Shown: piece by piece, positions 1 through 64,000 of the stretch
Layout: every line of letters begins with the position of its first letter
Position numbering within the stretch: position 1 is the first letter of the stretch
Assembly: GCF_011764425.1 (NCBI RefSeq)
Contig: NZ_BLPF01000005.1
Span: forward strand, 186,001-250,000
Reading direction: 5' to 3'
Length of the DNA stretch: 64,000 bases
Origin: Phytohabitans houttuyneae
GTDB taxonomy: Bacteria > Actinomycetota > Actinomycetes > Mycobacteriales > Micromonosporaceae
Notes under the pieces: generated by a model
What the model was told of the DNA's origin: nothing
Seen by the model: only the letters and a program-made list of their open reading frames with translations
The model's database searches: none
Program-made: the position numbers and the translations under genes

Positions 1-2
1 CC

Positions 3-4706
<4,704 letters not shown>

Positions 4707-4715
4707 CGGTGGCCT

Positions 4716-6155
4716 TTACGGGAGGCGGGGACCCGCCTCCCGTTGGGCGGCGAGCCAGGCTTCCACCTCGTCGGAGCGGCGCGGGAGTCCCGTGGAGAGG
4801 ATGACCGCGCCCTCCGCGGTGACCAGCACGTCGTCCTCGATGCGGACGCCGATGCCGCGCAGCTCGGCCGGTACCAGGTCGTCTTCGGGCTGGAAGTAGA
4901 GGCCGGGCTCGACGGTCAGCACGTAGCCCTCGTCGAGCTCGCCCTCCCGGTACTTCTCCTTGCGGGCCTTCGCGCAGTCGTGCACGTCGGTGCCGAGCAT
5001 GTGCCCGAAGCCGTGCAGCGACCAGCGGCGGTACAGCGTCGAGTCGGACTCCATCGCCTCGTCGACGCTCACCGGCAGCACGCCCAGCGCGTGCAGGCCC
5101 TCGGCGAGCACGCGCATGCAGGCCTGGTGCACGTCCTTGAAGCCGACGCCCGGCTTGATCGAGTCGATGCCGGCCTGCTGCGACGCGTACACGATGTCGT
5201 AGACCTGCCGCTGCAGCGGCGTGAACGTGCCGTTGACCGGGACGGTGCGGGTGACGTCCGCCGTGTACAGATGTGGCCCCTCCACGCCCATGTCCATGAG
5301 CAGCAGCTCGCCCGGGACCGTGGTGCCGTGGTTGCGGATCCAGTGCAGGATCGTGCCGTGGGCGCCGGCGCCGACGATCGAGCTGTAGCCGACGCCGTTG
5401 CCGTCGTGGCGGGCGCGCAGGTTGAAGACGCCCTCGATGAGGCGCTCGGAGACGCCGCGGTCGGCCGGGAGGATCCGGGCGACGTCTTCGAAGCCGCGCA
5501 CCGTCGCCTCGATCGCGCCGCGCAGCTGGGCGATCTCCCACTCGTCCTTGACGAGCTTGAGCTCGGCGATCACGCGGGCCAGCTCGGCGTCGCGGGCGCC
5601 GGCCTCCTCGGTGTCGTACGGCTGGACGGCCGCGTCCACCAGCTGGTCGAAGCCGCGCAGCACGCGGGTGCGCCCGGGCGCCAGGCCGGCGAGGGCGGGG
5701 GAGAGGTCGGACAGCGCGGCGGTCTGTATGCCCAGCTCGGTGGCCTTCTCGCCGAGCGTCTGGCGGCGCCCGAGCCACAGCTCGCCCTCGCGGCTGCGGA
5801 AGAACTCGTCGCTGTCGCGGGGCGAGCGGGTGCGGGTGTACAGGACCGCCTCGCCGCCCGGGTGCAGCACCAGCACGCTGCCGTAGTCGTAGTCGCCGGT
5901 GAGCCACGCGAAGTCGCTGCCCGGCCGGAACGTGTAGTTGGTGTCGTTCGCCCGCACCCGCTCGTGGCCGGTGGGCACGACGAGGGTCTCGCCGGGGAAG
6001 GCCGCGGAGAGGGCGGCACGGCGGCGAGCGTGGTGGCCCGCGTGTGGCCGCTCGGGCAGCGGCACGGCGTCGTCGCGCCAGCCGGTGCGCATGAACTCCA
6101 GGAGCTTCTCCGGGTACTCGGGGTCGTGCGACTCGGTCCGCGGTTTCTCGTTCAT
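4716..6155 (-). CDS. pepP: Xaa-Pro aminopeptidase, M24B family
   Basis: This 479-residue cytosolic metallopeptidase removes N-terminal residues that precede proline. The N-terminal third is the aminopeptidase-P creatinase-like domain. The C-terminal pita-bread domain carries the metal ligands in order: the Asp of LLMDMG, the Asp of TADVTRT, the His of GFGHMLGTDVHD, the Glu of TVEPGLYF and the Glu of GVRIEDD. The length is normal for bacterial PepP. The ATG start lies 64 bases from the divergent asparagine synthetase start, so both promoters must sit in that gap. The stop codon lies within the hairpin shared with the pullulanase gene. Confidence 0.93.
   Translation of the reverse strand: MNEKPRTESHDPEYPEKLLEFMRTGWRDDAVPLPERPHAGHHARRRAALSAAFPGETLVVPTGHERVRANDTNYTFRPGSDFAWLTGDYDYGSVLVLHPGGEAVLYTRTRSPRDSDEFFRSREGELWLGRRQTLGEKATELGIQTAALSDLSPALAGLAPGRTRVLRGFDQLVDAAVQPYDTEEAGARDAELARVIAELKLVKDEWEIAQLRGAIEATVRGFEDVARILPADRGVSERLIEGVFNLRARHDGNGVGYSSIVGAGAHGTILHWIRNHGTTVPGELLLMDMGVEGPHLYTADVTRTVPVNGTFTPLQRQVYDIVYASQQAGIDSIKPGVGFKDVHQACMRVLAEGLHALGVLPVSVDEAMESDSTLYRRWSLHGFGHMLGTDVHDCAKARKEKYREGELDEGYVLTVEPGLYFQPEDDLVPAELRGIGVRIEDDVLVTAEGAVILSTGLPRRSDEVEAWLAAQREAGPRLP
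4718..4743. terminator. Hairpin between convergent genes
   Basis: A perfect inverted repeat has 12-base arms (4718-4729 and 4732-4743) and a 2-base centre. It starts 11 bases after the pullulanase stop and covers the last codons of the convergent peptidase gene. No clear T-run follows on either strand, which is usual for high-GC actinobacterial terminators. Function as a bidirectional terminator is inferred. Confidence 0.6.
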
Positions 6156-6219
6156 TTCTGACTCTCCCGTAATCCCGGATTCCCAGCGTCAGACGTTACC
6201 CCCTGTCAGAATGGCGCAT

Positions 6220-8160
6220 ATGTGCGGAATTCTGGCTTTCTTCTCCACTCGGGGCGATGCGGGCGCTCACCGGGACGCGATAGCGGGCGCGCTGGAGTGC
6301 CTGCACCACCGGGGGCCGGACGAGACCGGCGTCGACGTCGTCGACGGCGACGCGGTCTTCGCGCACAAGCGACTGTCGATCATCGACGTGGAGTCGAGCC
6401 ACGAGCCGCTGTCGTACGCCGACGGCCGCTACCTGCTCACCTTCAACGGGGAGATCTACAACTACCTGGAGCTGCGCGAGGAGCTGGCCCGCGACCACGG
6501 CGCCGTCTTCGCCACCCAGGGTGACGCCGAGGCGGTGGTGGCCGGCTACCACCACTGGGGTGAGCAGGTGCTGACCCGGCTGCGCGGCATGTTCGCGTTC
6601 GTGATCTGGGACCGCCAGGAGCGGCGCGCGTTCGGCGCCCGCGACTACTTCGGCATCAAGCCGATGTACTACATGTCCGGCCCGGACGGCCTGTACCTCG
6701 CCTCGGAGAAGAAGGCGCTGCTGCAGCTGGCCGGCCAGCCGCCGGTCGACCAGGCCAGCCTCTCCCACTACCTGACCCTGCAGTACGTGCCCGAGCCCGG
6801 CACCCTGCACGAGGGGATCAGCCGCATCGGCTCCGGCGAGCTGCTGCGCTACACCCCGTCGGGCGGCGTCGAGGTGGAGCGGTGGTTCCGGCCGGTGTTC
6901 AAGCCGGCGCCGGTCGACGACGAGCGCAAGCTGTTCGACCGCATCCGCGAGACGCTGCGCGACAGCGTGCGCGTGCACATGCGGGCCGACGTGCCGGTCG
7001 GCGCGTTCCTGTCCAGCGGCATCGACTCGACCGCGATCGTCGCGCTGGCCCGCGAGTTCAACCCGAACATCCTGACCTTCACGGTCGGCTTCGACGTGGA
7101 GGGGTACTCCGAGATCGGGGTGGCCCAGGACTCGGCCCGCCACCTCGGCGTCACCACGATCCCGACGGTGATCGGCCCGCAGGACATGATGGACGCGCTG
7201 CCGAAGATCGTCTGGCACCTCGACGACCCGGTCGCCGACCCGTCGCTCGTGCCGCTCTACTTCGTCGCCAAGAAGGCCGCCGAGCACGTCACCGTGGTGC
7301 TGTCCGGCGAGGGCTCGGACGAGTTCTTCGGCGGGTACACGATCTACCGCGAGCCGCTCTCGCTCAACGCGCTCCAGCGGCTGCCCGACCCGATGCAGCG
7401 CGGGCTGCGCGCGGTCTCCCGGGTGATCCCGCAGGGGGTCAAGGGCAAGAGCTTCCTGGAACGGGGTACCACGCGGATCGAGGACCGGTACTACGGCAAC
7501 GCCCGCATGTTCGCCGAGTCCGAGAAGCGCGAGCTGCTGCGCCGCAACGACGGCTCCGTGCGGTACACCGACGTCACCGCACCGATCTACGCCGAGTGCA
7601 CGGACCTCGACGACGTGACCAAGATGCAGTACGTCGACCTGCACACCTGGCTGCGCGGCGACATCCTGGTCAAGGCCGACCGGATCTCCATGGCGCACTC
7701 GCTGGAGGTGCGCGTGCCGTTCCTGGACAAGGAGGTCTTCGAGGTCGCCTCCACGCTGCCGGTCGAGCTGAAGCTGCCGCCGCGCTCCACCGCGACCAAG
7801 TACGCGCTGCGCCGCGCGCTCGACGGCGTGGTGCCGCCGCCGATCGTCAACCGGCGCAAGCTTGGCTTCCCCACGCCGACCCGGGTGTGGCTGCGCGGCG
7901 AGATGTACGAGTGGGCCCGGCACGTGCTGGCCACCTCCGGCGCCGGTGACCTGCTGGATCTCGCGTACGCGCAGAACCTGCTGGAAGAGCACCGCCGCGG
8001 CGAGGCCGACCACTCCCGCAAGGTGTGGACGGTGCTGGTGTTCTGCGTCTGGTACGGCGTCTTCGTCGACCACACGATCGACCCGGGCATCGAGCGCAAC
8101 CCGTCCGCCCTGCTCACGAAGCCGGCACTCGCCTCGCCGGTCCAGCCGGCGGGTTGGTGA
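6220..8160 (+). CDS. asnB: Asparagine synthase (glutamine-hydrolysing)
   Basis: It makes asparagine from aspartate, ATP and glutamine in the cytosol. The open frame extends far upstream, but the class II glutamine amidotransferase needs Cys as its first mature residue, so the ATG at 6220 (M-C-G-I-L) is chosen over the ATG at 6211 and over longer starts. The product is 646 residues. The N-terminal glutaminase domain has LHHRGPDETG and FNGEIYNY. The synthetase domain has the PP-loop SSGIDS (about 265-270) and SGEGSDEFFGGY. It could act in primary metabolism or in amide formation on cell-surface or secondary products; family membership is clear, the exact acceptor less so. Confidence 0.9.
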   Translation: MCGILAFFSTRGDAGAHRDAIAGALECLHHRGPDETGVDVVDGDAVFAHKRLSIIDVESSHEPLSYADGRYLLTFNGEIYNYLELREELARDHGAVFATQGDAEAVVAGYHHWGEQVLTRLRGMFAFVIWDRQERRAFGARDYFGIKPMYYMSGPDGLYLASEKKALLQLAGQPPVDQASLSHYLTLQYVPEPGTLHEGISRIGSGELLRYTPSGGVEVERWFRPVFKPAPVDDERKLFDRIRETLRDSVRVHMRADVPVGAFLSSGIDSTAIVALAREFNPNILTFTVGFDVEGYSEIGVAQDSARHLGVTTIPTVIGPQDMMDALPKIVWHLDDPVADPSLVPLYFVAKKAAEHVTVVLSGEGSDEFFGGYTIYREPLSLNALQRLPDPMQRGLRAVSRVIPQGVKGKSFLERGTTRIEDRYYGNARMFAESEKRELLRRNDGSVRYTDVTAPIYAECTDLDDVTKMQYVDLHTWLRGDILVKADRISMAHSLEVRVPFLDKEVFEVASTLPVELKLPPRSTATKYALRRALDGVVPPPIVNRRKLGFPTPTRVWLRGEMYEWARHVLATSGAGDLLDLAYAQNLLEEHRRGEADHSRKVWTVLVFCVWYGVFVDHTIDPGIERNPSALLTKPALASPVQPAGW

Positions 8161-8449
8161 CCCGAACCGAGCAGGCCACGAGCAGGCTCGTCGGATGCCT
8201 CAAGCCGGGTGCGCCGCTTTCGTGGAAGGCTCCATCGGGTACCAGGTGGGTGCGTATCGTTTTCCCGCGGTTCCGGTTACCATCGACGACGTCGGCAATT
8301 GCTTGACAGACCTGACTCACGACCTGCAGCAGCTGCATCGTGTCCACACCGCACAACCCCTGCGTGAGGGCTACGAAGGCACCATGATCCTTGCTGTGGG
8401 CCGCGCCGGGAATACATAGTGACGCCTCGCCGGACGGTGGTCTCGACAG
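8161..8449. other. Intergenic region upstream of the SCO2524-like gene
   Basis: The 289 bases between asnB and the next gene hold no convincing ORF, tRNA or strong hairpin. The right end carries a possible promoter (listed separately). The composition is slightly less GC-rich than the flanking genes, which suits a regulatory region. Confidence 0.5.
8391..8418 (+). promoter_or_regulatory. Candidate sigma-70-type promoter for the SCO2524-SCO2522 operon
   Basis: TTGCTG at 8391-8396 and TACATA at 8413-8418 are separated by 16 bases and lie about 32 bases before the first ATG of the operon. Both hexamers resemble actinobacterial housekeeping promoter elements. This is motif matching by eye only. 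Confidence 0.3.
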
Positions 8450-10303
8450 ATGAGGATGCAGCCTCGCCAGCAGCTTCTTGAAGTGTGGCGGGCGACCGCC
8501 CGGTCATCCTTACAGGACGCCAAGTGGGTGTGGGGCGGCCGCGACCGGGCCAATTCGATCAGCGACGCCGAGCAGCTGCTCTGCCTGATGACACCGGCCA
8601 CCACTGTGGAGTCGTTCGCGCTCGACCAGCCGAATGCGACGGACGAGGACGTCGCCGGCTCGCTGCGCCTGCTGGGTGACCCGGTCGAGGTCCCGCAGCG
8701 ACTGGTCCGGATCCTGACGGAGTACATGGAGCGGTACACCGACGCCGAAGGCACGCCGATCTTCGCCGGTGACAGCTACTTCCGCAGCTCCGACCCGGAA
8801 AGGGAGCCGACCGACGCGCAGATCGCGCTCGACGTGGTCGACTCCTTCGCCATGTCCGTGACGCTGACGCTGGCCACGGTCGGTTTCCTGCAGGTCTTCC
8901 GGGCGGAGCTGCGCCGGGAGGACATCCTCGCCGAGGTCGACCGGCTCGCGGCCCTCGCCAGCACACGCCTCACCGCCGCGATGGTCGGCCTGCTGCGCAG
9001 CTTCACGGTCTCGGTGTTCGACGCCGACTCCCGCCCCGGCCGGGCGCTGGTGCGCACGGCAAACCAGAGCGGCCAGCCGTCGCGGCAGGTCGTCGACAGC
9101 CTCAGGCGGGCCCTGCGCCAGGTCAGCGCGACCCTCCGAGAGGTCACGATCGGTTCCGGTGCCGAGCAGGTGCTCGACCTCGACAACCCCAACCGCCTCT
9201 TCGAGTGCGGCTGGTCCTGGGGCACGGTCAAGGACGCGCCGGAGATCGTGCTGGAAGACAAGCGGATCGACATCGGCCGGCAGCGCGAAGGTGTCGCCGA
9301 GGCCGCGCCGTACCTGTACTTCACGGTGGTGGCGCTCGACGGTATCGCCGCGCTCTTCTCCGCGCGCACCCGAATCCTCGGCCTGCTCAACGAGGAGCAG
9401 CAGCGGCTCGCGCGTGCGTTGCAGCTGCGGTGGGACATCACCCAGCAGTACTGGTCGACGATCGCCTCGTTCGACCCGGTGCGGTGGCCGCTGGAGGACA
9501 TCCCGTGGCGCACCACCGACGAGACGGAAAACGACTACTACAGCCTCATGGTGAGCGCGGTGACCGTGCAGGAGCTGGAGAGCCGGCGCGGGTCCGATGT
9601 GGACCTCGCCCGGGTCGGCCGGGTCCTGGAGGAGCTGGGCAACCGAGGTCGGGTCACCCGCCGTCCGCTCGCGCAGGACGGCTCGCTCACGCTGCACTCG
9701 CCCGGGTTCACGTTCGAGCTGGTGGGCAGCGAGGAGCGGGGCGGGCCGAGACTGACCTGGCAGGCGTCCGACTTCTCGCCGCTGCTGCTCAAGCGCACAC
9801 TCCAGGTCGCCGGTGTGGTCCGCGACCCGGACCTGCGCGGGCGCCTGCTGGCCCAGTCCGACCTGGTGTGGGACCACCTGGTCAAGCGCCGGCTCACCGA
9901 CGGCAACGGGCGCGACCTGTGGGACCAGCCGGCCGCCGCGTTCGACCAGATCACCACCGTTGACGACGCCCCTTCGTGGTACTACACCGAGCGTGTCGTC
10001 GAGTGCCTGGTCGCGGCGGCAAACCTCGTCGGCCGTTCGCCGCTGCGCAGCAGCCAGCTCACCGAGCTGGCGGGCGACCTGCTCAACGAGGCCGACCACC
10101 TCTTCGACCGCGAGCTGATGGGCGGTGGCGGCGACGCCGGCCCCGCGCTGCGGCATGCCCTGCAAAACGCGCGGGCCAGCCTGCGCCGCGCCCGCCAGCT
10201 GCTCAGCGACCGCCCCGGCACGGCGTACGTGCTGGCCAGCGACGTGCTGCGCGAGCTGGACCGGCTCGCGGCGGCCCGGCAAAACGTGTTCGAGGCGGAC
10301 TGA
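8450..10303 (+). CDS. SCO2524-family protein of unknown function
   Basis: A 617-residue protein with no signal peptide or clear membrane segment, mostly predicted helical and rich in Arg, Leu and acidic residues. I recognise the opening (MQPRQQLLEVWRATARSS) and its context as the actinobacterial family named after Streptomyces coelicolor SCO2524; no biochemical role is known to me. ATGs at 8450 and 8456 are both possible, and the second has a GATGAGG upstream. The stop is followed directly by the GTG of the variant P-loop gene, so the two are probably translationally coupled. As the first gene of a tight three-gene operon it is likely to act in a complex with the ParA-like protein. Family assignment is from memory and should be checked by HMM search. 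Confidence 0.75.
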   Translation: MRMQPRQQLLEVWRATARSSLQDAKWVWGGRDRANSISDAEQLLCLMTPATTVESFALDQPNATDEDVAGSLRLLGDPVEVPQRLVRILTEYMERYTDAEGTPIFAGDSYFRSSDPEREPTDAQIALDVVDSFAMSVTLTLATVGFLQVFRAELRREDILAEVDRLAALASTRLTAAMVGLLRSFTVSVFDADSRPGRALVRTANQSGQPSRQVVDSLRRALRQVSATLREVTIGSGAEQVLDLDNPNRLFECGWSWGTVKDAPEIVLEDKRIDIGRQREGVAEAAPYLYFTVVALDGIAALFSARTRILGLLNEEQQRLARALQLRWDITQQYWSTIASFDPVRWPLEDIPWRTTDETENDYYSLMVSAVTVQELESRRGSDVDLARVGRVLEELGNRGRVTRRPLAQDGSLTLHSPGFTFELVGSEERGGPRLTWQASDFSPLLLKRTLQVAGVVRDPDLRGRLLAQSDLVWDHLVKRRLTDGNGRDLWDQPAAAFDQITTVDDAPSWYYTERVVECLVAAANLVGRSPLRSSQLTELAGDLLNEADHLFDRELMGGGGDAGPALRHALQNARASLRRARQLLSDRPGTAYVLASDVLRELDRLAAARQNVFEAD

Positions 10304-11224
10304 GTGCTCGTTTTCGCGACCTCTGACAAAGGTGGCACCGGACGGTCCGTCACCAGCAGCAACGTGGCGTACCGGCGGTCACTGCAGGGCAGCGACGTCT
10401 GCTACCTCGACTTCGACTTCGGCTCGCCCACGGCCGGCACGATCTTCAACGTCGACAATGCCGCCCGCGGCACCCGCTCGGGCAACGGGCTCCATTCGTA
10501 CCTGCAGGGTCGCGCCTCCGACCCCATCGCGGTGGACATCTGGACCGAGTCCGACCGGCCCAGCCTGCGGCACCGCCCGCCCGGCGCGGGCCGGCTCGTG
10601 CTCTACCCGGGCGACGCGGGTGGCAGCGAGTTCTCGCTGGAGGGCGACGAGGTGCGGCGGTGCATCCGGCTGCTGCGCCGCCTCGACGAGGAGTTCGACC
10701 TCTGCCTCGTCGACCTGAGCGCCGGCCGGTCGTACGCGACGGAGATGGTGCTGGCCGCGACGGCCGTGCCGGAGATGCGCTCGGTGACCGCCCGCTGGCT
10801 TGTCTTCCACCGCTGGACCCGGCAGCACATCATCGCGGCCAACGGCCTTGTCTACGGCCAGCGCGGGATCATCGAGGTCGGCAAGGACCGGGGGCACGAG
10901 GCGGTCGAGCTGGCCGACGCGATCCGCTTCGTGCGCACCGCCGTGGTCGACCCCAACTCCGACGAGCTGGCCGGCCTCCGCTCGTCCCAGATCGCCTGGC
11001 TGCGCGACTGCAACCGCGACCTGCAGGAGCTGGCCAGCCAGCGCAAGGTCGGCCGCACCACGATGCTCGGCGCGATCCCGCTCGACCCGGTCCTGCAGTG
11101 GCGCGAGCAGCTGATCTCCGACAACGACGTGTACGCGCGGCAGATCGCCAACCGCGAGACCGTGGACGCGTTCGAGACGCTCGCCAAGCGGCTGACTGAG
11201 GAAGCCGCGTGGGTGACCCTCTGA
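10304..11224 (+). CDS. SCO2523-family variant P-loop (ParA/MinD-like) protein
   Basis: This 306-residue protein has the fold signature of the ParA/MinD/SIMIBI ATPases. A deviant Walker A occurs at residues 9-15 as KGGTGRS, so the usual GK[ST] lysine is arginine while the signature first lysine is kept. The switch-like segments follow: CYLDFDFGSPTAG (about 31-43) and LCLVDLSAGRSY. It may bind nucleotide without normal hydrolysis, or work as a nucleotide-gated scaffold; this is inference. The GTG start abuts the SCO2524-like stop and the 3' end overlaps the next gene by 16 bases. I recognise it as the family called SCO2523 variant P-loop protein. A plasmid ParA is unlikely because no parB or centromere-like repeat lies nearby. 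Confidence 0.8.
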   Translation: MLVFATSDKGGTGRSVTSSNVAYRRSLQGSDVCYLDFDFGSPTAGTIFNVDNAARGTRSGNGLHSYLQGRASDPIAVDIWTESDRPSLRHRPPGAGRLVLYPGDAGGSEFSLEGDEVRRCIRLLRRLDEEFDLCLVDLSAGRSYATEMVLAATAVPEMRSVTARWLVFHRWTRQHIIAANGLVYGQRGIIEVGKDRGHEAVELADAIRFVRTAVVDPNSDELAGLRSSQIAWLRDCNRDLQELASQRKVGRTTMLGAIPLDPVLQWREQLISDNDVYARQIANRETVDAFETLAKRLTEEAAWVTL

Positions 11225-12177
11225 TCTCCGCCGACGCCATCTTCCGCGAGGCCGCCGCGGAGCGGCGGGTCAAGCGCGTGCCGCTGTCCCACCTGTCGAT
11301 CGAGCTCGGACACCTGTACATGGAGGACTTCGTGCAGGGGCCGGAGCGGCTGCGCGAGCAGTTCCGGCGGGTCGTGCCCTGGGCCGCGGCGGCGCGGCAG
11401 AGCTGCGTCGACCGCCTGCCGGTCAAAAAGGCGCGGATCAGCACCTGCTTCCTGATCGACGACTACTTCACCCGCTTCAAGTCGCCCAGCGAGGTGATCC
11501 CGGTCGTGATAGACGTCGCCCGGGAGTGCGGCCTGGAGATCGACTACCTGGCCCGCGAGTCGGGCTGCGCCAAGGCGGACGGCGTGCCGCTGGCCCGCCT
11601 GGTGGAGGGGCGCATCGTGCCCGACCCGCCGCCGGACACCAACGGCTCCCGCCCGCCGGTGACCGAGTCGGGCTGGCTCTCCAACGGGCAGCGCTCGCCG
11701 GTGAGCGGCTCGCCGGAGGCGATGGGCGCGGTGGTCAAGTGGCGGCCACCGGCGCAAAACGCGGCCAACCGCCACTCGATCTTCGTGGATGTCGAGCTGT
11801 GGGACGAGGGCCGCGGCGGCCGCACCTGGTCGTGCTCCTTCCTCGCCGCGGTGTGGCAGCTGCTGCGGCTCGGCATGCTGCGCAACGAGGGCGAGCCGGT
11901 GGCGGTGCCGCAGCCCTGGAGCGGCGACTACCCGGGCGACTGGGACCAGCTGCCCGCGGTGATCAGGCTCAACCCGTCCGCCACGCCCTTCAACGCGTAC
12001 GAGACGATGTCGGTGCTGCCATCCCGCTTCCTGCCGATCGAGATCGCGGTCCGCACGATCCTCAGCCAGGTCTGGCCCGACCAGGACGTGAGCAGCCAGC
12101 TGCGGGAGCTCGCCGAGCGCGACGGCGTCCGGATGCCGGCCGAGCTTGTCGACCGCCTGACCTACGCGTTCGTCTAG
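11209..12177 (+). CDS. SCO2522-family protein of unknown function
   Basis: A 322-residue protein, third in the operon, starting at a GTG that overlaps the P-loop gene by 16 bases. Its N-terminus contains RVKRVPLSHLSIELGHLYME and the middle is proline-rich (about 140-170). No enzyme motif, signal peptide or membrane span is evident. I recognise it as the family named after SCO2522, which is found beside the SCO2523 and SCO2524 families in actinobacteria. The tight coupling implies a shared complex or pathway with the ParA-like protein. Function is unknown; assignment rests on memory of the family and on gene order. Confidence 0.72.
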   Translation: MGDPLISADAIFREAAAERRVKRVPLSHLSIELGHLYMEDFVQGPERLREQFRRVVPWAAAARQSCVDRLPVKKARISTCFLIDDYFTRFKSPSEVIPVVIDVARECGLEIDYLARESGCAKADGVPLARLVEGRIVPDPPPDTNGSRPPVTESGWLSNGQRSPVSGSPEAMGAVVKWRPPAQNAANRHSIFVDVELWDEGRGGRTWSCSFLAAVWQLLRLGMLRNEGEPVAVPQPWSGDYPGDWDQLPAVIRLNPSATPFNAYETMSVLPSRFLPIEIAVRTILSQVWPDQDVSSQLRELAERDGVRMPAELVDRLTYAFV

Positions 12178-12410
12178 CGGACACGATCCAAGCCCAAACA
12201 GCTGCGGGCTACCGCGACGTCCGCCGTGGTCCGGACCGTTGCTCCCGCGGCCTCACCGTCCGCGAGGGTCGGGCTTGGCCCGCGGACCTTGCAGCGGAGG
12301 CCGGGGAAGTCGGCGAGCGCCAGCTCGCCGCCGGCCGGAGCGGTCCCCGCGGGAGCGTGCGGTCCGCAGCTGACGCGGACCGGGGCACAGCTGTGCTGGA
12401 TCCGCACGGG
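12178..12410. other. Short gene-free stretch between convergent genes
   Basis: These 233 bases separate the SCO2522-like and SCO2521-like stops. A 77-codon frame on the minus strand has no family look and is rejected. No strong terminator hairpin was found here. Confidence 0.4.
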
Positions 12411-13339
12411 TCAGGACTGGCCGCTGCCGGCCTGCGACTGGCCCAGCATGGCCATCGTGCCGGCGGCGATCTGGTCGCGGATCCGGTTGACCGAGGCCAT
12501 CCACTGCCGGGTCATGCCGGGCCGGCGCTCGAGCGCGTCCCAGACGGAGCGGTCGATCCGGGCGGCCGGCATCCAGAGGTGCAGCAGGTGGTCGATGGCC
12601 GGGCCGAAGCGGCGGACCACGAGCGCGCGCGGCACGGCCCCGATGTCGCTGGCCTCGATCAGCGACTGGAGGGAGGTTAGCAGCCAGTCGTGCAGCGCGA
12701 TGTCGGCGCAGATCTCGGCGATGGCGGCCGGCGGGCGGTCGTCGAGGGACAGGCGCAGGGTGCGCAGGCCGCGCTCCTCGATCGTGAACTGGACCCGGCC
12801 GGGCTGGTCGCCGGCCAGCGCGACCCACCGCAGCTTCGTGCGCGCGGTGCGCAGGGGCGTCTTCTGGTCAAGCTCGGGCGAGGCCTGCACCTGGTGCATG
12901 ATCTCGGCGCAGATGGCGCCCAGGTCGAGGATGCCCGGCGGGCTCGCCTCGGCCAGGAAGCTGAGGGCGAGGTCCTGCCGGTCGACCTTGCCGAGCGTCT
13001 CGATCATGCCGGCCCGCGCCAGGTAGTGCGGCCAGGAGAGGCGGCGGTCGACGTCGCTGCTCCGCACCTGCGCGTAGGCCAGGCCCTGCAGCACGTGGCC
13101 GCCGGTGATCGCGGCCTGGTTGACCACCGTGCCGATCGCGCGGTGCCGCGCGCCCGAGGCACCGGCCAGGCGGCAGTCGACGCCGCGCAGCTGCTCGGGG
13201 AGACCGCGTACGGCAGGGGGCGCTCCGAGCGGCGCACCCGCTCGCCGTCGACAAGGCTCAGGACGCGGGCGGCGCGGTCCGACGAGACCGAAGTGGAGTT
13301 TCGGAGAAATCCAGTGTGGACCTCGCCCAGTATCAGCAT
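12411..13339 (-). CDS. SCO2521-family protein, frameshifted
   Basis: The gene starts at an ATG with GGAGG five bases upstream. The first 47 codons (MLILGEVHTGFLRNSTSV and on) are in one frame. The rest (EQLRGVDCRLAGASGAR onward) is in another, with the switch at the four-base run 13197-13200. Adding one C in the coding strand restores a 309-residue protein reading through SPEQLRGVDC. I recognise the restored protein as the SCO2521 family, the fourth member of the SCO2521-2524 set. Here it converges on the other three rather than being co-transcribed. The role is unknown and no catalytic motif is evident. The break looks like a homopolymer undercall, because both halves keep good coding quality. 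Confidence 0.7.
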
Positions 13340-13453
13340 CGTGCCTCCGCCGTCCGTTGGACGGGTTAACCGTACTGGACGTCCCGGCTCTGCTCGGGGT
13401 AGCCGTCGCCAGCTGCCACAGCCCTTCGAACCGCGCCGTACGGGCCACACGAA

Positions 13454-13489
13454 CCGGGCCCGGTGCCGAAAGGTCGGCACCGGGCCCGG
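13454..13489 (-). terminator. Strong stem-loop downstream of the LPMO gene
   Basis: A perfect 16-bp GC-rich stem (13454-13469 with 13474-13489) has a 4-base loop and begins 17 bases after the LPMO stop. It lies between the LPMO gene and the same-strand SCO2521-like start, so it should stop read-through from the former. Confidence 0.8.
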
Positions 13490-13506
13490 CGGTGGTAGCT
13501 ACCGCG

Positions 13507-14589
13507 CTAGGCGGCCGAACAACTCAGTGTCGGTGCCGTGCTCGGTCCATTCGCGACGAAGCCGAACGTCGTCGACGCGCCCGCGTTCAGCGCGCCGTTG
13601 TGACCGGCGTTCCGCACCGTCAGGTTTGGTGCCGAGCCCGACTGCGAACCGTTCCAGAGGCTGTTGACGCTCTGGCCGGACGCGAGCGTCAGGCCGACCG
13701 ACCAGCCGGCGATGTTCGCCGTGCCGCTGTTGCGGACGGTGACCTCACCCTGGAAGCCGCCGTTCCACGAGCCGACCGAGCGGTACGTCGCCGAGCAGGC
13801 GCCGGTGCCCGGGTTCGGGCCCTGCGTCGTCGGGTTCGGGCCGGGGGTGCTCGTGGTGGGCGGGGGCGACTGCGTGCCCTGGCCGGGGCCGATGCCCGTG
13901 ACCTGGCCGTTGCCGCCGTCGAAGGTCACGTCGGAGCAGCCGAAGAAGTTTTCGGCACTGTCCGAGCGGACCCAACGCGAGTAGATGATGTGGCGGCCGC
14001 TCTTACCCGACGGCAGGTTGCCGGAGAAGTAGTAGTGGCCGTCGTTGGTGCCCACCGCGCCGCGCTGGGGCGGGTTGGTGACCGTCAGGAACGGAGTGGA
14101 CTCGAGGTCGCTCCAGTTCAGCGCCCGGGTCGGGCTCCAGTTGTTGTTGGTCACGTAGAAGTAGAACGTCCCCGGGTGGTGAGCCCAGTTGCTGTAGCGG
14201 AACTCGATGTTCGCGCCCGCTGTCAGGTGCGTGAGCGGCCAGTCGTTGCGGGCCAGGTTGTACGCCGAGAACGTGGAGTTGCCGCCGCTGCACAGCTGCC
14301 CGTCCGGCACGAAGCCGGTCGTGCGGCCAGCCGCGTCGGAGCGCAGGACGCTGAACCAGTTGTACAGCGGGTTGGCGCCGCCCTGGGCGACCGCGGCCTG
14401 GCAGGCCGGGTTGTTCGGTTGGATCTGGCCCGTGGACGAGAGGCCGTCCTTCCAGCACAGGAAGGTCCGGCTGCCGGGCACCATCGCGGCGCCGTGCGCC
14501 TGCGCCGCGCCGGGCGTGATCACCGTGATGATGCCAGCGGCCACCACAGCGACGGCGGCGGCAGCCGCTGCCCTGCGTAGAAGTTTCAC
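13507..14589 (-). CDS. AA10 lytic polysaccharide monooxygenase with CBM2
   Basis: This 360-residue secreted copper enzyme oxidatively cleaves crystalline cellulose or chitin. A signal peptide (residues 1-31) ends AQA|HGAAM, exposing the N-terminal His of the copper histidine brace. The second brace His lies in SNWAHHPGTF. The core (about 32-235) most resembles cellulose-oxidising LPMO10C/CelS2-type enzymes, for example LYNWFSVL and the NFFGCSDVTFDGGNGQVTGI end. A Pro/Thr/Gly linker (about 240-265) leads to a C-terminal CBM2 (CSATYRSVGSWNGGFQGEVTV, with conserved Trp). The start is GTG with GGGAG six bases upstream. Cellulose rather than chitin is the likelier substrate, inferred from sequence resemblance only. 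Confidence 0.93.
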   Translation of the reverse strand: MKLLRRAAAAAAVAVVAAGIITVITPGAAQAHGAAMVPGSRTFLCWKDGLSSTGQIQPNNPACQAAVAQGGANPLYNWFSVLRSDAAGRTTGFVPDGQLCSGGNSTFSAYNLARNDWPLTHLTAGANIEFRYSNWAHHPGTFYFYVTNNNWSPTRALNWSDLESTPFLTVTNPPQRGAVGTNDGHYYFSGNLPSGKSGRHIIYSRWVRSDSAENFFGCSDVTFDGGNGQVTGIGPGQGTQSPPPTTSTPGPNPTTQGPNPGTGACSATYRSVGSWNGGFQGEVTVRNSGTANIAGWSVGLTLASGQSVNSLWNGSQSGSAPNLTVRNAGHNGALNAGASTTFGFVANGPSTAPTLSCSAA

Positions 14590-14894
14590 TTGGTCTCCCT
14601 TTCAGTACGAGGCCCGGTGTCGCGTGGTGGCGCGCACCGGATTCCAGGGGAGATGCAGACGGGATTCGGGCGGCAAGGATGACTCGACGCACCCGTCCGA
14701 TCTCGGACGCACGCGCGCCTCTCACATGGCCCCTAGCCCGGCAGCCGGCTCGGCGCGTCAGCCCTGCGCCGTCCGGCATCGACATTGGACCATGAATCGA
14801 TATCCAGGGCAATAGCCGCTCGTCAATGCCACTGTCCGCCGGTGCGATGTGCCGCCCGCCCGGCGCGCGCCGCGGCCCCCGCGGGTGCGGGAGG
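14590..14894. other. Intergenic region upstream of the LPMO gene
   Basis: About 305 bases between the LPMO start and the DUF1801-like stop. It holds the LPMO ribosome-binding site and presumably its promoter. An AT-richer stretch near 14780-14810 is the only likely promoter zone. I did not find a CebR-type palindrome. No gene is supported. Confidence 0.45.
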
Positions 14895-15311
14895 TCAGCG
14901 GTCGGGACGGGTGGCGGCGGCCGCGCGGATCAGCTCGGCCACCGTCGCCAGGTCGACGTCGCCGAGGCGCTTGATCCGCACGCAGCCGCGCCCGATGTCC
15001 GCCTTCGGCAGGCGGTCACGGTACGTCTCGGCGAGGTACCGGTCGCCGTCGGAGGCGCTGACGTAAAGCGACACGTACGCCCGGCGGCCGGCCAGGCCCA
15101 CGACGAACCAGTCGCCCTCGCGTCCGCTCTCGTACCGGTAGTGGTAGCTGCCGTAGCCCACCATGCCCGACCGCATGTGCGGCTCGAGCTCGGGCGCCTC
15201 GCGCCGGATCAGGTCGTGCAGCACCCGCACTTCGCCCCGGCGTGGCTCGGGCAACGCGGCGAAGTACTCCTCGGGTGTCCTGACCTCGTCGTCCATGGCA
15301 CTCGCGGCCAT
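14895..15311 (-). CDS. DUF1801-like (YdhG/CyaY fold) small protein
   Basis: About 137 residues from the ATG at 15311; an inner ATG at 15296 gives 132. Features such as PEEYFAALPEPRRGEVRVLHDLI, HMRSGMVGYGSYHY and IGRGCVRIKRLGDVD are typical of the DUF1801 family, small cytosolic proteins with an iron-chaperone-like (CyaY/YjbR) fold and no agreed function. It is divergent from the NTF2-like gene with only about 22 bases between starts, so the two share a promoter region. Confidence 0.75.
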   Translation of the reverse strand: MAASAMDDEVRTPEEYFAALPEPRRGEVRVLHDLIRREAPELEPHMRSGMVGYGSYHYRYESGREGDWFVVGLAGRRAYVSLYVSASDGDRYLAETYRDRLPKADIGRGCVRIKRLGDVDLATVAELIRAAAATRPDR

Positions 15312-15333
15312 TCTGTCAGACCCTGCTGCGAAC

Positions 15334-15741
15334 ATGCGTGTCATGACGAGGTCACACGACACGGTGATGGCGTACTGGGCGGCCGCCGAGGCGCGCGACT
15401 GGGCCGGCTTCGCCGCGTTGCTCGCCGACGACGTGGTGTACGAGCTGCCCCAGTCCCGGGAGCGGATCCTCGGCAAGGAGCGCTACGTCCAGTTCAATGT
15501 GGAGTACCCGGGGGATTGGCACCTCACCGTGCACATGGCGGTGGGCGAGGAGCGGCACGCCGCGACCTGGGCCCGCTTCGTGGTCGGCGGGGAGGAGCAG
15601 CAGGCGCTGACGTTCTTCGAGCTCGACGACGACGGGCTGATCGCAAAGGTCACCGACTTCTGGCCCGAGCCCTACGAGCCGCCGCCCGGCCGCGAGCACC
15701 TGGTGGAGCGTTACTCCGCGCGTCCCGACAGCTCGGCGTAG
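15334..15741 (+). CDS. NTF2/SnoaL-like protein
   Basis: A protein of about 135 residues (132 if the ATG at 15343 is used). It has the cone-shaped NTF2/SnoaL pattern: VMAYWAAAEARDWAGFAALLADDVVYELP near the N-terminus, a middle HLTVHMAVGEERHAA strand pair and a C-terminal LIAKVTDFWPEPYEPP. The family includes small-molecule isomerases and proteins of unknown use; no substrate can be inferred. Its 3' end overlaps the convergent MBL gene by 31 bases. Confidence 0.78.
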   Translation: MRVMTRSHDTVMAYWAAAEARDWAGFAALLADDVVYELPQSRERILGKERYVQFNVEYPGDWHLTVHMAVGEERHAATWARFVVGGEEQQALTFFELDDDGLIAKVTDFWPEPYEPPPGREHLVERYSARPDSSA

Positions 15742-16540
15742 CCGCGGCGCACCGCCGCACGGGCGGCGTCCGGGCCGAAGGGCGCCTTCGCGGCGACCGA
15801 CGCCACCGGCGCGCCGTCGCGGTGGCCGTCGCGGATCAGCCAGTCGAGCGCGGCAAGCTCCTCGTGCTGGCCCTTCACGAAGTTAGGCCCGACCGGTGCG
15901 CCGTGCCCCGGCACGACCACCGTCGCGGGCGTGGTGAGCCGCAGCAGCGCGGCCACCGCCTCCGGCCACTCCAGGGGTACGAGTCGCCGAACGACGGCGG
16001 CGCGCCCTCCTCGACGAGGTCGCCGGCCACGATCACGTCGGCGTCGGGCACGTGCACGACGAGGTCGCCGGCGGTGTGGCCGCGGCCAAGGTGGCGGAGC
16101 ACGACCGAGCGGTCGCCCAGGTCCACGGTGGACTCCCGGTGCACGGCGCGGTTGGGGGCGAGGATGGGCGCCTCGGCCAGCGCGCCGGCCAGGTCGGGTG
16201 CGAGCCGCAGCGCCTCTTCGTACGCCTCCCGCCGCACCGCCTCGGGTCGGGCGCGCAGCAGCGACACCGTCTCCTCGTGCGCCCAGATGTCGCACGGCGG
16301 GTCGCCGGCCAGCGCCGCGTTGCCGAACGTGTGGTCGAAGTGGTGATGCGTGTTGACCAGCGCCCACGGCATGTGGGTCACCCGGCGGGCGGCGGCGGAC
16401 AGCTCGGCGGCCTGGGCCGGTGTGGCGAGCGTGTCGACAAGCAGCGCCACCCCGTCGCCGACGATCAGGGTGGCGTTGACGTCGAGCACCGGGTAGCGGA
16501 GCACGAAGACGTTGTCGCCGACCTCGGCGAAGCTAGTCAC
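15711..16540 (-). CDS. Metallo-beta-lactamase-fold hydrolase, frameshifted
   Basis: The first about 189 codons hold the metal-binding NTHHHFDHTFGN motif, the GRGHTAGDLVV His and the AGDLVEEGAPPSFGDSYP Asp region. The frame then changes at the four-base G run 15974-15977, and the tail (LEWPEAVAALLRL, VVPGHGAPVG) continues in another frame. One extra C restores a 276-residue protein reading DSYPLEWPEA. The second-shell VVPGHG His lies after the break, so an uncorrected product would be inactive. Probably a broad hydrolase (glyoxalase-II or lactonase-like); substrate unknown. The GTG start overlaps the thioesterase gene by 8 bases, so they are co-transcribed. Confidence 0.8.
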
Positions 16541-16994
16541 CGAACGCCTTCTCGACGAACTTGTGCCGGTCGACGAGCACCCGCTCGATCCGGCCCTCGG
16601 CGACCGTGACCGAGCCCTCGGTCACCGTCACCTCGAAGAGCAGGCGGCGGCCGTCGACCTTGGCCAGCTGCGCCTGTGCGACCACGGTGCGGCCGATCGG
16701 CGTGGCCGCCCTGTGGTCCAGCTCCACCCGCACACCGACCGTGGTCATGCCGGCCGGCATGCGCTGCGCCGTCGCCACGACGGTGGCCGCCTCGGCGAGC
16801 GCGAGCACCCGCGGCGTGCCCAGCACCGGCACGTCACCCGAGCCGACCGCCTGCGCGGTGTCGGAGTCGGTGACGGTCAGCTCCACCCGGGCCGTCAACC
16901 CCGGCGCGAACGCGGGGCTGAGCTGGTCAGGGCTGGGACCCCGACCCTCGGCCGGGCGGTCGCCGGCCGCCAGATCCGGCTGCTGCTGCTCCAT
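16533..16994 (-). CDS. Hotdog-fold thioesterase (FlK-like)
   Basis: A 153-residue protein in which LALAEAATVVATAQRMPAGM supplies the conserved Glu of hotdog thioesterases and VGVRVELDHRAATPIG gives the HxxATPIG motif seen in FlK-type acyl-CoA thioesterases. It should cleave a small acyl-CoA or acyl thioester in the cytosol. The N-terminal 35 residues are low complexity. It is the first gene of a two-gene unit with the MBL-fold hydrolase. Substrate unknown. Confidence 0.82.
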   Translation of the reverse strand: MEQQQPDLAAGDRPAEGRGPSPDQLSPAFAPGLTARVELTVTDSDTAQAVGSGDVPVLGTPRVLALAEAATVVATAQRMPAGMTTVGVRVELDHRAATPIGRTVVAQAQLAKVDGRRLLFEVTVTEGSVTVAEGRIERVLVDRHKFVEKAFGD

Positions 16995-17077
16995 GCCGCT
17001 TAGCGTAGGCGCTCGCGAACCGGACAGACCACGTATTCGCGTAGCGAACGTGCCCAGCGGCCCTTCGCCGTACCCCG

Positions 17078-18172
17078 ATGGTTAACCTGGACCCGATGGC
17101 CGTGACGATCTCCCCCGCGCCCGCCGACTCCCCGCCACCAGTGCGCGACCGGCGGCGCCAGGTGATCGCGATGGGCGTCTGGGCGGTCCTCTTCGTGGCC
17201 GGCTGGCTGCTCATCGGGCTGCCCACCGACCCGCTGTACGCGTTCGGCTGGCTGTGGACCGCCACCATCGCGTGGCGGATCGAGCGGCCGTGGCGCTCCC
17301 ACCTGAGCTTCGCCCGCGACTGGCTGCCGATCGTGCTGCTGCTGGTCGGGTACAACCTGTCCCGCGGCTTCGCCGACAACGGCGCCACACCGCACGTGCT
17401 GGAGCTTGTCGCGGCCGACCGCTGGATGTTCGGGTGGGCCACCGGTGGCGAGGTGCCCACGGTGTGGCTGCAGGATCACCTGTACGACCCGGACCAGGTC
17501 CACTGGTACGACGTGCTCGTCAGCTGGGTGTACTTCTCCCACTTCGTCGTCGCGCTGACCGTCGCGGTGGTGCTGTGGCTGGTCTCCCGGCCGCGGTGGG
17601 CGGCGTTCATGCGGCGTTGGGTGTTCCTGTCCCTCGCCGGCCTCGCCACGTACTTCCTCTACCCGGCCGCGCCGCCGTGGTGGGCCGCCCGCTACGGGCT
17701 GATCGAGGATGTCGCCCGCATCTCCACGCGCGGCTGGAAGGCGATGGGCATGCACGGCGCCGGCAACATGCTCAACGTGGGCCAGGTCGCCGCCAACCCG
17801 GTGGCCGCGATGCCGTCGCTGCACACCGCGTTCGCGCTCTTCGTGGTGGCCTTCTTCCTGAACGTGGTGCGCAAGCGCTGGTGGCCGCTGCTGCTCGCGT
17901 ACCCCCTCGCGATGACCTTCACCCTCGTGTACTCCGGCGAGCACTATGTGATCGACGTGCTGGTCGGCTGGGCGTACGTCGGGCTGACGTTCCTCGCGGT
18001 GGGGCTGGGCGAGCGGTGGTGGGCCCGGCGGAAGGCGCTCAGTGCTCAGCCGCCGCGTCAGGGCGAGCGGTGGTGGGCGCGGCGCAGGACGCTCAGCGCT
18101 CAGCCGCCGCAACCGAGCGAGCCGCCCGCGACCGCTCCGCCAGCGTCGCCGCCAGCTCCCACGCCTCGCTGA
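17078..18172 (+). CDS. PAP2-superfamily membrane protein (Aur1/inositol-phosphorylceramide-synthase-like)
   Basis: A 364-residue polytopic membrane protein with about six membrane spans. Residues around 225-300 hold the PAP2 catalytic pattern: MPSLHTAF (phosphatase motif 2 with its His) and YSGEHYVIDVLVG (motif 3 with His and Asp). It probably transfers or removes a lipid-linked phosphate at the outer membrane face. The ATG at 17096 is an alternative start. The C-terminal tail holds an in-frame 18-residue tandem duplication beginning GERWWARR (listed as a repeat), then a Pro/Ala/Thr-rich end. The last 80 bases overlap the convergent PH-domain gene antiparallel, which is unusually long. Confidence 0.85.
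   Translation: MVNLDPMAVTISPAPADSPPPVRDRRRQVIAMGVWAVLFVAGWLLIGLPTDPLYAFGWLWTATIAWRIERPWRSHLSFARDWLPIVLLLVGYNLSRGFADNGATPHVLELVAADRWMFGWATGGEVPTVWLQDHLYDPDQVHWYDVLVSWVYFSHFVVALTVAVVLWLVSRPRWAAFMRRWVFLSLAGLATYFLYPAAPPWWAARYGLIEDVARISTRGWKAMGMHGAGNMLNVGQVAANPVAAMPSLHTAFALFVVAFFLNVVRKRWWPLLLAYPLAMTFTLVYSGEHYVIDVLVGWAYVGLTFLAVGLGERWWARRKALSAQPPRQGERWWARRRTLSAQPPQPSEPPATAPPASPPAPTPR
18008..18115 (+). repeat. 54-bp in-frame tandem duplication in the PAP2 gene tail
   Basis: Two adjacent 54-base units (18008-18061 and 18062-18115) differ at several positions and encode two versions of an 18-residue GERWWARR...LSAQPP block. The second unit runs into the 3' end of the convergent PH-domain gene. Confidence 0.8.
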
Positions 18173-19433
18173 CGTCGCGGTCCCGGGCCGCGGCGCTGGG
18201 ACCGCCGGCCGTGTCCGCGTACACGGTGGCGAGGCCGAGCCGGCGCTGCAGCGGGCCGCGCACGACGCGCACGCTCTGGATCCGCGCGTACGGCACCACG
18301 AGCACCTGCCGCGTCAGCAGCCCTTGCCGGTGCGCGACCACCTGATCGGTCAGCGCGGCGCCGAGCACCCGAAACTCGAACGGGTGCAGCCACCGGGCCC
18401 GCGGCGACGGGCCGGTGAACGCGATCTCGTCCAGCGCCACCCCCGGCAGCGCCTCGGCGAGCACGACCCGCGCGGACTCCGCGTCGCCGACCGGCAGCAG
18501 GCGCCCGCCGCCGGAGTCGTCGCCCGAGTTGGGCATGGCGATGCCGGCCACGTGCGCGCGCAGCCGCAGCCACCGCCGGCGCCGCCACAGCAGCGGCCAG
18601 GTCGCGGCGACTCCTTGCAGCCGGTCGAGCGGCACCGTCTGGCTGCGCGTCTCGAGCAGGCCGCCGCGTACCCGCAGCGAGCTGTCCTGGCGGCCCAGCC
18701 GGAAGTTCCAGTCGGCGAGGATCCGGCGCACCGGCTGGAGCAGCACGCCGGCCATCGCGGTCAGCGTGCTCGCGATGCCGATGAACGACCAGGTCGCCTC
18801 GGTCGCGAACTGGACCACCACGAACGCGACGCCGAACGGCATGAACAGCGTCTGCGGGGTGAGCAGCTGGCTGATCAGCAGGTCACGGTTGGTGACCGCG
18901 TGGATCGGCTTCTCCGGGTGCGCGGCGGGCGGCGCCGCCTCCCCGTCGGCGGCCTCGGCCGGTGCGGTCGCGCTCGCCTTGCCGGCCAGCACCAGCAGCT
19001 GTTCGCGCAGGGCCCGCGCCTCGTCGACGGTCAGGAACGCGAGCGGCGCCTCCGTCTTGCCACCGCCGACCACCTCCAGCCGCAGCTCGGCCAGGCCGGT
19101 GAGCTGGGCGAGCAGCGGGCGTACGACCTCGACCGACTGCAGCCGCTCCAGGGGGATCGCCCGCGTGCGGCGGAACACGAGCCCTTCGTGTATCCGCAGC
19201 TCCCGCGCGACCACCTGGTAGCCGGTGAAGTACCAGCTGATTACGGACAGGATCACCTGGCCGATGAGGGCGGCCACCACCATGGCGGCGAACCACCCGA
19301 GCCCCACCCGCCCCAGCGTCTGCCAGGAGAGCGCGGCGATGATCACGACGAGCGCGCGGGCCCCCTTGAGCAGCGGCGTCAGCGGGTGCAGCCGCCGCCG
19401 AGGCTCACCCGCGACGGACGCATCCACGCTCAC
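18093..19433 (-). CDS. Tandem bacterial PH-domain membrane protein (YdbT-like)
   Basis: About 446 residues with paired hydrophobic segments near the N-terminus (ALVVIIAALSW) and the middle (MPFGVAFVVVQFAT). Two or three bacterial PH (bPH2) repeats carry the LVFRRTRAIPLERLQSVEVV and VVPYARIQSVRVVRGPLQRRLGL signatures. The architecture matches Bacillus YdbT, which works with YdbS in membrane-stress or antimicrobial tolerance. The GTG at 19433 is chosen because GGAGG lies seven bases upstream; longer frames run into a repeat array. YdbS/YdbT genes are normally adjacent, but here 495 bases of repeat separate them. The 3' end overlaps the PAP2 gene by 80 bases. Confidence 0.85.
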   Translation of the reverse strand: MSVDASVAGEPRRRLHPLTPLLKGARALVVIIAALSWQTLGRVGLGWFAAMVVAALIGQVILSVISWYFTGYQVVARELRIHEGLVFRRTRAIPLERLQSVEVVRPLLAQLTGLAELRLEVVGGGKTEAPLAFLTVDEARALREQLLVLAGKASATAPAEAADGEAAPPAAHPEKPIHAVTNRDLLISQLLTPQTLFMPFGVAFVVVQFATEATWSFIGIASTLTAMAGVLLQPVRRILADWNFRLGRQDSSLRVRGGLLETRSQTVPLDRLQGVAATWPLLWRRRRWLRLRAHVAGIAMPNSGDDSGGGRLLPVGDAESARVVLAEALPGVALDEIAFTGPSPRARWLHPFEFRVLGAALTDQVVAHRQGLLTRQVLVVPYARIQSVRVVRGPLQRRLGLATVYADTAGGPSAAARDRDVSEAWELAATLAERSRAARSVAAAER

Positions 19434-19929
19434 AGCACCTCCGGGTTCGCTCGCTCGTGCGGCGCCAAAGGCAACGTCTTCCCTCGCGGCCCCGAAACCC
19501 CGACTGCGTCGGCGGGGCCACTCAGTCCAGACGCCGCCGCGCCAACTCGCTCGCTCACAGCGCCTCCGGGTTCGCTCGCTCGTGCGGCGCTGAAGGCGAC
19601 GTCTTCCTCCGCCGGCCCGAAACCCCGACTTCGTCGGCGGGCCGGCTGCGTCCAGACGCCGCCGCGCCAACTCGCTCGCTCACTGCGCCTCCGGGTTCGC
19701 TCGCTCGTGCGGCGCTGAAGGCGGCGTCTTCCTCCGCCGGCCCGAAACCCCGACTTCGTCGGCGGGCCGGCTGCGTCCAGACGCCGCCGCGCCAACTCGC
19801 TCGCTCACAGCGCCTCCGGGTTCGCTCGCTCGTGCGGCGCTGAAGGCGGCGTCTTCCCTCGCGGCCCGAAACCCCGACTGCGTCGGCGGGGCCGCTCAGT
19901 CCAGACGCCGCCGCGCCAACTCGCTCGCT
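19431..19929. repeat. Four-copy array of a ~125-bp repeat
   Basis: Four direct copies lie at 19431-19555, 19556-19680, 19681-19805 and 19806-19929 (125, 125, 125 and 124 bases). They fill the gap between the two PH-domain genes exactly. Each unit contains an internal inverted repeat, for example arms 19488-19494 and 19513-19519 in copy 1. On the minus strand, each ends with a GGAGG-spacer-GTG that mimics the start region of the downstream gene. The unit length is not a multiple of three, so ORFs through the array change frame and are not believed. A diverged fragment occurs at 62100. Confidence 0.9.
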
Positions 19930-20429
19930 CACAGGCCCTCCGCGCGGTCCTCGCCCAGGGCGGTCAGGCGGTCACGCAGGCGGGACGCCTCGTCGGGCGG
20001 CAGGCCGGGGATCTTGGCGTCGGTGGCCGCGGCGGCGGTGTGCAGCTGGACGCTGGCCAGCCCGAACGCGCGCTCCAGCGGGCCGGCGGTGACGTCGACG
20101 AACTGCATCCGCGCGTACGGGACGATCGACAGGCGGCGCACCAGGAGCCCGTGGCGCACGAGCAGGTCGTTGTCGCGCTCCGCGTACCCCCAGGCCTTGA
20201 CCGCCCGGAAGATCACCGTGACCCGCCAGGCGGTCAGGACCACGGCGGCGGCCAGGGCAAGCCCGAAGATCCAGTGCCCGGTGAGGGCCCAGGCGACGAT
20301 GAGACCTGCGTAAACGAAGATCATGAATGATGCGAGGCTGATCAGCTCGACCCAGATCAGGTCACGCGACACCGGTCGCCACTCGACGGTCTCCGGCCAC
20401 GGCTCCAGTGCGCTGGTGGGCGTCGTCAC
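19929..20429 (-). CDS. Bacterial PH-domain membrane protein (YdbS-like)
   Basis: A 166-residue protein with two membrane spans (about 30-75: LISLASFMIFVYAGLIVAWA and FGLALAAAVVLTAW) followed by one bPH2 domain. That domain carries the signature LLVRRLSIVPYARMQFVDVTAGPLERAFGLASV. It matches YdbS in length and layout and should pair with the YdbT-like protein downstream. It starts at a GTG overlapping the stop of the small Cys/His protein by four bases (GTGA), so they are translationally coupled. Its stop codon lies on the first bases of the repeat array. Confidence 0.88.
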   Translation of the reverse strand: MTTPTSALEPWPETVEWRPVSRDLIWVELISLASFMIFVYAGLIVAWALTGHWIFGLALAAAVVLTAWRVTVIFRAVKAWGYAERDNDLLVRHGLLVRRLSIVPYARMQFVDVTAGPLERAFGLASVQLHTAAAATDAKIPGLPPDEASRLRDRLTALGEDRAEGL

Positions 20430-20611
20430 GCGTCAAGGCTACGGTCAATCTCGCGGAGGAACCCACGGGCCGCGAGGAAGTCGGCCAGGTGCTCCCGGTG
20501 AGCCTCGCAGGCCAGCCACACCTTGCGCCGGTCCGGCTCGTGGATCTTGGGGTTATTCCACCGGAGGGCCCAGGCCGCCTGCTCTTTGCATCCTCGCGCG
20601 GAGCACTTCAC
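20426..20611 (-). CDS. Small conserved Cys/His protein
   Basis: A 61-residue protein: MKCSARGCKEQAAWALRWNN then LACEAHREHLADFLAARGFL. The C-x4-C and later C-x2-H spacing suggests one zinc site. Proteins like this (sometimes misnamed acetone carboxylase) are common beside PH-domain genes in actinobacteria; role unknown. The GTG start opens a coupled unit with the YdbS-like gene. Because its sequence is conserved and it overlaps its neighbour by GTGA, I take it as real despite its size. Confidence 0.8.
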   Translation of the reverse strand: MKCSARGCKEQAAWALRWNNPKIHEPDRRKVWLACEAHREHLADFLAARGFLREIDRSLDA

Positions 20612-20911
20612 GCACGGAGTCTACGAGCACGGGGTAGATAGAGCGCCGGGCGGCCACGGGGAAGCCGCCCGGCGACGGCTGAATCGTACACACTGAAAAC
20701 CCCCTCATGTCTACCCGTTGGTCGTGCCTGTTTGGCGTCTGTCCGGAAGCGGTAGCGGCGCCCGGACGTTCGGCGCCCCCGACCAGCCACGACGCGCGGC
20801 ACGGACCGGATTTCCGGCGCTGTGACCCCGGCTGGTTAGCTGGGCGTGTAAGGCTTGGTGCGGCAGCACCTCGCCGCTATGCCGATGACGCCGTACCGCA
20901 GTGGAGGACCG
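20612..20911. other. Divergent intergenic region with hairpin
   Basis: About 300 bases lie between the start of the small Cys/His gene (minus) and the likely moxR start (plus). They hold a strong hairpin (listed) and, to its right, an AT-richer stretch (about 20683-20700) that could be promoter DNA. No gene is supported; a long plus-strand frame through here is a shadow of moxR. Confidence 0.5.
20644..20674. promoter_or_regulatory. Stem-loop in the divergent leader region
   Basis: An 11-bp perfect GC stem (20644-20654 with 20664-20674) has a 9-base loop. It is about 30 bases upstream of the minus-strand small gene, so it may be a leader structure or attenuator; a terminator for a missing neighbour is also possible. 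Confidence 0.45.
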
Positions 20912-22038
<1,127 letters not shown>

Positions 22039-22042
<4 letters not shown>

Positions 22043-22959
22043 GCCCTCCGCTTGATGGCCAGACCACGGCGCGCGCGGACGCCGTGCTCTCGCGGCTGCA
22101 GCTGCTGGTCACCCGCAAGCTCGACGGGCTGCTGCAGGGTGACTACGTGGGGCTGCTGCCCGGCCCGGGCACGGAGGCGGGGGAGTCCCGCGAGTACCGC
22201 CCCGGCGACGACGTGCGCCGCATGGACTGGCCGGTCACCGCGCGCACCACGTTTCCGCACGTGCGGCAGACGGTGGCCGACCGCGAGCTGGAGACCTGGC
22301 TGGCGGTCGACCTGTCGGCCAGCCTCGACTTCGGCACCGCCCGCCACCTCAAGTCCGACCTGGTGATCGCGGCGGCCACCGCGCTGTCCCACCTCACCGT
22401 CCGGGGCGGCAACCGCATCGGCGCGGTGGTGGGCACCGGCTCGCACACGCAGCGGCTGCCGGCCCGCCCCGGGCGCAAGGAAGCGCAGGGGCTGCTGCGC
22501 GCGATCGCCCGTACCCAGATCAGGCCCGGACGCTCCGACCTGGGTGCCCTGATCGACATGCTCAACCGCCCACCGCGCCGCCGGGGTGTGGCCGTGGTGA
22601 TCTCCGACTTCCTCGCGCCGGTCGAGCAGTGGGCGCGGCCCGTGCGCAAGCTGGGCGTCCGCCACGACGTCCTGGCGATCGAGGTGGTCGACCCCCGCGA
22701 GCTGGAGCTGCCCAACGTCGGCGTGCTCGCGCTCGTCGACCCGGAGACCGGCGCGCTGCACGAGGTGCAGACGTCCGATCCCAAGCTGCGCCGCAGGTAC
22801 GCGGAGGCGGCCGGGGTGCAGCGCGCGGCCATCGCACAGGCCCTGCGCGCGGCGAACGCCGCACACCTGCGCCTGCGCACCGACTCAGACTGGCTGCTGG
22901 ACATGGTCCGCTTCGTCGCCGCCCAGCGGCACGCACGCACCCGAGGGACGACGCGATGA
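22039..22959 (+). CDS. DUF58-domain protein
   Basis: A 306-residue cytosolic protein with the DUF58 signature YRPGDDVRRMDWPVTARTTF (about 54-73) and a following VWA-like half (WLAVDLSASLDFG, about 94-106). DUF58 proteins are partners of MoxR ATPases. The GTG start overlaps the moxR stop by four bases, and its own stop overlaps the VWA gene by ATGA, so all three are coupled. The exact substrate of this trio is not known. Confidence 0.9.
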
Positions 22960-23906
22960 TCCGTTTTCTCGAGCCGTGGTGGCTGCTCGCGCTGCTGCCG
23001 GTGGTCGCGCTCGCGGCCGCGTACGTGTGGCGGCAGTTCCGCCGCAAGCAGTACGCGGTCCGCTTCGCCAACCTCGACCTGCTCCGCACGCTCGCGCCGA
23101 AGGGCCTGGGGTGGCGGCGGCACGTGGCGGCGGGCACGTTCCTGCTCGCGCTGCTGGCGCTGGCCACCGCGATGGCTCGCCCCTCGGTCGACCGCGAGGA
23201 GCCGCTCGAACGCGCCACCATCATGCTGGCGATCGACGTGTCGCTGTCCATGGAGGCGGACGACGTGGCGCCCAGCCGCATCGAGGCGGCGCAGGAGGCG
23301 GCGAAGCAGTTCGTGACCGAGCTGCCCCCGACCTACAACCTGGGCCTCGTCTCCTTCGCCAAGTCGGCCAACGTGCTCGTGCCGCCGAGCAAGGACCGGC
23401 TCGCGGTGCAGCAGGCCATCGACGGCCTCACCCTGGCCGAGGCGACGGCGACCGGCGAGGCTGTCTTCACCTGCCTGGAGGCGGTGCGGTCGGTGCCGGC
23501 GGACGGGGCGCAGGGCATCCCGCCCGCGCGCATCGTGCTGCTCTCCGACGGGTACCGCACGTCGGGCCGCTCGGTCGAGGAGGCCGCGGCGGCCGCGAGC
23601 GCGGCGAACGTGCCGGTCTCCACGATCGCCTTCGGCACCGACGCGGGCGTTGTCGACATCGGCGGTCAGCTCCAGCCGGTGCCGGTGGACCGGCTCGCGC
23701 TGGCCGAGCTGGCCGAGACCACGCAGGGCTTCTTCTACGAGGCGGCGTCGGTGAGCGAGCTCAAGCAGGTGTACGAGGACATGGGCAGCTCGATCGGCCA
23801 CCGCGTGGAGCCGCGCGAGGTGACGCAGTGGTACGCGGGGATCGGGCTGCTGTTCGCGCTCGTGGCGGGTGGCATGAGCCTGCTCTGGAGCAGCCGCCTG
23901 CCGTAG
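22956..23906 (+). CDS. VWA-domain membrane protein
   Basis: A 316-residue protein. An N-terminal span (WWLLALLPVVALAAAYVW) and a second span (about 52-68) flank a short segment. A von Willebrand A domain follows, with the MIDAS motif DVSLSMEADD (about 90-99) and later VLLSDGYRTSG, and a C-terminal span (IGLLFALVAGGMSLLW) ends the protein. This is the BatA-like membrane partner of the MoxR/DUF58 pair. It ends the operon, and small hairpins follow at about 23911-23955. Confidence 0.9.
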   Translation: MIRFLEPWWLLALLPVVALAAAYVWRQFRRKQYAVRFANLDLLRTLAPKGLGWRRHVAAGTFLLALLALATAMARPSVDREEPLERATIMLAIDVSLSMEADDVAPSRIEAAQEAAKQFVTELPPTYNLGLVSFAKSANVLVPPSKDRLAVQQAIDGLTLAEATATGEAVFTCLEAVRSVPADGAQGIPPARIVLLSDGYRTSGRSVEEAAAAASAANVPVSTIAFGTDAGVVDIGGQLQPVPVDRLALAELAETTQGFFYEAASVSELKQVYEDMGSSIGHRVEPREVTQWYAGIGLLFALVAGGMSLLWSSRLP

Positions 23907-23990
23907 CGCGTCACCGCCGGTGACTATCAGTAGCCCAAATCTGGGCAGGGGCGACCACCGACCTGGCTGCGCGCGGCGCGGGTTAGAGCT

Positions 23991-24509
23991 TCAAGCGGCC
24001 GGCGGGCGGTCCAGGCGGTAGATGCTGACGGTCGTGCCGGTGAGCTGGTCCGTCCGGTGGTCGAAGTGGAAGCCCAGCCGCGCGGCGAGGGTGATGCTCG
24101 CGGTGTTCTCCGGGTGGATGACCGCGGTGATGTGGTCGTTCGGGAGGTTGGCCCACGTCCAGGCGAGCCAGGCGGCGCCGGCCTCGCGGGCGTAGCCCTT
24201 GCCCTGGGCGTCGCGGGCCAGTACGTAGCCGAGCTCCAGCATCCCGCCGGGCCAGTGGTGCAGGCCGGCGCGGCCGATCATGCGGCCGGAGGCGCGTTCG
24301 ATCACGGCGCTCTGGCCGTGGCCGTGTTCGCGCCAGATGGCCTCGAAGACGGCAAGCTGGGCGCGAGTGCCCTCATAGGACAGTTTGGAGCCGCCGATGT
24401 ACGCCGAGACCGCGGGGTCGGCGTAGATGGCGGCCAGTTCGTCGAGGTGCGACGCGTCGAGCGGCGGCAGGTCGAGCCGCTCGGTGCGCAGCGTGAGGGC
24501 GTCAGACAA
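23991..24509 (-). CDS. GNAT acetyltransferase (RimJ/RimL-like)
   Basis: A 172-residue acetyl-CoA-dependent N-acetyltransferase with LRTERLDLPPL at the N-terminus, ELGYVLARDAQGKGYAREAG (acetyl-CoA-binding Q/R-x-x-G-x-G/A region) and a typical HPENTASITLAARLGFHF C-terminal part. The start codon is TTG, and it overlaps the stop of a 24-codon hydrophobic ORF by 8 bases, suggesting coupling. Substrate unknown. Confidence 0.88.
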   Translation of the reverse strand: MSDALTLRTERLDLPPLDASHLDELAAIYADPAVSAYIGGSKLSYEGTRAQLAVFEAIWREHGHGQSAVIERASGRMIGRAGLHHWPGGMLELGYVLARDAQGKGYAREAGAAWLAWTWANLPNDHITAVIHPENTASITLAARLGFHFDHRTDQLTGTTVSIYRLDRPPAA

Positions 24510-24576
24510 GTACGAAGAGGACGACGACCCACACGGCGGCGAGGGTGAAGCCCAGCGGGGCAGCGTAACGGTTCAT
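24502..24576 (-). CDS. 24-residue hydrophobic small protein
   Basis: A short ORF of 24 codons starts with ATG (MNRYAAPLGF) preceded by GGAGAA at good spacing, and ends VVVLFVLV followed by TGA. The product would be one membrane helix. The stop overlaps the TTG start of the acetyltransferase by 8 bases, so it may be a coupling leader or a true membrane microprotein. Codon choice is GC-rich at third positions like neighbouring genes. No family is recognised; support is the ribosome-binding site and position. Confidence 0.45.
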   Translation of the reverse strand: MNRYAAPLGFTLAAVWVVVLFVLV

Positions 24577-24751
24577 GGCGGTTCTCCGGTGGCGGTACGC
24601 GCGACGGGGCGCCCAAGGCCGCTGGCCCGGAGCGCATAAGGGAGAGGAGAGACCGGTCAGCTCAGCTGACGCGTGGCCCGGCTATGACTAGGGGGATCGC
24701 TATCTCGCACAGCGATCACCTCCATAAGTCGGCCGGGCTCAGAACCGTGCG

Positions 24752-25843
24752 TCATCGTACACCCCGGGCCCCCGCCGCACCCACTTGGCCGATCGGTCGG
24801 CGTGCGGTGTCCGCGCGGCCGGTCGGATCCGGGAAGACCGCGCAGGCCGCGGCCAGAACCGTTGCGAACACGGGGAACCAGAGCGCCCGCGCGGCCACCC
24901 AGGACAGCCCGTCGGGTGCGGTGTGCAGGCCGGGCACCGGCGCGCCGGTGGTGAGCCACGCCATGCCCGCCACCACGGCGATCAGCGCGCTCTGGTGCCA
25001 CAGGTAGATGGGCATGGCGGCGCGGTTGAGCGCGGCGACGGCCGGTGGCGCGGGGCGGCGGTTGAGCCAGGGGCGGACCAGCAGCGCCACGCCGATCTGC
25101 GCGGTGCCCAGCGCGACCGTGAACAGCGACGGCGGCGACAGGTTCGACCGACCCTCGCCGGGCACGCCGACCGCGCTCATTGGATAGTCCAGCCAGCGGA
25201 TCAGCACGACCATCGCGAGCGCGCCGCCGCCGAGCAGCGCGATCCCGGTGCCGCGCCCGCCCAGGCGGCCGGTGGCCAGGGCCATGCCCAGCGTGTACGG
25301 CACGAGCCACGCCGCCAGCACCGTCAGCGGCAGCGCGCCGAGGCCGGCGTCGGCGAGTCCGACGACCGCCACCGCCGGAAGGGCGGCGAGTGGCCCGACG
25401 CGGCGGAGCGGGCCGGTCAGCGCCAGCAGCGCGACGAACGGCAGCAGGAACCACAGTGGACTCACGACGAGCGTGTCCACGGTGTCGATCGTCACAGCGG
25501 GTACCCCGGCCGCGGCGGCAAGCACCAGCACCAGCGTCCACAGTGCACCGAAGCCGGCGACCGGCAGCGCGAGGCGCAGCAGCCGGCGGCCGAGGGGGCG
25601 GCGGGAGCGGGCAGCGGCGTACCCGCCGGCGAAGAAGAACAGCCCCAGCGTCTGCAGCACCCACGTCACCGGCGCGAACGACGGCAGCGCGCGCAGCGGG
25701 CTCGCCTGGTCGAGCCCGCCGCCCGGTCCGAGCACCAGCCCGGTGACGAGCCAGTGCCCGACGACCACGCCGCAGATCGCCACGGCGCGGATGGTGTCGA
25801 TCGCGCGGTCCCGGGGCTGGCTCGATCCGAAGCCGGCGTTCAC
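24752..25843 (-). CDS. Acyltransferase 3-family membrane protein
   Basis: About 363 residues with roughly ten membrane spans. The N-terminus RDRAIDTIRAVAICGVVVGHWLV carries the catalytic-type R-x10-H pattern of acyltransferase 3 enzymes, which acylate sugars or cell-wall glycans at the membrane. RRPLGRRLLRLALPV and PIYLWHQSALI are also family-typical. The GTG at 25843 overlaps the stop of the alpha/beta hydrolase by four bases (GTGA), so the two are coupled. Acceptor and acyl group are unknown. Confidence 0.87.
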   Translation of the reverse strand: MNAGFGSSQPRDRAIDTIRAVAICGVVVGHWLVTGLVLGPGGGLDQASPLRALPSFAPVTWVLQTLGLFFFAGGYAAARSRRPLGRRLLRLALPVAGFGALWTLVLVLAAAAGVPAVTIDTVDTLVVSPLWFLLPFVALLALTGPLRRVGPLAALPAVAVVGLADAGLGALPLTVLAAWLVPYTLGMALATGRLGGRGTGIALLGGGALAMVVLIRWLDYPMSAVGVPGEGRSNLSPPSLFTVALGTAQIGVALLVRPWLNRRPAPPAVAALNRAAMPIYLWHQSALIAVVAGMAWLTTGAPVPGLHTAPDGLSWVAARALWFPVFATVLAAACAVFPDPTGRADTARRPIGQVGAAGARGVR

Positions 25844-26580
25844 GAGCCCACCGCCACGATGCCGGCTACCGCGCCCAGCGTGGCTGAGCCGTCGGTCAGG
25901 TAGTCGGGATGGCCGTCCACACCGTCCACCGGCAGGAGGGTCGCGCCGAAGGACGAGTCCGCCGGGTGCGTGCCGAGGCCGAGGTGGAAGAGGCGGAGGC
26001 CGGGTACGAAGCGGATCCAGTCGTGCGGCGACTCGGCGGCCCACACCCGGGCGGTGGTGCGCAGGTCGGCCGCGCGGTCCACGCCCATGCCGGGTGCGCC
26101 GAGCGTGACGAGGTCGGTCACCTGCGGCGGCAGCACCGAGGCGGCGAGGCCGATGACCACGGCGCCATAGCTGTGGCCGATCAGCGTCACCCGCACGTCC
26201 GGGCGGCCGGCGACCAGCTCGCTCACGTAGCGGGCCAGTGCCGGCGCACCCGCCGCCGCGGACGACTCGCGCGCCGCGTCGATGCCGAGCCCTTCCGGCG
26301 GCCGGTACCCGAGCCAGGCGACCACGGCGACCTCGCCGGAGCCGGCCCGTGGCGCGGCCGAGGCGTACAGCGCGCGGGCCATCGCGCCGGTCGTGCGGGA
26401 GAGGTTTTCCGCCGTGGTGCCGACGCCGGGCACGAGGATGGCGATGTGGTCCGCTGTGGACGGTCGACCGACGGCGTCGACAGTCGCGCGCACGGGCGTG
26501 GCGGCGCCCGCGTCGTGGGGCGGCGCGACGAGCACGGCGCCGAGCAGGGCGGCGGTGGCGGCGTACCGGATCCGGGTCAT
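25840..26580 (-). CDS. Secreted alpha/beta hydrolase (DUF1023-like)
   Basis: A 246-residue protein. A signal peptide (about 1-26, ending AGA-A) is followed by an alpha/beta hydrolase domain with the nucleophile elbow VTLIGHSYGAVV (Ser about 143), DLVTLGAPGMGV and the late His region PADSSFGA. The pattern fits DUF1023, a family of exported actinobacterial hydrolases of unknown substrate. It is the upstream partner of the acyltransferase, so the pair may modify or remove acyl groups at the cell surface; this is inference. Confidence 0.83.
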   Translation of the reverse strand: MTRIRYAATAALLGAVLVAPPHDAGAATPVRATVDAVGRPSTADHIAILVPGVGTTAENLSRTTGAMARALYASAAPRAGSGEVAVVAWLGYRPPEGLGIDAARESSAAAGAPALARYVSELVAGRPDVRVTLIGHSYGAVVIGLAASVLPPQVTDLVTLGAPGMGVDRAADLRTTARVWAAESPHDWIRFVPGLRLFHLGLGTHPADSSFGATLLPVDGVDGHPDYLTDGSATLGAVAGIVAVGS

Positions 26581-26654
26581 GCCGCACAGCGTCAGCCGCC
26601 GGCCGGACGCGGGGCGTCGGACCGCGGAGGGCCTTTCCCCCTAGTACGCGAGGG

Positions 26655-27323
26655 CTACTCGCCCGCGGCGACCAGACCCGTCTCGTACGCCAGCACGACC
26701 GCCTGTGCCCGGTCGCGGAGGTTGAGCTTGGCGAGGATCCGCCCGACGTGGGTCTTGACGGTCTGCTCCGCGACCACGAGGCTGTCCGCGATCTCCCCAT
26801 TGGACAGTCCGCGGGCGATCAGCCGCAGCACCTCGGTCTCCCGCGGCGTCAGCGCGGACAGCGCGGTGGGGCGCGGGCGGTTGCGGGTGGGGCGGGCGGC
26901 GAACTCGGCGATAAGCCGCCGCGTCACCGAGGGCGCGAGCAGCGCCTCGCCGCCGGCGACGATGCGCACGGCCTGCACGAGGTCGGCGGCGGGCGCGTCC
27001 TTGAGCAGGAAGCCGGAGGCGCCGGCGCGCAGCGCCTCGTACACGTAGTCGTCGAGGTCGAACGTGGTCAGGATCAGCACCCGCGGCCGCTCGCTGCCCG
27101 CCGGGCGGTCGCCCACCAGGCGGCGGGTCGCCTCCAGGCCGTCGAGCACGGGCATGCGGACATCCATGAGTACGACGTCCGGGTCGAGCCGCCGCGCGGC
27201 GGTGACCGCGTCGGCGCCGTTGGCCGCGTCGCCGACGACCACCAGGTCGGGCTGGGCGGCCAGCAGCGCGCCGAACCCCTGGCGCACCATCGCCTGGTCG
27301 TCGGCGATGAGCACCCTGATCAT
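26655..27323 (-). CDS. NarL/FixJ-type response regulator
   Basis: A 222-residue protein. The receiver domain has the acidic pocket ADD (about 7-9), phosphoacceptor D54 in VVLMDVRMP, a Thr in ILTTFDLDDY and a Lys in LLKDAP. The C-terminal LuxR helix-turn-helix reads LTPRETEVLRLIARGLSNGE. It should be phosphorylated by the histidine kinase whose stop its ATG overlaps (ATGA). Targets are unknown; nearby transport or envelope genes are not obviously linked. Confidence 0.93.
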   Translation of the reverse strand: MIRVLIADDQAMVRQGFGALLAAQPDLVVVGDAANGADAVTAARRLDPDVVLMDVRMPVLDGLEATRRLVGDRPAGSERPRVLILTTFDLDDYVYEALRAGASGFLLKDAPAADLVQAVRIVAGGEALLAPSVTRRLIAEFAARPTRNRPRPTALSALTPRETEVLRLIARGLSNGEIADSLVVAEQTVKTHVGRILAKLNLRDRAQAVVLAYETGLVAAGE

Positions 27324-28597
27324 TCACCGCTCCCGTCGGCGTCCGGCTCCGGCGGCGGCGCGTACGGCAGGCGGGCGGCCACCGCGAAGCCGCCGTCGGC
27401 GGTCGGCCCGGTCACCAGCTCGCCGCCGAGCAGCGTCACCCGCTCGCGCATGCCGGCGATGCCGTGCCCCTCGCCGGGCGAGTCGGCCGGCGAGGTCGTG
27501 GGCGGTCCGTTGTGGACACGCACGCTGAGGTCGGTGGTCCAGGGGCGGATCTCCACCCGCACCGCCGCGCCCGGCGCGTGCCGGCTCGCGTTGGCGAGCG
27601 CCTCCTGCACGATCCGGTACGCCGCCAGGCCCACCGGCTCGGGCGGCAGCTCGCCGTCGGCCACGTCGAGGTCGGCGCGCACACCGGCCCGCTGCGCCGC
27701 GGCGACGAGCTCGGGGACGTCACCGATGCCGGGCTGGGGTGCGATGAGCCGCTCGCTGTCCTCGCTGCGCAGCACGCCGAGCAGCCGGCGCATGTCGGTG
27801 AGGGCCTGGCGGGCGGCCATCGCCATCGAGGTGAACTCGGCGCGGGCGCTCTCGGGCAGGTCTGGCAGGCGGTACGGCGCCGTCTCCGCCTGTACCGCGA
27901 TCATGGACATGTGGTGTGCGACCACGTCGTGCATCTCCCGCGCGATCCGGGTGCGTTCCTCCAGTACCGTACGCCGCGCCTTCTCCAGCTCGCTGACCTC
28001 GGACTGCTCGGCGAGCTGCTCGCTGAGGCTGCTGCGGCTGCGCGCGATCCGGCCGATCACCTCGGCGACGACGGCCACGACGACGAAGAGCACCGTGATG
28101 CCGCCGACGTTGTTCGGGTTCACGAAGATCCACACCGGGATGAGGGTGAGCACCGACATCCACGCCAGCACCGGCCGGTCCACCCGGGCACCGACGACGA
28201 GCAGGACCAGCAGGATCACCACGACCTGGACGGGGCTCCACGGCCAGACCTCGTCGTCGCGGTTGTTGAACGTGCCGAAGAGCTGGCCGAGGAACATGAA
28301 CCGCCAGGCCCACAGCGGCCGCCGGAGCAGGAAGAGCACCGGCAGCACGGACAGGATCGCGATGAGCACGGCGGTGAGGGCCGGCAGCCCACGGCTGTCG
28401 ATGAGGTACTGCGCGGTGGCGACCGTCACGCCGATCAGCGCGAGGCCGGCGATCCCCGGCGCGAGGACGTCTATCCGCCGCCACGGCAGGCGTACCGTGA
28501 CCGGCGGATAGTCCGGACCGCGGGCGAGCCGCTTGAGCCCGCCCCACATGCCGAGCGATGAGAAAGCCACGACTCGCACGTTACGGTGTGTGATCAA
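27320..28597 (-). CDS. Membrane sensor histidine kinase (HisKA_3 type)
   Basis: Up to 425 residues. The N-terminal half has about five membrane spans with little extracellular sequence. A coiled linker leads to the dimerisation/phosphoacceptor box RTRIAREMHDVVAHHMSMIA (His phosphorylation site) and an HATPase domain with EALANASRHAPG and GHGIAGMRERV. It resembles DesK/LiaS-like kinases that sense membrane state. The outermost start is TTG at 28597; GTG at 28579 and ATG at 28549 are alternatives and no site has a clear ribosome-binding sequence. It is co-transcribed with the response regulator. Confidence 0.9.
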   Translation of the reverse strand: MITHRNVRVVAFSSLGMWGGLKRLARGPDYPPVTVRLPWRRIDVLAPGIAGLALIGVTVATAQYLIDSRGLPALTAVLIAILSVLPVLFLLRRPLWAWRFMFLGQLFGTFNNRDDEVWPWSPVQVVVILLVLLVVGARVDRPVLAWMSVLTLIPVWIFVNPNNVGGITVLFVVVAVVAEVIGRIARSRSSLSEQLAEQSEVSELEKARRTVLEERTRIAREMHDVVAHHMSMIAVQAETAPYRLPDLPESARAEFTSMAMAARQALTDMRRLLGVLRSEDSERLIAPQPGIGDVPELVAAAQRAGVRADLDVADGELPPEPVGLAAYRIVQEALANASRHAPGAAVRVEIRPWTTDLSVRVHNGPPTTSPADSPGEGHGIAGMRERVTLLGGELVTGPTADGGFAVAARLPYAPPPEPDADGSGE

Positions 28598-28621
28598 TCG
28601 CGTCGTACCGCCGTGGTGTGA

Positions 28622-29386
<765 letters not shown>

Positions 29387-29417
29387 GGCATCGTCCAGCG
29401 AACGAAAGGGTGCGTAC

Positions 29418-30185
29418 GTGTCAGGACTGCTCGCCGGCAAGCGACTGCTCATCACCGGCGTCATCACCGATCAGTCGATCGCGTTTTCGACCGCGAAGCT
29501 GGCCCAGGAGCAGGGCGCCACGGTCGTCCTGACCGGCTTCGGCCGGATGTCGCTGGTCGAGCGGATCGCCAAGCGGCTGCCCGAGCCACCGCCGGTCATC
29601 GAGCTCGACGTGCAGAGCGCCGAGCAGCTCGCCGGCCTGGCGGACAAGGTGCGCGAGCACGTCGACGGGCTCGACGGCGTGGTGCACTCGATCGCCTTCG
29701 CGCCGCAGAGCTGCCTCGGCGGCGGGTTCCTCGACGCGAGCTGGGAGGACGTGAGCACCGCGCTGCACGTCTCCACGTACTCGTACAAGTCCCTCGCGAT
29801 GGCCGCGCTGCCGCTGATGGGCCGCGGCGGGTCGGTGGTCGGGCTGACCTTCGACGCGCAGTACGCGTGGCCGGTGTACGACTGGATGGGCGTGGCCAAG
29901 GCCGGCCTCGAGTCCGCCTCCCGCTACCTCGCGCTGCACCTCGGCAAGCAGGGCATCCGCAGCAACCTCGTCTCGGCCGGCCCGCTGCGCACGATGGCGG
30001 CCAAGTCGATCCCGGGCTTCGAGCAGTTCGAGGACGAGTGGGTACGCAAGGCGCCGCTCGGCTGGGACCTGGGCGACCAGCAGGCCGCCGCGAAGGCGGT
30101 CCTGGCGCTGCTGTCCGACTGGTTCCCAGCCACCACCGGCGAGGTCGTCCACGTGGACGGCGGGTTCCACGCGGTCGGAGCCTGA
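29418..30185 (+). CDS. fabI: Enoyl-ACP reductase (FabI/InhA)
   Basis: A 255-residue NADH-dependent reductase that performs the last step of each fatty-acid elongation cycle. The N-terminus has the divergent SDR loop [13 protein letters not shown]. The catalytic [13 protein letters not shown] gives Tyr-x6-Lys as in InhA, and [16 protein letters not shown] is the substrate-loop region. The GTG start is preceded by GAAAGG. It lies 31 bases after fabG and two bases before the hemH start, in one operon. It is the expected triclosan/isoniazid-target type enzyme of actinobacteria. Confidence 0.95.
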
Positions 30186-30187
30186 CC

Positions 30188-31210
30188 ATGCCCGAGGCGT
30201 ACGACGCGCTGCTGCTGGTCTCGTTCGGCGGGCCGGAGCACCCCGACGACGTGTTGCCCTTCCTGGCGAACGTCACCCGAGGGCGCGGCGTACCCCCCGA
30301 GCGGCTGGCCGAGGTGGCCGAGCACTACCAGCACTTCGGCGGCGTCTCGCCGATCAACCAGCAGTGCCGCGACCTGCTGCGGGAGGTCGAGCGGGGCACA
30401 GACCTGCCGGTGTACTGGGGCAACCGCAACTGGCACCCCATGCTCGCCGACACGGTGGCGCAGATGCGCGACGACGGGGTGAAGCGGGCGCTCGCGTTCG
30501 TCACCAGCGCGTACGGCGGGTACTCCTCGTGCCGGCAGTACCAGGAGGACATCGCGGCCGCCCGCGCCGCGGTAGGCCCTTCCGCACCGATGATCGAAAA
30601 GCTGCGGCACTTTCACGACCACCCCGGTTTCGTGGAGCCGCACGCCGACGCGGTCCGGGCGGCGCGCGCCGCGCTCCCGCCCGGCGGCACCGTCCGCGTG
30701 GTGTTCACGGCGCACTCGATACCCACCTCGATGGCGCGCGCCGCGGGCCCGGACGGCGGCCGGTACGAGGCCCAGCTCAACGAGACCGCCCGCCTTGTCT
30801 CCGCGGGCGGCGCGCCGGACCTGCCCTGGGACCTCGTGTGGCAGAGCCGCAGCGGCCCGCCGCACGTGCCGTGGCTCGAGCCCGACGTCAACGACCACCT
30901 CGCCGCGCTCGCCGAAAAGGGGGTCACCGGGGTGGTGGTGAGCCCGATCGGGTTCGTCTCGGACCACCTGGAGGTGATCTGGGACCTCGACAACGAGGCC
31001 GCCAGCACCGCCAAGCGCCTCGGGCTCGACTACGTGCGCGCGGCGACGCCCGGTACCGACCCCCGCTTCGTGGCAATGGTGCACGATCTCGTGCGCGAGC
31101 GTGTCGACGCTTCGGAAACTGTCCGGCGATCTCGGCTGGGTACCCTTCCGCTCTGGGACACCTGTCCCATGGGCTGCTGTCCACCACCGCGCAGGGGAGC
31201 ACCATCATGA
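30188..31210 (+). CDS. hemH: Ferrochelatase (coproporphyrin III type)
   Basis: A 340-residue enzyme that inserts ferrous iron into coproporphyrin III (in Gram-positives) for heme synthesis. The ATG at 30188 is chosen because [20 protein letters not shown] is the family start. [12 protein letters not shown] contains the active-site His, and [17 protein letters not shown] the conserved Glu/Asp region. The C-terminal CPMGCC and an internal SSCRQY supply cysteines for the [2Fe-2S] cluster seen in actinobacterial enzymes. It overlaps the HAD gene by ATGA. Placement after fabI matches hemZ after inhA. Confidence 0.95.
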
Positions 31211-31986
31211 CTGACCGGAAGCCGATCGAGAGCTGGCTGACCGACATGGACGGGGTGCTCGTCCACGAGGGCCAGCCGATCCCCGGCGCGCCCGAGTTCA
31301 TCAGCCGGCTGCGCGCGTCGGGCAAGCCGTTCCTGGTGCTGACCAACAACTCGATCTACACGCCGCGCGACCTGCAGGCCCGGCTCACCCGGATGGGCTT
31401 CGACGTCCCCGAGCAGGCGATCTGGACGGCGGCGCTGGCGACCGCGCAGTTTCTGGCCGACCAGCGGCCCGGCGGCACGGCGTACGCGATCGGCGAGGCG
31501 GGGCTCACCACCGCGCTGCACGCCGCGGGGTACGTGCTGACCGACTTCGCGCCCGACTACGTGGTGCTCGGCGAGACCCGGACGTACAGCTTCGAGGCGA
31601 TCACCAAGGCCGTCCGCCTGATCAACGACGGCGCCCGCTTCATCTGCACCAACCCCGACCCCACCGGCCCGTCCGTCGAGGGCGCGCTGCCCGCCGCCGG
31701 CTCGGTGGCCGCGATGATCTCCAAGGCGACCGGCGTCGACCCCTACTTCGTGGGCAAGCCCAACCCGATGATGATGCGCTCCGCCCTCAACACGATCGAG
31801 GCCCACTCCGAGACCACCGCGATGATCGGTGACCGCATGGACACCGACATCCTGTGCGGCCTGGAGGCGGGCCTGGAGACCATCCTCGTGATGAGCGGCA
31901 TCAGCACGCGCGCCGAGATGGAGCGCTACCCGTACCGCCCGTCCCGCATGGTGGACTCCGTCGCCGACCTGATCGACGAGATCTAG
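31207..31986 (+). CDS. HAD-IIA phosphatase (NagD-like)
   Basis: A 259-residue HAD hydrolase: motif [13 protein letters not shown] (nucleophile Asp), motif II LTNNS, motif III Lys in VGKPNPMMM and motif [12 protein letters not shown]. The cap is the large C2 type placed between motifs II and III, as in NagD and p-nitrophenylphosphatases. It likely dephosphorylates sugar or nucleotide phosphates in the cytosol. Its ATG overlaps the hemH stop; why it follows hemH is unclear. Confidence 0.9.
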
Positions 31987-32190
31987 CGCCCTGCCCGCCG
32001 CTCGAAATCTTGGTGAGTTGGCCCGCCATCTCGACGCTAACTTGCCAAGATCTGCCGGAGCGGGCTCCTGGGTTGAGCTGGGCGACCGCGGCGGGTGAGG
32101 CGGCACGACCGCGGGCCTGGCGGCAGCTCACAGCTGCACTGTGGACGGACGCGCAAACCCGCCAGATCGGGCCTATCGGGCCGGTCGGCT
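31987..32190. other. Gene-free stretch between convergent genes
   Basis: The left half holds an imperfect inverted repeat (listed). The right half is compositionally odd, with short GGGCC/CCGGT strings, and encodes nothing credible. It looks like dispersed intergenic repeat DNA rather than a lost gene. Confidence 0.4.
32007..32051. repeat. 45-bp imperfect inverted repeat after the HAD gene
   Basis: The 15-base arms 32007-32021 and 32037-32051 pair at 12 positions around a 15-base centre. It starts 21 bases after the HAD stop, so it may work as a terminator. I have a recollection of similar sequences recurring in Micromonosporaceae genomes, which cannot be tested within this window. Confidence 0.5.
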
Positions 32191-32982
32191 TTAGGGGGCG
32201 AGTGGGGCGTTGCAGGCAGCGACGAGCGCGCGCCGGCACGCGGTCGTGAGTGGACGGAGGGCGGCATCGCGCTCCTGCGCCTCGTATCCGTTGACCGCGC
32301 CACCCGGTGCGGCGTGCTCGGCCAGGGCCAGCACGCGATCCAGCACGCTGGCGCGCGCGAAGAGGCGGCGGGCGCGCGGATCGAAGCCCGGCGGGAGGTC
32401 GATGCCCGCGTCCGGGCGGCGCAGCGCGGCCAGTGCGCCGGCCAGCTCGGGGCGCCACTGTGCCACGTCGAGCCGGGCGAGGCGGGCGGTGGCCTCGGCG
32501 AGCGCGGCCGACAGGTCGGACTCGGCCTCGGCGGTGCCGGGCTCGCCGCCGGCCGCGGCGGGTGACGGCGCGGGCAGCGGGTAGACCCGCCACAGCACGG
32601 TCTCGAACGTCACGCCGGAGCCCGACGTGTGGCTGCGCACCTCGGGGATGAAGCCCAGGTCGCCGGCGACGACCGCCTCGCCGGCCACGAGTGCGGCGCC
32701 GGCGAACGGGCCGGGGCCGGGCAGTCCGCGCGGGTCGCCGGGAGCCGGCAGCACCAGCCGGATCTCGTCGGGGCGCAACTTGGAGAGGGTGGGCAGCGCA
32801 TCGCGCAGCGGCACGTCGGTCCAGGTGCCGGGCGCGTCCGCGACCAGGTGCTCCTCGTCGCCGGCGATTTCGTCGGCAACCTCGTCGTACGGCGCCAGCC
32901 CGGCGCGCCACGCACGGACCCATGCCGCGAACCGGCTGGACCGGCGCGCCGCGAGGGTCGTCGCGCCTGCTGCGGGAGACAT
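32191..32982 (-). CDS. Conserved actinobacterial protein of unknown function
   Basis: A 263-residue cytosolic protein rich in Ala, Arg and Leu, with no signal, membrane span or known motif. Segments such as LPTLSKLRPDEIRLVLPAPGD, FAGAALVAGEAVVAGD and GSGVTFETVLWRVYPLP look conserved, and the codon pattern is like that of neighbouring genes. Similar proteins without a name are common next to DUF3097 genes in this group, from memory. It may bind or report a metabolite; I do not recognise a function. Confidence 0.65.
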   Translation of the reverse strand: MSPAAGATTLAARRSSRFAAWVRAWRAGLAPYDEVADEIAGDEEHLVADAPGTWTDVPLRDALPTLSKLRPDEIRLVLPAPGDPRGLPGPGPFAGAALVAGEAVVAGDLGFIPEVRSHTSGSGVTFETVLWRVYPLPAPSPAAAGGEPGTAEAESDLSAALAEATARLARLDVAQWRPELAGALAALRRPDAGIDLPPGFDPRARRLFARASVLDRVLALAEHAAPGGAVNGYEAQERDAALRPLTTACRRALVAACNAPLAP

Positions 32983-33146
32983 GCGGCAAGAGTACGTGCT
33001 GGCCGCTGCCCTGTCTCGGGTGCGGCGCGTCTGCGTGGTGCGCCGCGCTCACCGGTTTAGCGTGCGGAGGCGTGAGCGAGCTTGCGAGTGAACCATCAGG
33101 CTCAGCGAGGACTTGACCCGCGGGCCGTCAGAAATGGGGAGGCCGT

Positions 33147-33953
33147 ATGTATGGGGAGGACGTACTCGCGGGAAACTGGCGCCGCCGCAAGGTGGTGCCC
33201 GAGGTTGACGCGGAAATCGACCTGGTGGTGGAGGACGCCGACTCGGGCTTCTGCGGCGCTGTCGTGGGATTCGAGTATGGAGCCGTGGTGCTCGAGGATC
33301 GGCACGGCAAGCGCCGCAACTTTCCGTTGGCGCCGGCCGCGTTCCTGCTCGACGGCCGGCCGGTGACGCTGCGCAAGCCCGCGCCCGCGGCCAAGTCCGC
33401 CGGTCTGCGGCGCACCGCGTCGGGTTCGATCGCGGTCGACGGGGTACGCGCGCGGGTGGCCAAAGCCAGCCGCATCTGGGTCGAGGGCGTGCACGACGCC
33501 GCGATGGTGGAACGGATCTGGGGCGACGACCTGCGCATCGAGGGCGTGGTCGTGGAGCCGCTTTCCGGGATCGACGAGCTGGCCCCGGCGGTATGCGACT
33601 TCGGTCCGTCGGAGCGGCGGCGCCTCGGCGTGCTCGTCGACCACCTGGTGCCCGGCTCGAAGGAGAGCCGCATCGTGGCGGCCGTGACGTCGCCGTACGT
33701 GCTGGTCACCGGTCACCCGTACGTGGACGTCTGGCAGGCGGTGAAACCGCAGCGGCTGGGTATCAGGGCATGGCCTGTGGTGCCGCCGGGCCGGCCGTGG
33801 AAGGAGGGCGTGTGTGCGGCCCTCGGCGTGGCCGACCCGGCGGACATGTGGCGTCTCATCCTGTCCAAGGTGGACAGCTTCCACGATGTGGAAACCCCAC
33901 TCATCAACGCGATGGAACGGCTGATCGACTTCGTGACCGTCGAGTCAGCCTAG
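33147..33953 (+). CDS. DUF3097 family protein
   Basis: A 268-residue protein starting MYGEDVLAGNWRRRKVVPEV, the characteristic opening of DUF3097. IWVEGVHDAAMVERIWGDDL and VLVDHLVPGSKESRI resemble a Toprim-like nucleotide-binding fold (Glu then Asp clusters), which suggests a nucleic-acid or nucleotide function. No activity is established to my knowledge. The ATG follows GGGGAGG. The last nine bases overlap the convergent Rieske gene. Confidence 0.85.
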   Translation: MYGEDVLAGNWRRRKVVPEVDAEIDLVVEDADSGFCGAVVGFEYGAVVLEDRHGKRRNFPLAPAAFLLDGRPVTLRKPAPAAKSAGLRRTASGSIAVDGVRARVAKASRIWVEGVHDAAMVERIWGDDLRIEGVVVEPLSGIDELAPAVCDFGPSERRRLGVLVDHLVPGSKESRIVAAVTSPYVLVTGHPYVDVWQAVKPQRLGIRAWPVVPPGRPWKEGVCAALGVADPADMWRLILSKVDSFHDVETPLINAMERLIDFVTVESA

Positions 33954-34460
33954 GACGATCGACTCGCCCTCGACGGTGATCGCCTGTGCGGCCAGCGGGC
34001 TCGGGGCGGGGCCGCCGAGCACGGAGCCGTCTGTCGCGGAGAAGATGCTGCCGTGGCAGGTGCAGTGGATCTCAGCGCCCTGCACCTGTGACACCTGGCA
34101 GCCCTGGTGTGTGCACTGCGCGTTGAACGCCTTGAAGTCGCCCGCCGCCGGCTGCGTCACCACCACCTGCCTCTCCGGGAAGATCTTGCCGCCGCCGACC
34201 GGGATGTCCGACGTGCTGGCGAGCGCGTTCGCCGGTGCGGCCGCCCCACCACTCGCCGAGGCCGAGGGAGCCGAGGCGGAAGGAGCCGCGCCGGTCTCCT
34301 GGGGCCCGGGCGTCGAGGCGGCCGGCTCGTCGTCGCTCCCGCACGCGACAAGCAACCCGGCGGCGCCCACGCCCACCGCTCCGGCGGCGAGTACGTTTCG
34401 TCGGCCCATCGTCGTTGGTTGAGCGTTCACCTTCTTCATGAACGCCAGCATGTCGGCCAT
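33945..34460 (-). CDS. Exported Rieske [2Fe-2S] protein
   Basis: About 171 residues. The N-terminus holds a twin-arginine-type signal (MGRRNVLAAGAVGVG) ending in a lipobox-like LVAC, so it is probably a Tat-exported lipoprotein. A Ser/Ala/Pro spacer follows. The C-terminal Rieske domain binds its cluster with CTHQGC and CTCHGS (C-x-H and C-x2-H plus the two disulphide Cys). It should move electrons at the outer membrane face. ATGs at 34460, 34439 and 34409 are possible starts; the middle or last would suit a shorter Tat signal. Its electron partner is not in this window. Confidence 0.88.
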   Translation of the reverse strand: MADMLAFMKKVNAQPTTMGRRNVLAAGAVGVGAAGLLVACGSDDEPAASTPGPQETGAAPSASAPSASASGGAAAPANALASTSDIPVGGGKIFPERQVVVTQPAAGDFKAFNAQCTHQGCQVSQVQGAEIHCTCHGSIFSATDGSVLGGPAPSPLAAQAITVEGESIVLG

Positions 34461-34501
34461 GCCTGGGTGAGTCCTGTGGCGTACCTGTGGATTCGCTGAA
34501 T

Positions 34502-35806
34502 TCACCCCAGCTGACCTGGGTCTCTGGTGAAGACGAACGTCGCGATGTCGAGCGCGGCCACCCCACCGGCCCCGTCCCGGCGCACCGCGAGCGTCTCGCC
34601 GTCGTTCACGCCCGAGTGGCACCGCCAGCGGTCGGCACCCTCCGCCGCGAACCGCCACGGCTCCCGCCCGGCCCGGGTGATCACCAGCTCACCCTTTTCC
34701 CAGGTGGCGTCGTGCGCCAGCCCCATCCACCACCACCTGCCACACAGCTCGGCCGCCTCGGGCGGGGGTGGCGCCGCGGCCGGCCGCCACGGCGCGGGCG
34801 GCGCGGGCTCGCGGTCGAGCACCTCGACGAGCGCGGAGAAGCCGAGCTGGCCGATCGGAAAGCCGTACGCGTTCGCGTACCCGACGATGCCGGTGCGCGA
34901 CGGGCGGTGGACGGCGATGAGGGAGACGTACCCCGGCATGGAGCCGCCGTGGCCGACCAGGACGCGCTCCCCGCGGCGGTAGAACTCCAGGCCCAGGCCG
35001 TGGCCCCCGCTCCAGGTGTCCGGGTCGCTGATGGCCACCGGCACGCACATCTCGGCAAGCGTGTCCGGCGCGAGCACGTCGGGCACCGGCTCGGCGAGGA
35101 ACGCCGCCCACCGCGCCAGGTCGTCGAGCGTCGACCACAGCTGCCCCGCCGGTGCCATCGCGCCCGTGTCGGTGCGCGGCTCCTCGTTCAACGTGCCGTA
35201 CAGCGGGTGCACCACGTACCCGGGCGCGAACGGCTCGTGCGGGTGGTACGTGGTGCGCAGCATCGACAGCGGCGCCAGTACTCGCTCGGTCAGCACCTCG
35301 ATCCACGGCTTGCCGGTGATCCGCTCGACGACGGCGCCGAGCAGGCCGTACGCGAGGTTGGAGTAGTGATATGTCCGGTGTGGAGGGTGGGCGAGCTTGT
35401 CCGGCGTGAGGCCGGCCAGCAGCGTCTCCACGTCGCTGCCCTCGGAGCGCTCCCACCAGCCGGCGCTGTCCGGCTCGCGCTGCAGCCCGGAGGCGTGCCC
35501 GAGGAGCTGGCGGAGCGTCACACTGCCCACCGGCGTGCCGGGCAGGTGGCGGTAGAGCAGGTCGTCGAGTGCCAGCCGCCCCTCGTCGCGCAGCCGCATC
35601 ACGAGCGTCGCGGTCATGGTCTTGGAGATCGACCCGATGCGGTACTGGGTGCCCGGGTCCGGCACCGGGTGGTCGCCCGCTCCCGTGGCGTACGCCAGCG
35701 CGCCGTCCCGCACGACGCCGAGCACCACCGAGGGTGCGCGCCCGGTGGCCTGTGCCTCGGCGGCGAGCACGTCGAGCCGGCGGGTTGTTTCCGGTAGCAG
35801 CGACAC
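34502..35806 (-). CDS. Serine beta-lactamase-like hydrolase
   Basis: A 434-residue class C beta-lactamase/DD-peptidase-fold hydrolase with the catalytic SISKTMTA (S-x-x-K), YSN (Y-x-N) and a late HGGSMPGY in place of KTG. No clear signal peptide, so it may act in the cytosol or be an esterase. The C-terminal about 100 residues form an extra domain (CGRWWWMGLAHDATW). The GTG at 35806 has GGGAGGT nine bases upstream and is preferred over longer frames. Substrate unknown; many members are esterases, not resistance enzymes. Confidence 0.87.
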   Translation of the reverse strand: MSLLPETTRRLDVLAAEAQATGRAPSVVLGVVRDGALAYATGAGDHPVPDPGTQYRIGSISKTMTATLVMRLRDEGRLALDDLLYRHLPGTPVGSVTLRQLLGHASGLQREPDSAGWWERSEGSDVETLLAGLTPDKLAHPPHRTYHYSNLAYGLLGAVVERITGKPWIEVLTERVLAPLSMLRTTYHPHEPFAPGYVVHPLYGTLNEEPRTDTGAMAPAGQLWSTLDDLARWAAFLAEPVPDVLAPDTLAEMCVPVAISDPDTWSGGHGLGLEFYRRGERVLVGHGGSMPGYVSLIAVHRPSRTGIVGYANAYGFPIGQLGFSALVEVLDREPAPPAPWRPAAAPPPPEAAELCGRWWWMGLAHDATWEKGELVITRAGREPWRFAAEGADRWRCHSGVNDGETLAVRRDGAGGVAALDIATFVFTRDPGQLG

Positions 35807-35957
35807 GTTCCGTACCTCCCTGATGGTGGTCAACGCTCCGAGGCGGAGCTGGTTTCGCGGCGGCCGGGGTGCCGCGCTGGTTCGCTCGCTGCACACGCGG
35901 CCCAGACGTTACCGTCCGGCGACTCGCCGCTCGTGCGCTGACGTGCCACGATCGGGG

Positions 35958-36395
35958 GTGGATGCTGTTCTCTGGATCGTTCTGGGCGTATTGCTCGCGA
36001 TCGCCGAGATGTTTACGTTCACGTTCGTTTTGATGATGCTCTCGACGGGCGCGTTCGCCGCCGCGATCGCCGCGGCGCTCGGCGCGGGGGTGCCCGTGCA
36101 GGCCGCCGTCTTCGCGATCGTCTCGGCGCTCTCGCTGGTGGCGGTGCGGCCGGTGATCCGCCGGCACCGGCAGTCCCGGCTGGAGGCGGACGAGACGCCG
36201 ATGGGCGTGGAGGCCATCTCCGGCTCGACCGGGCTGGTCCTGGAGCAGGTCGACACGGACCACGGGCTGGTCAAGATCGAAGGAGAGCTGTGGACCGCCC
36301 GTTCATACGACGCCACTCAGGTGCTGGAGCCGGGCGAGCGCGTGCGGGTCATAGAAGTCAAGGGCGCCACCGCCATGGTCTGGCGGGACATCTGA
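35958..36395 (+). CDS. NfeD-family membrane protein
   Basis: A 145-residue protein: two or three membrane spans (about 3-75) and a C-terminal OB-fold NfeD domain (GSTGLVLEQVDTDHGLVKIEGELWTARS). This is the short NfeD form lacking the ClpP-like protease part. It sits 19 bases before the SPFH gene, the typical nfeD-stomatin pairing, and should organise membrane microdomains with it. The GTG at 35958 follows a G-rich stretch. Confidence 0.9.
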   Translation: MDAVLWIVLGVLLAIAEMFTFTFVLMMLSTGAFAAAIAAALGAGVPVQAAVFAIVSALSLVAVRPVIRRHRQSRLEADETPMGVEAISGSTGLVLEQVDTDHGLVKIEGELWTARSYDATQVLEPGERVRVIEVKGATAMVWRDI

Positions 36396-36414
36396 ATGTT
36401 GGGGGTGGGGATAG

Positions 36415-37518
36415 ATGGAAGTAGTCATCGCGATCGTCGTCGCGTTCGTCGCGCTGTTCGTGGCGATCACGCTGGTCCGCGCGGTGCGGATCGTGCCGCA
36501 GCAGCGCAACTTCGTGGTCGAGCGGCTCGGGCGGTACCAGCGGACGCTGCGGCCGGGGTTGAACGTGCTGGTGCCGTTCATCGACTCGGTCCGGACCAAG
36601 GTCGACCTCCGCGAGCAGGTGGTGAGCTTCCCGCCCCAGCCGGTGATCACCTCGGACAACCTCGTGGTCTCGATCGACACGGTGCTGTACTTCAAGGTCG
36701 TCGACCCGGTGCGCGCCACGTACGAGATCGCCAACTTCCTGCAGGCGATCGAGCAGCTCACGGTCACCACGCTGCGTAACGTGATCGGCTCGCTCGACCT
36801 GGAGAAGGCGCTCACCAGCCGCGAGGAGATCAACCGGCACCTGTCCGGCGTGCTGGACGAGACCACCGGGCGCTGGGGCATCAAGGTGACCCGCGTCGAG
36901 ATCAAGGCGATCGAGCCGCCGCCGAGCATCCGCGACTCGATGGAGAAGCAGATGCGCGCCGAGCGCGAGCGGCGCGCGACGATCCTGACCGCCGAGGGGC
37001 AGAAGCAGGCGCAGATCCTGAACGCCGAGGGCGACAAGCAGGGTGCCGTACTTCGCGCCGACGGTGACCGGCAGGCCCGCATCCTGCAGGCCGAGGGCCA
37101 GGCGAAGGCGATCCGCACGGTCTTCGACGCGATCCACGCCGCCAACCCGAGCCAGAAGGTGCTGGCCTACCAGTACCTGCAGGCGCTGCCGCAGATCGCC
37201 AACGGCACGGCCAACAAGGTGTGGATCGTGCCGGCCGAGCTGACCAAGGCCCTGGAGGGTCTCGGCGGAGCGCTGGGCGGACTGGCCGGGATGGTCGGCG
37301 ACGAGCCCCGGGCCGCCGTGGACGCGGGCGCCGTCGAGCGCGAGGCGGCGGAGGCCGCCCAAGCCGCGGCCGATGCGGCCAAGGAGGTGCAGCAGGAGGT
37401 CGAGGTGGCGGAGCAGCAGGTCTCCGGCGACAAGCCGCGCGGCCTGCCCGCGCCGGAGCCGGTGTCGCCGTCGGCACTGCTGAACCCCACCACGCAGGAG
37501 GATCGCGAACGCGCCTGA
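36415..37518 (+). CDS. SPFH/band 7 (paraslipin) protein
   Basis: A 367-residue protein with one N-terminal membrane span (IAIVVAFVALFVAITLV), an SPFH domain (about 28-210 with RPGLNVLVPFIDSV and ERRATILTAEG) and a coiled-coil run of EGQKQAQILNAEGDKQG-type repeats (about 192-225). A Gly/Ala then Pro-rich tail follows. It oligomerises at the membrane and works with NfeD in lipid microdomains or protein quality control. The small hairpin at 37527-37540 after the stop may terminate the pair. Confidence 0.93.
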   Translation: MEVVIAIVVAFVALFVAITLVRAVRIVPQQRNFVVERLGRYQRTLRPGLNVLVPFIDSVRTKVDLREQVVSFPPQPVITSDNLVVSIDTVLYFKVVDPVRATYEIANFLQAIEQLTVTTLRNVIGSLDLEKALTSREEINRHLSGVLDETTGRWGIKVTRVEIKAIEPPPSIRDSMEKQMRAERERRATILTAEGQKQAQILNAEGDKQGAVLRADGDRQARILQAEGQAKAIRTVFDAIHAANPSQKVLAYQYLQALPQIANGTANKVWIVPAELTKALEGLGGALGGLAGMVGDEPRAAVDAGAVEREAAEAAQAAADAAKEVQQEVEVAEQQVSGDKPRGLPAPEPVSPSALLNPTTQEDRERA

Positions 37519-37655
37519 CACGGCGTGTCCGCTTGCGGACCGCTGCCTGAATAGCCAGAAAGATCCGCTTGGTGCCCCGGCGACTGCCATGATCTACACA
37601 CGTGGTGGTTGCCGGGGCGCCGGCGCGTTCCGGCTGCGGGGGAAGGCGGTTTGCC

Positions 37656-38459
37656 ATGGCGAATGCCACGAAACACAAGCGGCCAGCGGGCAGTTCGGGG
37701 CGGTCCACGCCGGTCAAGGTGGTGTCCCGGACCGACGCGGGGGTCGCCGTCGTCGCGGCCGCCGCCCCGGAGAGCTCGCCCATCGGCGCGGTCACCAACG
37801 CCACGTGGGCCTGGTCGGTACGCCGGTTCGCCCGCGCCCTCATGTGGACGCTGCCCGGCTACGCGGTGGCGTACGGCGCGGTCACGCTGGGCCGCTGGGA
37901 CGGCCTGGCGCCCCTGCCCTACCTGGAGAACGGCCGCGTCTTCCACCTGCTCGGCTGGGTGGTCGCGGTGTGGCTGGGCATCATGGCGCTGGTCGCGCTG
38001 GCCGGTCTGCTGGCCGCCGCGCGCAGCCGCCGCTCGGCCGCGATCGGCCTCATGGTCGGGCTGACGGGGACGGTGCTGTGGCTCCCGTTCGCCGCGCTGC
38101 CGGCCGACACCCCCGTGTACGGCCTGGACGCCCGCACCCTCTCGCTCGCCGGCGCCGCGCTCTACTCGGCCGGCTGGCTCCTGGCCGGGTGGGCGGTGGT
38201 GCACAGCGGCCTGTTCAGCAAGTCGGACGGGCTGCTGCTGATGCTCGCCGCGCCGATGGTCGGCGTCGCCGGCCAGCTCGTCGGTCCACTTCAGACGGTC
38301 GGTGCCATCTTCACGCTCGCCGCGGGCATCGGCATGTCGTGGACGGCCGGCCGCTTCGTACCCAGCGTCCACGCCACCCCGACCGCCCGCACGGCGGCGG
38401 TGGCCGCCGGCGCCAAGGCGGTCTCCGCCAAGGTGGCCACGACCGGCAGCGTGAACTGA
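37656..38459 (+). CDS. Polytopic membrane protein of unknown function
   Basis: A 267-residue protein with a basic, disordered N-terminus (about 1-40) and about five hydrophobic spans between 65 and 235, then an Ala-rich tail. The ATG at 37656 is the likely start with a purine-rich stretch upstream. No enzyme motif or family is recognised; it could be a small-solute or structural membrane protein. It stands alone between the SPFH and TrmH genes. Confidence 0.7.
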   Translation: MANATKHKRPAGSSGRSTPVKVVSRTDAGVAVVAAAAPESSPIGAVTNATWAWSVRRFARALMWTLPGYAVAYGAVTLGRWDGLAPLPYLENGRVFHLLGWVVAVWLGIMALVALAGLLAAARSRRSAAIGLMVGLTGTVLWLPFAALPADTPVYGLDARTLSLAGAALYSAGWLLAGWAVVHSGLFSKSDGLLLMLAAPMVGVAGQLVGPLQTVGAIFTLAAGIGMSWTAGRFVPSVHATPTARTAAVAAGAKAVSAKVATTGSVN

Positions 38460-38497
38460 CCCGGGCACCCGCCGCGCTCGCGTAGCGGGGCGGGAGA

Positions 38498-39304
38498 ATG
38501 CCACCCGTGGAGCTGATCACCGATCCCGACGACGAGCGGATCGCGGACTACCGGGCGCTGACCGACGTGGAGCTGCGGACGCGGTGGGAGCCGCCGCACG
38601 GGCTGTTCATCGCGGAGGGCGAGCTGGTCCTGCGGCGGGCCGTGCGGGCGGGTTACCGGGCGCGCTCGTACCTGCTCGACGAGAAGCGCCTCGACCAGCT
38701 CGCCGACCTCGCCGGCGGCGGCGCGCCGGTCTACGCGGCCAGCCAGGAGGTGCTGGAGAAGGCGACCGGCTTCCACGTGCACCGAGGGGTGCTGGCCTCC
38801 TTCCACCGCAAGGCGCTGCCCGGCGTGGACGAGGTGCTGCGGGATGCGCGGCGGGTGGCCGTGCTCGAAGACGTCAACAACCACACAAACATCGGCGCGG
38901 TCTTCCGCGGGGCGGCGGCGCTCGGCATCGACGGGGTGCTGCTCTCGCCCTCCTGCGCCGACCCGCTCTACCGGCGCAGCGTGCGGGTGAGCATGGGCGA
39001 GGTGTTCGCGGTGCCGTACGCGACGCTTTCGCCCTGGCCGGCCGCGCTGGACCAGGTCAGGAGCGCCGGCTTCACCGTGCTGGCGATGACGCCGGCCGCC
39101 GACGCGGTGCCCATCCAGCGGCTCACCGCGCAGGAGCGGGCGCGGCCGGCGCTGCTGCTCGGTGCCGAGGGCCCCGGGCTCTCGCGCGCGGCCGTGGCCG
39201 CCAGCGACAGGCGGGTGGTGATTCCCATGCGCCGCGGTGTCGACTCGCTCAACGTGGCGGCGGCGGCCGCTGTCGCGTTCTGGGAGCTGGGTCGGGAAGA
39301 CTGA
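38498..39304 (+). CDS. TrmH/SpoU-family RNA 2'-O-methyltransferase
   Basis: A 268-residue S-adenosylmethionine-dependent enzyme that methylates ribose in tRNA or rRNA. An N-terminal substrate-binding part (about 1-100) precedes a SPOUT domain with motif 1 NNHTNIGAVFRGAAALG, motif 2 LLLGAEGPGLS and motif 3 GVDSLNVAAAAAVAFWE, which form the trefoil knot. The site on RNA cannot be inferred. The next gene starts four bases after the stop, so they are probably co-transcribed. Confidence 0.92.
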   Translation: MPPVELITDPDDERIADYRALTDVELRTRWEPPHGLFIAEGELVLRRAVRAGYRARSYLLDEKRLDQLADLAGGGAPVYAASQEVLEKATGFHVHRGVLASFHRKALPGVDEVLRDARRVAVLEDVNNHTNIGAVFRGAAALGIDGVLLSPSCADPLYRRSVRVSMGEVFAVPYATLSPWPAALDQVRSAGFTVLAMTPAADAVPIQRLTAQERARPALLLGAEGPGLSRAAVAASDRRVVIPMRRGVDSLNVAAAAAVAFWELGRED

Positions 39305-39308
39305 CCTG

Positions 39309-40922
39309 GTGTTTCCTACTGTCCGTGAGGTCATCGCCCTCGACCCGGTGCGCCACGGCGAGCCGCGCGTGGTGGCCGGCGAGGCGGGGCTGGACCGGCC
39401 GGTGCGGTGGGTACACGCGGCCGAGGTGCCCGACATCGCCAGCCTCCTGCGCGGCGGCGAGCTGGTGCTGACCACCGGCATCGGGTTGCCGGCCGAGGAC
39501 GCCGGCATCCGGGCGTTCATCGCGGACCTCGCCGACGTCGGCGTGGCCGGGCTGGTGGTCGAGCTCGGCCGCCGGTACACCGGAAGTGTCCCGCGGGTGA
39601 TGGCCGCGGCCGCGCAGCGTCGCGGTATGCCGCTGGTGGAGCTGCGGCGGGCCACGCCGTTCGTGCGGATCACCGAGGCGGTGCACGCGCTGATCGTGGA
39701 CGCGCAGCTGACCGAGCTGCGGGCGACCGAGGAGATCCACCAGCGGTTCACCGAGCTGTCGGTCGAGGGCGCCGAGGCGGCCGAGGTGGTGCACCAGGCA
39801 GCCTCGCTGGCGGGGTGTCCGGTCGTGCTGGAAAACCTCGCCCGCCAGGTGCTGGCCTACGACACCGCCGGGGACAGCGCCGAGCTGCTGCTGGACGGGT
39901 GGGAGCAGCACTCGCGGCGGATCCAGCCGGCGGGGCGCACCGCGTACGACGCGGACGCGGGCTGGCTCGTCACCACCGTCGGCGCGCGCGGGCAGGACTG
40001 GGGGCGCCTGCTGGCCCGCTGGGCGGGGGAGGGGACGCCGCCCACGCGGCTGTCGATCCTGCTCGAACGCGCCGCCTCCACGCTCGCCCTCGGCCGCCTG
40101 ATCCGCCGCGACGCCGAAGGGCTCGAGCACCAGCTCCACCGCACGCTGCTCACCGCCCTGCTCGACCACACCCGCCCGGTGGACGAGGTGGCGCTGCGGG
40201 CGCGGGCGCTGGGGGTGCCCCTGGACCGCCGGGACCTGGTCGGCGTCGTGGTGCGGCACCGGGGCGAGGAGCCCGCGCTCGACGCCGCCCGCCTGCGCGA
40301 CCTGGCCGAGGCGGTCAGCCACGCGCTGCGCGAGGCCGCGCTCACCGGCCTGGCCGGGCCGCTCGACGACCAAGCGGTGGGCGCGCTGGTCGCGCTGCCG
40401 GCGGGCGCGGACGACGAGCGGTCGCTGTCCATCTTCGCCACCGCTCTGCATCGGGTACGGGGTGAGGCCGCTCCCGCCGTCGTCCTGGCGGCCGGCTCAC
40501 GGGTCGACTCGCTGCGCGACGCCCGCCGCTCCCTTGTGGAGGCGCGACAGGTGGCCGACGCGGCGCGGCACGGCCAGCGCGAGGTGGCGGTGTTCCGGCT
40601 GCCGCACGTGGGGCTGGCCGGCCTGCTGCACCTGCTGCGCGACGAGCCGCGGCTGCAGACCTTCGTGGAGCGCGAGCTGGGCGGGCTGCTGGCGTACGAC
40701 GCGCGGCACCCCAAGGAGCGGCTGCTCGGCACGCTCCGGGCATACCTGGACAGCGGCCGCAACAAGTCCGCCGCGGCCGCGGCGGCACACCTGTCGAGGC
40801 CGGCCTTCTACGAGCGGCTGGCCCGCATCGAGCGGATCCTCGACAGCGACCTGGACGCGGTGGACACCTGTCTGTCGCTGCACGTGGCCCTGCTGGCCCT
40901 CGACGCCGTGCGCCAGGACTAA
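39309..40922 (+). CDS. PucR-family transcriptional regulator
   Basis: A 537-residue regulator: N-terminal PucR sensory domain (FPTVREVIALDPVRHGE to about 160), a middle region and a C-terminal helix-turn-helix (LGTLRAYLDSGRNKSAAAAAAHLSRPAFYERLARIE, about 470-510). PucR proteins regulate purine or amino-acid catabolism and aminotransferase genes. The GTG at 39309 is the best start. It lies four kilobases before the aminotransferase at 44810, which could be a target; that link is only a guess. Confidence 0.88.
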   Translation: MFPTVREVIALDPVRHGEPRVVAGEAGLDRPVRWVHAAEVPDIASLLRGGELVLTTGIGLPAEDAGIRAFIADLADVGVAGLVVELGRRYTGSVPRVMAAAAQRRGMPLVELRRATPFVRITEAVHALIVDAQLTELRATEEIHQRFTELSVEGAEAAEVVHQAASLAGCPVVLENLARQVLAYDTAGDSAELLLDGWEQHSRRIQPAGRTAYDADAGWLVTTVGARGQDWGRLLARWAGEGTPPTRLSILLERAASTLALGRLIRRDAEGLEHQLHRTLLTALLDHTRPVDEVALRARALGVPLDRRDLVGVVVRHRGEEPALDAARLRDLAEAVSHALREAALTGLAGPLDDQAVGALVALPAGADDERSLSIFATALHRVRGEAAPAVVLAAGSRVDSLRDARRSLVEARQVADAARHGQREVAVFRLPHVGLAGLLHLLRDEPRLQTFVERELGGLLAYDARHPKERLLGTLRAYLDSGRNKSAAAAAAHLSRPAFYERLARIERILDSDLDAVDTCLSLHVALLALDAVRQD

Positions 40923-40924
40923 CC

Positions 40925-42277
40925 CTATTGATCAGGGAGCTCGTGGAGCGGCGCGCCGTCCGCCACGCCCACCAACTCCCTGATCAACGCGGAGAAGGGT
41001 GGCGGGACGTAGTGGGTGCCGCCGGGGGTGAAGACGTTTGACGTTGCGGCCGTCGTCCAGGCTTCCGCGGGGAGTGCGGCGGCCAGGTCCGTGACCACCC
41101 GCGCGCCCGACCATTCGGGGCTTTCGCGGAGCAGGGACAGGGCCACCACCGACTCCTCGACCTCGCCGACGCACTCGAAGGGCTTGTGGCCGTCCAGGCC
41201 CAGCAGCTCCTTGTACCCGGGAATCTGGGTCTCGTCGGCGAGCAGGTCGGCGCCGAAGATCGCGACCAGCCGGGCCCTCGGCATGAATGGGGCCATAGCC
41301 AGGAAGACGAACCGGCACTTCGGGCAGTGGCCGCACCAGCGGGCGCTCGCGTCGCGCAGCTTGAACGCGGCGTTGCAGCTGGTCACCACCTCGTCGTAGT
41401 GGGTGTGCGCGGCGAACAGCCGGGCGATGTGCAGCTCGGACAGGGGGCGCAGCAGCGAGAAGTACGCGTCGGCGAGCCCCGCCTGCTCGGCGAGCGCCGC
41501 GCGCAGCAGCCCTTCCGCCTCGACGCCCTTGGACCACTGGTGGTTGATCTCGTGCCCGTCCCAGACGAGGTTGGGGTCGGAGGCGGAGCGCTCGTTGGAC
41601 ATCACCACCGGCCCGAGGCCGTGCAGGGCGGCGGTGGCCACGGCGATGAGCGAGTTGATCGCGGTCACCGGGATGTGGCCGTTGAGCGCGCCGGCCGCGT
41701 TCAGGTCGAAGAGCTTGGGGTCGATCTTGCGGTGGGCGACCAGCGGGGTCAGCCCCGACGCGGCGAAGACCGACTGGATGACCCAGTTGGGGTTGACGGC
41801 GAACGGCACCGGGTCGAGCCCGCCCGCGCGCAGCGCCTCCAGCGTGACGATCGAGTCCTTGCCGCCGCCGACCGGGCTCAGCGGGCGCCGCCCGGCCACC
41901 GAGACCGGGATGGCCGGCGGCGCGGCGGGGCCGGTGACCGACAGGGAGAGCACGTGCGGCAGGTCGTTTCGGTACGCGTACTCCGCCATGCCCTTGGTGT
42001 AGACGCCGTCGAGCAGCGCGGCGGCGGCCGGGCTCAGCGGCGTGGTGGTGGTGATCTCCGGCGGCGCGCCGACCTTGAAGTAGCTCACGCCGGCCACGAG
42101 GTGCAGCAGCTCCAGCACGCGCCCGAAGGCGGCCGGGACCTCCCCGGCGGGCACCGGAAACGTCACGGTCTCGGTGAACTCGAGCCCGTCCAGCGCGTAC
42201 GGCAGCCGCGCCACGCCGGTCGCCGGGTCGAACGTGAGCGCCGGAAATGACAGCCGCCGAAACTGGGTCTCAAGCAC
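40925..42277 (-). CDS. murL: MurL, UDP-MurNAc-L-Ala-L-Glu epimerase
   Basis: A 450-residue protein that, with MurD2, makes UDP-MurNAc-L-Ala-D-Glu by ATP-dependent epimerisation of the terminal L-Glu, an alternative to MurI plus MurD. Recognition rests on SPVGGGKDSIVTLEALR (P-loop-like), NERSASDPNLVWDGHEINHQWSKG and CGHCPKCRFVFLAM, and on the divergent MurD2 gene 46 bases away. The GTG at 42277 is the start. The 3' end coding LIRELVG to HELPDQ lies inside a 59-base palindromic element that is also found after ngcG2 (see findings). Confidence 0.88.
   Translation of the reverse strand: MLETQFRRLSFPALTFDPATGVARLPYALDGLEFTETVTFPVPAGEVPAAFGRVLELLHLVAGVSYFKVGAPPEITTTTPLSPAAAALLDGVYTKGMAEYAYRNDLPHVLSLSVTGPAAPPAIPVSVAGRRPLSPVGGGKDSIVTLEALRAGGLDPVPFAVNPNWVIQSVFAASGLTPLVAHRKIDPKLFDLNAAGALNGHIPVTAINSLIAVATAALHGLGPVVMSNERSASDPNLVWDGHEINHQWSKGVEAEGLLRAALAEQAGLADAYFSLLRPLSELHIARLFAAHTHYDEVVTSCNAAFKLRDASARWCGHCPKCRFVFLAMAPFMPRARLVAIFGADLLADETQIPGYKELLGLDGHKPFECVGEVEESVVALSLLRESPEWSGARVVTDLAAALPAEAWTTAATSNVFTPGGTHYVPPPFSALIRELVGVADGAPLHELPDQ
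40929..40987. repeat. Palindromic element, copy A, in the murL 3' end
   Basis: Arms 40929-40940 and 40976-40987 are perfect 12-base complements around TGATCAGGGAG cores. On the minus strand the element begins with a 25-base stretch that matches the copy at 56284-56308 with one mismatch. It covers the last codons of murL, so protein and repeat are superimposed. Confidence 0.75.
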
Positions 42278-42323
42278 ACGCAATACTAGGCCGACACCGT
42301 CCACCGGATGGGAGGAGAACACG

Positions 42324-43661
42324 TTGCGCCTGGCTGACCTGCGCGGCCGTACCGTCGCGGTCTGGGGCTCCGGTCGCGAGGGGGTGGCCGCCGCCGCGGC
42401 GATCGCGGCGCACGGACCGGCCCGCCTCGTCGCCGTCGACGACACGGTCAACTTCCTCTCGCTGGACTGGTCGCAGAGCAGGGCGAAAGACGTCCCGCTG
42501 GTCACCGGCGAGGACTGCCACGACGCGCTGATGGGCGCCGAGGTGATCGTGCGCTCGCCGGGCGTGCCGCAGACCCACCGGTGGATCGTGGAGGCGCGCG
42601 AACGGGGCATAACGGTCACCGGCGGCACGGCGCTGTGGATGGCCGACCACGCCGCGGCCACCGTGGGCGTGACCGGCAGCAAGGGCAAGAGCACCACGTC
42701 GAGCCTGGTCAGCCACCTGCTCAGCGCGGCCGGCCGGCCCAACGTCTTCGGCGGCAACATCGGCGTGCCGCTGCTCGACCTGCCGGACAGCGAGCAGTAC
42801 GTGCTGGAGCTGTCCAGCTACCAGTGCAGCGACCTCACCGACTCGCCCCGCGTGGCCGTGGTGACCGCGCTTTTCCCCGAGCACCTGGACGCGCACGGCG
42901 GCGAGCGGGAGTACTACCGCGACAAGCTCAACCTCATCGCGCACGGCCCGGAGACCGTGGTGGTCAACGGGCTGGACGAGCGCCTCGCCGCCGAGCTCGG
43001 CGACCGCCCGGCGGTGCGTGCCGGGCTGCCCGACTCGTACCACGTGCGGGACGGCGTGGTGTACCGGGCGCAGGTGCCGCTGTTCGAGCGGGCGGTGCTG
43101 CCGCTGGTGGGGCGGCACAACGAGCGCAACCTGTGCGTCGCGCTCGCGGTGCTGGAGGCGCTCGGCGTCGACGTCGTCGCGTCCGCCAGCACGCTAGCCA
43201 CGGCCGCGAAGGGCTTCGCCGCGCTGCCGCACCGGCTTACCGAGATCGACGACCCGTCTGGGCTCACGTTCGTCGACGACACGCTGGCCACGAGCCCGTA
43301 CGCGTCGATGCACGCGATCGACGCCTACGACGGGCGGCCGCTCACGGTCATCGTCGGCGGTACCGACCGTGGTCTGGACTACACGCCGCTGCGCGAGCAC
43401 CTCACCGGCCGCGAGCTCACCGTGATCGGCATCCCGGACAGCGGCGCGCGGATCGTCGCCGCGCTGGAGGGGCTGCCCGGCGTGCGCACCGAGGTGGCAG
43501 ACGACCTCGTCGAGGCGGTGCGGCTGGCCCGCACGCTCACTCCGGCGGGCGGGGCGGTGCTGCTGTCGCCGGCGGCGCCGAGCTACGGGCGGTTCCGCAA
43601 CTTCGAGCACCGCTCCGAGGTCTTCGCACAGGCAGTGAAGGACACCGCCGCGCTTTCGTGA
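42324..43661 (+). CDS. murD2: MurD2, UDP-MurNAc-L-Ala-L-Glu ligase
   Basis: A 445-residue Mur ligase that adds L-glutamate (not D-Glu) to UDP-MurNAc-L-Ala. The N-terminal Rossmann part has AVWGSGREG. The central ATP loop is GVTGSKGKSTTSS, followed by NIGVPLLD, LELSSYQ and PEHLDAHGG. The C-terminal domain has VDDTLATSPYASMHAI. The TTG at 42324 is taken as the start because GGAGGAGA lies eight bases upstream. The divergent murL supplies the epimerase. Pairing of the two genes is what separates this from ordinary murD. Confidence 0.87.
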   Translation: MRLADLRGRTVAVWGSGREGVAAAAAIAAHGPARLVAVDDTVNFLSLDWSQSRAKDVPLVTGEDCHDALMGAEVIVRSPGVPQTHRWIVEARERGITVTGGTALWMADHAAATVGVTGSKGKSTTSSLVSHLLSAAGRPNVFGGNIGVPLLDLPDSEQYVLELSSYQCSDLTDSPRVAVVTALFPEHLDAHGGEREYYRDKLNLIAHGPETVVVNGLDERLAAELGDRPAVRAGLPDSYHVRDGVVYRAQVPLFERAVLPLVGRHNERNLCVALAVLEALGVDVVASASTLATAAKGFAALPHRLTEIDDPSGLTFVDDTLATSPYASMHAIDAYDGRPLTVIVGGTDRGLDYTPLREHLTGRELTVIGIPDSGARIVAALEGLPGVRTEVADDLVEAVRLARTLTPAGGAVLLSPAAPSYGRFRNFEHRSEVFAQAVKDTAALS

Positions 43662-43797
43662 CGCGACAAGCGCGACCTGCTGGTGCTGGTGCGCAAGCGG
43701 CAAGGTGATCTACCCGCGGCGCGGCGCCACGAAGGACTCGCCCCCGCCGGACCCGGCCACCTGCCTGCCCGCCGAGGCGTGGGGCCGCCGCTGAGGG

Positions 43798-44736
43798 TCA
43801 GCCGCCGAGGGCGGCGACGAGCAGGCGCATCGAGCGGATCGTGGAGCGGATCTCCTGCAGGTACCGCCCGGCGGTGAGCGTGGGCTCCGGCAGGGGCAGC
43901 TCGTCGGTGAGCCGGGGGTCGACGCCGACCGTGTCGACGGCGCAGCCGTACGGCAGGCCGAGCGTGCGGACCGCGTCGCAGTGCTGGAAGGGCACGTAGA
44001 TCGGGGCGGTCACGACCAGCAGCCGGTCGCCCTGGGCCAGGCCCGCCCGCTTGGCCCAGAAGCGCTGGGTGTCGGCGGTGTGCGCGCGGCGTACCCCCGG
44101 CTCGGACGACGGGGCGGCCAGCACCGCGATCCGCGGGCCCTCGGCGGGCGCGTACGTGCGCACGGACCAGGAGCCGTCCGGTGCCAGGTCCGTCTCGACC
44201 GGCTCGTCGACCTTGAACGCCCGCCGCACACCAAGGTCGAGCACGTCGACCTCGCTGCGGCAGCCGGCGACCGGCGGCAGGGCCCGCTCGGCCGGGGACA
44301 GCGGCCGGAAGCTGCCCAGCACGCCCACCTCGCCGGCGGCGGTGCCCCGGTGCAGCAGGTGCGCGGCGTACGCGGTGCGCCGCAGGCAGGCGTGCGCGAG
44401 CCCGCCCAGCACCACCACGTGCCGGTAGTCGCGGCGCGGCGGCGGCTTCGCGCCGACCATGCCGAGCGCCTCGGCCGCCGCCTCGACCAGCTCGGCGACC
44501 TCGGGGAGGAAGTCGGGCTCGCGGGCGTCGGGGCGCTCGCCGCCGTCGCGGAAGTCCCAGTGGGTCGCCGAGAACGCGTCCAGCCACCCCAGCAGCGAGG
44601 GGCTGTCGCCGCCGGGCCACCGGCCGCCGAACGCGGTGATGAGGTCGCGCAGGGGCGCGGACGTGATCCAGCGAGCCACGCCGTCAAGCACGGCGGCTGG
44701 CTCGCCGGACGGGAGCGGGACCGGCTGCACGTGCAC
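43798..44736 (-). CDS. Conserved protein of unknown function, DUF218-like pattern
   Basis: A 312-residue protein with no signal or membrane span. YRHVVVLGGLAHACLRRTAYA and QRFWAKRAGLAQGDRLLVVTAPIYVPFQHCDA suggest an alpha/beta nucleotide-binding fold somewhat like DUF218/ElyC, but key residues are unclear. I do not recognise a named family. It is transcribed away from the aminotransferase gene with about 73 bases between their starts. Real coding is supported by codon pattern and even composition. Confidence 0.6.
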   Translation of the reverse strand: MHVQPVPLPSGEPAAVLDGVARWITSAPLRDLITAFGGRWPGGDSPSLLGWLDAFSATHWDFRDGGERPDAREPDFLPEVAELVEAAAEALGMVGAKPPPRRDYRHVVVLGGLAHACLRRTAYAAHLLHRGTAAGEVGVLGSFRPLSPAERALPPVAGCRSEVDVLDLGVRRAFKVDEPVETDLAPDGSWSVRTYAPAEGPRIAVLAAPSSEPGVRRAHTADTQRFWAKRAGLAQGDRLLVVTAPIYVPFQHCDAVRTLGLPYGCAVDTVGVDPRLTDELPLPEPTLTAGRYLQEIRSTIRSMRLLVAALGG

Positions 44737-44809
44737 GGTCGGATCTTAACGGTGTGGGCGGTTACACACTGTAGGTTGCCTACCGGGCCGTGTCGTTGGA
44801 AAGTGCGGT

Positions 44810-46108
44810 ATGACCGATGACCTGCTCGCACGCCACCAGGCTGTGCTGCCCAAGTGGATGCCGCTCTACTACGCGGAGCCGATCGAGATCGTGTCCGGCT
44901 CGGGGTGCCGGGTCACCGACGCGGCCGGCCGCACCTACCTCGACTTCTTCGGCGGCGTGCTGACCACCATGATCGGGTACGACGTGCCGGAGGTGCGCGA
45001 GGCGGTCGAGCGGCAGCTGCGCACCGGCGTGGCGCACACCTCGACGCTGTACCTCATCCGGCAGCAGGTCGAGCTCGCCGAGAAGATCGCCCGGCTCTCC
45101 GGCATCGAGGACGCGCGGGTCTTCTTCACCAACTCCGGCACCGAGGCCAACGAGGCCGCGCTGCTGGTCGCCACCAACCTGCGCCGCTCCAACCAGATCC
45201 TCGCGGTGCGCAACAGCTACCACGGCCGCTCGTACGCGGCGATGGGCATCACCGGGCACCGCAGCTGGTCGGCGAGCAGCCTCAACCCGCTGCAGGTGGC
45301 CTGGCTGCACTCCGGCGACCGGCTGCGCGGCCTGCTCGCCAAGCTCGACGAGGCCGACCACATCGAGGCGGCCGTCGAGGACCTGCGCGAGGTGCTGGCG
45401 ACGCAGACCGCGGGCGACGTGGCGGCCCTGATCGCGGAGCCGATCCAGGGCGTCGGCGGGTTCGTGTCGGCGCCGGACGGGCTCTTCGCGGCGATCAAGA
45501 AGGTGCTCGACGAGCACGGCATCCTGCTCATCTCCGACGAGGTGCAGACCGGCTGGGGGCGCACCGGCGAGCACTTCTGGGGGTACCAGGCGCACGGTGT
45601 CACCCCCGACCTGCTCACGTTCGCCAAGGGCATCGGCAACGGCTTCGCGCTGGCCGGCGTGGTAGGGCGGGCCGAGGTGATGAACGCGGTCTCGGCGATC
45701 TCGTTCTCCACGTTCGGCGGCAACCCGATCTCCACGGCGGCCGGCAACGCGGTGCTCGACTACGTGCTCGACCACAACCTTCAGGAGAACGCCCAGCGGG
45801 TCGGCGCCATCCTGTTGGAAGGCTTGCGCGCGGCGGCCGCCGACACCCCGGTCGTGGCCGAGGTGCGGGGCAAGGGGCTGATGCTGGCGATCGAGTTCGT
45901 GCGGCCGGGCACGGTGGAGCCGGACGCGGCGGTGGCCGGGCGCGTCTTCGAGCTGGCCAAGGAGGGCGGCCTGCTCGTGGGCAAGGGCGGCCTGTACGGC
46001 AACGTGCTCCGCATGGGCCCGCCGCTCACGCTCAGTGAGGAGGAGGCGCGGGAAGGGCTGGCCATCCTGGTGGACGCGATCGCCCGGGCGGGAGCGGTAA
46101 ACGGGTAA
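44810..46108 (+). CDS. Class III PLP aminotransferase
   Basis: A 432-residue omega-type aminotransferase (GABA/ornithine/alanine-glyoxylate group). FFTNSGTEANEAALL binds PLP phosphate, LLISDEVQTGWGRTG supplies the Asp that pairs with the pyridine N, and TFAKGIGNGFALAG holds the Schiff-base Lys. STFGGNPISTAAG and LMLAIEFVRPG complete the fold. Amino donor and acceptor unknown. It lies 93 bases before ngcE1, so an aminosugar or amino-acid degradation role is possible, as in Streptomyces loci where similar aminotransferases sit near uptake genes (inference). Confidence 0.9.
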   Translation: MTDDLLARHQAVLPKWMPLYYAEPIEIVSGSGCRVTDAAGRTYLDFFGGVLTTMIGYDVPEVREAVERQLRTGVAHTSTLYLIRQQVELAEKIARLSGIEDARVFFTNSGTEANEAALLVATNLRRSNQILAVRNSYHGRSYAAMGITGHRSWSASSLNPLQVAWLHSGDRLRGLLAKLDEADHIEAAVEDLREVLATQTAGDVAALIAEPIQGVGGFVSAPDGLFAAIKKVLDEHGILLISDEVQTGWGRTGEHFWGYQAHGVTPDLLTFAKGIGNGFALAGVVGRAEVMNAVSAISFSTFGGNPISTAAGNAVLDYVLDHNLQENAQRVGAILLEGLRAAAADTPVVAEVRGKGLMLAIEFVRPGTVEPDAAVAGRVFELAKEGGLLVGKGGLYGNVLRMGPPLTLSEEEAREGLAILVDAIARAGAVNG

Positions 46109-46148
46109 CGGTTCGGCGCTCAGGGGTTGCTGTCACCCACGACTTGTC

Positions 46149-46173
46149 GTAAGAATCCTTCAAAGCGTTAACA
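46149..46173 (+). promoter_or_regulatory. Candidate operator upstream of ngcE1
   Basis: GTAAGAA at 46149-46155 and GTTAACA at 46167-46173 occur about 30-50 bases before the ngcE1 start. The same two 7-mers occur in the same order in the kinase/RpiR divergent region. They could be sites for one regulator of both transporter sets; this is inference from two cases. Confidence 0.35.
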
Positions 46174-46201
46174 GCGACTGAAGGGAAGTGACGCGGCCCC
46201 C

Positions 46202-47623
46202 ATGAATAGTACAAGGCGTGACATTCTCCGTCGCGGGGCTGTCGCCGGGATCCTGGCGACCCCCGCGGCTGGCCTGCTGTCGAGCTGTGCGATGGGCGGG
46301 GGCGACGACGACAACGACGCTGCCGACGCCAACCGTGGCGACAAGACCGCTGAAAACCCCTTCGGGGTCAAGGCGGACGCACCGCTGGAAGTGGTCATCT
46401 TCAACGGCGGGTACGGCGAGGAGTACGCCAAGGCTCACGAGGCCATGTACAACGAGAAGTACCCGAACGCGAAGATCACGCACTCGGCCACCCAGGAGAT
46501 CGCCAAGACCCTCCAGCCCCGCTTCGTCGACGGCAGCCCGCCGGACGTGGTCAACAACTCCGGCGCCGCCCAGATCGACATGGGCAGCCTCGTGTCGCAG
46601 GGCGCGCTCGCCGACCTCAACGAGCTGCTGGACGCGCCGAGCCTCGACATCCCGGGCAAGAAGGTGCGCGACACGCTGCTGCCCGGCGTGGTCGACGTGG
46701 GCAGCTACGACGGCAAGTTCCACGTGCTGAACATCAGCTACACCGCATACGGCATCTGGTACTCGACGAAGCTTTTCGCCGACCGCGGCTGGGAGTACCC
46801 GAAGACCTGGGACGAGCACATCGCGCTGTGCCGCACCATCAAGGCGGCCGGCATCGCGCCCTGGACCTACGCCGGCAAGCACCCGCGGTACATGAGCTGG
46901 CCGGTCATCTCCACGGCCATCAAGCTCGGCGGCCTCGACGTCGCGAAGAACATCGACAACCTGGAGCCCAACGCCTGGAAGTCGGACGCGATGAAGCAGT
47001 CGGTCGAGGCGTGGCACCAGATCGTCAAGGACGGCTTCATCCTGCCCGGTACCCCCGGCCTCGACCACGTGCAGTCGCAGACCGAGTGGTGCCGCGGCAA
47101 GGCGGCGCTCATCTCCTGCGGCTCCTGGATCGAAAACGAGCAGAAGGCGGTCACCCCCGCCGGCTTCAACATGGCGATCGCGCCGACGCCGAGCCTCAGC
47201 TCCGGCGACAAGCTTCCGTTCGAGGCGATCCGCGGTACGGCGGGCGAGCCGTTCATCTTGCCGGCCAAGGCGAAAAACGTGGCCGGCGGCCTGGAGTACT
47301 TCCGGACCGTGCTGTCGATGCGCGGCGCCAAGGACTTCACCAGCAAGGTCTCGGCGCTCAGCGTGGTCGCCGGCGCGGCCGACGGCACGACCCTCCCGCC
47401 GGGCCTGACCACCGTGGTCAAGGCGCTCGAGGCGTCCGGCACCAACGGCTTCAACTGGGTTTACAACAACTACTACCGCAAGCTGGAGCGCGAGCTCGTC
47501 GACGCGGCGTGCGGGGAGTTCTTCAGCGGCCGGATCGGCCCGACCGAGTTCCTCGAGCAGTGCCAGAAGGGCGCTGACATGATCGCCCAGGACAGCTCGC
47601 TCAAGAAGTACAAGCGGGCCTGA
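46202..47623 (+). CDS. ngcE: GlcNAc/diacetylchitobiose-binding lipoprotein, copy 1
   Basis: A 473-residue solute-binding protein of the NgcE type. The N-terminus TRRDILRRGAVAGILATPAA then SSCAMGGG is a twin-arginine lipoprotein signal with lipobox Cys near residue 29. The mature part binds sugar in the ABC sugar-binding fold (NGGYGEEYAKAHEAMYN; TAYGIWYSTKLFADRGWEYP). It should pass GlcNAc or chitobiose to NgcF/NgcG. ATG start; it opens a three-gene operon. About half its residues look shared with the second copy at 52990, so they are paralogs. Confidence 0.9.
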   Translation: MNSTRRDILRRGAVAGILATPAAGLLSSCAMGGGDDDNDAADANRGDKTAENPFGVKADAPLEVVIFNGGYGEEYAKAHEAMYNEKYPNAKITHSATQEIAKTLQPRFVDGSPPDVVNNSGAAQIDMGSLVSQGALADLNELLDAPSLDIPGKKVRDTLLPGVVDVGSYDGKFHVLNISYTAYGIWYSTKLFADRGWEYPKTWDEHIALCRTIKAAGIAPWTYAGKHPRYMSWPVISTAIKLGGLDVAKNIDNLEPNAWKSDAMKQSVEAWHQIVKDGFILPGTPGLDHVQSQTEWCRGKAALISCGSWIENEQKAVTPAGFNMAIAPTPSLSSGDKLPFEAIRGTAGEPFILPAKAKNVAGGLEYFRTVLSMRGAKDFTSKVSALSVVAGAADGTTLPPGLTTVVKALEASGTNGFNWVYNNYYRKLERELVDAACGEFFSGRIGPTEFLEQCQKGADMIAQDSSLKKYKRA

Positions 47624-47639
47624 GGGGCAGGGGCGGCAC

Positions 47640-48547
47640 ATGCGGCACGGCAAGTACCCGCTGATCATCACGTTCCTGGTGCCGCCCCTGATCCTGTACG
47701 GCGTCTTCGTGCTCTCGCCGTACCTGCAGGCGTTCCAGATCTCCACCACCGACTGGCTCGGCTACTCGGCGGACGCCAACTCGGTGGGGTTGGACAATTT
47801 CGTCCAGCTGTTCCGCGACGACTACGTCTGGAACGCCATCAAGAACAACGCCATCCTGCTGGCCCTCGTGCCGGTACTGACGATCACGCTCGGCCTGTTC
47901 TTCGCGACCATGCTCAACATGGGCGGCCGCGGGGACGGGCCGGCGTCGTCGGCGTGCGGGGGACCGCGGCGTACCGGCTTGTGTACTTCTTTCCCCAGGT
48001 GCTCTCCGTCGTGATCATCGCGGTCATCTGGCAGCAGGTGTACCACCCCAACGCCGGCCTGCTGAACGCCGCGCTCAAGCCGTTCGGCGTCAGCGGGCCG
48101 AGCTGGCTGGGCGATCCGCGCACCGCGTTCTGGTGCGTGCTGGCCGTGATGGTGTGGGCCAACGTCGGCTTCTACGTCGTGCTCTTCGGCGCGGCGATGC
48201 AGGCCATCCCGCGCGACATCTACGAGGCGGTGCTGCTCGACGGCGCCTCCCGCCTCGTCACGCTCCGCCGCATCACGATCCCGCTGCTGTGGGACACGGT
48301 GCAGGTCGCCTGGATCTACCTGGCGATCGCCGCCCTCGACGGCTTCATCCTCGTGCAGCTGATGACCAACGGCGGCCCCAACTTCTCCTCCGACGTGATC
48401 GGCCTGCGCATGTACAACACGGCCTTCGGCAGCGACACCAAGTTCGGGTACGCCTCGGCGATCGGCGTCGTGATGTTCTTCCTCACGCTGTCCGTTGCGG
48501 TGCTCGCGCTGCGCGCGTCCCGCCGCGACCGGATCGAGTACTCATGA
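47640..48547 (+). CDS. ngcF: Sugar ABC permease NgcF, copy 1, frameshifted
   Basis: The first about 98 codons (RHGKYPLIITFLVPPLILYG) and the remainder (RLVYFFPQVLSVVIIAVIW onward, with the EAVLLDGASRLVTLRRITIP coupling loop) are in different frames. The break lies within G runs between 47931 and 47939. One extra G restores a 302-residue six-span permease. It should form the channel with NgcG. The stop overlaps the ngcG1 ATG by ATGA. The second ngcF copy is broken about 20 codons further along, so one cannot rescue the other if both breaks are real. Confidence 0.87.
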
Positions 48548-49443
48548 CCGCCGTCGCCTCGCCGGAGACCGCTGCGCCCTCGACCGCGCCGTCCGCCGAC
48601 CGCCCGCTGCGCCGCGACTGGGGTGTGGCAAACGTCTTCTCCCACGGCTTCCTGCTGCTGTGGGCGCTGCTGACCACGCTGCCGCTGCTGTGGGTGGTGC
48701 TGAGCTCGTTCAAGAGCGACGACGAGATCCTGACCGACCCGTGGGGCCTGCCGGGCGCGCTGCGCTTCGAAAACTGGGAGCGCGCGTGGACCGAGGCGCA
48801 CATCGGGCGGTACTTCCTCAACAGCTTCGTGGTCGTCTCCGGCTCGCTGACGCTCACGATGCTGTTCGGCGCCACCGCCGCGTACGTCTTCGCCCGCTAC
48901 GACTTCCGCTTCAAGCAGGTCTTCTACTACCTGTTCGTCGGCGGCATGATGTTTCCCGTCTTCCTGGCGCTGGTGCCGCTCTTCTTCGTGGTGCGCAACG
49001 CCGGCCTGTTCAACACCTGGCGCGGCCTCATCCTCGTGTACGCGGCCTACTCACTGCCGTTCACCGTCTTCTTCCTGACCGCCTTCTTCCGCACGCTGCC
49101 GCAGGCGGTCGCGGAGGCCGCCCTGATCGACGGCTGCGGCCATTTCCGGCTCTTCTTCCGGGTGATGCTGCCGATGGCCCGGCCCGGCCTGATCAGCGTG
49201 GGCATCTTCAACTTCCTCGGCCAGTGGAACCAGTTCATCCTGCCCCAGGTGCTGCTGCCCAACGACGAGTCCCGGTACGTGCTGGCGCAGGGCCTGTCCG
49301 CGCTCGCGGTCAGCCAGGGCTACCAGGGCGACTTCAGCGGCCTGTTCGCCGGCCTGACGATCGCGATGCTCCCGGTGCTCGGCGTCTACATCCTCTTCCA
49401 GCGCCAGATCCAGTCCGGCCTGACGGCGGGCCACATGAAGTAG
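48544..49443 (+). CDS. ngcG: Sugar ABC permease NgcG, copy 1
   Basis: A 299-residue inner-membrane permease with six spans. The coupling helix EAALIDGCGHFRLFFRVMLP contacts the ATPase. It ends QRQIQSGLTAGHMK, typical for MalG-like permeases. It has a 25-residue Ser/Pro/Ala N-terminal extension. No ATPase gene follows, as expected where a shared MsiK energises several sugar importers. Confidence 0.92.
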   Translation: MTAVASPETAAPSTAPSADRPLRRDWGVANVFSHGFLLLWALLTTLPLLWVVLSSFKSDDEILTDPWGLPGALRFENWERAWTEAHIGRYFLNSFVVVSGSLTLTMLFGATAAYVFARYDFRFKQVFYYLFVGGMMFPVFLALVPLFFVVRNAGLFNTWRGLILVYAAYSLPFTVFFLTAFFRTLPQAVAEAALIDGCGHFRLFFRVMLPMARPGLISVGIFNFLGQWNQFILPQVLLPNDESRYVLAQGLSALAVSQGYQGDFSGLFAGLTIAMLPVLGVYILFQRQIQSGLTAGHMK

Positions 49444-49459
49444 CAAGTATCTTGCCCGC

Positions 49460-49918
49460 ATGGCAGTGACAGCGCGGAAGGCGACCGCGGCCGACGCGAC
49501 GGCGATGGGCGAGCTGCGGTGGCGGTGGCCGACCGAAGAGTCCGGCTACAAGGGCACGGACCGGACCGAGTGGGTCGCGACGTTCGCCGCGTGGGTCGTC
49601 GACCACGCGCGGACCCACATCCCGTTCGTCGCCGAGGTGTCCGGCCAGGTGGTGGGCATGGCGTGGCTGATGCTCGCCGACCGCGTGCCGGCACCCACCC
49701 ACCGCCACCGCCGCACGGGCGACGTCCAGGCCGTCTACGTGGCACCGGAGCACCGCGACAGCGGCGTCGGGGCGGTGCTGCTGGAGGCGCTGCTCACCGA
49801 GGCACGCACGCTCGGCCTCGAACACGTCACCGTCCACTCCAGCCGCCGCGCGGTCCGCTTCTACGAACGCGGTGGCTTCGACCCCGACCCCACCTGGCTC
49901 CGCTGGCTCCCCGCCTGA
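49460..49918 (+). CDS. GNAT acetyltransferase
   Basis: A 152-residue acetyltransferase. VTARKATAADATAMGELRW begins the fold, and DVQAVYVAPEHRDSGVGAVL carries the acetyl-CoA pyrophosphate loop (R-D-S-G-V-G). HVTVHSSRRAVRFYERGGF ends the fold. The ATG lies 16 bases after ngcG1, so it may be co-transcribed with the transporter. Substrate unknown. Confidence 0.88.
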   Translation: MAVTARKATAADATAMGELRWRWPTEESGYKGTDRTEWVATFAAWVVDHARTHIPFVAEVSGQVVGMAWLMLADRVPAPTHRHRRTGDVQAVYVAPEHRDSGVGAVLLEALLTEARTLGLEHVTVHSSRRAVRFYERGGFDPDPTWLRWLPA

Positions 49919-49958
49919 CCCTCGCCCCGGGTGGCGGCCGCGCATGCTTGCGGTTCGT

Positions 49959-49996
49959 GCGACGGCATCTCAAGCTGGGCGCACGGATGCGCCCAC
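49959..49996 (+). repeat. 38-bp direct repeat, copy 1
   Basis: Identical over 38 bases to 50106-50143. It contains an 8-bp hairpin (TGGGCGCA with TGCGCCCA, 4-base loop). Confidence 0.9.
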
Positions 49997-50105
49997 CCCG
50001 CGCCCGGGTCCTGCTCGCGTGGGTGCTCGTGCCCGCCGGCTGCGGCCCTGGGTGCTGGCTGTGGCCTTGCCTGTGCTGGTCGTGCGGGAGGGGGGCGGTG
50101 GTGGC

Positions 50106-50143
50106 GCGACGGCATCTCAAGCTGGGCGCACGGATGCGCCCAC
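50106..50143 (+). repeat. 38-bp direct repeat, copy 2
   Basis: A perfect match to 49959-49996. The two copies are 147 bases apart start to start, and the sequence outside the 38 bases differs. Confidence 0.9.
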
Positions 50144-50220
50144 ACCGCCCGGGGGTCAATCGGGGGAGTCTTTGACCTGCTCGCGCGGGTGCTTGTGCCG
50201 CCGCCCGGCTCTCCACGCCG

Positions 50221-50366
50221 ACCGTGGCCCTCTCCGTGCCGGCAGTGGCTTTCCCTGTGCCGGCGGTGGCCTCTCCGTGCCTGCCGTGGCTCTCCGTGCC
50301 AGCGGTGGCCCACGACCGTGCCGGCGGTGCCTTCCCTGTGCCGGCGGTGGCCTTCTCCGTGTCGGC
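50221..50366. repeat. About seven imperfect ~20-bp tandem repeats
   Basis: Units built around CCGTGCCGGCGGTGGC recur with substitutions and small length changes (20-21 bases). The array encodes no plausible protein in any frame. It could be slippage-prone intergenic DNA. Confidence 0.7.
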
Positions 50367-50470
50367 TGCGGGCGAAAGAGGTCGCCTGGGTCGCGAACAT
50401 GGTCGCCGGCGCCTCCCGGGCGTCGCGCCACCGGGGGCGAGCACGAGCGGGCCCGCCAGGAGTGTCCCGG

Positions 50471-50494
50471 GCTGGGCGCATTGCTGCGCCCAGC
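50471..50494 (-). repeat. Inverted third copy of the hairpin element
   Basis: A 10-bp perfect stem (50471-50480 with 50485-50494) has a 4-base loop. Read on the minus strand, it repeats the AAGCTGGGCGCA...TGCGCCCA core of the 38-bp repeats with a changed loop. Confidence 0.75.
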
Positions 50495-50589
50495 TTCGGA
50501 TCCTGCCGCAAACCAGCACTCCGTATCCCCGCTTGGCTTGCGGGCGGACACGAGACTCCAAGCGCCCCTGCCGCTGGAGCTGGCGGCCC

Positions 50590-50735
50590 CTGCGGCGACG
50601 GTCGCGGGCCTAGCGACGACTGCGGGCCGGGCGGCGACGACTGGCGGCGACGACTGCGGGTCTGGCGGCGACGACTGCGGGCCTGGCGGCCACGCTGGCA
50701 GGCCGGGCGGCGACGGTCGCGGCACGGGCGGTGAC
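50590..50735. repeat. Second imperfect ~21-bp tandem repeat array
   Basis: Units like GCGGCGACGACTGCGGGCCTG recur about six times with changes. The array runs toward the end of the kinase gene but stays outside it. Confidence 0.65.
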
Positions 50736-50830
50736 GTCGCGGTTCGGCGGCACGCGCGCGGCATCAAGGGCGCTCAGCTGTGGAAAGGAGCGTGACCCTC
50801 CGCGGCGGCCCGCGCCGAACGGTCCACCGC

Positions 50831-51843
50831 CTAGGGGAAGAGACGGGCGTGCAGGGCGGCGGCCTCGGGCGGGGAGAGCAAGGGGCGGGCGGCGAGCCAG
50901 GCGGCGGCTGCCGCGCCGTCGGAGGCGCGGGGGCGTTTGGCGTCGGGCCAGCGGGCGGCCAGCTCGCGCTCGACCGCGGGGGCCAGCGGGGTGTCGCCGA
51001 CCAGCAGGCCGCCGGCCAGCACGATGGGGCTCGCGTCGCCGGGCTCGCGGATGCGGGCGACGCTCTCGGTGAGCAGGCGGGCGGCCTCGTCCAGGATGGC
51101 GGTCGCGGTGCGGTCGCCGGCCGCCTGTGCGGCGATGACCAGCGGGGCGAGCTGGGCCAGCTCGATCGGGGGGCGGCGGGTGACGCGCTGTACCAGCAGA
51201 TCGACCTTGTCGCGGGCGGACAGCGCGCCCAGGTCCGCCCGGCCGCCCGCCAGGGTGCCGGTGGTGCCCGGGGCATCAGGGTCTCCACGACGGCGGTTGC
51301 CAGGTGGCCGAGCGGGTGGCCGGCGTCCATGGCGGCGAGCGTCGCGCGGACCGCCTCGCGGCCCAGCCAGAAGCCGGAGCCGGCGTCGCCCAGGAGCCAG
51401 CCGTGCCCGTCGGAGACGCGGTCGAGGGCGAAGCCGCGGATGGTGACCGCGATGGCGCCAGTGCCGGCGATCAGCACCGAGCCGTCGGGGCTGGCCGTGC
51501 CGGACGCGTAGGCCACGAGGGCGTCGCCGATCAGGTTGAGCGGGCACGTCAGGCCGGCGTCGGCCCACGCGCGGTCGAACGCGGCGCGGCTCGGCGGGTC
51601 GGCCAGGAGGCGGGCCACGCCGGCGAGGCCGATCGTGCCGGCTCGTACCCGCGCGGGGTCTATGGCGCCGAGTGCCGCGGAGAGTGCCTTCGCCAGCTCG
51701 GCCGCCGCCGCCACGGCGCCGTGCGATGTGGGGTTGCCGCCGCCCGCGGTGCCGGTGCCGACCCGGTCGCCGGCGAGGGAGGTGACCAGGGCGCGGGTTG
51801 ACGTGCCGCCGATGTCCAGCCCGATCACGAGTGCGTCCGACAC
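50831..51843 (-). CDS. BadF-type N-acetylglucosamine kinase, frameshifted
   Basis: A sugar kinase of the ASKHA fold. ALVIGLDIGGTSTRALV is phosphate loop 1, and GDALVAYASG, LIAGTGAIAVTI and WLLGDAGSGFWLGREA are the other BadF/NAGK signatures. The frame changes at the four-base G run 51270-51273, just after VVETLMP; the tail (GTTGTLAGGRADLGALSARD onward) holds VLAGGLLVGDTPL. One extra C gives a 337-residue protein. It should phosphorylate imported GlcNAc to GlcNAc-6-P. GTG start at 51843. Divergent from the RpiR regulator and near both ngc operons. Confidence 0.82.
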
Positions 51844-52027
51844 CCGCTCATCGTGGTGCCGGCAGGCCTTTGATAGCGCTCCCAGTCGGTAACAGTTTGA
51901 AAACTTCGCCCAACACCTTGACAAGGTAGCCCTGTTAGTAAGAACTTTTACCACTATCAGTTAACACTCCTTTCCAAAGACTTGACCTTGGTCGGTGGCT
52001 GGGAGACGCGCGGAAGGGCGGGACGAC
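51844..52027. promoter_or_regulatory. Divergent control region for the kinase and RpiR genes
   Basis: This AT-richer 184-base gap holds a palindrome ACCTTG-A-CAAGGT (51915-51927) and TTGACA (51918-51923) as a possible -35. An imperfect inverted repeat GTAAGAACTTTTAC starts at 51938, and GTTAACA lies at 51960-51966. The last two share 7-mers with the DNA upstream of ngcE1. Likely sites for the adjacent RpiR-family protein; inferred. Confidence 0.45.
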
Positions 52028-52921
52028 ATGGACACCCCGGTGGCTATGGACGGCGTGTTGCTGGCCGTTCGTGCCAAGCTGCCGGAGTTCACCGGCGCGT
52101 TGCGCCGCGTTGCCGACCAGGTGCTGACCGACCCCACCGGCGCGGCGCGGGCCACGATCGTCGAGCTGGCCGAGCGGAGTGGCACCTCGCCGGCGACGGT
52201 CACCCGGTTCTGCCGGGCGCTCGGCTTCGAGGGCTACGCCGAGCTGCGCCTCGGCATCGCCGCGGAGACCGGGCGGGCCCGCGCCGCCGGCTGGACCGTG
52301 GACATCGGGCGGGAGATCGAGCCCGGCGACCCCCTCGAAAAGGTGCTCCAGCAGATCATGGCGGCCGACACGCGGGCGATGCACGACACCGCCGGGCTGC
52401 TCGACCTCGACGAGGTGGAGCGGGCCGCGGACGCGATCGCCGGCGCCACGCGGGTCAACATCTTCGGCGCCAGCGGCAGTGCCCTGGTCGGCGAGGAGAT
52501 GCAGTTCAGCCTGCACCGCATCGGCGTCGCGGCGTGGGCCTGGACCGACGTACACAATGGACTCGCCAGCGCCGCACTCCTGCGCGCCGGCGACGTCGCG
52601 CTCGGCATCTCCCACAGTGGACAGACGCGGGAGACCATCGAGATGCTCGCCGAGGCGGGCAGCCACGGCGCCACGACCGTGGCTCTCACCAGCTTCCCGC
52701 GCTCGCCGCTGGCCGAGCTCTCCGACATCGTGCTGCTCACCGCCACCCAGGCGACGACGTTCCGCCCGGACGCGCTCTCCGCCCGGCATCCCCAGCTGGT
52801 CGTGCTCGACCTGCTCTACATCGCCGTCGCGCAGCGCACCCACGACCGTGCCCACGCCGCCTTCCAGCGGACCGCCCAGGCCGTGGACGGCCACAAAGCC
52901 GGCAAGGAGGCGGCCAGATGA
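52028..52921 (+). CDS. RpiR/MurR-family transcriptional regulator
   Basis: A 297-residue regulator: N-terminal helix-turn-helix (ATIVELAERSGTSPATVTRF, about 38-57) and a C-terminal SIS sugar-phosphate-binding domain (RVNIFGASGSALVGEEMQF and ALGISHSGQTRETIEML). Such proteins sense GlcNAc-6-P, MurNAc-6-P or related compounds and control their uptake genes. The ATG at 52028 follows GGGACG. It lies between the GlcNAc kinase and the second ngcEFG operon, which are its likely targets. Confidence 0.92.
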   Translation: MDTPVAMDGVLLAVRAKLPEFTGALRRVADQVLTDPTGAARATIVELAERSGTSPATVTRFCRALGFEGYAELRLGIAAETGRARAAGWTVDIGREIEPGDPLEKVLQQIMAADTRAMHDTAGLLDLDEVERAADAIAGATRVNIFGASGSALVGEEMQFSLHRIGVAAWAWTDVHNGLASAALLRAGDVALGISHSGQTRETIEMLAEAGSHGATTVALTSFPRSPLAELSDIVLLTATQATTFRPDALSARHPQLVVLDLLYIAVAQRTHDRAHAAFQRTAQAVDGHKAGKEAAR

Positions 52922-52989
52922 GCCCACCCGGGACACCCAGCGAGCCAACTCAGCACAGTCCCACTACACCCCAACCGAGGAGACGCAAA

Positions 52990-54423
52990 ATGTCCGTAAC
53001 CCCCGACAGCACGTCGGATCTCACCCGTCGCACGCTGCTGCGCCGGGCTGCGGCCGCCGGTCTGCTCGCGACACCGGCCGCCGGTCTGCTCAGCGCCTGC
53101 GTCGGCGGCGGCGAAGACGAGCCGACCGACCAGGCTGAGGGCGAGAAGAGCGCCGCCAACCCGCTCGGCGTGGACGGCAAGGCCCCGCTCGAGATCTACA
53201 TCTTCAACGGCGGTCTCGGCACCAAGTACGCCACCGACGTGCACGTGCCGTCGTACAAGAAGGCTTTCCCCGACGCCGAGGTGAAGTTCAACCAGGCCGA
53301 GGAGATGGCGACCGTGCTCCAGCCGCGGTTCACCAGCAACCAGGCGCCGGACATGGTCAACAACGCCGGTTCGAAGCTGATGGACCAGGGCGCGCTGGTG
53401 CAGGCCGGGCAGGTGCAGGACCTGACCGACCTGTACAACGCCCCGTCGCTGGACATCCCCGGCAAGACCGTCAAGGACACGCTGGTGCCGGGCACGATCG
53501 AGCAGGGCTCGTTCAACGGCAAGCCCTACGTGCTCAACTACGCCTTCACCGTCTTCGGCCTCTGGTACTCGGACAAGCTCATGCAGGCCAACGGCTGGAC
53601 CGCGCCGAAGACCTGGGACGAGTTCACCGCGGTGCTGGACAAGGCGAAGGCGGCCGGCAAGGTCGGCTACGCGTACGCCGGCGCGAACGCGGCCTACTAC
53701 CAGTACCTGGTGATCCTCACGACCGCCGCCAAGATCGGTGGCGCCGACGTCCTCAAGAACATCGACAACCTCGAGGACGGCGCGTGGACCGCCGAGCCGG
53801 TCAAGCAGGCCGCGCAGCTGTGGGGCGAGATCGGCGCCAAGTACATGGACAAGGCGCACCTCGGCCTGCGCCACACCGAGGTCCAGCTCCAGCAGAACCA
53901 GGACCGCGTGCTCTTCTACCCCTCCGGCTCCTGGCTGGAGAACGAGCAGGCCAAGGACACCCCGGCCGGCTTCAACTACGCCGTGATCCCGGTGCCGAGC
54001 GCCTCCTCGTCGGACAAGCTGCCGCAGAGCGCCATCTACGCGGCGGCCGGCGAGATGTACTTCGTCGCGTCCAAGGGCAAGAACCCGCGCGGCGGCATGG
54101 AGTACCTGCGCCACATGCTCTCCAAGGAGGGCGCGAAGGGCTTCACCCAGCTGACCAAGGTGCTCACGGTCGTGCAGGGCGCCACCGAGGGCCTCACCAT
54201 CTCGCCCGGCCTCACCAGCAGCGAGGCGATGCTGAAGGCGGCGGGCAGCGACTACTTCGCGTACCGCTGGGACACCTGGTACAAGAAGATGGACGACGAG
54301 TGCCGCGCGGCCACCAACGAGCTGATGTTCAACGGTGGTGACGCGAACAAGTTCGTGACCCGCATGCAGAAGGTCGCGGACGACGTGAAGAAGGACCCCT
54401 CCATCGAGAAGTTCAAGCGGTAA
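52990..54423 (+). CDS. ngcE: GlcNAc/diacetylchitobiose-binding lipoprotein, copy 2
   Basis: A 477-residue solute-binding protein. LTRRTLLRRAAAAGLLATP and LLSACVGGG form a twin-arginine lipoprotein signal. The mature part begins APLEIYIFNGGLGTKYATDV and has FTVFGLWYSDKLMQANGWTA, as in copy 1. ATG with GAGGAGA upstream; opens the second transporter operon. Divergence from copy 1 suggests a different affinity or ligand length, for example chitobiose against GlcNAc; not testable here. Confidence 0.9.
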   Translation: MSVTPDSTSDLTRRTLLRRAAAAGLLATPAAGLLSACVGGGEDEPTDQAEGEKSAANPLGVDGKAPLEIYIFNGGLGTKYATDVHVPSYKKAFPDAEVKFNQAEEMATVLQPRFTSNQAPDMVNNAGSKLMDQGALVQAGQVQDLTDLYNAPSLDIPGKTVKDTLVPGTIEQGSFNGKPYVLNYAFTVFGLWYSDKLMQANGWTAPKTWDEFTAVLDKAKAAGKVGYAYAGANAAYYQYLVILTTAAKIGGADVLKNIDNLEDGAWTAEPVKQAAQLWGEIGAKYMDKAHLGLRHTEVQLQQNQDRVLFYPSGSWLENEQAKDTPAGFNYAVIPVPSASSSDKLPQSAIYAAAGEMYFVASKGKNPRGGMEYLRHMLSKEGAKGFTQLTKVLTVVQGATEGLTISPGLTSSEAMLKAAGSDYFAYRWDTWYKKMDDECRAATNELMFNGGDANKFVTRMQKVADDVKKDPSIEKFKR

Positions 54424-54428
54424 TCGTC

Positions 54429-55339
54429 ATGCGGCATGGCAAGTACCCGTTCATCGTCGGCTTCCTGATCGCGCCGGTCACGATCTACGTGACGTTCGTC
54501 ATCGCCCCGTACCTGCAAGCGTTCTACCTGGCGATGACGAACTGGCGTGGCGTCTCGGCGAACGCGAAGTTCATCGGGCTGGACAACTTCGAACGGTTGC
54601 TTCAGGACGACGTCTTCTGGAAGGCCGTACGGCATCACGGCATCTTGCTGCTTGTCCTGCCGCTGGCGGCCATCGCGATCGCCCTCGTCTTCGCGTTCCT
54701 GCTGAACGTGGGTGGAGGGTCCAAGGGCGGCGCCATGAGAGGAGTCTGGGGGTCGAAGTTCTACCGCATCGTGTTCTTCTTCCCCAGGTCCTCGCCGTCG
54801 TCATCATCGGTGTGATCTTCCAGCGGGTGTACGCGCCGGACGAGACCGGCCTCGTCAACGGGATGCTCGGCCTCGTCGGGATCGACCCGATCCCCATCAT
54901 GGCGGACAAGAACATCGCGCTCTTCGCCATCATCGCGGTGCTCGTGTGGCAGGCGGTCGGCTTCTACGTGGTGCTCTTTTCCGCCGGCATGGCGTCGGTG
55001 CCGAAGGACATCTACGAGGCCGCGGTGCTCGACGGCGCCGGGCGGGGCAACATGTTCTTCAAGGTCACGCTGCCCTTGCTGTGGGACACGCTCCAGGTCG
55101 CCTGGGTGTACCTGGGCATCGCGGCGTTCGACGCGTTCGCCATCGTGCAGGTGCTCTCGATCGAGCAGGGCGGGCCGGACGGCGCCACGACGGTGCTCGG
55201 CATGGAGATCTACCGCAACGCCTTCTCGTACTCGCAGTTCGGCTACGCCTCCGCCATGGGCGTGGCGCTCTTCTTCCTGACCATCACGTTCGCCGCGCTG
55301 ACCCTGCGGGTGAGCCGGCGCGAGACGATCGAGCTCTAG
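54429..55339 (+). CDS. ngcF: Sugar ABC permease NgcF, copy 2, frameshifted
   Basis: RHGKYPFIVGFLIAPVTIYV opens the protein in one frame and FQRVYAPDETGLVNGMLG continues in another. The switch is at the four-base C run 54782-54785, where one extra C would restore FYRIVFFFPQVLAVVIIGVI and a 303-residue permease. The coupling loop EAAVLDGAGRGNMFFKVTLP is intact. It is followed 12 bases later by ngcG2. See copy 1 for the parallel break. Confidence 0.87.
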
Positions 55340-55350
55340 GGGTATCGACA

Positions 55351-56274
55351 GTGGCACGAATCGACACCCCGGCGCCCGCGCGGCCGGACTCCGTCCCGCC
55401 CCGCCGGCGCAGCAGCCCGGCGGCGGACAACCGTCGCGAGATCAGCGTGCTCAGCGGCTTCGCGCACGTGGGGCTGGCGATCTGGGCGATCATCATCATC
55501 GCCCCGCTGCTCTGGATGTTCCTCGCCTCGTTCAAGAGCAACACCGAGATGTACCTGGGCAACCCGTTCAGCCTGCCGTCGAAGATCAACCTCGACAGCT
55601 ACGTGCGGGCGTGGAACGAGGCGCACGTCGGCCGGTACTTCATCAACAGCGTCTTCGTGGTCACGCTGAGCACGGCGGGCACGATGCTCTTCGGCGCGAT
55701 GGCGGCGTATGTGTTGGCGCGCTACAAGTTCATCGGCAACCGGGTCATCTACTACCTGTTCGTCTCCGGCCTGGCGTTTCCGGTGTTCCTGGCGCTGGTC
55801 CCGCTTTTCCTCATCGTCAACAACATGGGGCTGCTCAACACGTTCACCGGCCTGATCCTGGTCTACATCGCGTACTCGCTGCCGTTCACCGTGTTCTTCC
55901 TGGCCGCGTTCTTCAAGACGCTGCCGAACTCGGTGGCCGAGGCGGCCGTGATGGACGGGGCGTCGCACACGCGGCTGTTCTTCCAGGTGATGATGCCGAT
56001 GGCGCGGCCGGCCCTGGTGAGCATCACGATCTTCAACATCATCGGGCAGTGGAACCAGTACCTGCTGCCGGTGGCGCTCATGCAGGGCGAGGGTGCGGAG
56101 GAGAAGTGGGTGCTCACCCAGGGCATCGCGAACATCTCGGTGCAGGCCGGCTACGAGGCCGACTGGGCCGCGATGTTCGCAGCGGTCACCCTCTCCATCC
56201 TCCCCATGATCATCATGTACGCCATCTTCCAGCGCCAGATCCAGGCCGGCCTGACGGCAGGCGCCGTGAAGTAA
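55351..56274 (+). CDS. ngcG: Sugar ABC permease NgcG, copy 2
   Basis: A 307-residue six-span permease. The coupling helix EAAVMDGASHTRLFFQVMMP and C-terminus QRQIQAGLTAGAVK match copy 1. A Pro/Arg-rich 35-residue N-terminal cytosolic part precedes the first span. The GTG at 55351 has AGGGG upstream. It ends the operon and is followed by palindromic element copy B. No ATPase gene is present. Confidence 0.92.
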   Translation: MARIDTPAPARPDSVPPRRRSSPAADNRREISVLSGFAHVGLAIWAIIIIAPLLWMFLASFKSNTEMYLGNPFSLPSKINLDSYVRAWNEAHVGRYFINSVFVVTLSTAGTMLFGAMAAYVLARYKFIGNRVIYYLFVSGLAFPVFLALVPLFLIVNNMGLLNTFTGLILVYIAYSLPFTVFFLAAFFKTLPNSVAEAAVMDGASHTRLFFQVMMPMARPALVSITIFNIIGQWNQYLLPVALMQGEGAEEKWVLTQGIANISVQAGYEADWAAMFAAVTLSILPMIIMYAIFQRQIQAGLTAGAVK

Positions 56275-56286
56275 CCCCCCGGAAGC

Positions 56287-56348
56287 GTTGATCAGGGACT
56301 TGGTGGGGCGCGTCCTCGGCGTGGCGCGCCACAAAGTCCCTGATCAAC
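56287..56348. repeat. Palindromic element, copy B, after ngcG2
   Basis: Perfect 15-base arms (56287-56301 with 56334-56348) enclose a partly paired 32-base centre. It starts 13 bases after the ngcG2 stop and could terminate the operon. It shares 24 of 25 bases at its left end with the element inside murL. Confidence 0.8.
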
Positions 56349-56376
56349 TGTCGGACCGCGGTGGCACACTGACCGC

Positions 56377-57909
56377 GTGGAGTGGTTGGCGCCGGATGGG
56401 CGGGTCGTGTGGGGCTCCACCGCCGCTGCCTATCCGGCGCTGCTGCGCGCGGGCCGGCGGGTCGAGCGCTGCCACGACGTCGAGCTGACCGAGGCGCTGC
56501 TGCTCGGCCACGCCGGGCGGTGGGGTGAGCCCCGCTCGCTCACCGCGGCCTGGGCCCGGCTCACCGGTGCGCCGGTGCCGCCCGACCCGCCGCCGCGCGC
56601 CGCCGTCCCGCCGGGCGACGGTCAGGCGTCGCTCTTCGACGCGGCGCCGCCGCCCCCTGACGACCCGGAGATCATCGCCCGGGTCTACCAGGACCAGAGC
56701 GCCCGCATCGCCCGCACCGAGCACCCCGGCCGCTTCCGCCTGCTGGTGGCCGCCGAGTCGGCCGGCGCGCTGATCGCCGCCGAGATGGGCGCGGCTGGGC
56801 TGCCGTGGCGCGCCGACATCCACGACAAGCTCCTACACGAGCTGCTCGGCGAGCCGTCGCCGGTGGGCGGGCCGCCGCGGCGCCTGGCCGAGCTCTCCGC
56901 GCGGATCGCCGCCGCGCTCGAGGTGCGCCAGCTGCACCCCGAGTCGCCGCACGAGGTGCTGCGCGCGTTCGCCCGGGTCGGCGTCCACCTGCCCAACACG
57001 CGTGCCTGGTCGCTGCGCGGGGTCGACCACCCGGCCGTGCCGCTGTTGCTGGAGCACAAGGAGCTGTACCGGATCTGGACCGCGCACGGCTGGGCCTGGC
57101 GCGACGCGTGGGTCCACAATGGACGGTTCCGCCCCGAGTTCGTGCCGGCCGGCGTCGTCTCCGGCCGCTGGGCCACCCGCGGCGGCGGGGCGCTGCAGAT
57201 CCCCAAGGTGGTGCGGCGCGCGGTCGTCGCCGACCCCGGGTGGAAGCTCGTGGTGGCCGACGCCGGCCAGCTCGAGCCCCGCGTGCTCGCCGCCGTCTCC
57301 GGTGACGAGCGCCTGGCCGCCGCGGCAGCCTCCGGCGACCTGTACTCCGCGCTGGCCGCCGACGCCTTCAGCGGCGACCGGGCCCGCGCCAAGGTCGCGC
57401 TGCTCGGCGCCATGTACGGGCAGACCGGCGGCGCCGCCGTCCCCGCCCTCGCCACCCTCAAGCGCAACTACCCGACCGCCTTCGAGTACGTGGAGGCGGC
57501 CGCCCGCACCGGCGAGGGCGGTGGCCTGGTCCGCTCCTGGCTGGGCCGCACCTGCCCACCCCGGTCTGCGGCGCTCGGCGAGGAGGAGCTCGGCACCGTC
57601 GACGGCGGGGGAGCGAGCGCGCGGGCCCGTGGCCGCTTCACGCGCAACTTCGTCATCCAGGCCACCGCCGCCGAGTGGGCGCTCACCCTGCTCGCCACCC
57701 TTCGCGGCCACCTCGCCGGCAGCGGTGCCGACCTGGTCTTCTTCCAGCACGACGAGGTGCTGGTGCACGCGCCCGAGGAGCGCGCGGCCGAGGTCAGCGA
57801 GGCGGTGTGGGCCGCCGCCACGCGCGCCGGGCAGCTGCTTTTCGGAGCGACCGCGGTCCGCTTCCCCCTCGACGTGTCCGTCGTTGATTGTTACGCCGAC
57901 GCCAAATGA
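56377..57909 (+). CDS. Family A DNA polymerase-like protein
   Basis: A 510-residue protein with a reduced N-terminal exonuclease-like region (about 1-120) and a PolA-type polymerase domain. Motif A is VVADAGQLEPRVLA (DYSQIELR in PolA). The O-helix is RARAKVALLGAMYGQTGG with the conserved Arg, Lys and Tyr-Gly. Motif C is VFFQHDEVLVHAP. It lacks the N-terminal 5'-nuclease of DNA polymerase I. Likely a second repair polymerase, annotated in actinobacteria as bifunctional 3'-5' exonuclease/DNA polymerase. GTG start. Whether the exonuclease part is active is doubtful. Confidence 0.85.
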   Translation: MEWLAPDGRVVWGSTAAAYPALLRAGRRVERCHDVELTEALLLGHAGRWGEPRSLTAAWARLTGAPVPPDPPPRAAVPPGDGQASLFDAAPPPPDDPEIIARVYQDQSARIARTEHPGRFRLLVAAESAGALIAAEMGAAGLPWRADIHDKLLHELLGEPSPVGGPPRRLAELSARIAAALEVRQLHPESPHEVLRAFARVGVHLPNTRAWSLRGVDHPAVPLLLEHKELYRIWTAHGWAWRDAWVHNGRFRPEFVPAGVVSGRWATRGGGALQIPKVVRRAVVADPGWKLVVADAGQLEPRVLAAVSGDERLAAAAASGDLYSALAADAFSGDRARAKVALLGAMYGQTGGAAVPALATLKRNYPTAFEYVEAAARTGEGGGLVRSWLGRTCPPRSAALGEEELGTVDGGGASARARGRFTRNFVIQATAAEWALTLLATLRGHLAGSGADLVFFQHDEVLVHAPEERAAEVSEAVWAAATRAGQLLFGATAVRFPLDVSVVDCYADAK

Positions 57910-57980
57910 GCCGCCCGGGTCTTTCCCGGGGAGGCCGATGTGCTCAGACTTGACGCGGCACACCTGGGGGGGTGTTCGCG

Positions 57981-58589
57981 ATGGCAACTGCGGGGATGGT
58001 CATTGCCGCCGGCGGGGGACGCCGGATCGGCGGGCCGGAGGCACTGTTACGGCACGACGGCACGCCGCTGGTCGACCTGGCGATCGAGACCGTGCGCGAC
58101 GGCGGCTGCGAGCCGGTGGTCGTCGTGCTCGGCGCGGCCGCCGACGAGGTCAAGGCCGCGGCCGAGCTCAAGGGCGCGAGCGTCGTGGTCGACAAGACCT
58201 GGGGGAGGGGTATCGGCAGCTCGCTGCGTGTCGGGCTGGCGGCCCTGACGGACACCCTGGCCGACGCGGTGCTGGTGGTGCCGGTCGACATGCCGGGCGT
58301 CACCGCCCACGCGGTGCGGAGGGTGGCCGCGCTGCCCTACTCCGACGTCCTTGTCTGCGCCACCTACGAGGGTCGGCGCAGCTTCCCGATGCTCTTCGGC
58401 CGCAAGCACTGGTCCGGCATCTCGACGGTGGCGCACGCCGACACGGGCGCCCGGCCGTACCTGCTGGCCCACAAGCACGAGGTGCTCGACGTCGCGTGCG
58501 ACCGGATCGCCGACGGCTCGCGCCTGGAGAGCCCCGAGGCGGTGGCCGCGTTCAAGCTCACCATCCCCGCCCAGCGCACGCGGCAGTAG
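57981..58589 (+). CDS. MobA/MocA-like nucleotidyltransferase
   Basis: A 202-residue NTP transferase. AGMVIAAGGGRRIGGPEALLR is the nucleotide-binding loop, VVVPVDMPGVTA binds the metal, and RSFPMLFGRKHWSGI is the substrate side. It resembles molybdenum-cofactor cytidylyl/guanylyl transferases, but no molybdoenzyme gene is near. The ATG at 57981 follows a G7 run; GTG at 57972 is an alternative. Substrate not certain. Confidence 0.85.
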   Translation: MATAGMVIAAGGGRRIGGPEALLRHDGTPLVDLAIETVRDGGCEPVVVVLGAAADEVKAAAELKGASVVVDKTWGRGIGSSLRVGLAALTDTLADAVLVVPVDMPGVTAHAVRRVAALPYSDVLVCATYEGRRSFPMLFGRKHWSGISTVAHADTGARPYLLAHKHEVLDVACDRIADGSRLESPEAVAAFKLTIPAQRTRQ

Positions 58590-58630
58590 CGCGCCGTCGA
58601 TTCCGCCCACTCGCCGATCGTCATGAGGTC

Positions 58631-58969
58631 ATGAAGTACATCCTGCTGCTCTGGGAGCCCGACACCGACTGGCAGGCGCTGCCCAAGGAACGCCTGGACG
58701 CCGCCCTCGCCGAGCACACCGCCTTCATCCGCTACCTGGACGAGCGCGGCATCCCGTGGACGGGCGGCGCGCTGTCCGCCCAGGACACCGCGACGACGCT
58801 GCGCCCCGGCCCGGACGGTCCGGTGGTGACGGACGGCCCGTTCATCGAGCTGAAGGAGGGCATCGGCGGCTACTACACCATCGAGGTGCCGGACCACGCG
58901 ACGGCGCTCGAGGTGGCCGCCCACTGCCCGATGGCTTCCGCGACCGAGGTCCGCCCGATCTGGGGCTGA
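58631..58969 (+). CDS. YCII/DGPF-domain protein
   Basis: A 112-residue protein starting MKYILLLWEPDTDW with the family motif VTDGPFIELKEGIGGYYTIE. The family is widespread in actinobacteria, often near sigma factors; role unknown (possibly a small enzyme). It stands alone, with the ATG a few bases after TGAGG. Confidence 0.88.
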   Translation: MKYILLLWEPDTDWQALPKERLDAALAEHTAFIRYLDERGIPWTGGALSAQDTATTLRPGPDGPVVTDGPFIELKEGIGGYYTIEVPDHATALEVAAHCPMASATEVRPIWG

Positions 58970-58981
58970 CCCCGCCGCCGG

Positions 58982-59563
58982 TCAGGGGCGGTGGGTGAGG
59001 TAGGCGGCGCCGCGCGGGGAGAGGCGGTAACCGACCTCCAGGCTCTCGGTCAGGCCGAGCGCCTTCAGCTTGCGGACGTCCGCCTTGAACGAGGGGACGT
59101 CGCGGCCCAGCGTGGCGGCGAGGTCCGCGGCGCGTACCCCCGGATGGTCGGCGATCGCCCGCAGCGCCGCGGCGGTCCACGGGCCTCGGGTGCTGGCGTG
59201 GTCGAGGCGGGCCAGGCGGAGGTCGATGGCGGCCACGCCCGCGTCGTCCAGGCCGTCGTCGGCGGCCAGCGCCTCCCGCGGGTCGGGGCCGGCGACGCGG
59301 CGGAAGTGCAGCAGGTACAGGTGGCCGTCGGACGGGCCGTGCAGGTGGCCCAGCAGCTCGTCCACGCTCCCGAAGCCGGCGGCGCGGGCGTCGGCCTGGG
59401 TGAGCTCCTCCGGCTGTACCGGATCGACGGCCGTCACCTCGACGAGGCCGGCGCCGGTCCGATAGGTCCGGCCGGCCACGACCTGGGGGCGGCGCCACCG
59501 GCGCAGTGTCGCGGTGATCGTGCCGTCCGCGATGCCGTCGCGCAGCCGCCGCTCAAACAGCAT
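58982..59563 (-). CDS. Protein with ASCH-like and winged-helix-like parts
   Basis: A 193-residue protein. Residues about 1-90 (MLFERRLRDGIADGTITATL, then PQVVAGRTYRTG and LYLLHFRRV) resemble the ASCH/PUA-like RNA-binding fold. Residues about 115-193 (AALRAIADHPGVRAADLAAT onward) look like a winged helix. It may bind RNA or DNA. It overlaps the end of the amidohydrolase by 11 bases, so it is co-transcribed as the last gene of a three-gene unit. Confidence 0.75.
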   Translation of the reverse strand: MLFERRLRDGIADGTITATLRRWRRPQVVAGRTYRTGAGLVEVTAVDPVQPEELTQADARAAGFGSVDELLGHLHGPSDGHLYLLHFRRVAGPDPREALAADDGLDDAGVAAIDLRLARLDHASTRGPWTAAALRAIADHPGVRAADLAATLGRDVPSFKADVRKLKALGLTESLEVGYRLSPRGAAYLTHRP

Positions 59564-60443
59564 TACCGAAGCGTTCCATAAAATTTGCCCAACAGACCGC
59601 TCGCAGCCAGTCGTCGCCCAGATCGAGCCGGGCGAGGCCGGCGAGCTGGTCGGCGTACTCGTAGGGGATGTTCGGAAAGTCGCTGCCGAGCAGCACCTTG
59701 CCGGCCAGTCCGAGGTCGCGCAGCCGCGCGTGCAGGGCGCTCGGAAACGGCACGAACTGGTCGAAGAACGGCGTGAACGCCATCGTGGTGTCCAGGGCGA
59801 CCCGCTCGTACGTCTCGGCCAGCGCGATGAAGTCCTCGTAGTCCGGAGCGCCCATGTGCGCCACGATCGCGGGCAGCCGCGGGTGGCGCGCGAGCAGCGC
59901 GGCGAAGGGGGACGGTCCGGTGTACTCGGCCGCCACCGGCGCGTGCCCGGCGTGTACGACGACCGGCACGCCCGCCTCGGCCAGCAGCCCCCACACCGGC
60001 CGCAGCGCGTCGTCGAGCGGGTCGAAGGCGCCCACCTGGAGGTGCACCTTGAAGACGCGCGCGCCGGCGTCGAGCGCGGCGGTCACGTACTCCACCGCGT
60101 CCGGCTCGGGGTAGAACGTGGCCGACGGGAGGCAGCCGGGCGTGTCGCGGGCGAACGCGAGCGTCCAGTCGTTGAGCTCGGCGGCCATGCCGGGGCGGTG
60201 CGCGTACGCGAGCGCGGTGAAAGCGCGCACCCCCAGCTTTTCCAGGTGCGCCACCCGCTCCGCGTCGGGCCAGCGGTACCGGATCGGCCACTCCACGCCG
60301 ACCAGCGGTCCGGCCGCGTCGAAGTGCGCCCACACGCGGCGCAGCATGCGCGGCGGCAGGAAATGGACATGCACGTCGGCGAGGCCGGGCAGGCCCAGAG
60401 CGCCCCAGAACGCCGGGACGGTGCCGTCACCGGAAATGTTCAC
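59553..60443 (-). CDS. Amidohydrolase (PF04909-like)
   Basis: A 296-residue TIM-barrel metal hydrolase. Metal ligands appear in LADVHVHFLPP (H-x-H), FKVHLQVG, VVVHAGHAP and LGSDFPNIPY (Asp). The family includes decarboxylases and hydrolases of aromatic acids. The start is a GTG overlapping the stop of the upstream membrane hydrolase gene (GTGA). Substrate unknown. Confidence 0.85.
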   Translation of the reverse strand: MNISGDGTVPAFWGALGLPGLADVHVHFLPPRMLRRVWAHFDAAGPLVGVEWPIRYRWPDAERVAHLEKLGVRAFTALAYAHRPGMAAELNDWTLAFARDTPGCLPSATFYPEPDAVEYVTAALDAGARVFKVHLQVGAFDPLDDALRPVWGLLAEAGVPVVVHAGHAPVAAEYTGPSPFAALLARHPRLPAIVAHMGAPDYEDFIALAETYERVALDTTMAFTPFFDQFVPFPSALHARLRDLGLAGKVLLGSDFPNIPYEYADQLAGLARLDLGDDWLRAVCWANFMERFGNAV

Positions 60444-61249
60444 ACCTCGATATTGAACCGGCGCAGGACGGAGGGCGCCAGCAGCCCCCACGCGGACAGC
60501 AGCGAGACCACCATGAACGCGCCGCGGAACAGGTAGACCTCCACCGCGCCGCCGGCGCGCAGGGCGAAGGCGTCCGGCATGCCGAACATCCGCCACATGC
60601 GGCGACCGGTGGGGATGGGCCAGAGGATGGGTACGCCGGCGCGGGTGACCAGGTCGCCGAGCAGGTGCACCAGGCAGCCGACGCCGACCGCGACCCCGAG
60701 CATCGGGTACCCCCGGTCGCCGGGCAGGCGCAGCGCGGTGCCCCAGGCGGCGGCGAGCGAGATGAGCGTGATGAGCAGCCAGCCGGCCCGCTTGGCCCAC
60801 TCGTCGAAGAGGCCGCGCAGGGCGAGGCCGATCATGACGAAGAGGATGCCGATGACGGCCCATTTGCCGTACGCGGTGCACAGCGCCGTCGTACCCCAAC
60901 CCACCAGCACGGTGAACGGGAGCGTGTGGGTGAGCGTGCGGTGGCCGTTTTCGCGGTCGGGATCGTCGCTGAGCTTGGTCACGTGGTAGACCGCGAGCGA
61001 CACCTTCTCGATCACCTCGGCCAGGAAGAGCGACGCCACGCCGAACGTGCGCGCCACCGTGGCACCGCCCTTGTTGCGGGTGACCCGGCCGGACAGGTCG
61101 AGGTCGGGAAAGAGCGCGCCGCCGGCACACACGGCGGTGCCGACGGCGATGGCGAGCGGGGACTGCTCGTATCCGGCGAAGTGGTCAAGGGCCCAGGAAC
61201 CGCCCAGCCAGACGGCCGCGCCGGACAATGCGTGAGAGGGGCCCATCAT
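60440..61249 (-). CDS. YdjM-like membrane metal-dependent hydrolase
   Basis: About 269 residues from the ATG at 61249 (MMGPSHALSGAAVW); a longer ATG at 61285 is possible. It has about six spans and conserved His/Asp residues typical of PF04307: GPSHALSG, LFPDLDLSG, HRTLTHTLPF and HLLGDLVTRAGV. Related proteins are induced by DNA damage in some bacteria. First gene of the unit with the amidohydrolase and the ASCH-like gene. Confidence 0.87.
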   Translation of the reverse strand: MMGPSHALSGAAVWLGGSWALDHFAGYEQSPLAIAVGTAVCAGGALFPDLDLSGRVTRNKGGATVARTFGVASLFLAEVIEKVSLAVYHVTKLSDDPDRENGHRTLTHTLPFTVLVGWGTTALCTAYGKWAVIGILFVMIGLALRGLFDEWAKRAGWLLITLISLAAAWGTALRLPGDRGYPMLGVAVGVGCLVHLLGDLVTRAGVPILWPIPTGRRMWRMFGMPDAFALRAGGAVEVYLFRGAFMVVSLLSAWGLLAPSVLRRFNIEV

Positions 61250-61361
61250 GCGCGGGACTGTCGCAGAGCGACAGTCCACATTCAACGACCGCCACGGTGG
61301 TACTCACCACGCCGCCGGGCGGCGCCTCACCGGCGCGGGAGGCGCCACCCGACCGCTGCGG

Positions 61362-61889
61362 TCACCACTCGTCGCGGTACCCCCTACCGCACGGGCCGTG
61401 CCCGCGGTACTCGGCTTCCATCCGCCACTCGCCGCGGCCCTGCCAGTCCCGGCCGCGCGGCCCGCGCCAGTCGCCGCGGTGCCGGTACCCGCCGTGGCCG
61501 TGCCACGCGGCGTGCTTGGCCAGCCCCAGGAAGAGGAAGGCCAGCGGGATGATCGGCCAGAAGAACCCGACCCCGGAGAGCACCCACAGCCCCACCAGGA
61601 TGGCCGCGACCACCATCACGCCACCCGCGTGCCGCCGCAGCATGCCGCGCGCGAACGTCCTCGCCTCCGGCGTCTCGGCCAGCGCGCGCCGCCCCCCGCC
61701 CGGCAGGTCGGTGACGAGTCCGCCCAGTTCGTCCCGGTACGTCGCCGCGTACGCCTTGGCCAGCCGCTCCTCGCCCTCGGCCAGGTCCAGCCGCCCCTCG
61801 GTCATCGCGGCGCGGAGGATGGTCGCCATCTGCTCCCGTTCGGCGTCCGAGGCTCGTACGCGCCCGGCGCCGGTCTCCGTTGCTGTCAT
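61362..61889 (-). CDS. DUF1707/SHOCT-like membrane protein
   Basis: A 175-residue protein. The N-terminal DUF1707 domain (RVRASDAEREQMATILRAAM to LAKAYAATYRDEL) has an Asp/Glu-rich SHOCT-like pattern. One or two membrane spans follow (about 90-125), then a His/Gly/Arg-rich tail. Function unknown; the family often lies near two-component genes, as here. ATG start. Confidence 0.87.
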   Translation of the reverse strand: MTATETGAGRVRASDAEREQMATILRAAMTEGRLDLAEGEERLAKAYAATYRDELGGLVTDLPGGGRRALAETPEARTFARGMLRRHAGGVMVVAAILVGLWVLSGVGFFWPIIPLAFLFLGLAKHAAWHGHGGYRHRGDWRGPRGRDWQGRGEWRMEAEYRGHGPCGRGYRDEW

Positions 61890-62099
61890 GCCATCGAGCG
61901 TCCCGGAACGGCCGGCCTGGCGCGTCGGGCAGGCGGAGGCATCGTCCGGCCAACGGCAGGAGCAGGAGCGGTTCCGCGTGTACCACCGGGGGAGTAGCGG
62001 AGGGGGACGTGGGCGGGTGGTGGGTACTCCCCGCGAGGTACGAGCGATAGCCGCGGCGGGGCGATGCCGAGGTGGGGCCGTGTGCCATACGGTCGGACC

Positions 62100-62127
62100 G
62101 TGAGCGAGCGAGTTGGCGCGGCGGCGT
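62100..62127 (+). repeat. Dispersed fragment of the 125-bp repeat
   Basis: Twenty-eight bases identical to part of each 19.4-19.9 kb unit (for example the complement of 19531-19558), followed by partly similar DNA to about 62160. It lies in the leader of the histidine kinase gene. Confidence 0.7.
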
Positions 62128-62167
62128 GCGCACCGTGGCGCCCCGGCGACGGCGTCGGGGACACCCG

Positions 62168-63610
62168 GTGAGCCGGGACCGGCAGCGCTGGGAGCGGCCG
62201 GGCGGCGACTCGCGCCCTCCGTGGGATCGGCGTGGCGACGACCCGCGCCCTCCGTGGGAGCGGCACGGCGGCGGTCCCCGCGGCCGTTGGGAGCCGCGCC
62301 GGTGGGATCCCAACCGCAAGCGCCACGCCGGTGGCCTGGTGATCGTCAGCGCGGTGGCGCAGGTGCTCGCCGCCCGGACCGCGCCAGAAGACCCGGACGC
62401 CATCGGATACGCGATCCTGCTCGCCGGCCCGCTCGCCCTCGCCTGGCGATACAAGTTTCCGGTGCCCGTGCTGGCGGTCACGATCGCGAGCGCGTTGGGG
62501 TTCGCGGAGTGGGCGGACCAGCCGCGCGGGCCGTATTTCCTGGCGGCCATCTTCGCCGTCTTCGCCGCGATCGACGCGGGCAAGCGCATGGCCACGTGGG
62601 CCCTGGTCGCCGCGGGGTTCATCGGATATGCGGCCGTAACCCGTCCTGATTGGGGACGGGCGGCGGTCATCGCGGCGGTCGTCGCCGTCTCGCTGCTGCT
62701 GGCCGAGGCCAACAGGGTGCGCCGGCAGCAGTTCGCCGAGGTCGCCAAGTACCGGGCCGAGCAGGCCCGCGCCCGCGCCGAGCAGGAGAAGCGGCAGGCC
62801 AGCGAGGAGCGGCTGCGGATCGCCCGCGAGCTGCACGACGTGCTGGGCCACCACCTGTCCTTGATCAACGTACAGGCCGGGGTGGGGCTGCACCTGATGG
62901 ACACGCGCCCCGAGCAGGCCCGCGAGGCGCTGACCGCCATCAAGTCGGCGAGCGCTGAGGCGCTGCGCGAGGTGCGTTCGGTGCTCGGGGTTCTCCGTCC
63001 GGAGGAGGAGGCGGCGCCCCGCGCGCCGGCGCCCAGCCTGGCCCGGCTCGACGACCTCACGGCCGACGCCGGCCTGCCGGTGCGCACGGTCGTCGACGGC
63101 GAGCCGCGGCCGCTGCCGGCCGAGGTGGACCGCGCGGCGTACCGGATCGTGCAGGAGGCGCTCACCAACGTGCGCCGCCACGCCGGGGCGGAGGCGTCCG
63201 CGGTGGTGACGATCGGATACGGCGACGAGGCGGTCACCGTGCGGGTGGCCGACGACGGTGTGGGCGGCCCGGCCGCGCCCGAGGCGGGCAACGGCATCGC
63301 CGGCATGCGCGCGCGGGCGGCCGCGCTGGGCGGCACGCTGGTGGCCGGCCCGTCCGCCGCCGGCGGCGGCTTCACGGTGGCGGCCACGCTGCCACTGGCA
63401 CCCCCGACCGACGGCCAAGGCCCCGCCCATCCACCGCCCACCGCCGACGACCGTGCGAGGACACCGTCCGACACCGCCGCCCCTGCCCGCGGACCGTCCG
63501 GCGGTGCGCGGGAATCGGGCGGTGGCGGCGGGGCGGCCGCTGCCGAGGGTGGGCCGGGATCGGCGGCGAGGCAGGGTGCGGATCGGCGCGTCGACGAGGG
63601 GGATAAATGA
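62168..63610 (+). CDS. Membrane sensor histidine kinase (HisKA_3 type), second system
   Basis: About 480 residues from the GTG at 62168. A charged, Arg/Pro/Gly-rich N-terminus (about 1-50) precedes about five membrane spans, a coiled coil (EQARARAEQEKRQASEERLR), the phosphoacceptor box LRIARELHDVLGHHLSLINV and an HATPase domain (EALTNVRRHAG, GNGIAGMRARA). A disordered C-terminal tail of about 70 residues is unusual. Its stop overlaps the response regulator ATG (ATGA). Longer in-frame starts would use the repeat fragment upstream and are not preferred. Confidence 0.88.
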   Translation: MSRDRQRWERPGGDSRPPWDRRGDDPRPPWERHGGGPRGRWEPRRWDPNRKRHAGGLVIVSAVAQVLAARTAPEDPDAIGYAILLAGPLALAWRYKFPVPVLAVTIASALGFAEWADQPRGPYFLAAIFAVFAAIDAGKRMATWALVAAGFIGYAAVTRPDWGRAAVIAAVVAVSLLLAEANRVRRQQFAEVAKYRAEQARARAEQEKRQASEERLRIARELHDVLGHHLSLINVQAGVGLHLMDTRPEQAREALTAIKSASAEALREVRSVLGVLRPEEEAAPRAPAPSLARLDDLTADAGLPVRTVVDGEPRPLPAEVDRAAYRIVQEALTNVRRHAGAEASAVVTIGYGDEAVTVRVADDGVGGPAAPEAGNGIAGMRARAAALGGTLVAGPSAAGGGFTVAATLPLAPPTDGQGPAHPPPTADDRARTPSDTAAPARGPSGGARESGGGGGAAAAEGGPGSAARQGADRRVDEGDK

Positions 63611-64000
63611 TCAGGGTGCTGCTGGCGGACGACCAGGGGCTGGTGCGGGCCGGGTTCCGGGCGTTGCTCGACGCGGAGCCGGACATCGAGGTGGTGGCCG
63701 AGGCGGCGGACGGTGTCGATGCGGTCCGCCTCACCGAGCGGACCAAGCCCGACGTGGTGCTCATGGACATCCGCATGCCGGGCGTCGACGGCTTGGAGGC
63801 CACCCGCCGCATCGCGGCCGACCCGGCGCTGGCGGCGACCCGGATCGTCATCCTGACCACGTTCGAGCTGGATGAGTACCTGTTCGAGGCACTGCGCGTC
63901 GGCGCGTCGGGGTTCCTCGTCAAGGACACCGAGCCGGTCGAGCTGCTGCGCGGCGTGCGCGCGGTGGCGGCGGGCGACGCCCTGCTCTCGCCCGGTGTGA
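63607..64000 (+). CDS. NarL-type response regulator (3'-truncated)
   Basis: The first 131 codons are present. The receiver domain has ADD at 8-9, phosphoacceptor D54 in VVLMDIRMPGVDG, ILTTFELDEY and the Lys of FLVKDTEP. The DNA-binding part lies beyond the window. Sequence resembles the regulator at 26655. ATG overlaps the kinase stop by four bases, so the pair is one unit. Confidence 0.9.
   Translation, partial: MIRVLLADDQGLVRAGFRALLDAEPDIEVVAEAADGVDAVRLTERTKPDVVLMDIRMPGVDGLEATRRIAADPALAATRIVILTTFELDEYLFEALRVGASGFLVKDTEPVELLRGVRAVAAGDALLSPGV

Follow-up and report, generated by a model that had tools for sequence, protein, structure and literature searches.

A probable decayed copy of the actinomycete SCO2521–SCO2525 gene module, built around a MinD-like protein with an arginine P-loop, in Phytohabitans houttuyneae

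The SCO2521 to SCO2525 protein families (NF040564 to NF040568, named after S. coelicolor genes) form a gene set that is conserved in soil actinobacteria and functionally unexplained; no mechanism for the set was found in the literature searched. SCO2525 is a SAM methyltransferase family matching NNMT_PNMT_TEMT and has been tied to normal growth or morphogenesis in S. coelicolor (two papers). SCO2524 and SCO2521 have no known domain. The closest described relatives of SCO2523 are MinD, ParA and Mrp, i.e. the SIMIBI ATPases with a deviant Walker A motif. In most of the relatives examined the set has a membrane partner whose fold matches the phospholipase D (PLD) superfamily, DUF6879 and FAM83/DUF1669 (E 1e-5 to 1e-7), and which differs from phospholipase D in its degenerate HKD motif and in its added N-terminal hydrophobic segments and long helices. 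We analyzed a stretch of 64,000 nucleotides from P. houttuyneae (the window). Judged from its sequence, it very probably holds a partly decayed copy of this chromosomal actinomycete module, the decay being local.

An earlier note on this DNA had described three tightly coupled plus-strand genes facing a fourth, and had named all four by family. The three plus-strand reading frames are as described (Table 1), with the GTG of the SCO2523 gene abutting the SCO2524 stop and the SCO2523 and SCO2522 genes overlapping by 16 bp. The names also proved right, since all four proteins score over their NCBIfam cut-offs: SCO2524 at 906 bits (curated cut-off 300, NF040567), SCO2523 at 503.9 bits (200, NF040564; with the variant P-loop KGGTGRS), SCO2522 at 462 bits (200, NF040566) and SCO2521 at 304.6 bits from a single frame (150, NF040565). 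The tight coupling of SCO2524, SCO2523 and SCO2522 is conserved. Among 80 close loci, counted by profile search (the gene caller missed SCO2524 in three), the SCO2524–SCO2523 junction is -4 to +7 bases in the 76 with both genes called, and the SCO2523–SCO2522 spacing is at most 30 bases in 68 of 71. The gene order 2525-2524-2523-2522 is likewise that of the relatives, to which SCO2524 is 43–79% identical.

Table 1. Features of the module in the window
Feature	Position	Strand	Basis
SCO2525-family methyltransferase remnant, last ~80 codons, two frames	8169..8419	+	NF040568, tblastn, own profile
SCO2524-family protein, 617 aa, intact	8450..10303	+	NF040567; 906 bits
SCO2523-family SIMIBI/MinD-like protein, 306 aa, variant P-loop KGGTGRS	10304..11224	+	NF040564; 503.9 bits
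SCO2522-family protein, 322 aa, alpha/beta fold	11209..12177	+	NF040566; 462 bits; AlphaFold2 model
Scar in pseudo-PLD slot, 233 bp	12178..12410		No match to pseudo-PLD profile; P. maris synteny
One copy of ~60-bp dispersed GC-rich repeat	12208..12265		blastn matches; alignment of 20 fetched copies
SCO2521-family gene, C-terminal five sixths, open frame	12411..13202	-	NF040565 304.6 bits; own profile 366 bits
SCO2521-family gene, N-terminal part, other frame	13187..13339	-	NF040565 40.2 bits; own profile 56 bits

Compared with the usual set, the window lacks the membrane partner and most of SCO2525, has SCO2521 in two frames and carries a repeat in the slot downstream of SCO2522. The earlier note had remarked on an apparent lack of SCO2525; its absence is ruled out by a remnant of its C-terminal part upstream of SCO2524, and the gene is decayed instead. 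The remnant lies in two frames (8169–8222 and 8210–8413 by tblastn with the P. maris copy as query), matches NF040568 positions 178–241 at 50.5 bits against a cut-off of 240, and spans positions 183–247 of 249 in our own profile, the first ~180 codons being missing; a distant full-length SCO2525-type copy lies elsewhere in the genome (134.4 bits, NF040568). The fourth gene does belong to the SCO2521 family and lies on the minus strand, but it is not the single open frame from 13339 that had been proposed. Own-profile positions 1–51 fall at 13187–13339 (minus strand) and positions 47–309 of 312 at 12429–13202 (minus strand) in another frame; similarly, NF040565 positions 43–300 are found in one frame and 1–46 (40.2 bits) in another. 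The gene is thus a broken member, with no one frame covering the NF040565 profile, and the single-frame ORF at 12411–13448 has an N-terminus unrelated to the family. The slot, which in relatives holds a membrane pseudo-PLD gene of about 1 kb, contains neither this gene nor a replacement in its 233 bp. The pseudo-PLD profile had no match in the window and none among the 11 of 33 candidates scored in the genome, and P. maris has the gene at the corresponding place.

From the synteny with P. maris, on which the reading of decay is based, about half of the module parts are apparently lost or damaged in the window, with SCO2524, SCO2523 and SCO2522 intact. Assembly errors could account for the two frame breaks, an explanation that is harder to apply to the missing stretches. 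The chance that the locus is a pseudogene cluster without remaining function is only a little short of even: SCO2525 is truncated, SCO2521 is split between frames, the membrane and oxidase genes were not found at the locus, and of five other Phytohabitans genomes two have a split SCO2524, with no SCO2524 found in a third. Against this, the reading frames of SCO2524, SCO2523 and SCO2522 in the window are open, with scores as high as those of other copies, and the SCO2524 break in one of the other genomes (G378, 89% complete) may stem from sequencing errors.

A neighborhood survey upheld the claim that the set travels together, with SCO2524, SCO2522 and SCO2521 occurring, adjacent to each other, in the same 21 of 197 genomes of the class, and SCO2523 and SCO2524 exceeding their cut-offs in the same four of 198 genomes of the phylum. 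SCO2525 exceeds its cut-off in 12 of the 197, all within the module-bearing 21, and is below it in the other nine. In a one-genome-per-species collection 433 stretches related to SCO2524 were found, some genomes being represented twice. The module tree follows the host families, requiring four changes for five families, which is the least possible. The reversal of SCO2521 had been regarded as a local difference; this holds among the 21 module-bearing class genomes, where it is seen in the window's genome only, but 38 of the 80 close loci, mostly from Micromonosporaceae, are also reversed, which rules out a purely local oddity.

SCO2523 has the KGG signature lysine of MinD, ParA and Mrp, which is invariant, together with a conserved DxD...PT region and weak matches to Mrp/MinD-type proteins over its first 50–115 residues; through these matches it is SIMIBI-like, as the earlier note had it. 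It differs from those proteins in that the P-loop lysine is arginine throughout (KGGTGR[S/T] in all 105 copies read, in place of the Walker A motif KGGxGK[S/T]), and the general models that it matches stay below their curated cut-offs (PF10609, 25.2 bits against 27.1). Judging by the name of the model, an arginine-bearing motif of the same type is found in the KGGVGR-motif variant AAA ATPases (NF047398), although SCO2523, at 38.2 bits, is far under the 90-bit cut-off; we found no paper on the KGGVGR motif in the literature searched. Going by this substitution, SCO2523 would be a useful example of a SIMIBI protein in which fast hydrolysis has probably been given up; the arginine may also abolish nucleotide binding and hydrolysis both.

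Actinomycetes have a mycelial habit, and it had been suggested that the set may serve for positioning or assembly, which would mean a system of the ParA/MinD type with a cargo to be placed in the hypha. We consider this unlikely. The Mrp/MinD-type matches, the invariant signature lysine and the presence of a membrane partner in relatives are what such a system would have, but the ATPase cycle behind ParA/MinD patterning is doubtful because the P-loop lysine is arginine in every copy, and clustering of neighboring genes revealed no additional gene that recurs beside the module across families.

The usual module does hold a component for which there is no NCBIfam model, namely a membrane protein with a C-terminal PLD fold and a degenerate motif, and we are highly confident that the module consists of SCO2525, SCO2524, SCO2523, SCO2522, SCO2521 and this membrane pseudo-PLD. 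The protein is present in 68 of the 80 named loci and absent in 12, and in one locus (L163) its gene lies within the operon, between SCO2523 and SCO2522. With up to 11 candidates scored per genome, it was found in 16 of the 197 class genomes, all of them within the module-bearing 21 (of which five lack it) and none among the other 176 (Fisher p 1.5e-19, without kinship correction). Its predicted structure (pLDDT 86.7) has hydrophobic segments at the N-terminus, long helices and, at the C-terminus, a PLD domain, which Foldseek matched to Nuc (1byr) with E 1.4e-7 and probability 1.00. In agreement with this, hhalign gave 90% (E 1.6e-6) against 25 PLDc_2 domains and 0.1–0.7% against four control families, and DUF6879 (PF21806) was over its cut-off in five of 11 copies scanned. 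The catalytic HxKxxxxD motif is lost: in the hhalign alignment of 73 C-termini (five of 78 genes, without the start motif, were left out) the Lys column is Asp in all 73, a hydrophobic residue (L, V, M, F or I) takes the His column in 71, with two left unlisted, and the Asp is kept in all 73. At least two N-terminal hydrophobic segments were predicted in 21 of 30 aligned copies, and one in the other nine.

The slot is exchangeable. In eight of the 80 loci, from one Micromonosporaceae clade, it holds a DUF4062-NACHT-HEAT-type protein; of two scanned, both had DUF4062 and HEAT over cut-off and one also NACHT, the other six being assigned with our own profile. A phage-defence or other conflict system, with SCO2524, SCO2522 and SCO2521 as sensors or signal carriers, SCO2523 as nucleotide switch and the slot protein, whether of the pseudo-PLD or the NACHT-HEAT type, as effector, would have just such an exchangeable slot beside a constant core, such domains, a link to the membrane and a patchy presence (21 of 197 genomes), and one locus of the 80 (L110) is on a contig titled plasmid. 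We nevertheless regard it as improbable, if the most serious of the alternatives in which the module has a different role. Matches to PADLOC-DB were weak, at no more than 17.5 bits (17.4 bits for SCO2523; for two NACHT-type proteins, hits to mad8, RT_UG22 and PtuA1 at 12.6 to 17.5 bits), and there were none for SCO2524, SCO2522 and the single-frame SCO2521 ORF (E up to 1) or for one SCO2525 and four pseudo-PLD copies (E up to 0.1). SCO2524 was not found in IMG/VR (close-relative search), PLSDB plasmids or INPHARED phages, the tree follows the host families as described above, and in every one of the five Phytohabitans genomes compared the module has asparagine synthase and LPMO genes at its flanks.

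About half of the loci have SCO2525 next to the module, and 39 of 80 do not; in locus L142 it lies reversed, 1.2 kb away. SCO2525 is therefore not the sole output, given also the nine of 21 genomes in which it is below cut-off. All 41 loci with an adjacent SCO2525 have the pseudo-PLD, versus 27 of the 39 without it (p 6.5e-5, uncorrected). On the tree, however, the two change together in only two to three of six independent pairs (p 0.25–0.5 by sign test), and the rule is broken in G378 and G380, where SCO2525 is present and another protein occupies the slot, so this link was dropped.

The AlphaFold2 model of SCO2522 (pLDDT 81.6, pTM 0.81) had no match at E 0.001 in a fold search. The best was ArgRS (2zue, E 0.04), followed by other weak matches, among them NcsA, tRNA synthetases and a domain of the universal stress type, which we take to be HUP-type folds; the resemblance is a lead only. 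A resemblance of an ELGH motif to HIGH was considered and dropped without a claim. Searches with the SCO2522 and SCO2521 profiles against PDB sequences gave no match, and those with the SCO2524 and membrane-protein profiles gave short or chance-level matches only; hhalign detected no homology between SCO2524 and SCO2521 (0.3%) or between SCO2522 and the membrane protein (1.1%). The conserved polar residues of SCO2522 and its faint likeness to nucleotide-handling folds, the methyltransferase matches of SCO2525, the asparagine synthase next to the module in Phytohabitans and a DAO-family (FAD) oxidase adjoining it in 37 of the 80 loci are what would be expected if the proteins were enzymes of a small-molecule or peptide modification pathway. 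(The oxidase was counted above 300 bits only, leaving out 26–46-bit matches to a neighboring gene, mainly in Streptosporangiaceae loci.) This is very unlikely, as the oxidase is in less than half of the loci, the asparagine synthase was seen in Phytohabitans only and SCO2525 is so often non-adjacent.

The explanation that we prefer for the locus as a whole, with a probability of about 0.5, is a decayed copy of a membrane-tethered, nucleotide-gated signaling module. SCO2523 would bind ATP, act as a dimeric switch with slow hydrolysis or none, and hold SCO2524, SCO2522 and SCO2521 together; the pseudo-PLD would serve as membrane anchor and as a sensor that does not cleave phosphodiesters; and SCO2525 would be an output or tuning enzyme, the outcome being control of growth and development. 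Taken separately, a membrane-tethered, nucleotide-gated complex has slightly less than an even chance of being correct, and a role in developmental signaling is more tentative again: the NACHT-HEAT-type slot protein would fit a conflict system better, and the patchy distribution of the module (21 of 197) is not that of core development genes. With the membrane partner, the fold of this pseudo-enzyme and the NACHT-type replacement named, there is a concrete candidate complex, and the choice between development and defence becomes testable. It is rather doubtful, though conceivable, that SCO2521–SCO2525 and the pseudo-PLD represent an undescribed membrane-tethered signaling machine of actinomycetes, with an arginine-P-loop MinD-like switch and an exchangeable output slot that takes either a pseudo-enzyme sensing lipid or nucleic acid or a STAND protein of the NACHT type; if true, it would tie bacterial development to immune-like modules.

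The repeat copy inside the slot scar (12208–12265) has 43 matches among those listed in its own genome, and blastn matches occur in relatives too.

All four proteins of the module in the window scored above the NCBIfam cut-offs for the families to which the earlier note had assigned them (SCO2524, SCO2523, SCO2522 and SCO2521), and its description of the plus-strand trio and of how those genes are coupled held up. Minus-strand SCO2521, which it had taken to be one gene, is spread over two frames that join near 13187-13202. SCO2525, which had been thought lacking from the locus, is represented at 8169-8419 by the terminal part of its gene, likewise in two frames. The four-gene finding is real and forms a coherent module, and its family names were right; the copy in the window is a damaged one. 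The host genome comprises 11.3 Mb in 5 contigs, and the closest named relative of its SCO2524 is the Phytohabitans maris copy (79%).

The families had been said to travel together, and none was found apart from the others in the genomes surveyed, save that SCO2525 was often missing. In the class and phylum searches, which scored at most the best ∼11 candidates per genome, SCO2524, SCO2522 and SCO2521 were each present in 21 of 197 class genomes; these were the identical 21 (5.3-11.3 Mb in size), with the genes adjacent by coordinates. SCO2523, read at the loci rather than by class-wide search, was present in the locus of all 21, and in the phylum sample it exceeded its cut-off in the same 4 of 198 genomes as SCO2524, with weak matches in 39 further genomes. 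SCO2525 was above cut-off in 12 of the 197 class genomes, every one among the 21, and a weaker full-length SCO2525-like gene occurred in four class genomes, including that of the window.

A scan of the genome contig collection found SCO2524 relatives encoded on 433 stretches, of which the best 80, a set biased to Micromonosporaceae and Streptosporangiaceae, were compared using profiles built in this analysis. SCO2523 was present at 80/80 loci, SCO2522 at 79/80 and SCO2521 at 78/80 (L129 is without the gene and at L130 the contig ends). Gene junctions within the module were tight, SCO2521 was reversed at 38 loci, SCO2525 was adjacent at 41 and a DAO-family oxidase was present at 37. On a SCO2524 tree of 81 rows, made by a quick method and with several long branches flagged, there were 4 family changes for 5 families, i.e. 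the minimum possible, and 6 changes each in slot content (the slot being the place where most relatives carry the membrane protein described below) and in SCO2525 presence. SCO2524 relatives were not found in IMG/VR (searched for close relatives), PLSDB or INPHARED; one of the 80 loci (L110) lies on a contig titled plasmid. A series of additional genes also recurred upstream of SCO2524 in Streptosporangiaceae loci (L088:4148-9679 and ∼20 similar loci; clusters 8-12).

The new element is a membrane protein with a C-terminal phospholipase-D-type domain (pseudo-PLD), which is a regular module component, with a NACHT-type protein as its stand-in. Counted at >250 bits or >150 profile positions, the membrane protein was present at 68/80 loci. 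At locus L163 its gene lies inside the operon. A DUF4062-NACHT-HEAT-type protein was present at 8/80, never together with the membrane protein, and our profiles found neither at L124, L127, L129 or L130. With the best ∼11 candidates per genome scored, pseudo-PLD was found in 16/197 class genomes, all among the 21, and not in G000 (the window's genome), G050, G245, G313 or G353. Pfam scans of two of the 8 large proteins placed DUF4062 and HEAT above cut-off in both, whereas NACHT passed in one (44.4 bits) and scored 23.3 in the other (cut-off 26.7). Two genomes of the window's genus, G378 and G380, carry a different frame in the slot, and the G380 frame (L147) had no Pfam or NCBIfam match.

Slot proteins other than pseudo-PLD.
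Feature	Position	Strand	Where found
Large DUF4062/HEAT protein with NACHT match, membrane-protein slot	L070:13816-18174	-	One Micromonosporaceae clade
Large DUF4062/HEAT protein with NACHT match, membrane-protein slot	L143:13759-17949	-	One Micromonosporaceae clade
Different ∼310-aa open frame in slot	L147:11194-12123	-	Genome of the window's genus
Different ∼310-aa open frame in slot	L146:5376-6336	+	Genome of the window's genus

The membrane partner had no NCBIfam match in five copies scanned, and DUF6879 was above cut-off in 5 of 11. Of 30 aligned copies, 21 had at least two hydrophobic stretches in the N-terminus and nine had a single one. Its AlphaFold2 model (pLDDT 86.7, pTM 0.69) has a C-terminal alpha/beta domain that matched PLD structures, with 87 PDB chains at E ≤0.001 (Nuc 1byr: E 1.4e-7, TM by target 0.72). 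When C-termini from 73 of the 78 genes were aligned by hhalign with 25 PLDc_2 domains from relatives, the probability was 90% (E 1.6e-6), against 0.1-0.7% for four control families. In this alignment the Asp of the HKD catalytic motif was retained in 73/73, the Lys column held Asp in 73/73 and the His column held L, V, M, F or I in 71/73 (the other two are not listed). Because the His and Lys columns are replaced, the partner is likely to be a non-catalytic PLD-like sensor or scaffold. Extra pairs of pseudo-PLD and SCO2525-like methyltransferase genes, 13 and 229 bp apart, occur at L137:18025-19687 and L128:5742-7134 respectively.

Of 105 SCO2523 copies, some of them duplicate loci from one genome, 103 carry the P-loop KGGTGRS and 2 carry KGGTGRT, and a YxDxDxGxPT region was matched in 104; the Lys-to-Arg change suggests a protein that would bind nucleotide and hydrolyse it poorly. 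The SCO2522 model (pLDDT 81.6, pTM 0.81) matched no solved fold at E 0.001, its best matches being weak; E32, H35, D85, D112, R116, E117 and C120 were invariant in 27 rows. PMC11472566 places the operon sco2521-sco2526 under HupS control and describes SCO2525 as required for normal growth, PMC6344877 refers to a morphogenetic role, and PMC3017869 treats SCO2525 mutagenesis alongside metH; the open-licence literature searched yielded no paper for DUF6879, KGGVGR or 'variant P-loop'. Our best bet for the mechanism is a membrane-tethered nucleotide switch in development, with a defence system ranked second.

The flanks of the damaged copy are collinear with P. maris (L066, L148) through pullulanase, Xaa-Pro aminopeptidase, asparagine synthase and LPMO genes. 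The asparagine synthase-SCO2524 interval is ∼660 bp shorter in the window (8141-8237 vs L148 7212-7971), which takes away the beginning of SCO2525. In P. maris the membrane gene lies between SCO2522 and SCO2521, an interval that is 233 bp long in the window; upstream of SCO2521, on the LPMO side, the window is without the oxidase and second pseudo-PLD gene of P. maris. The first membrane gene and the oxidase occur commonly in the family, which makes their loss here a simpler account than gain on repeated occasions; P. maris may have gained the second pseudo-PLD gene. Since SCO2524 is present in 5/6 genus genomes and split in two of them, the module may be decaying across the genus, or some assemblies may be erroneous. 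The window's genome also encodes a full-length distant SCO2525-like methyltransferase (G000:C3:1066693-1067394, L044; 134 bits, below cut-off), with no pseudo-PLD profile match in the surrounding 14 kb. A ∼60-bp GC-rich intergenic repeat at 12208-12265, with copies in P. maris and G378, had at least 43 matches in its own genome when 40 of 505 first-look candidates were scored; it forms a REP- or MITE-like family. The minus-strand gene at 13507-14589 encodes a lytic polysaccharide monooxygenase that carries a cellulose-binding domain of the CBM2 type, and it adjoins the module in the five genus genomes compared.
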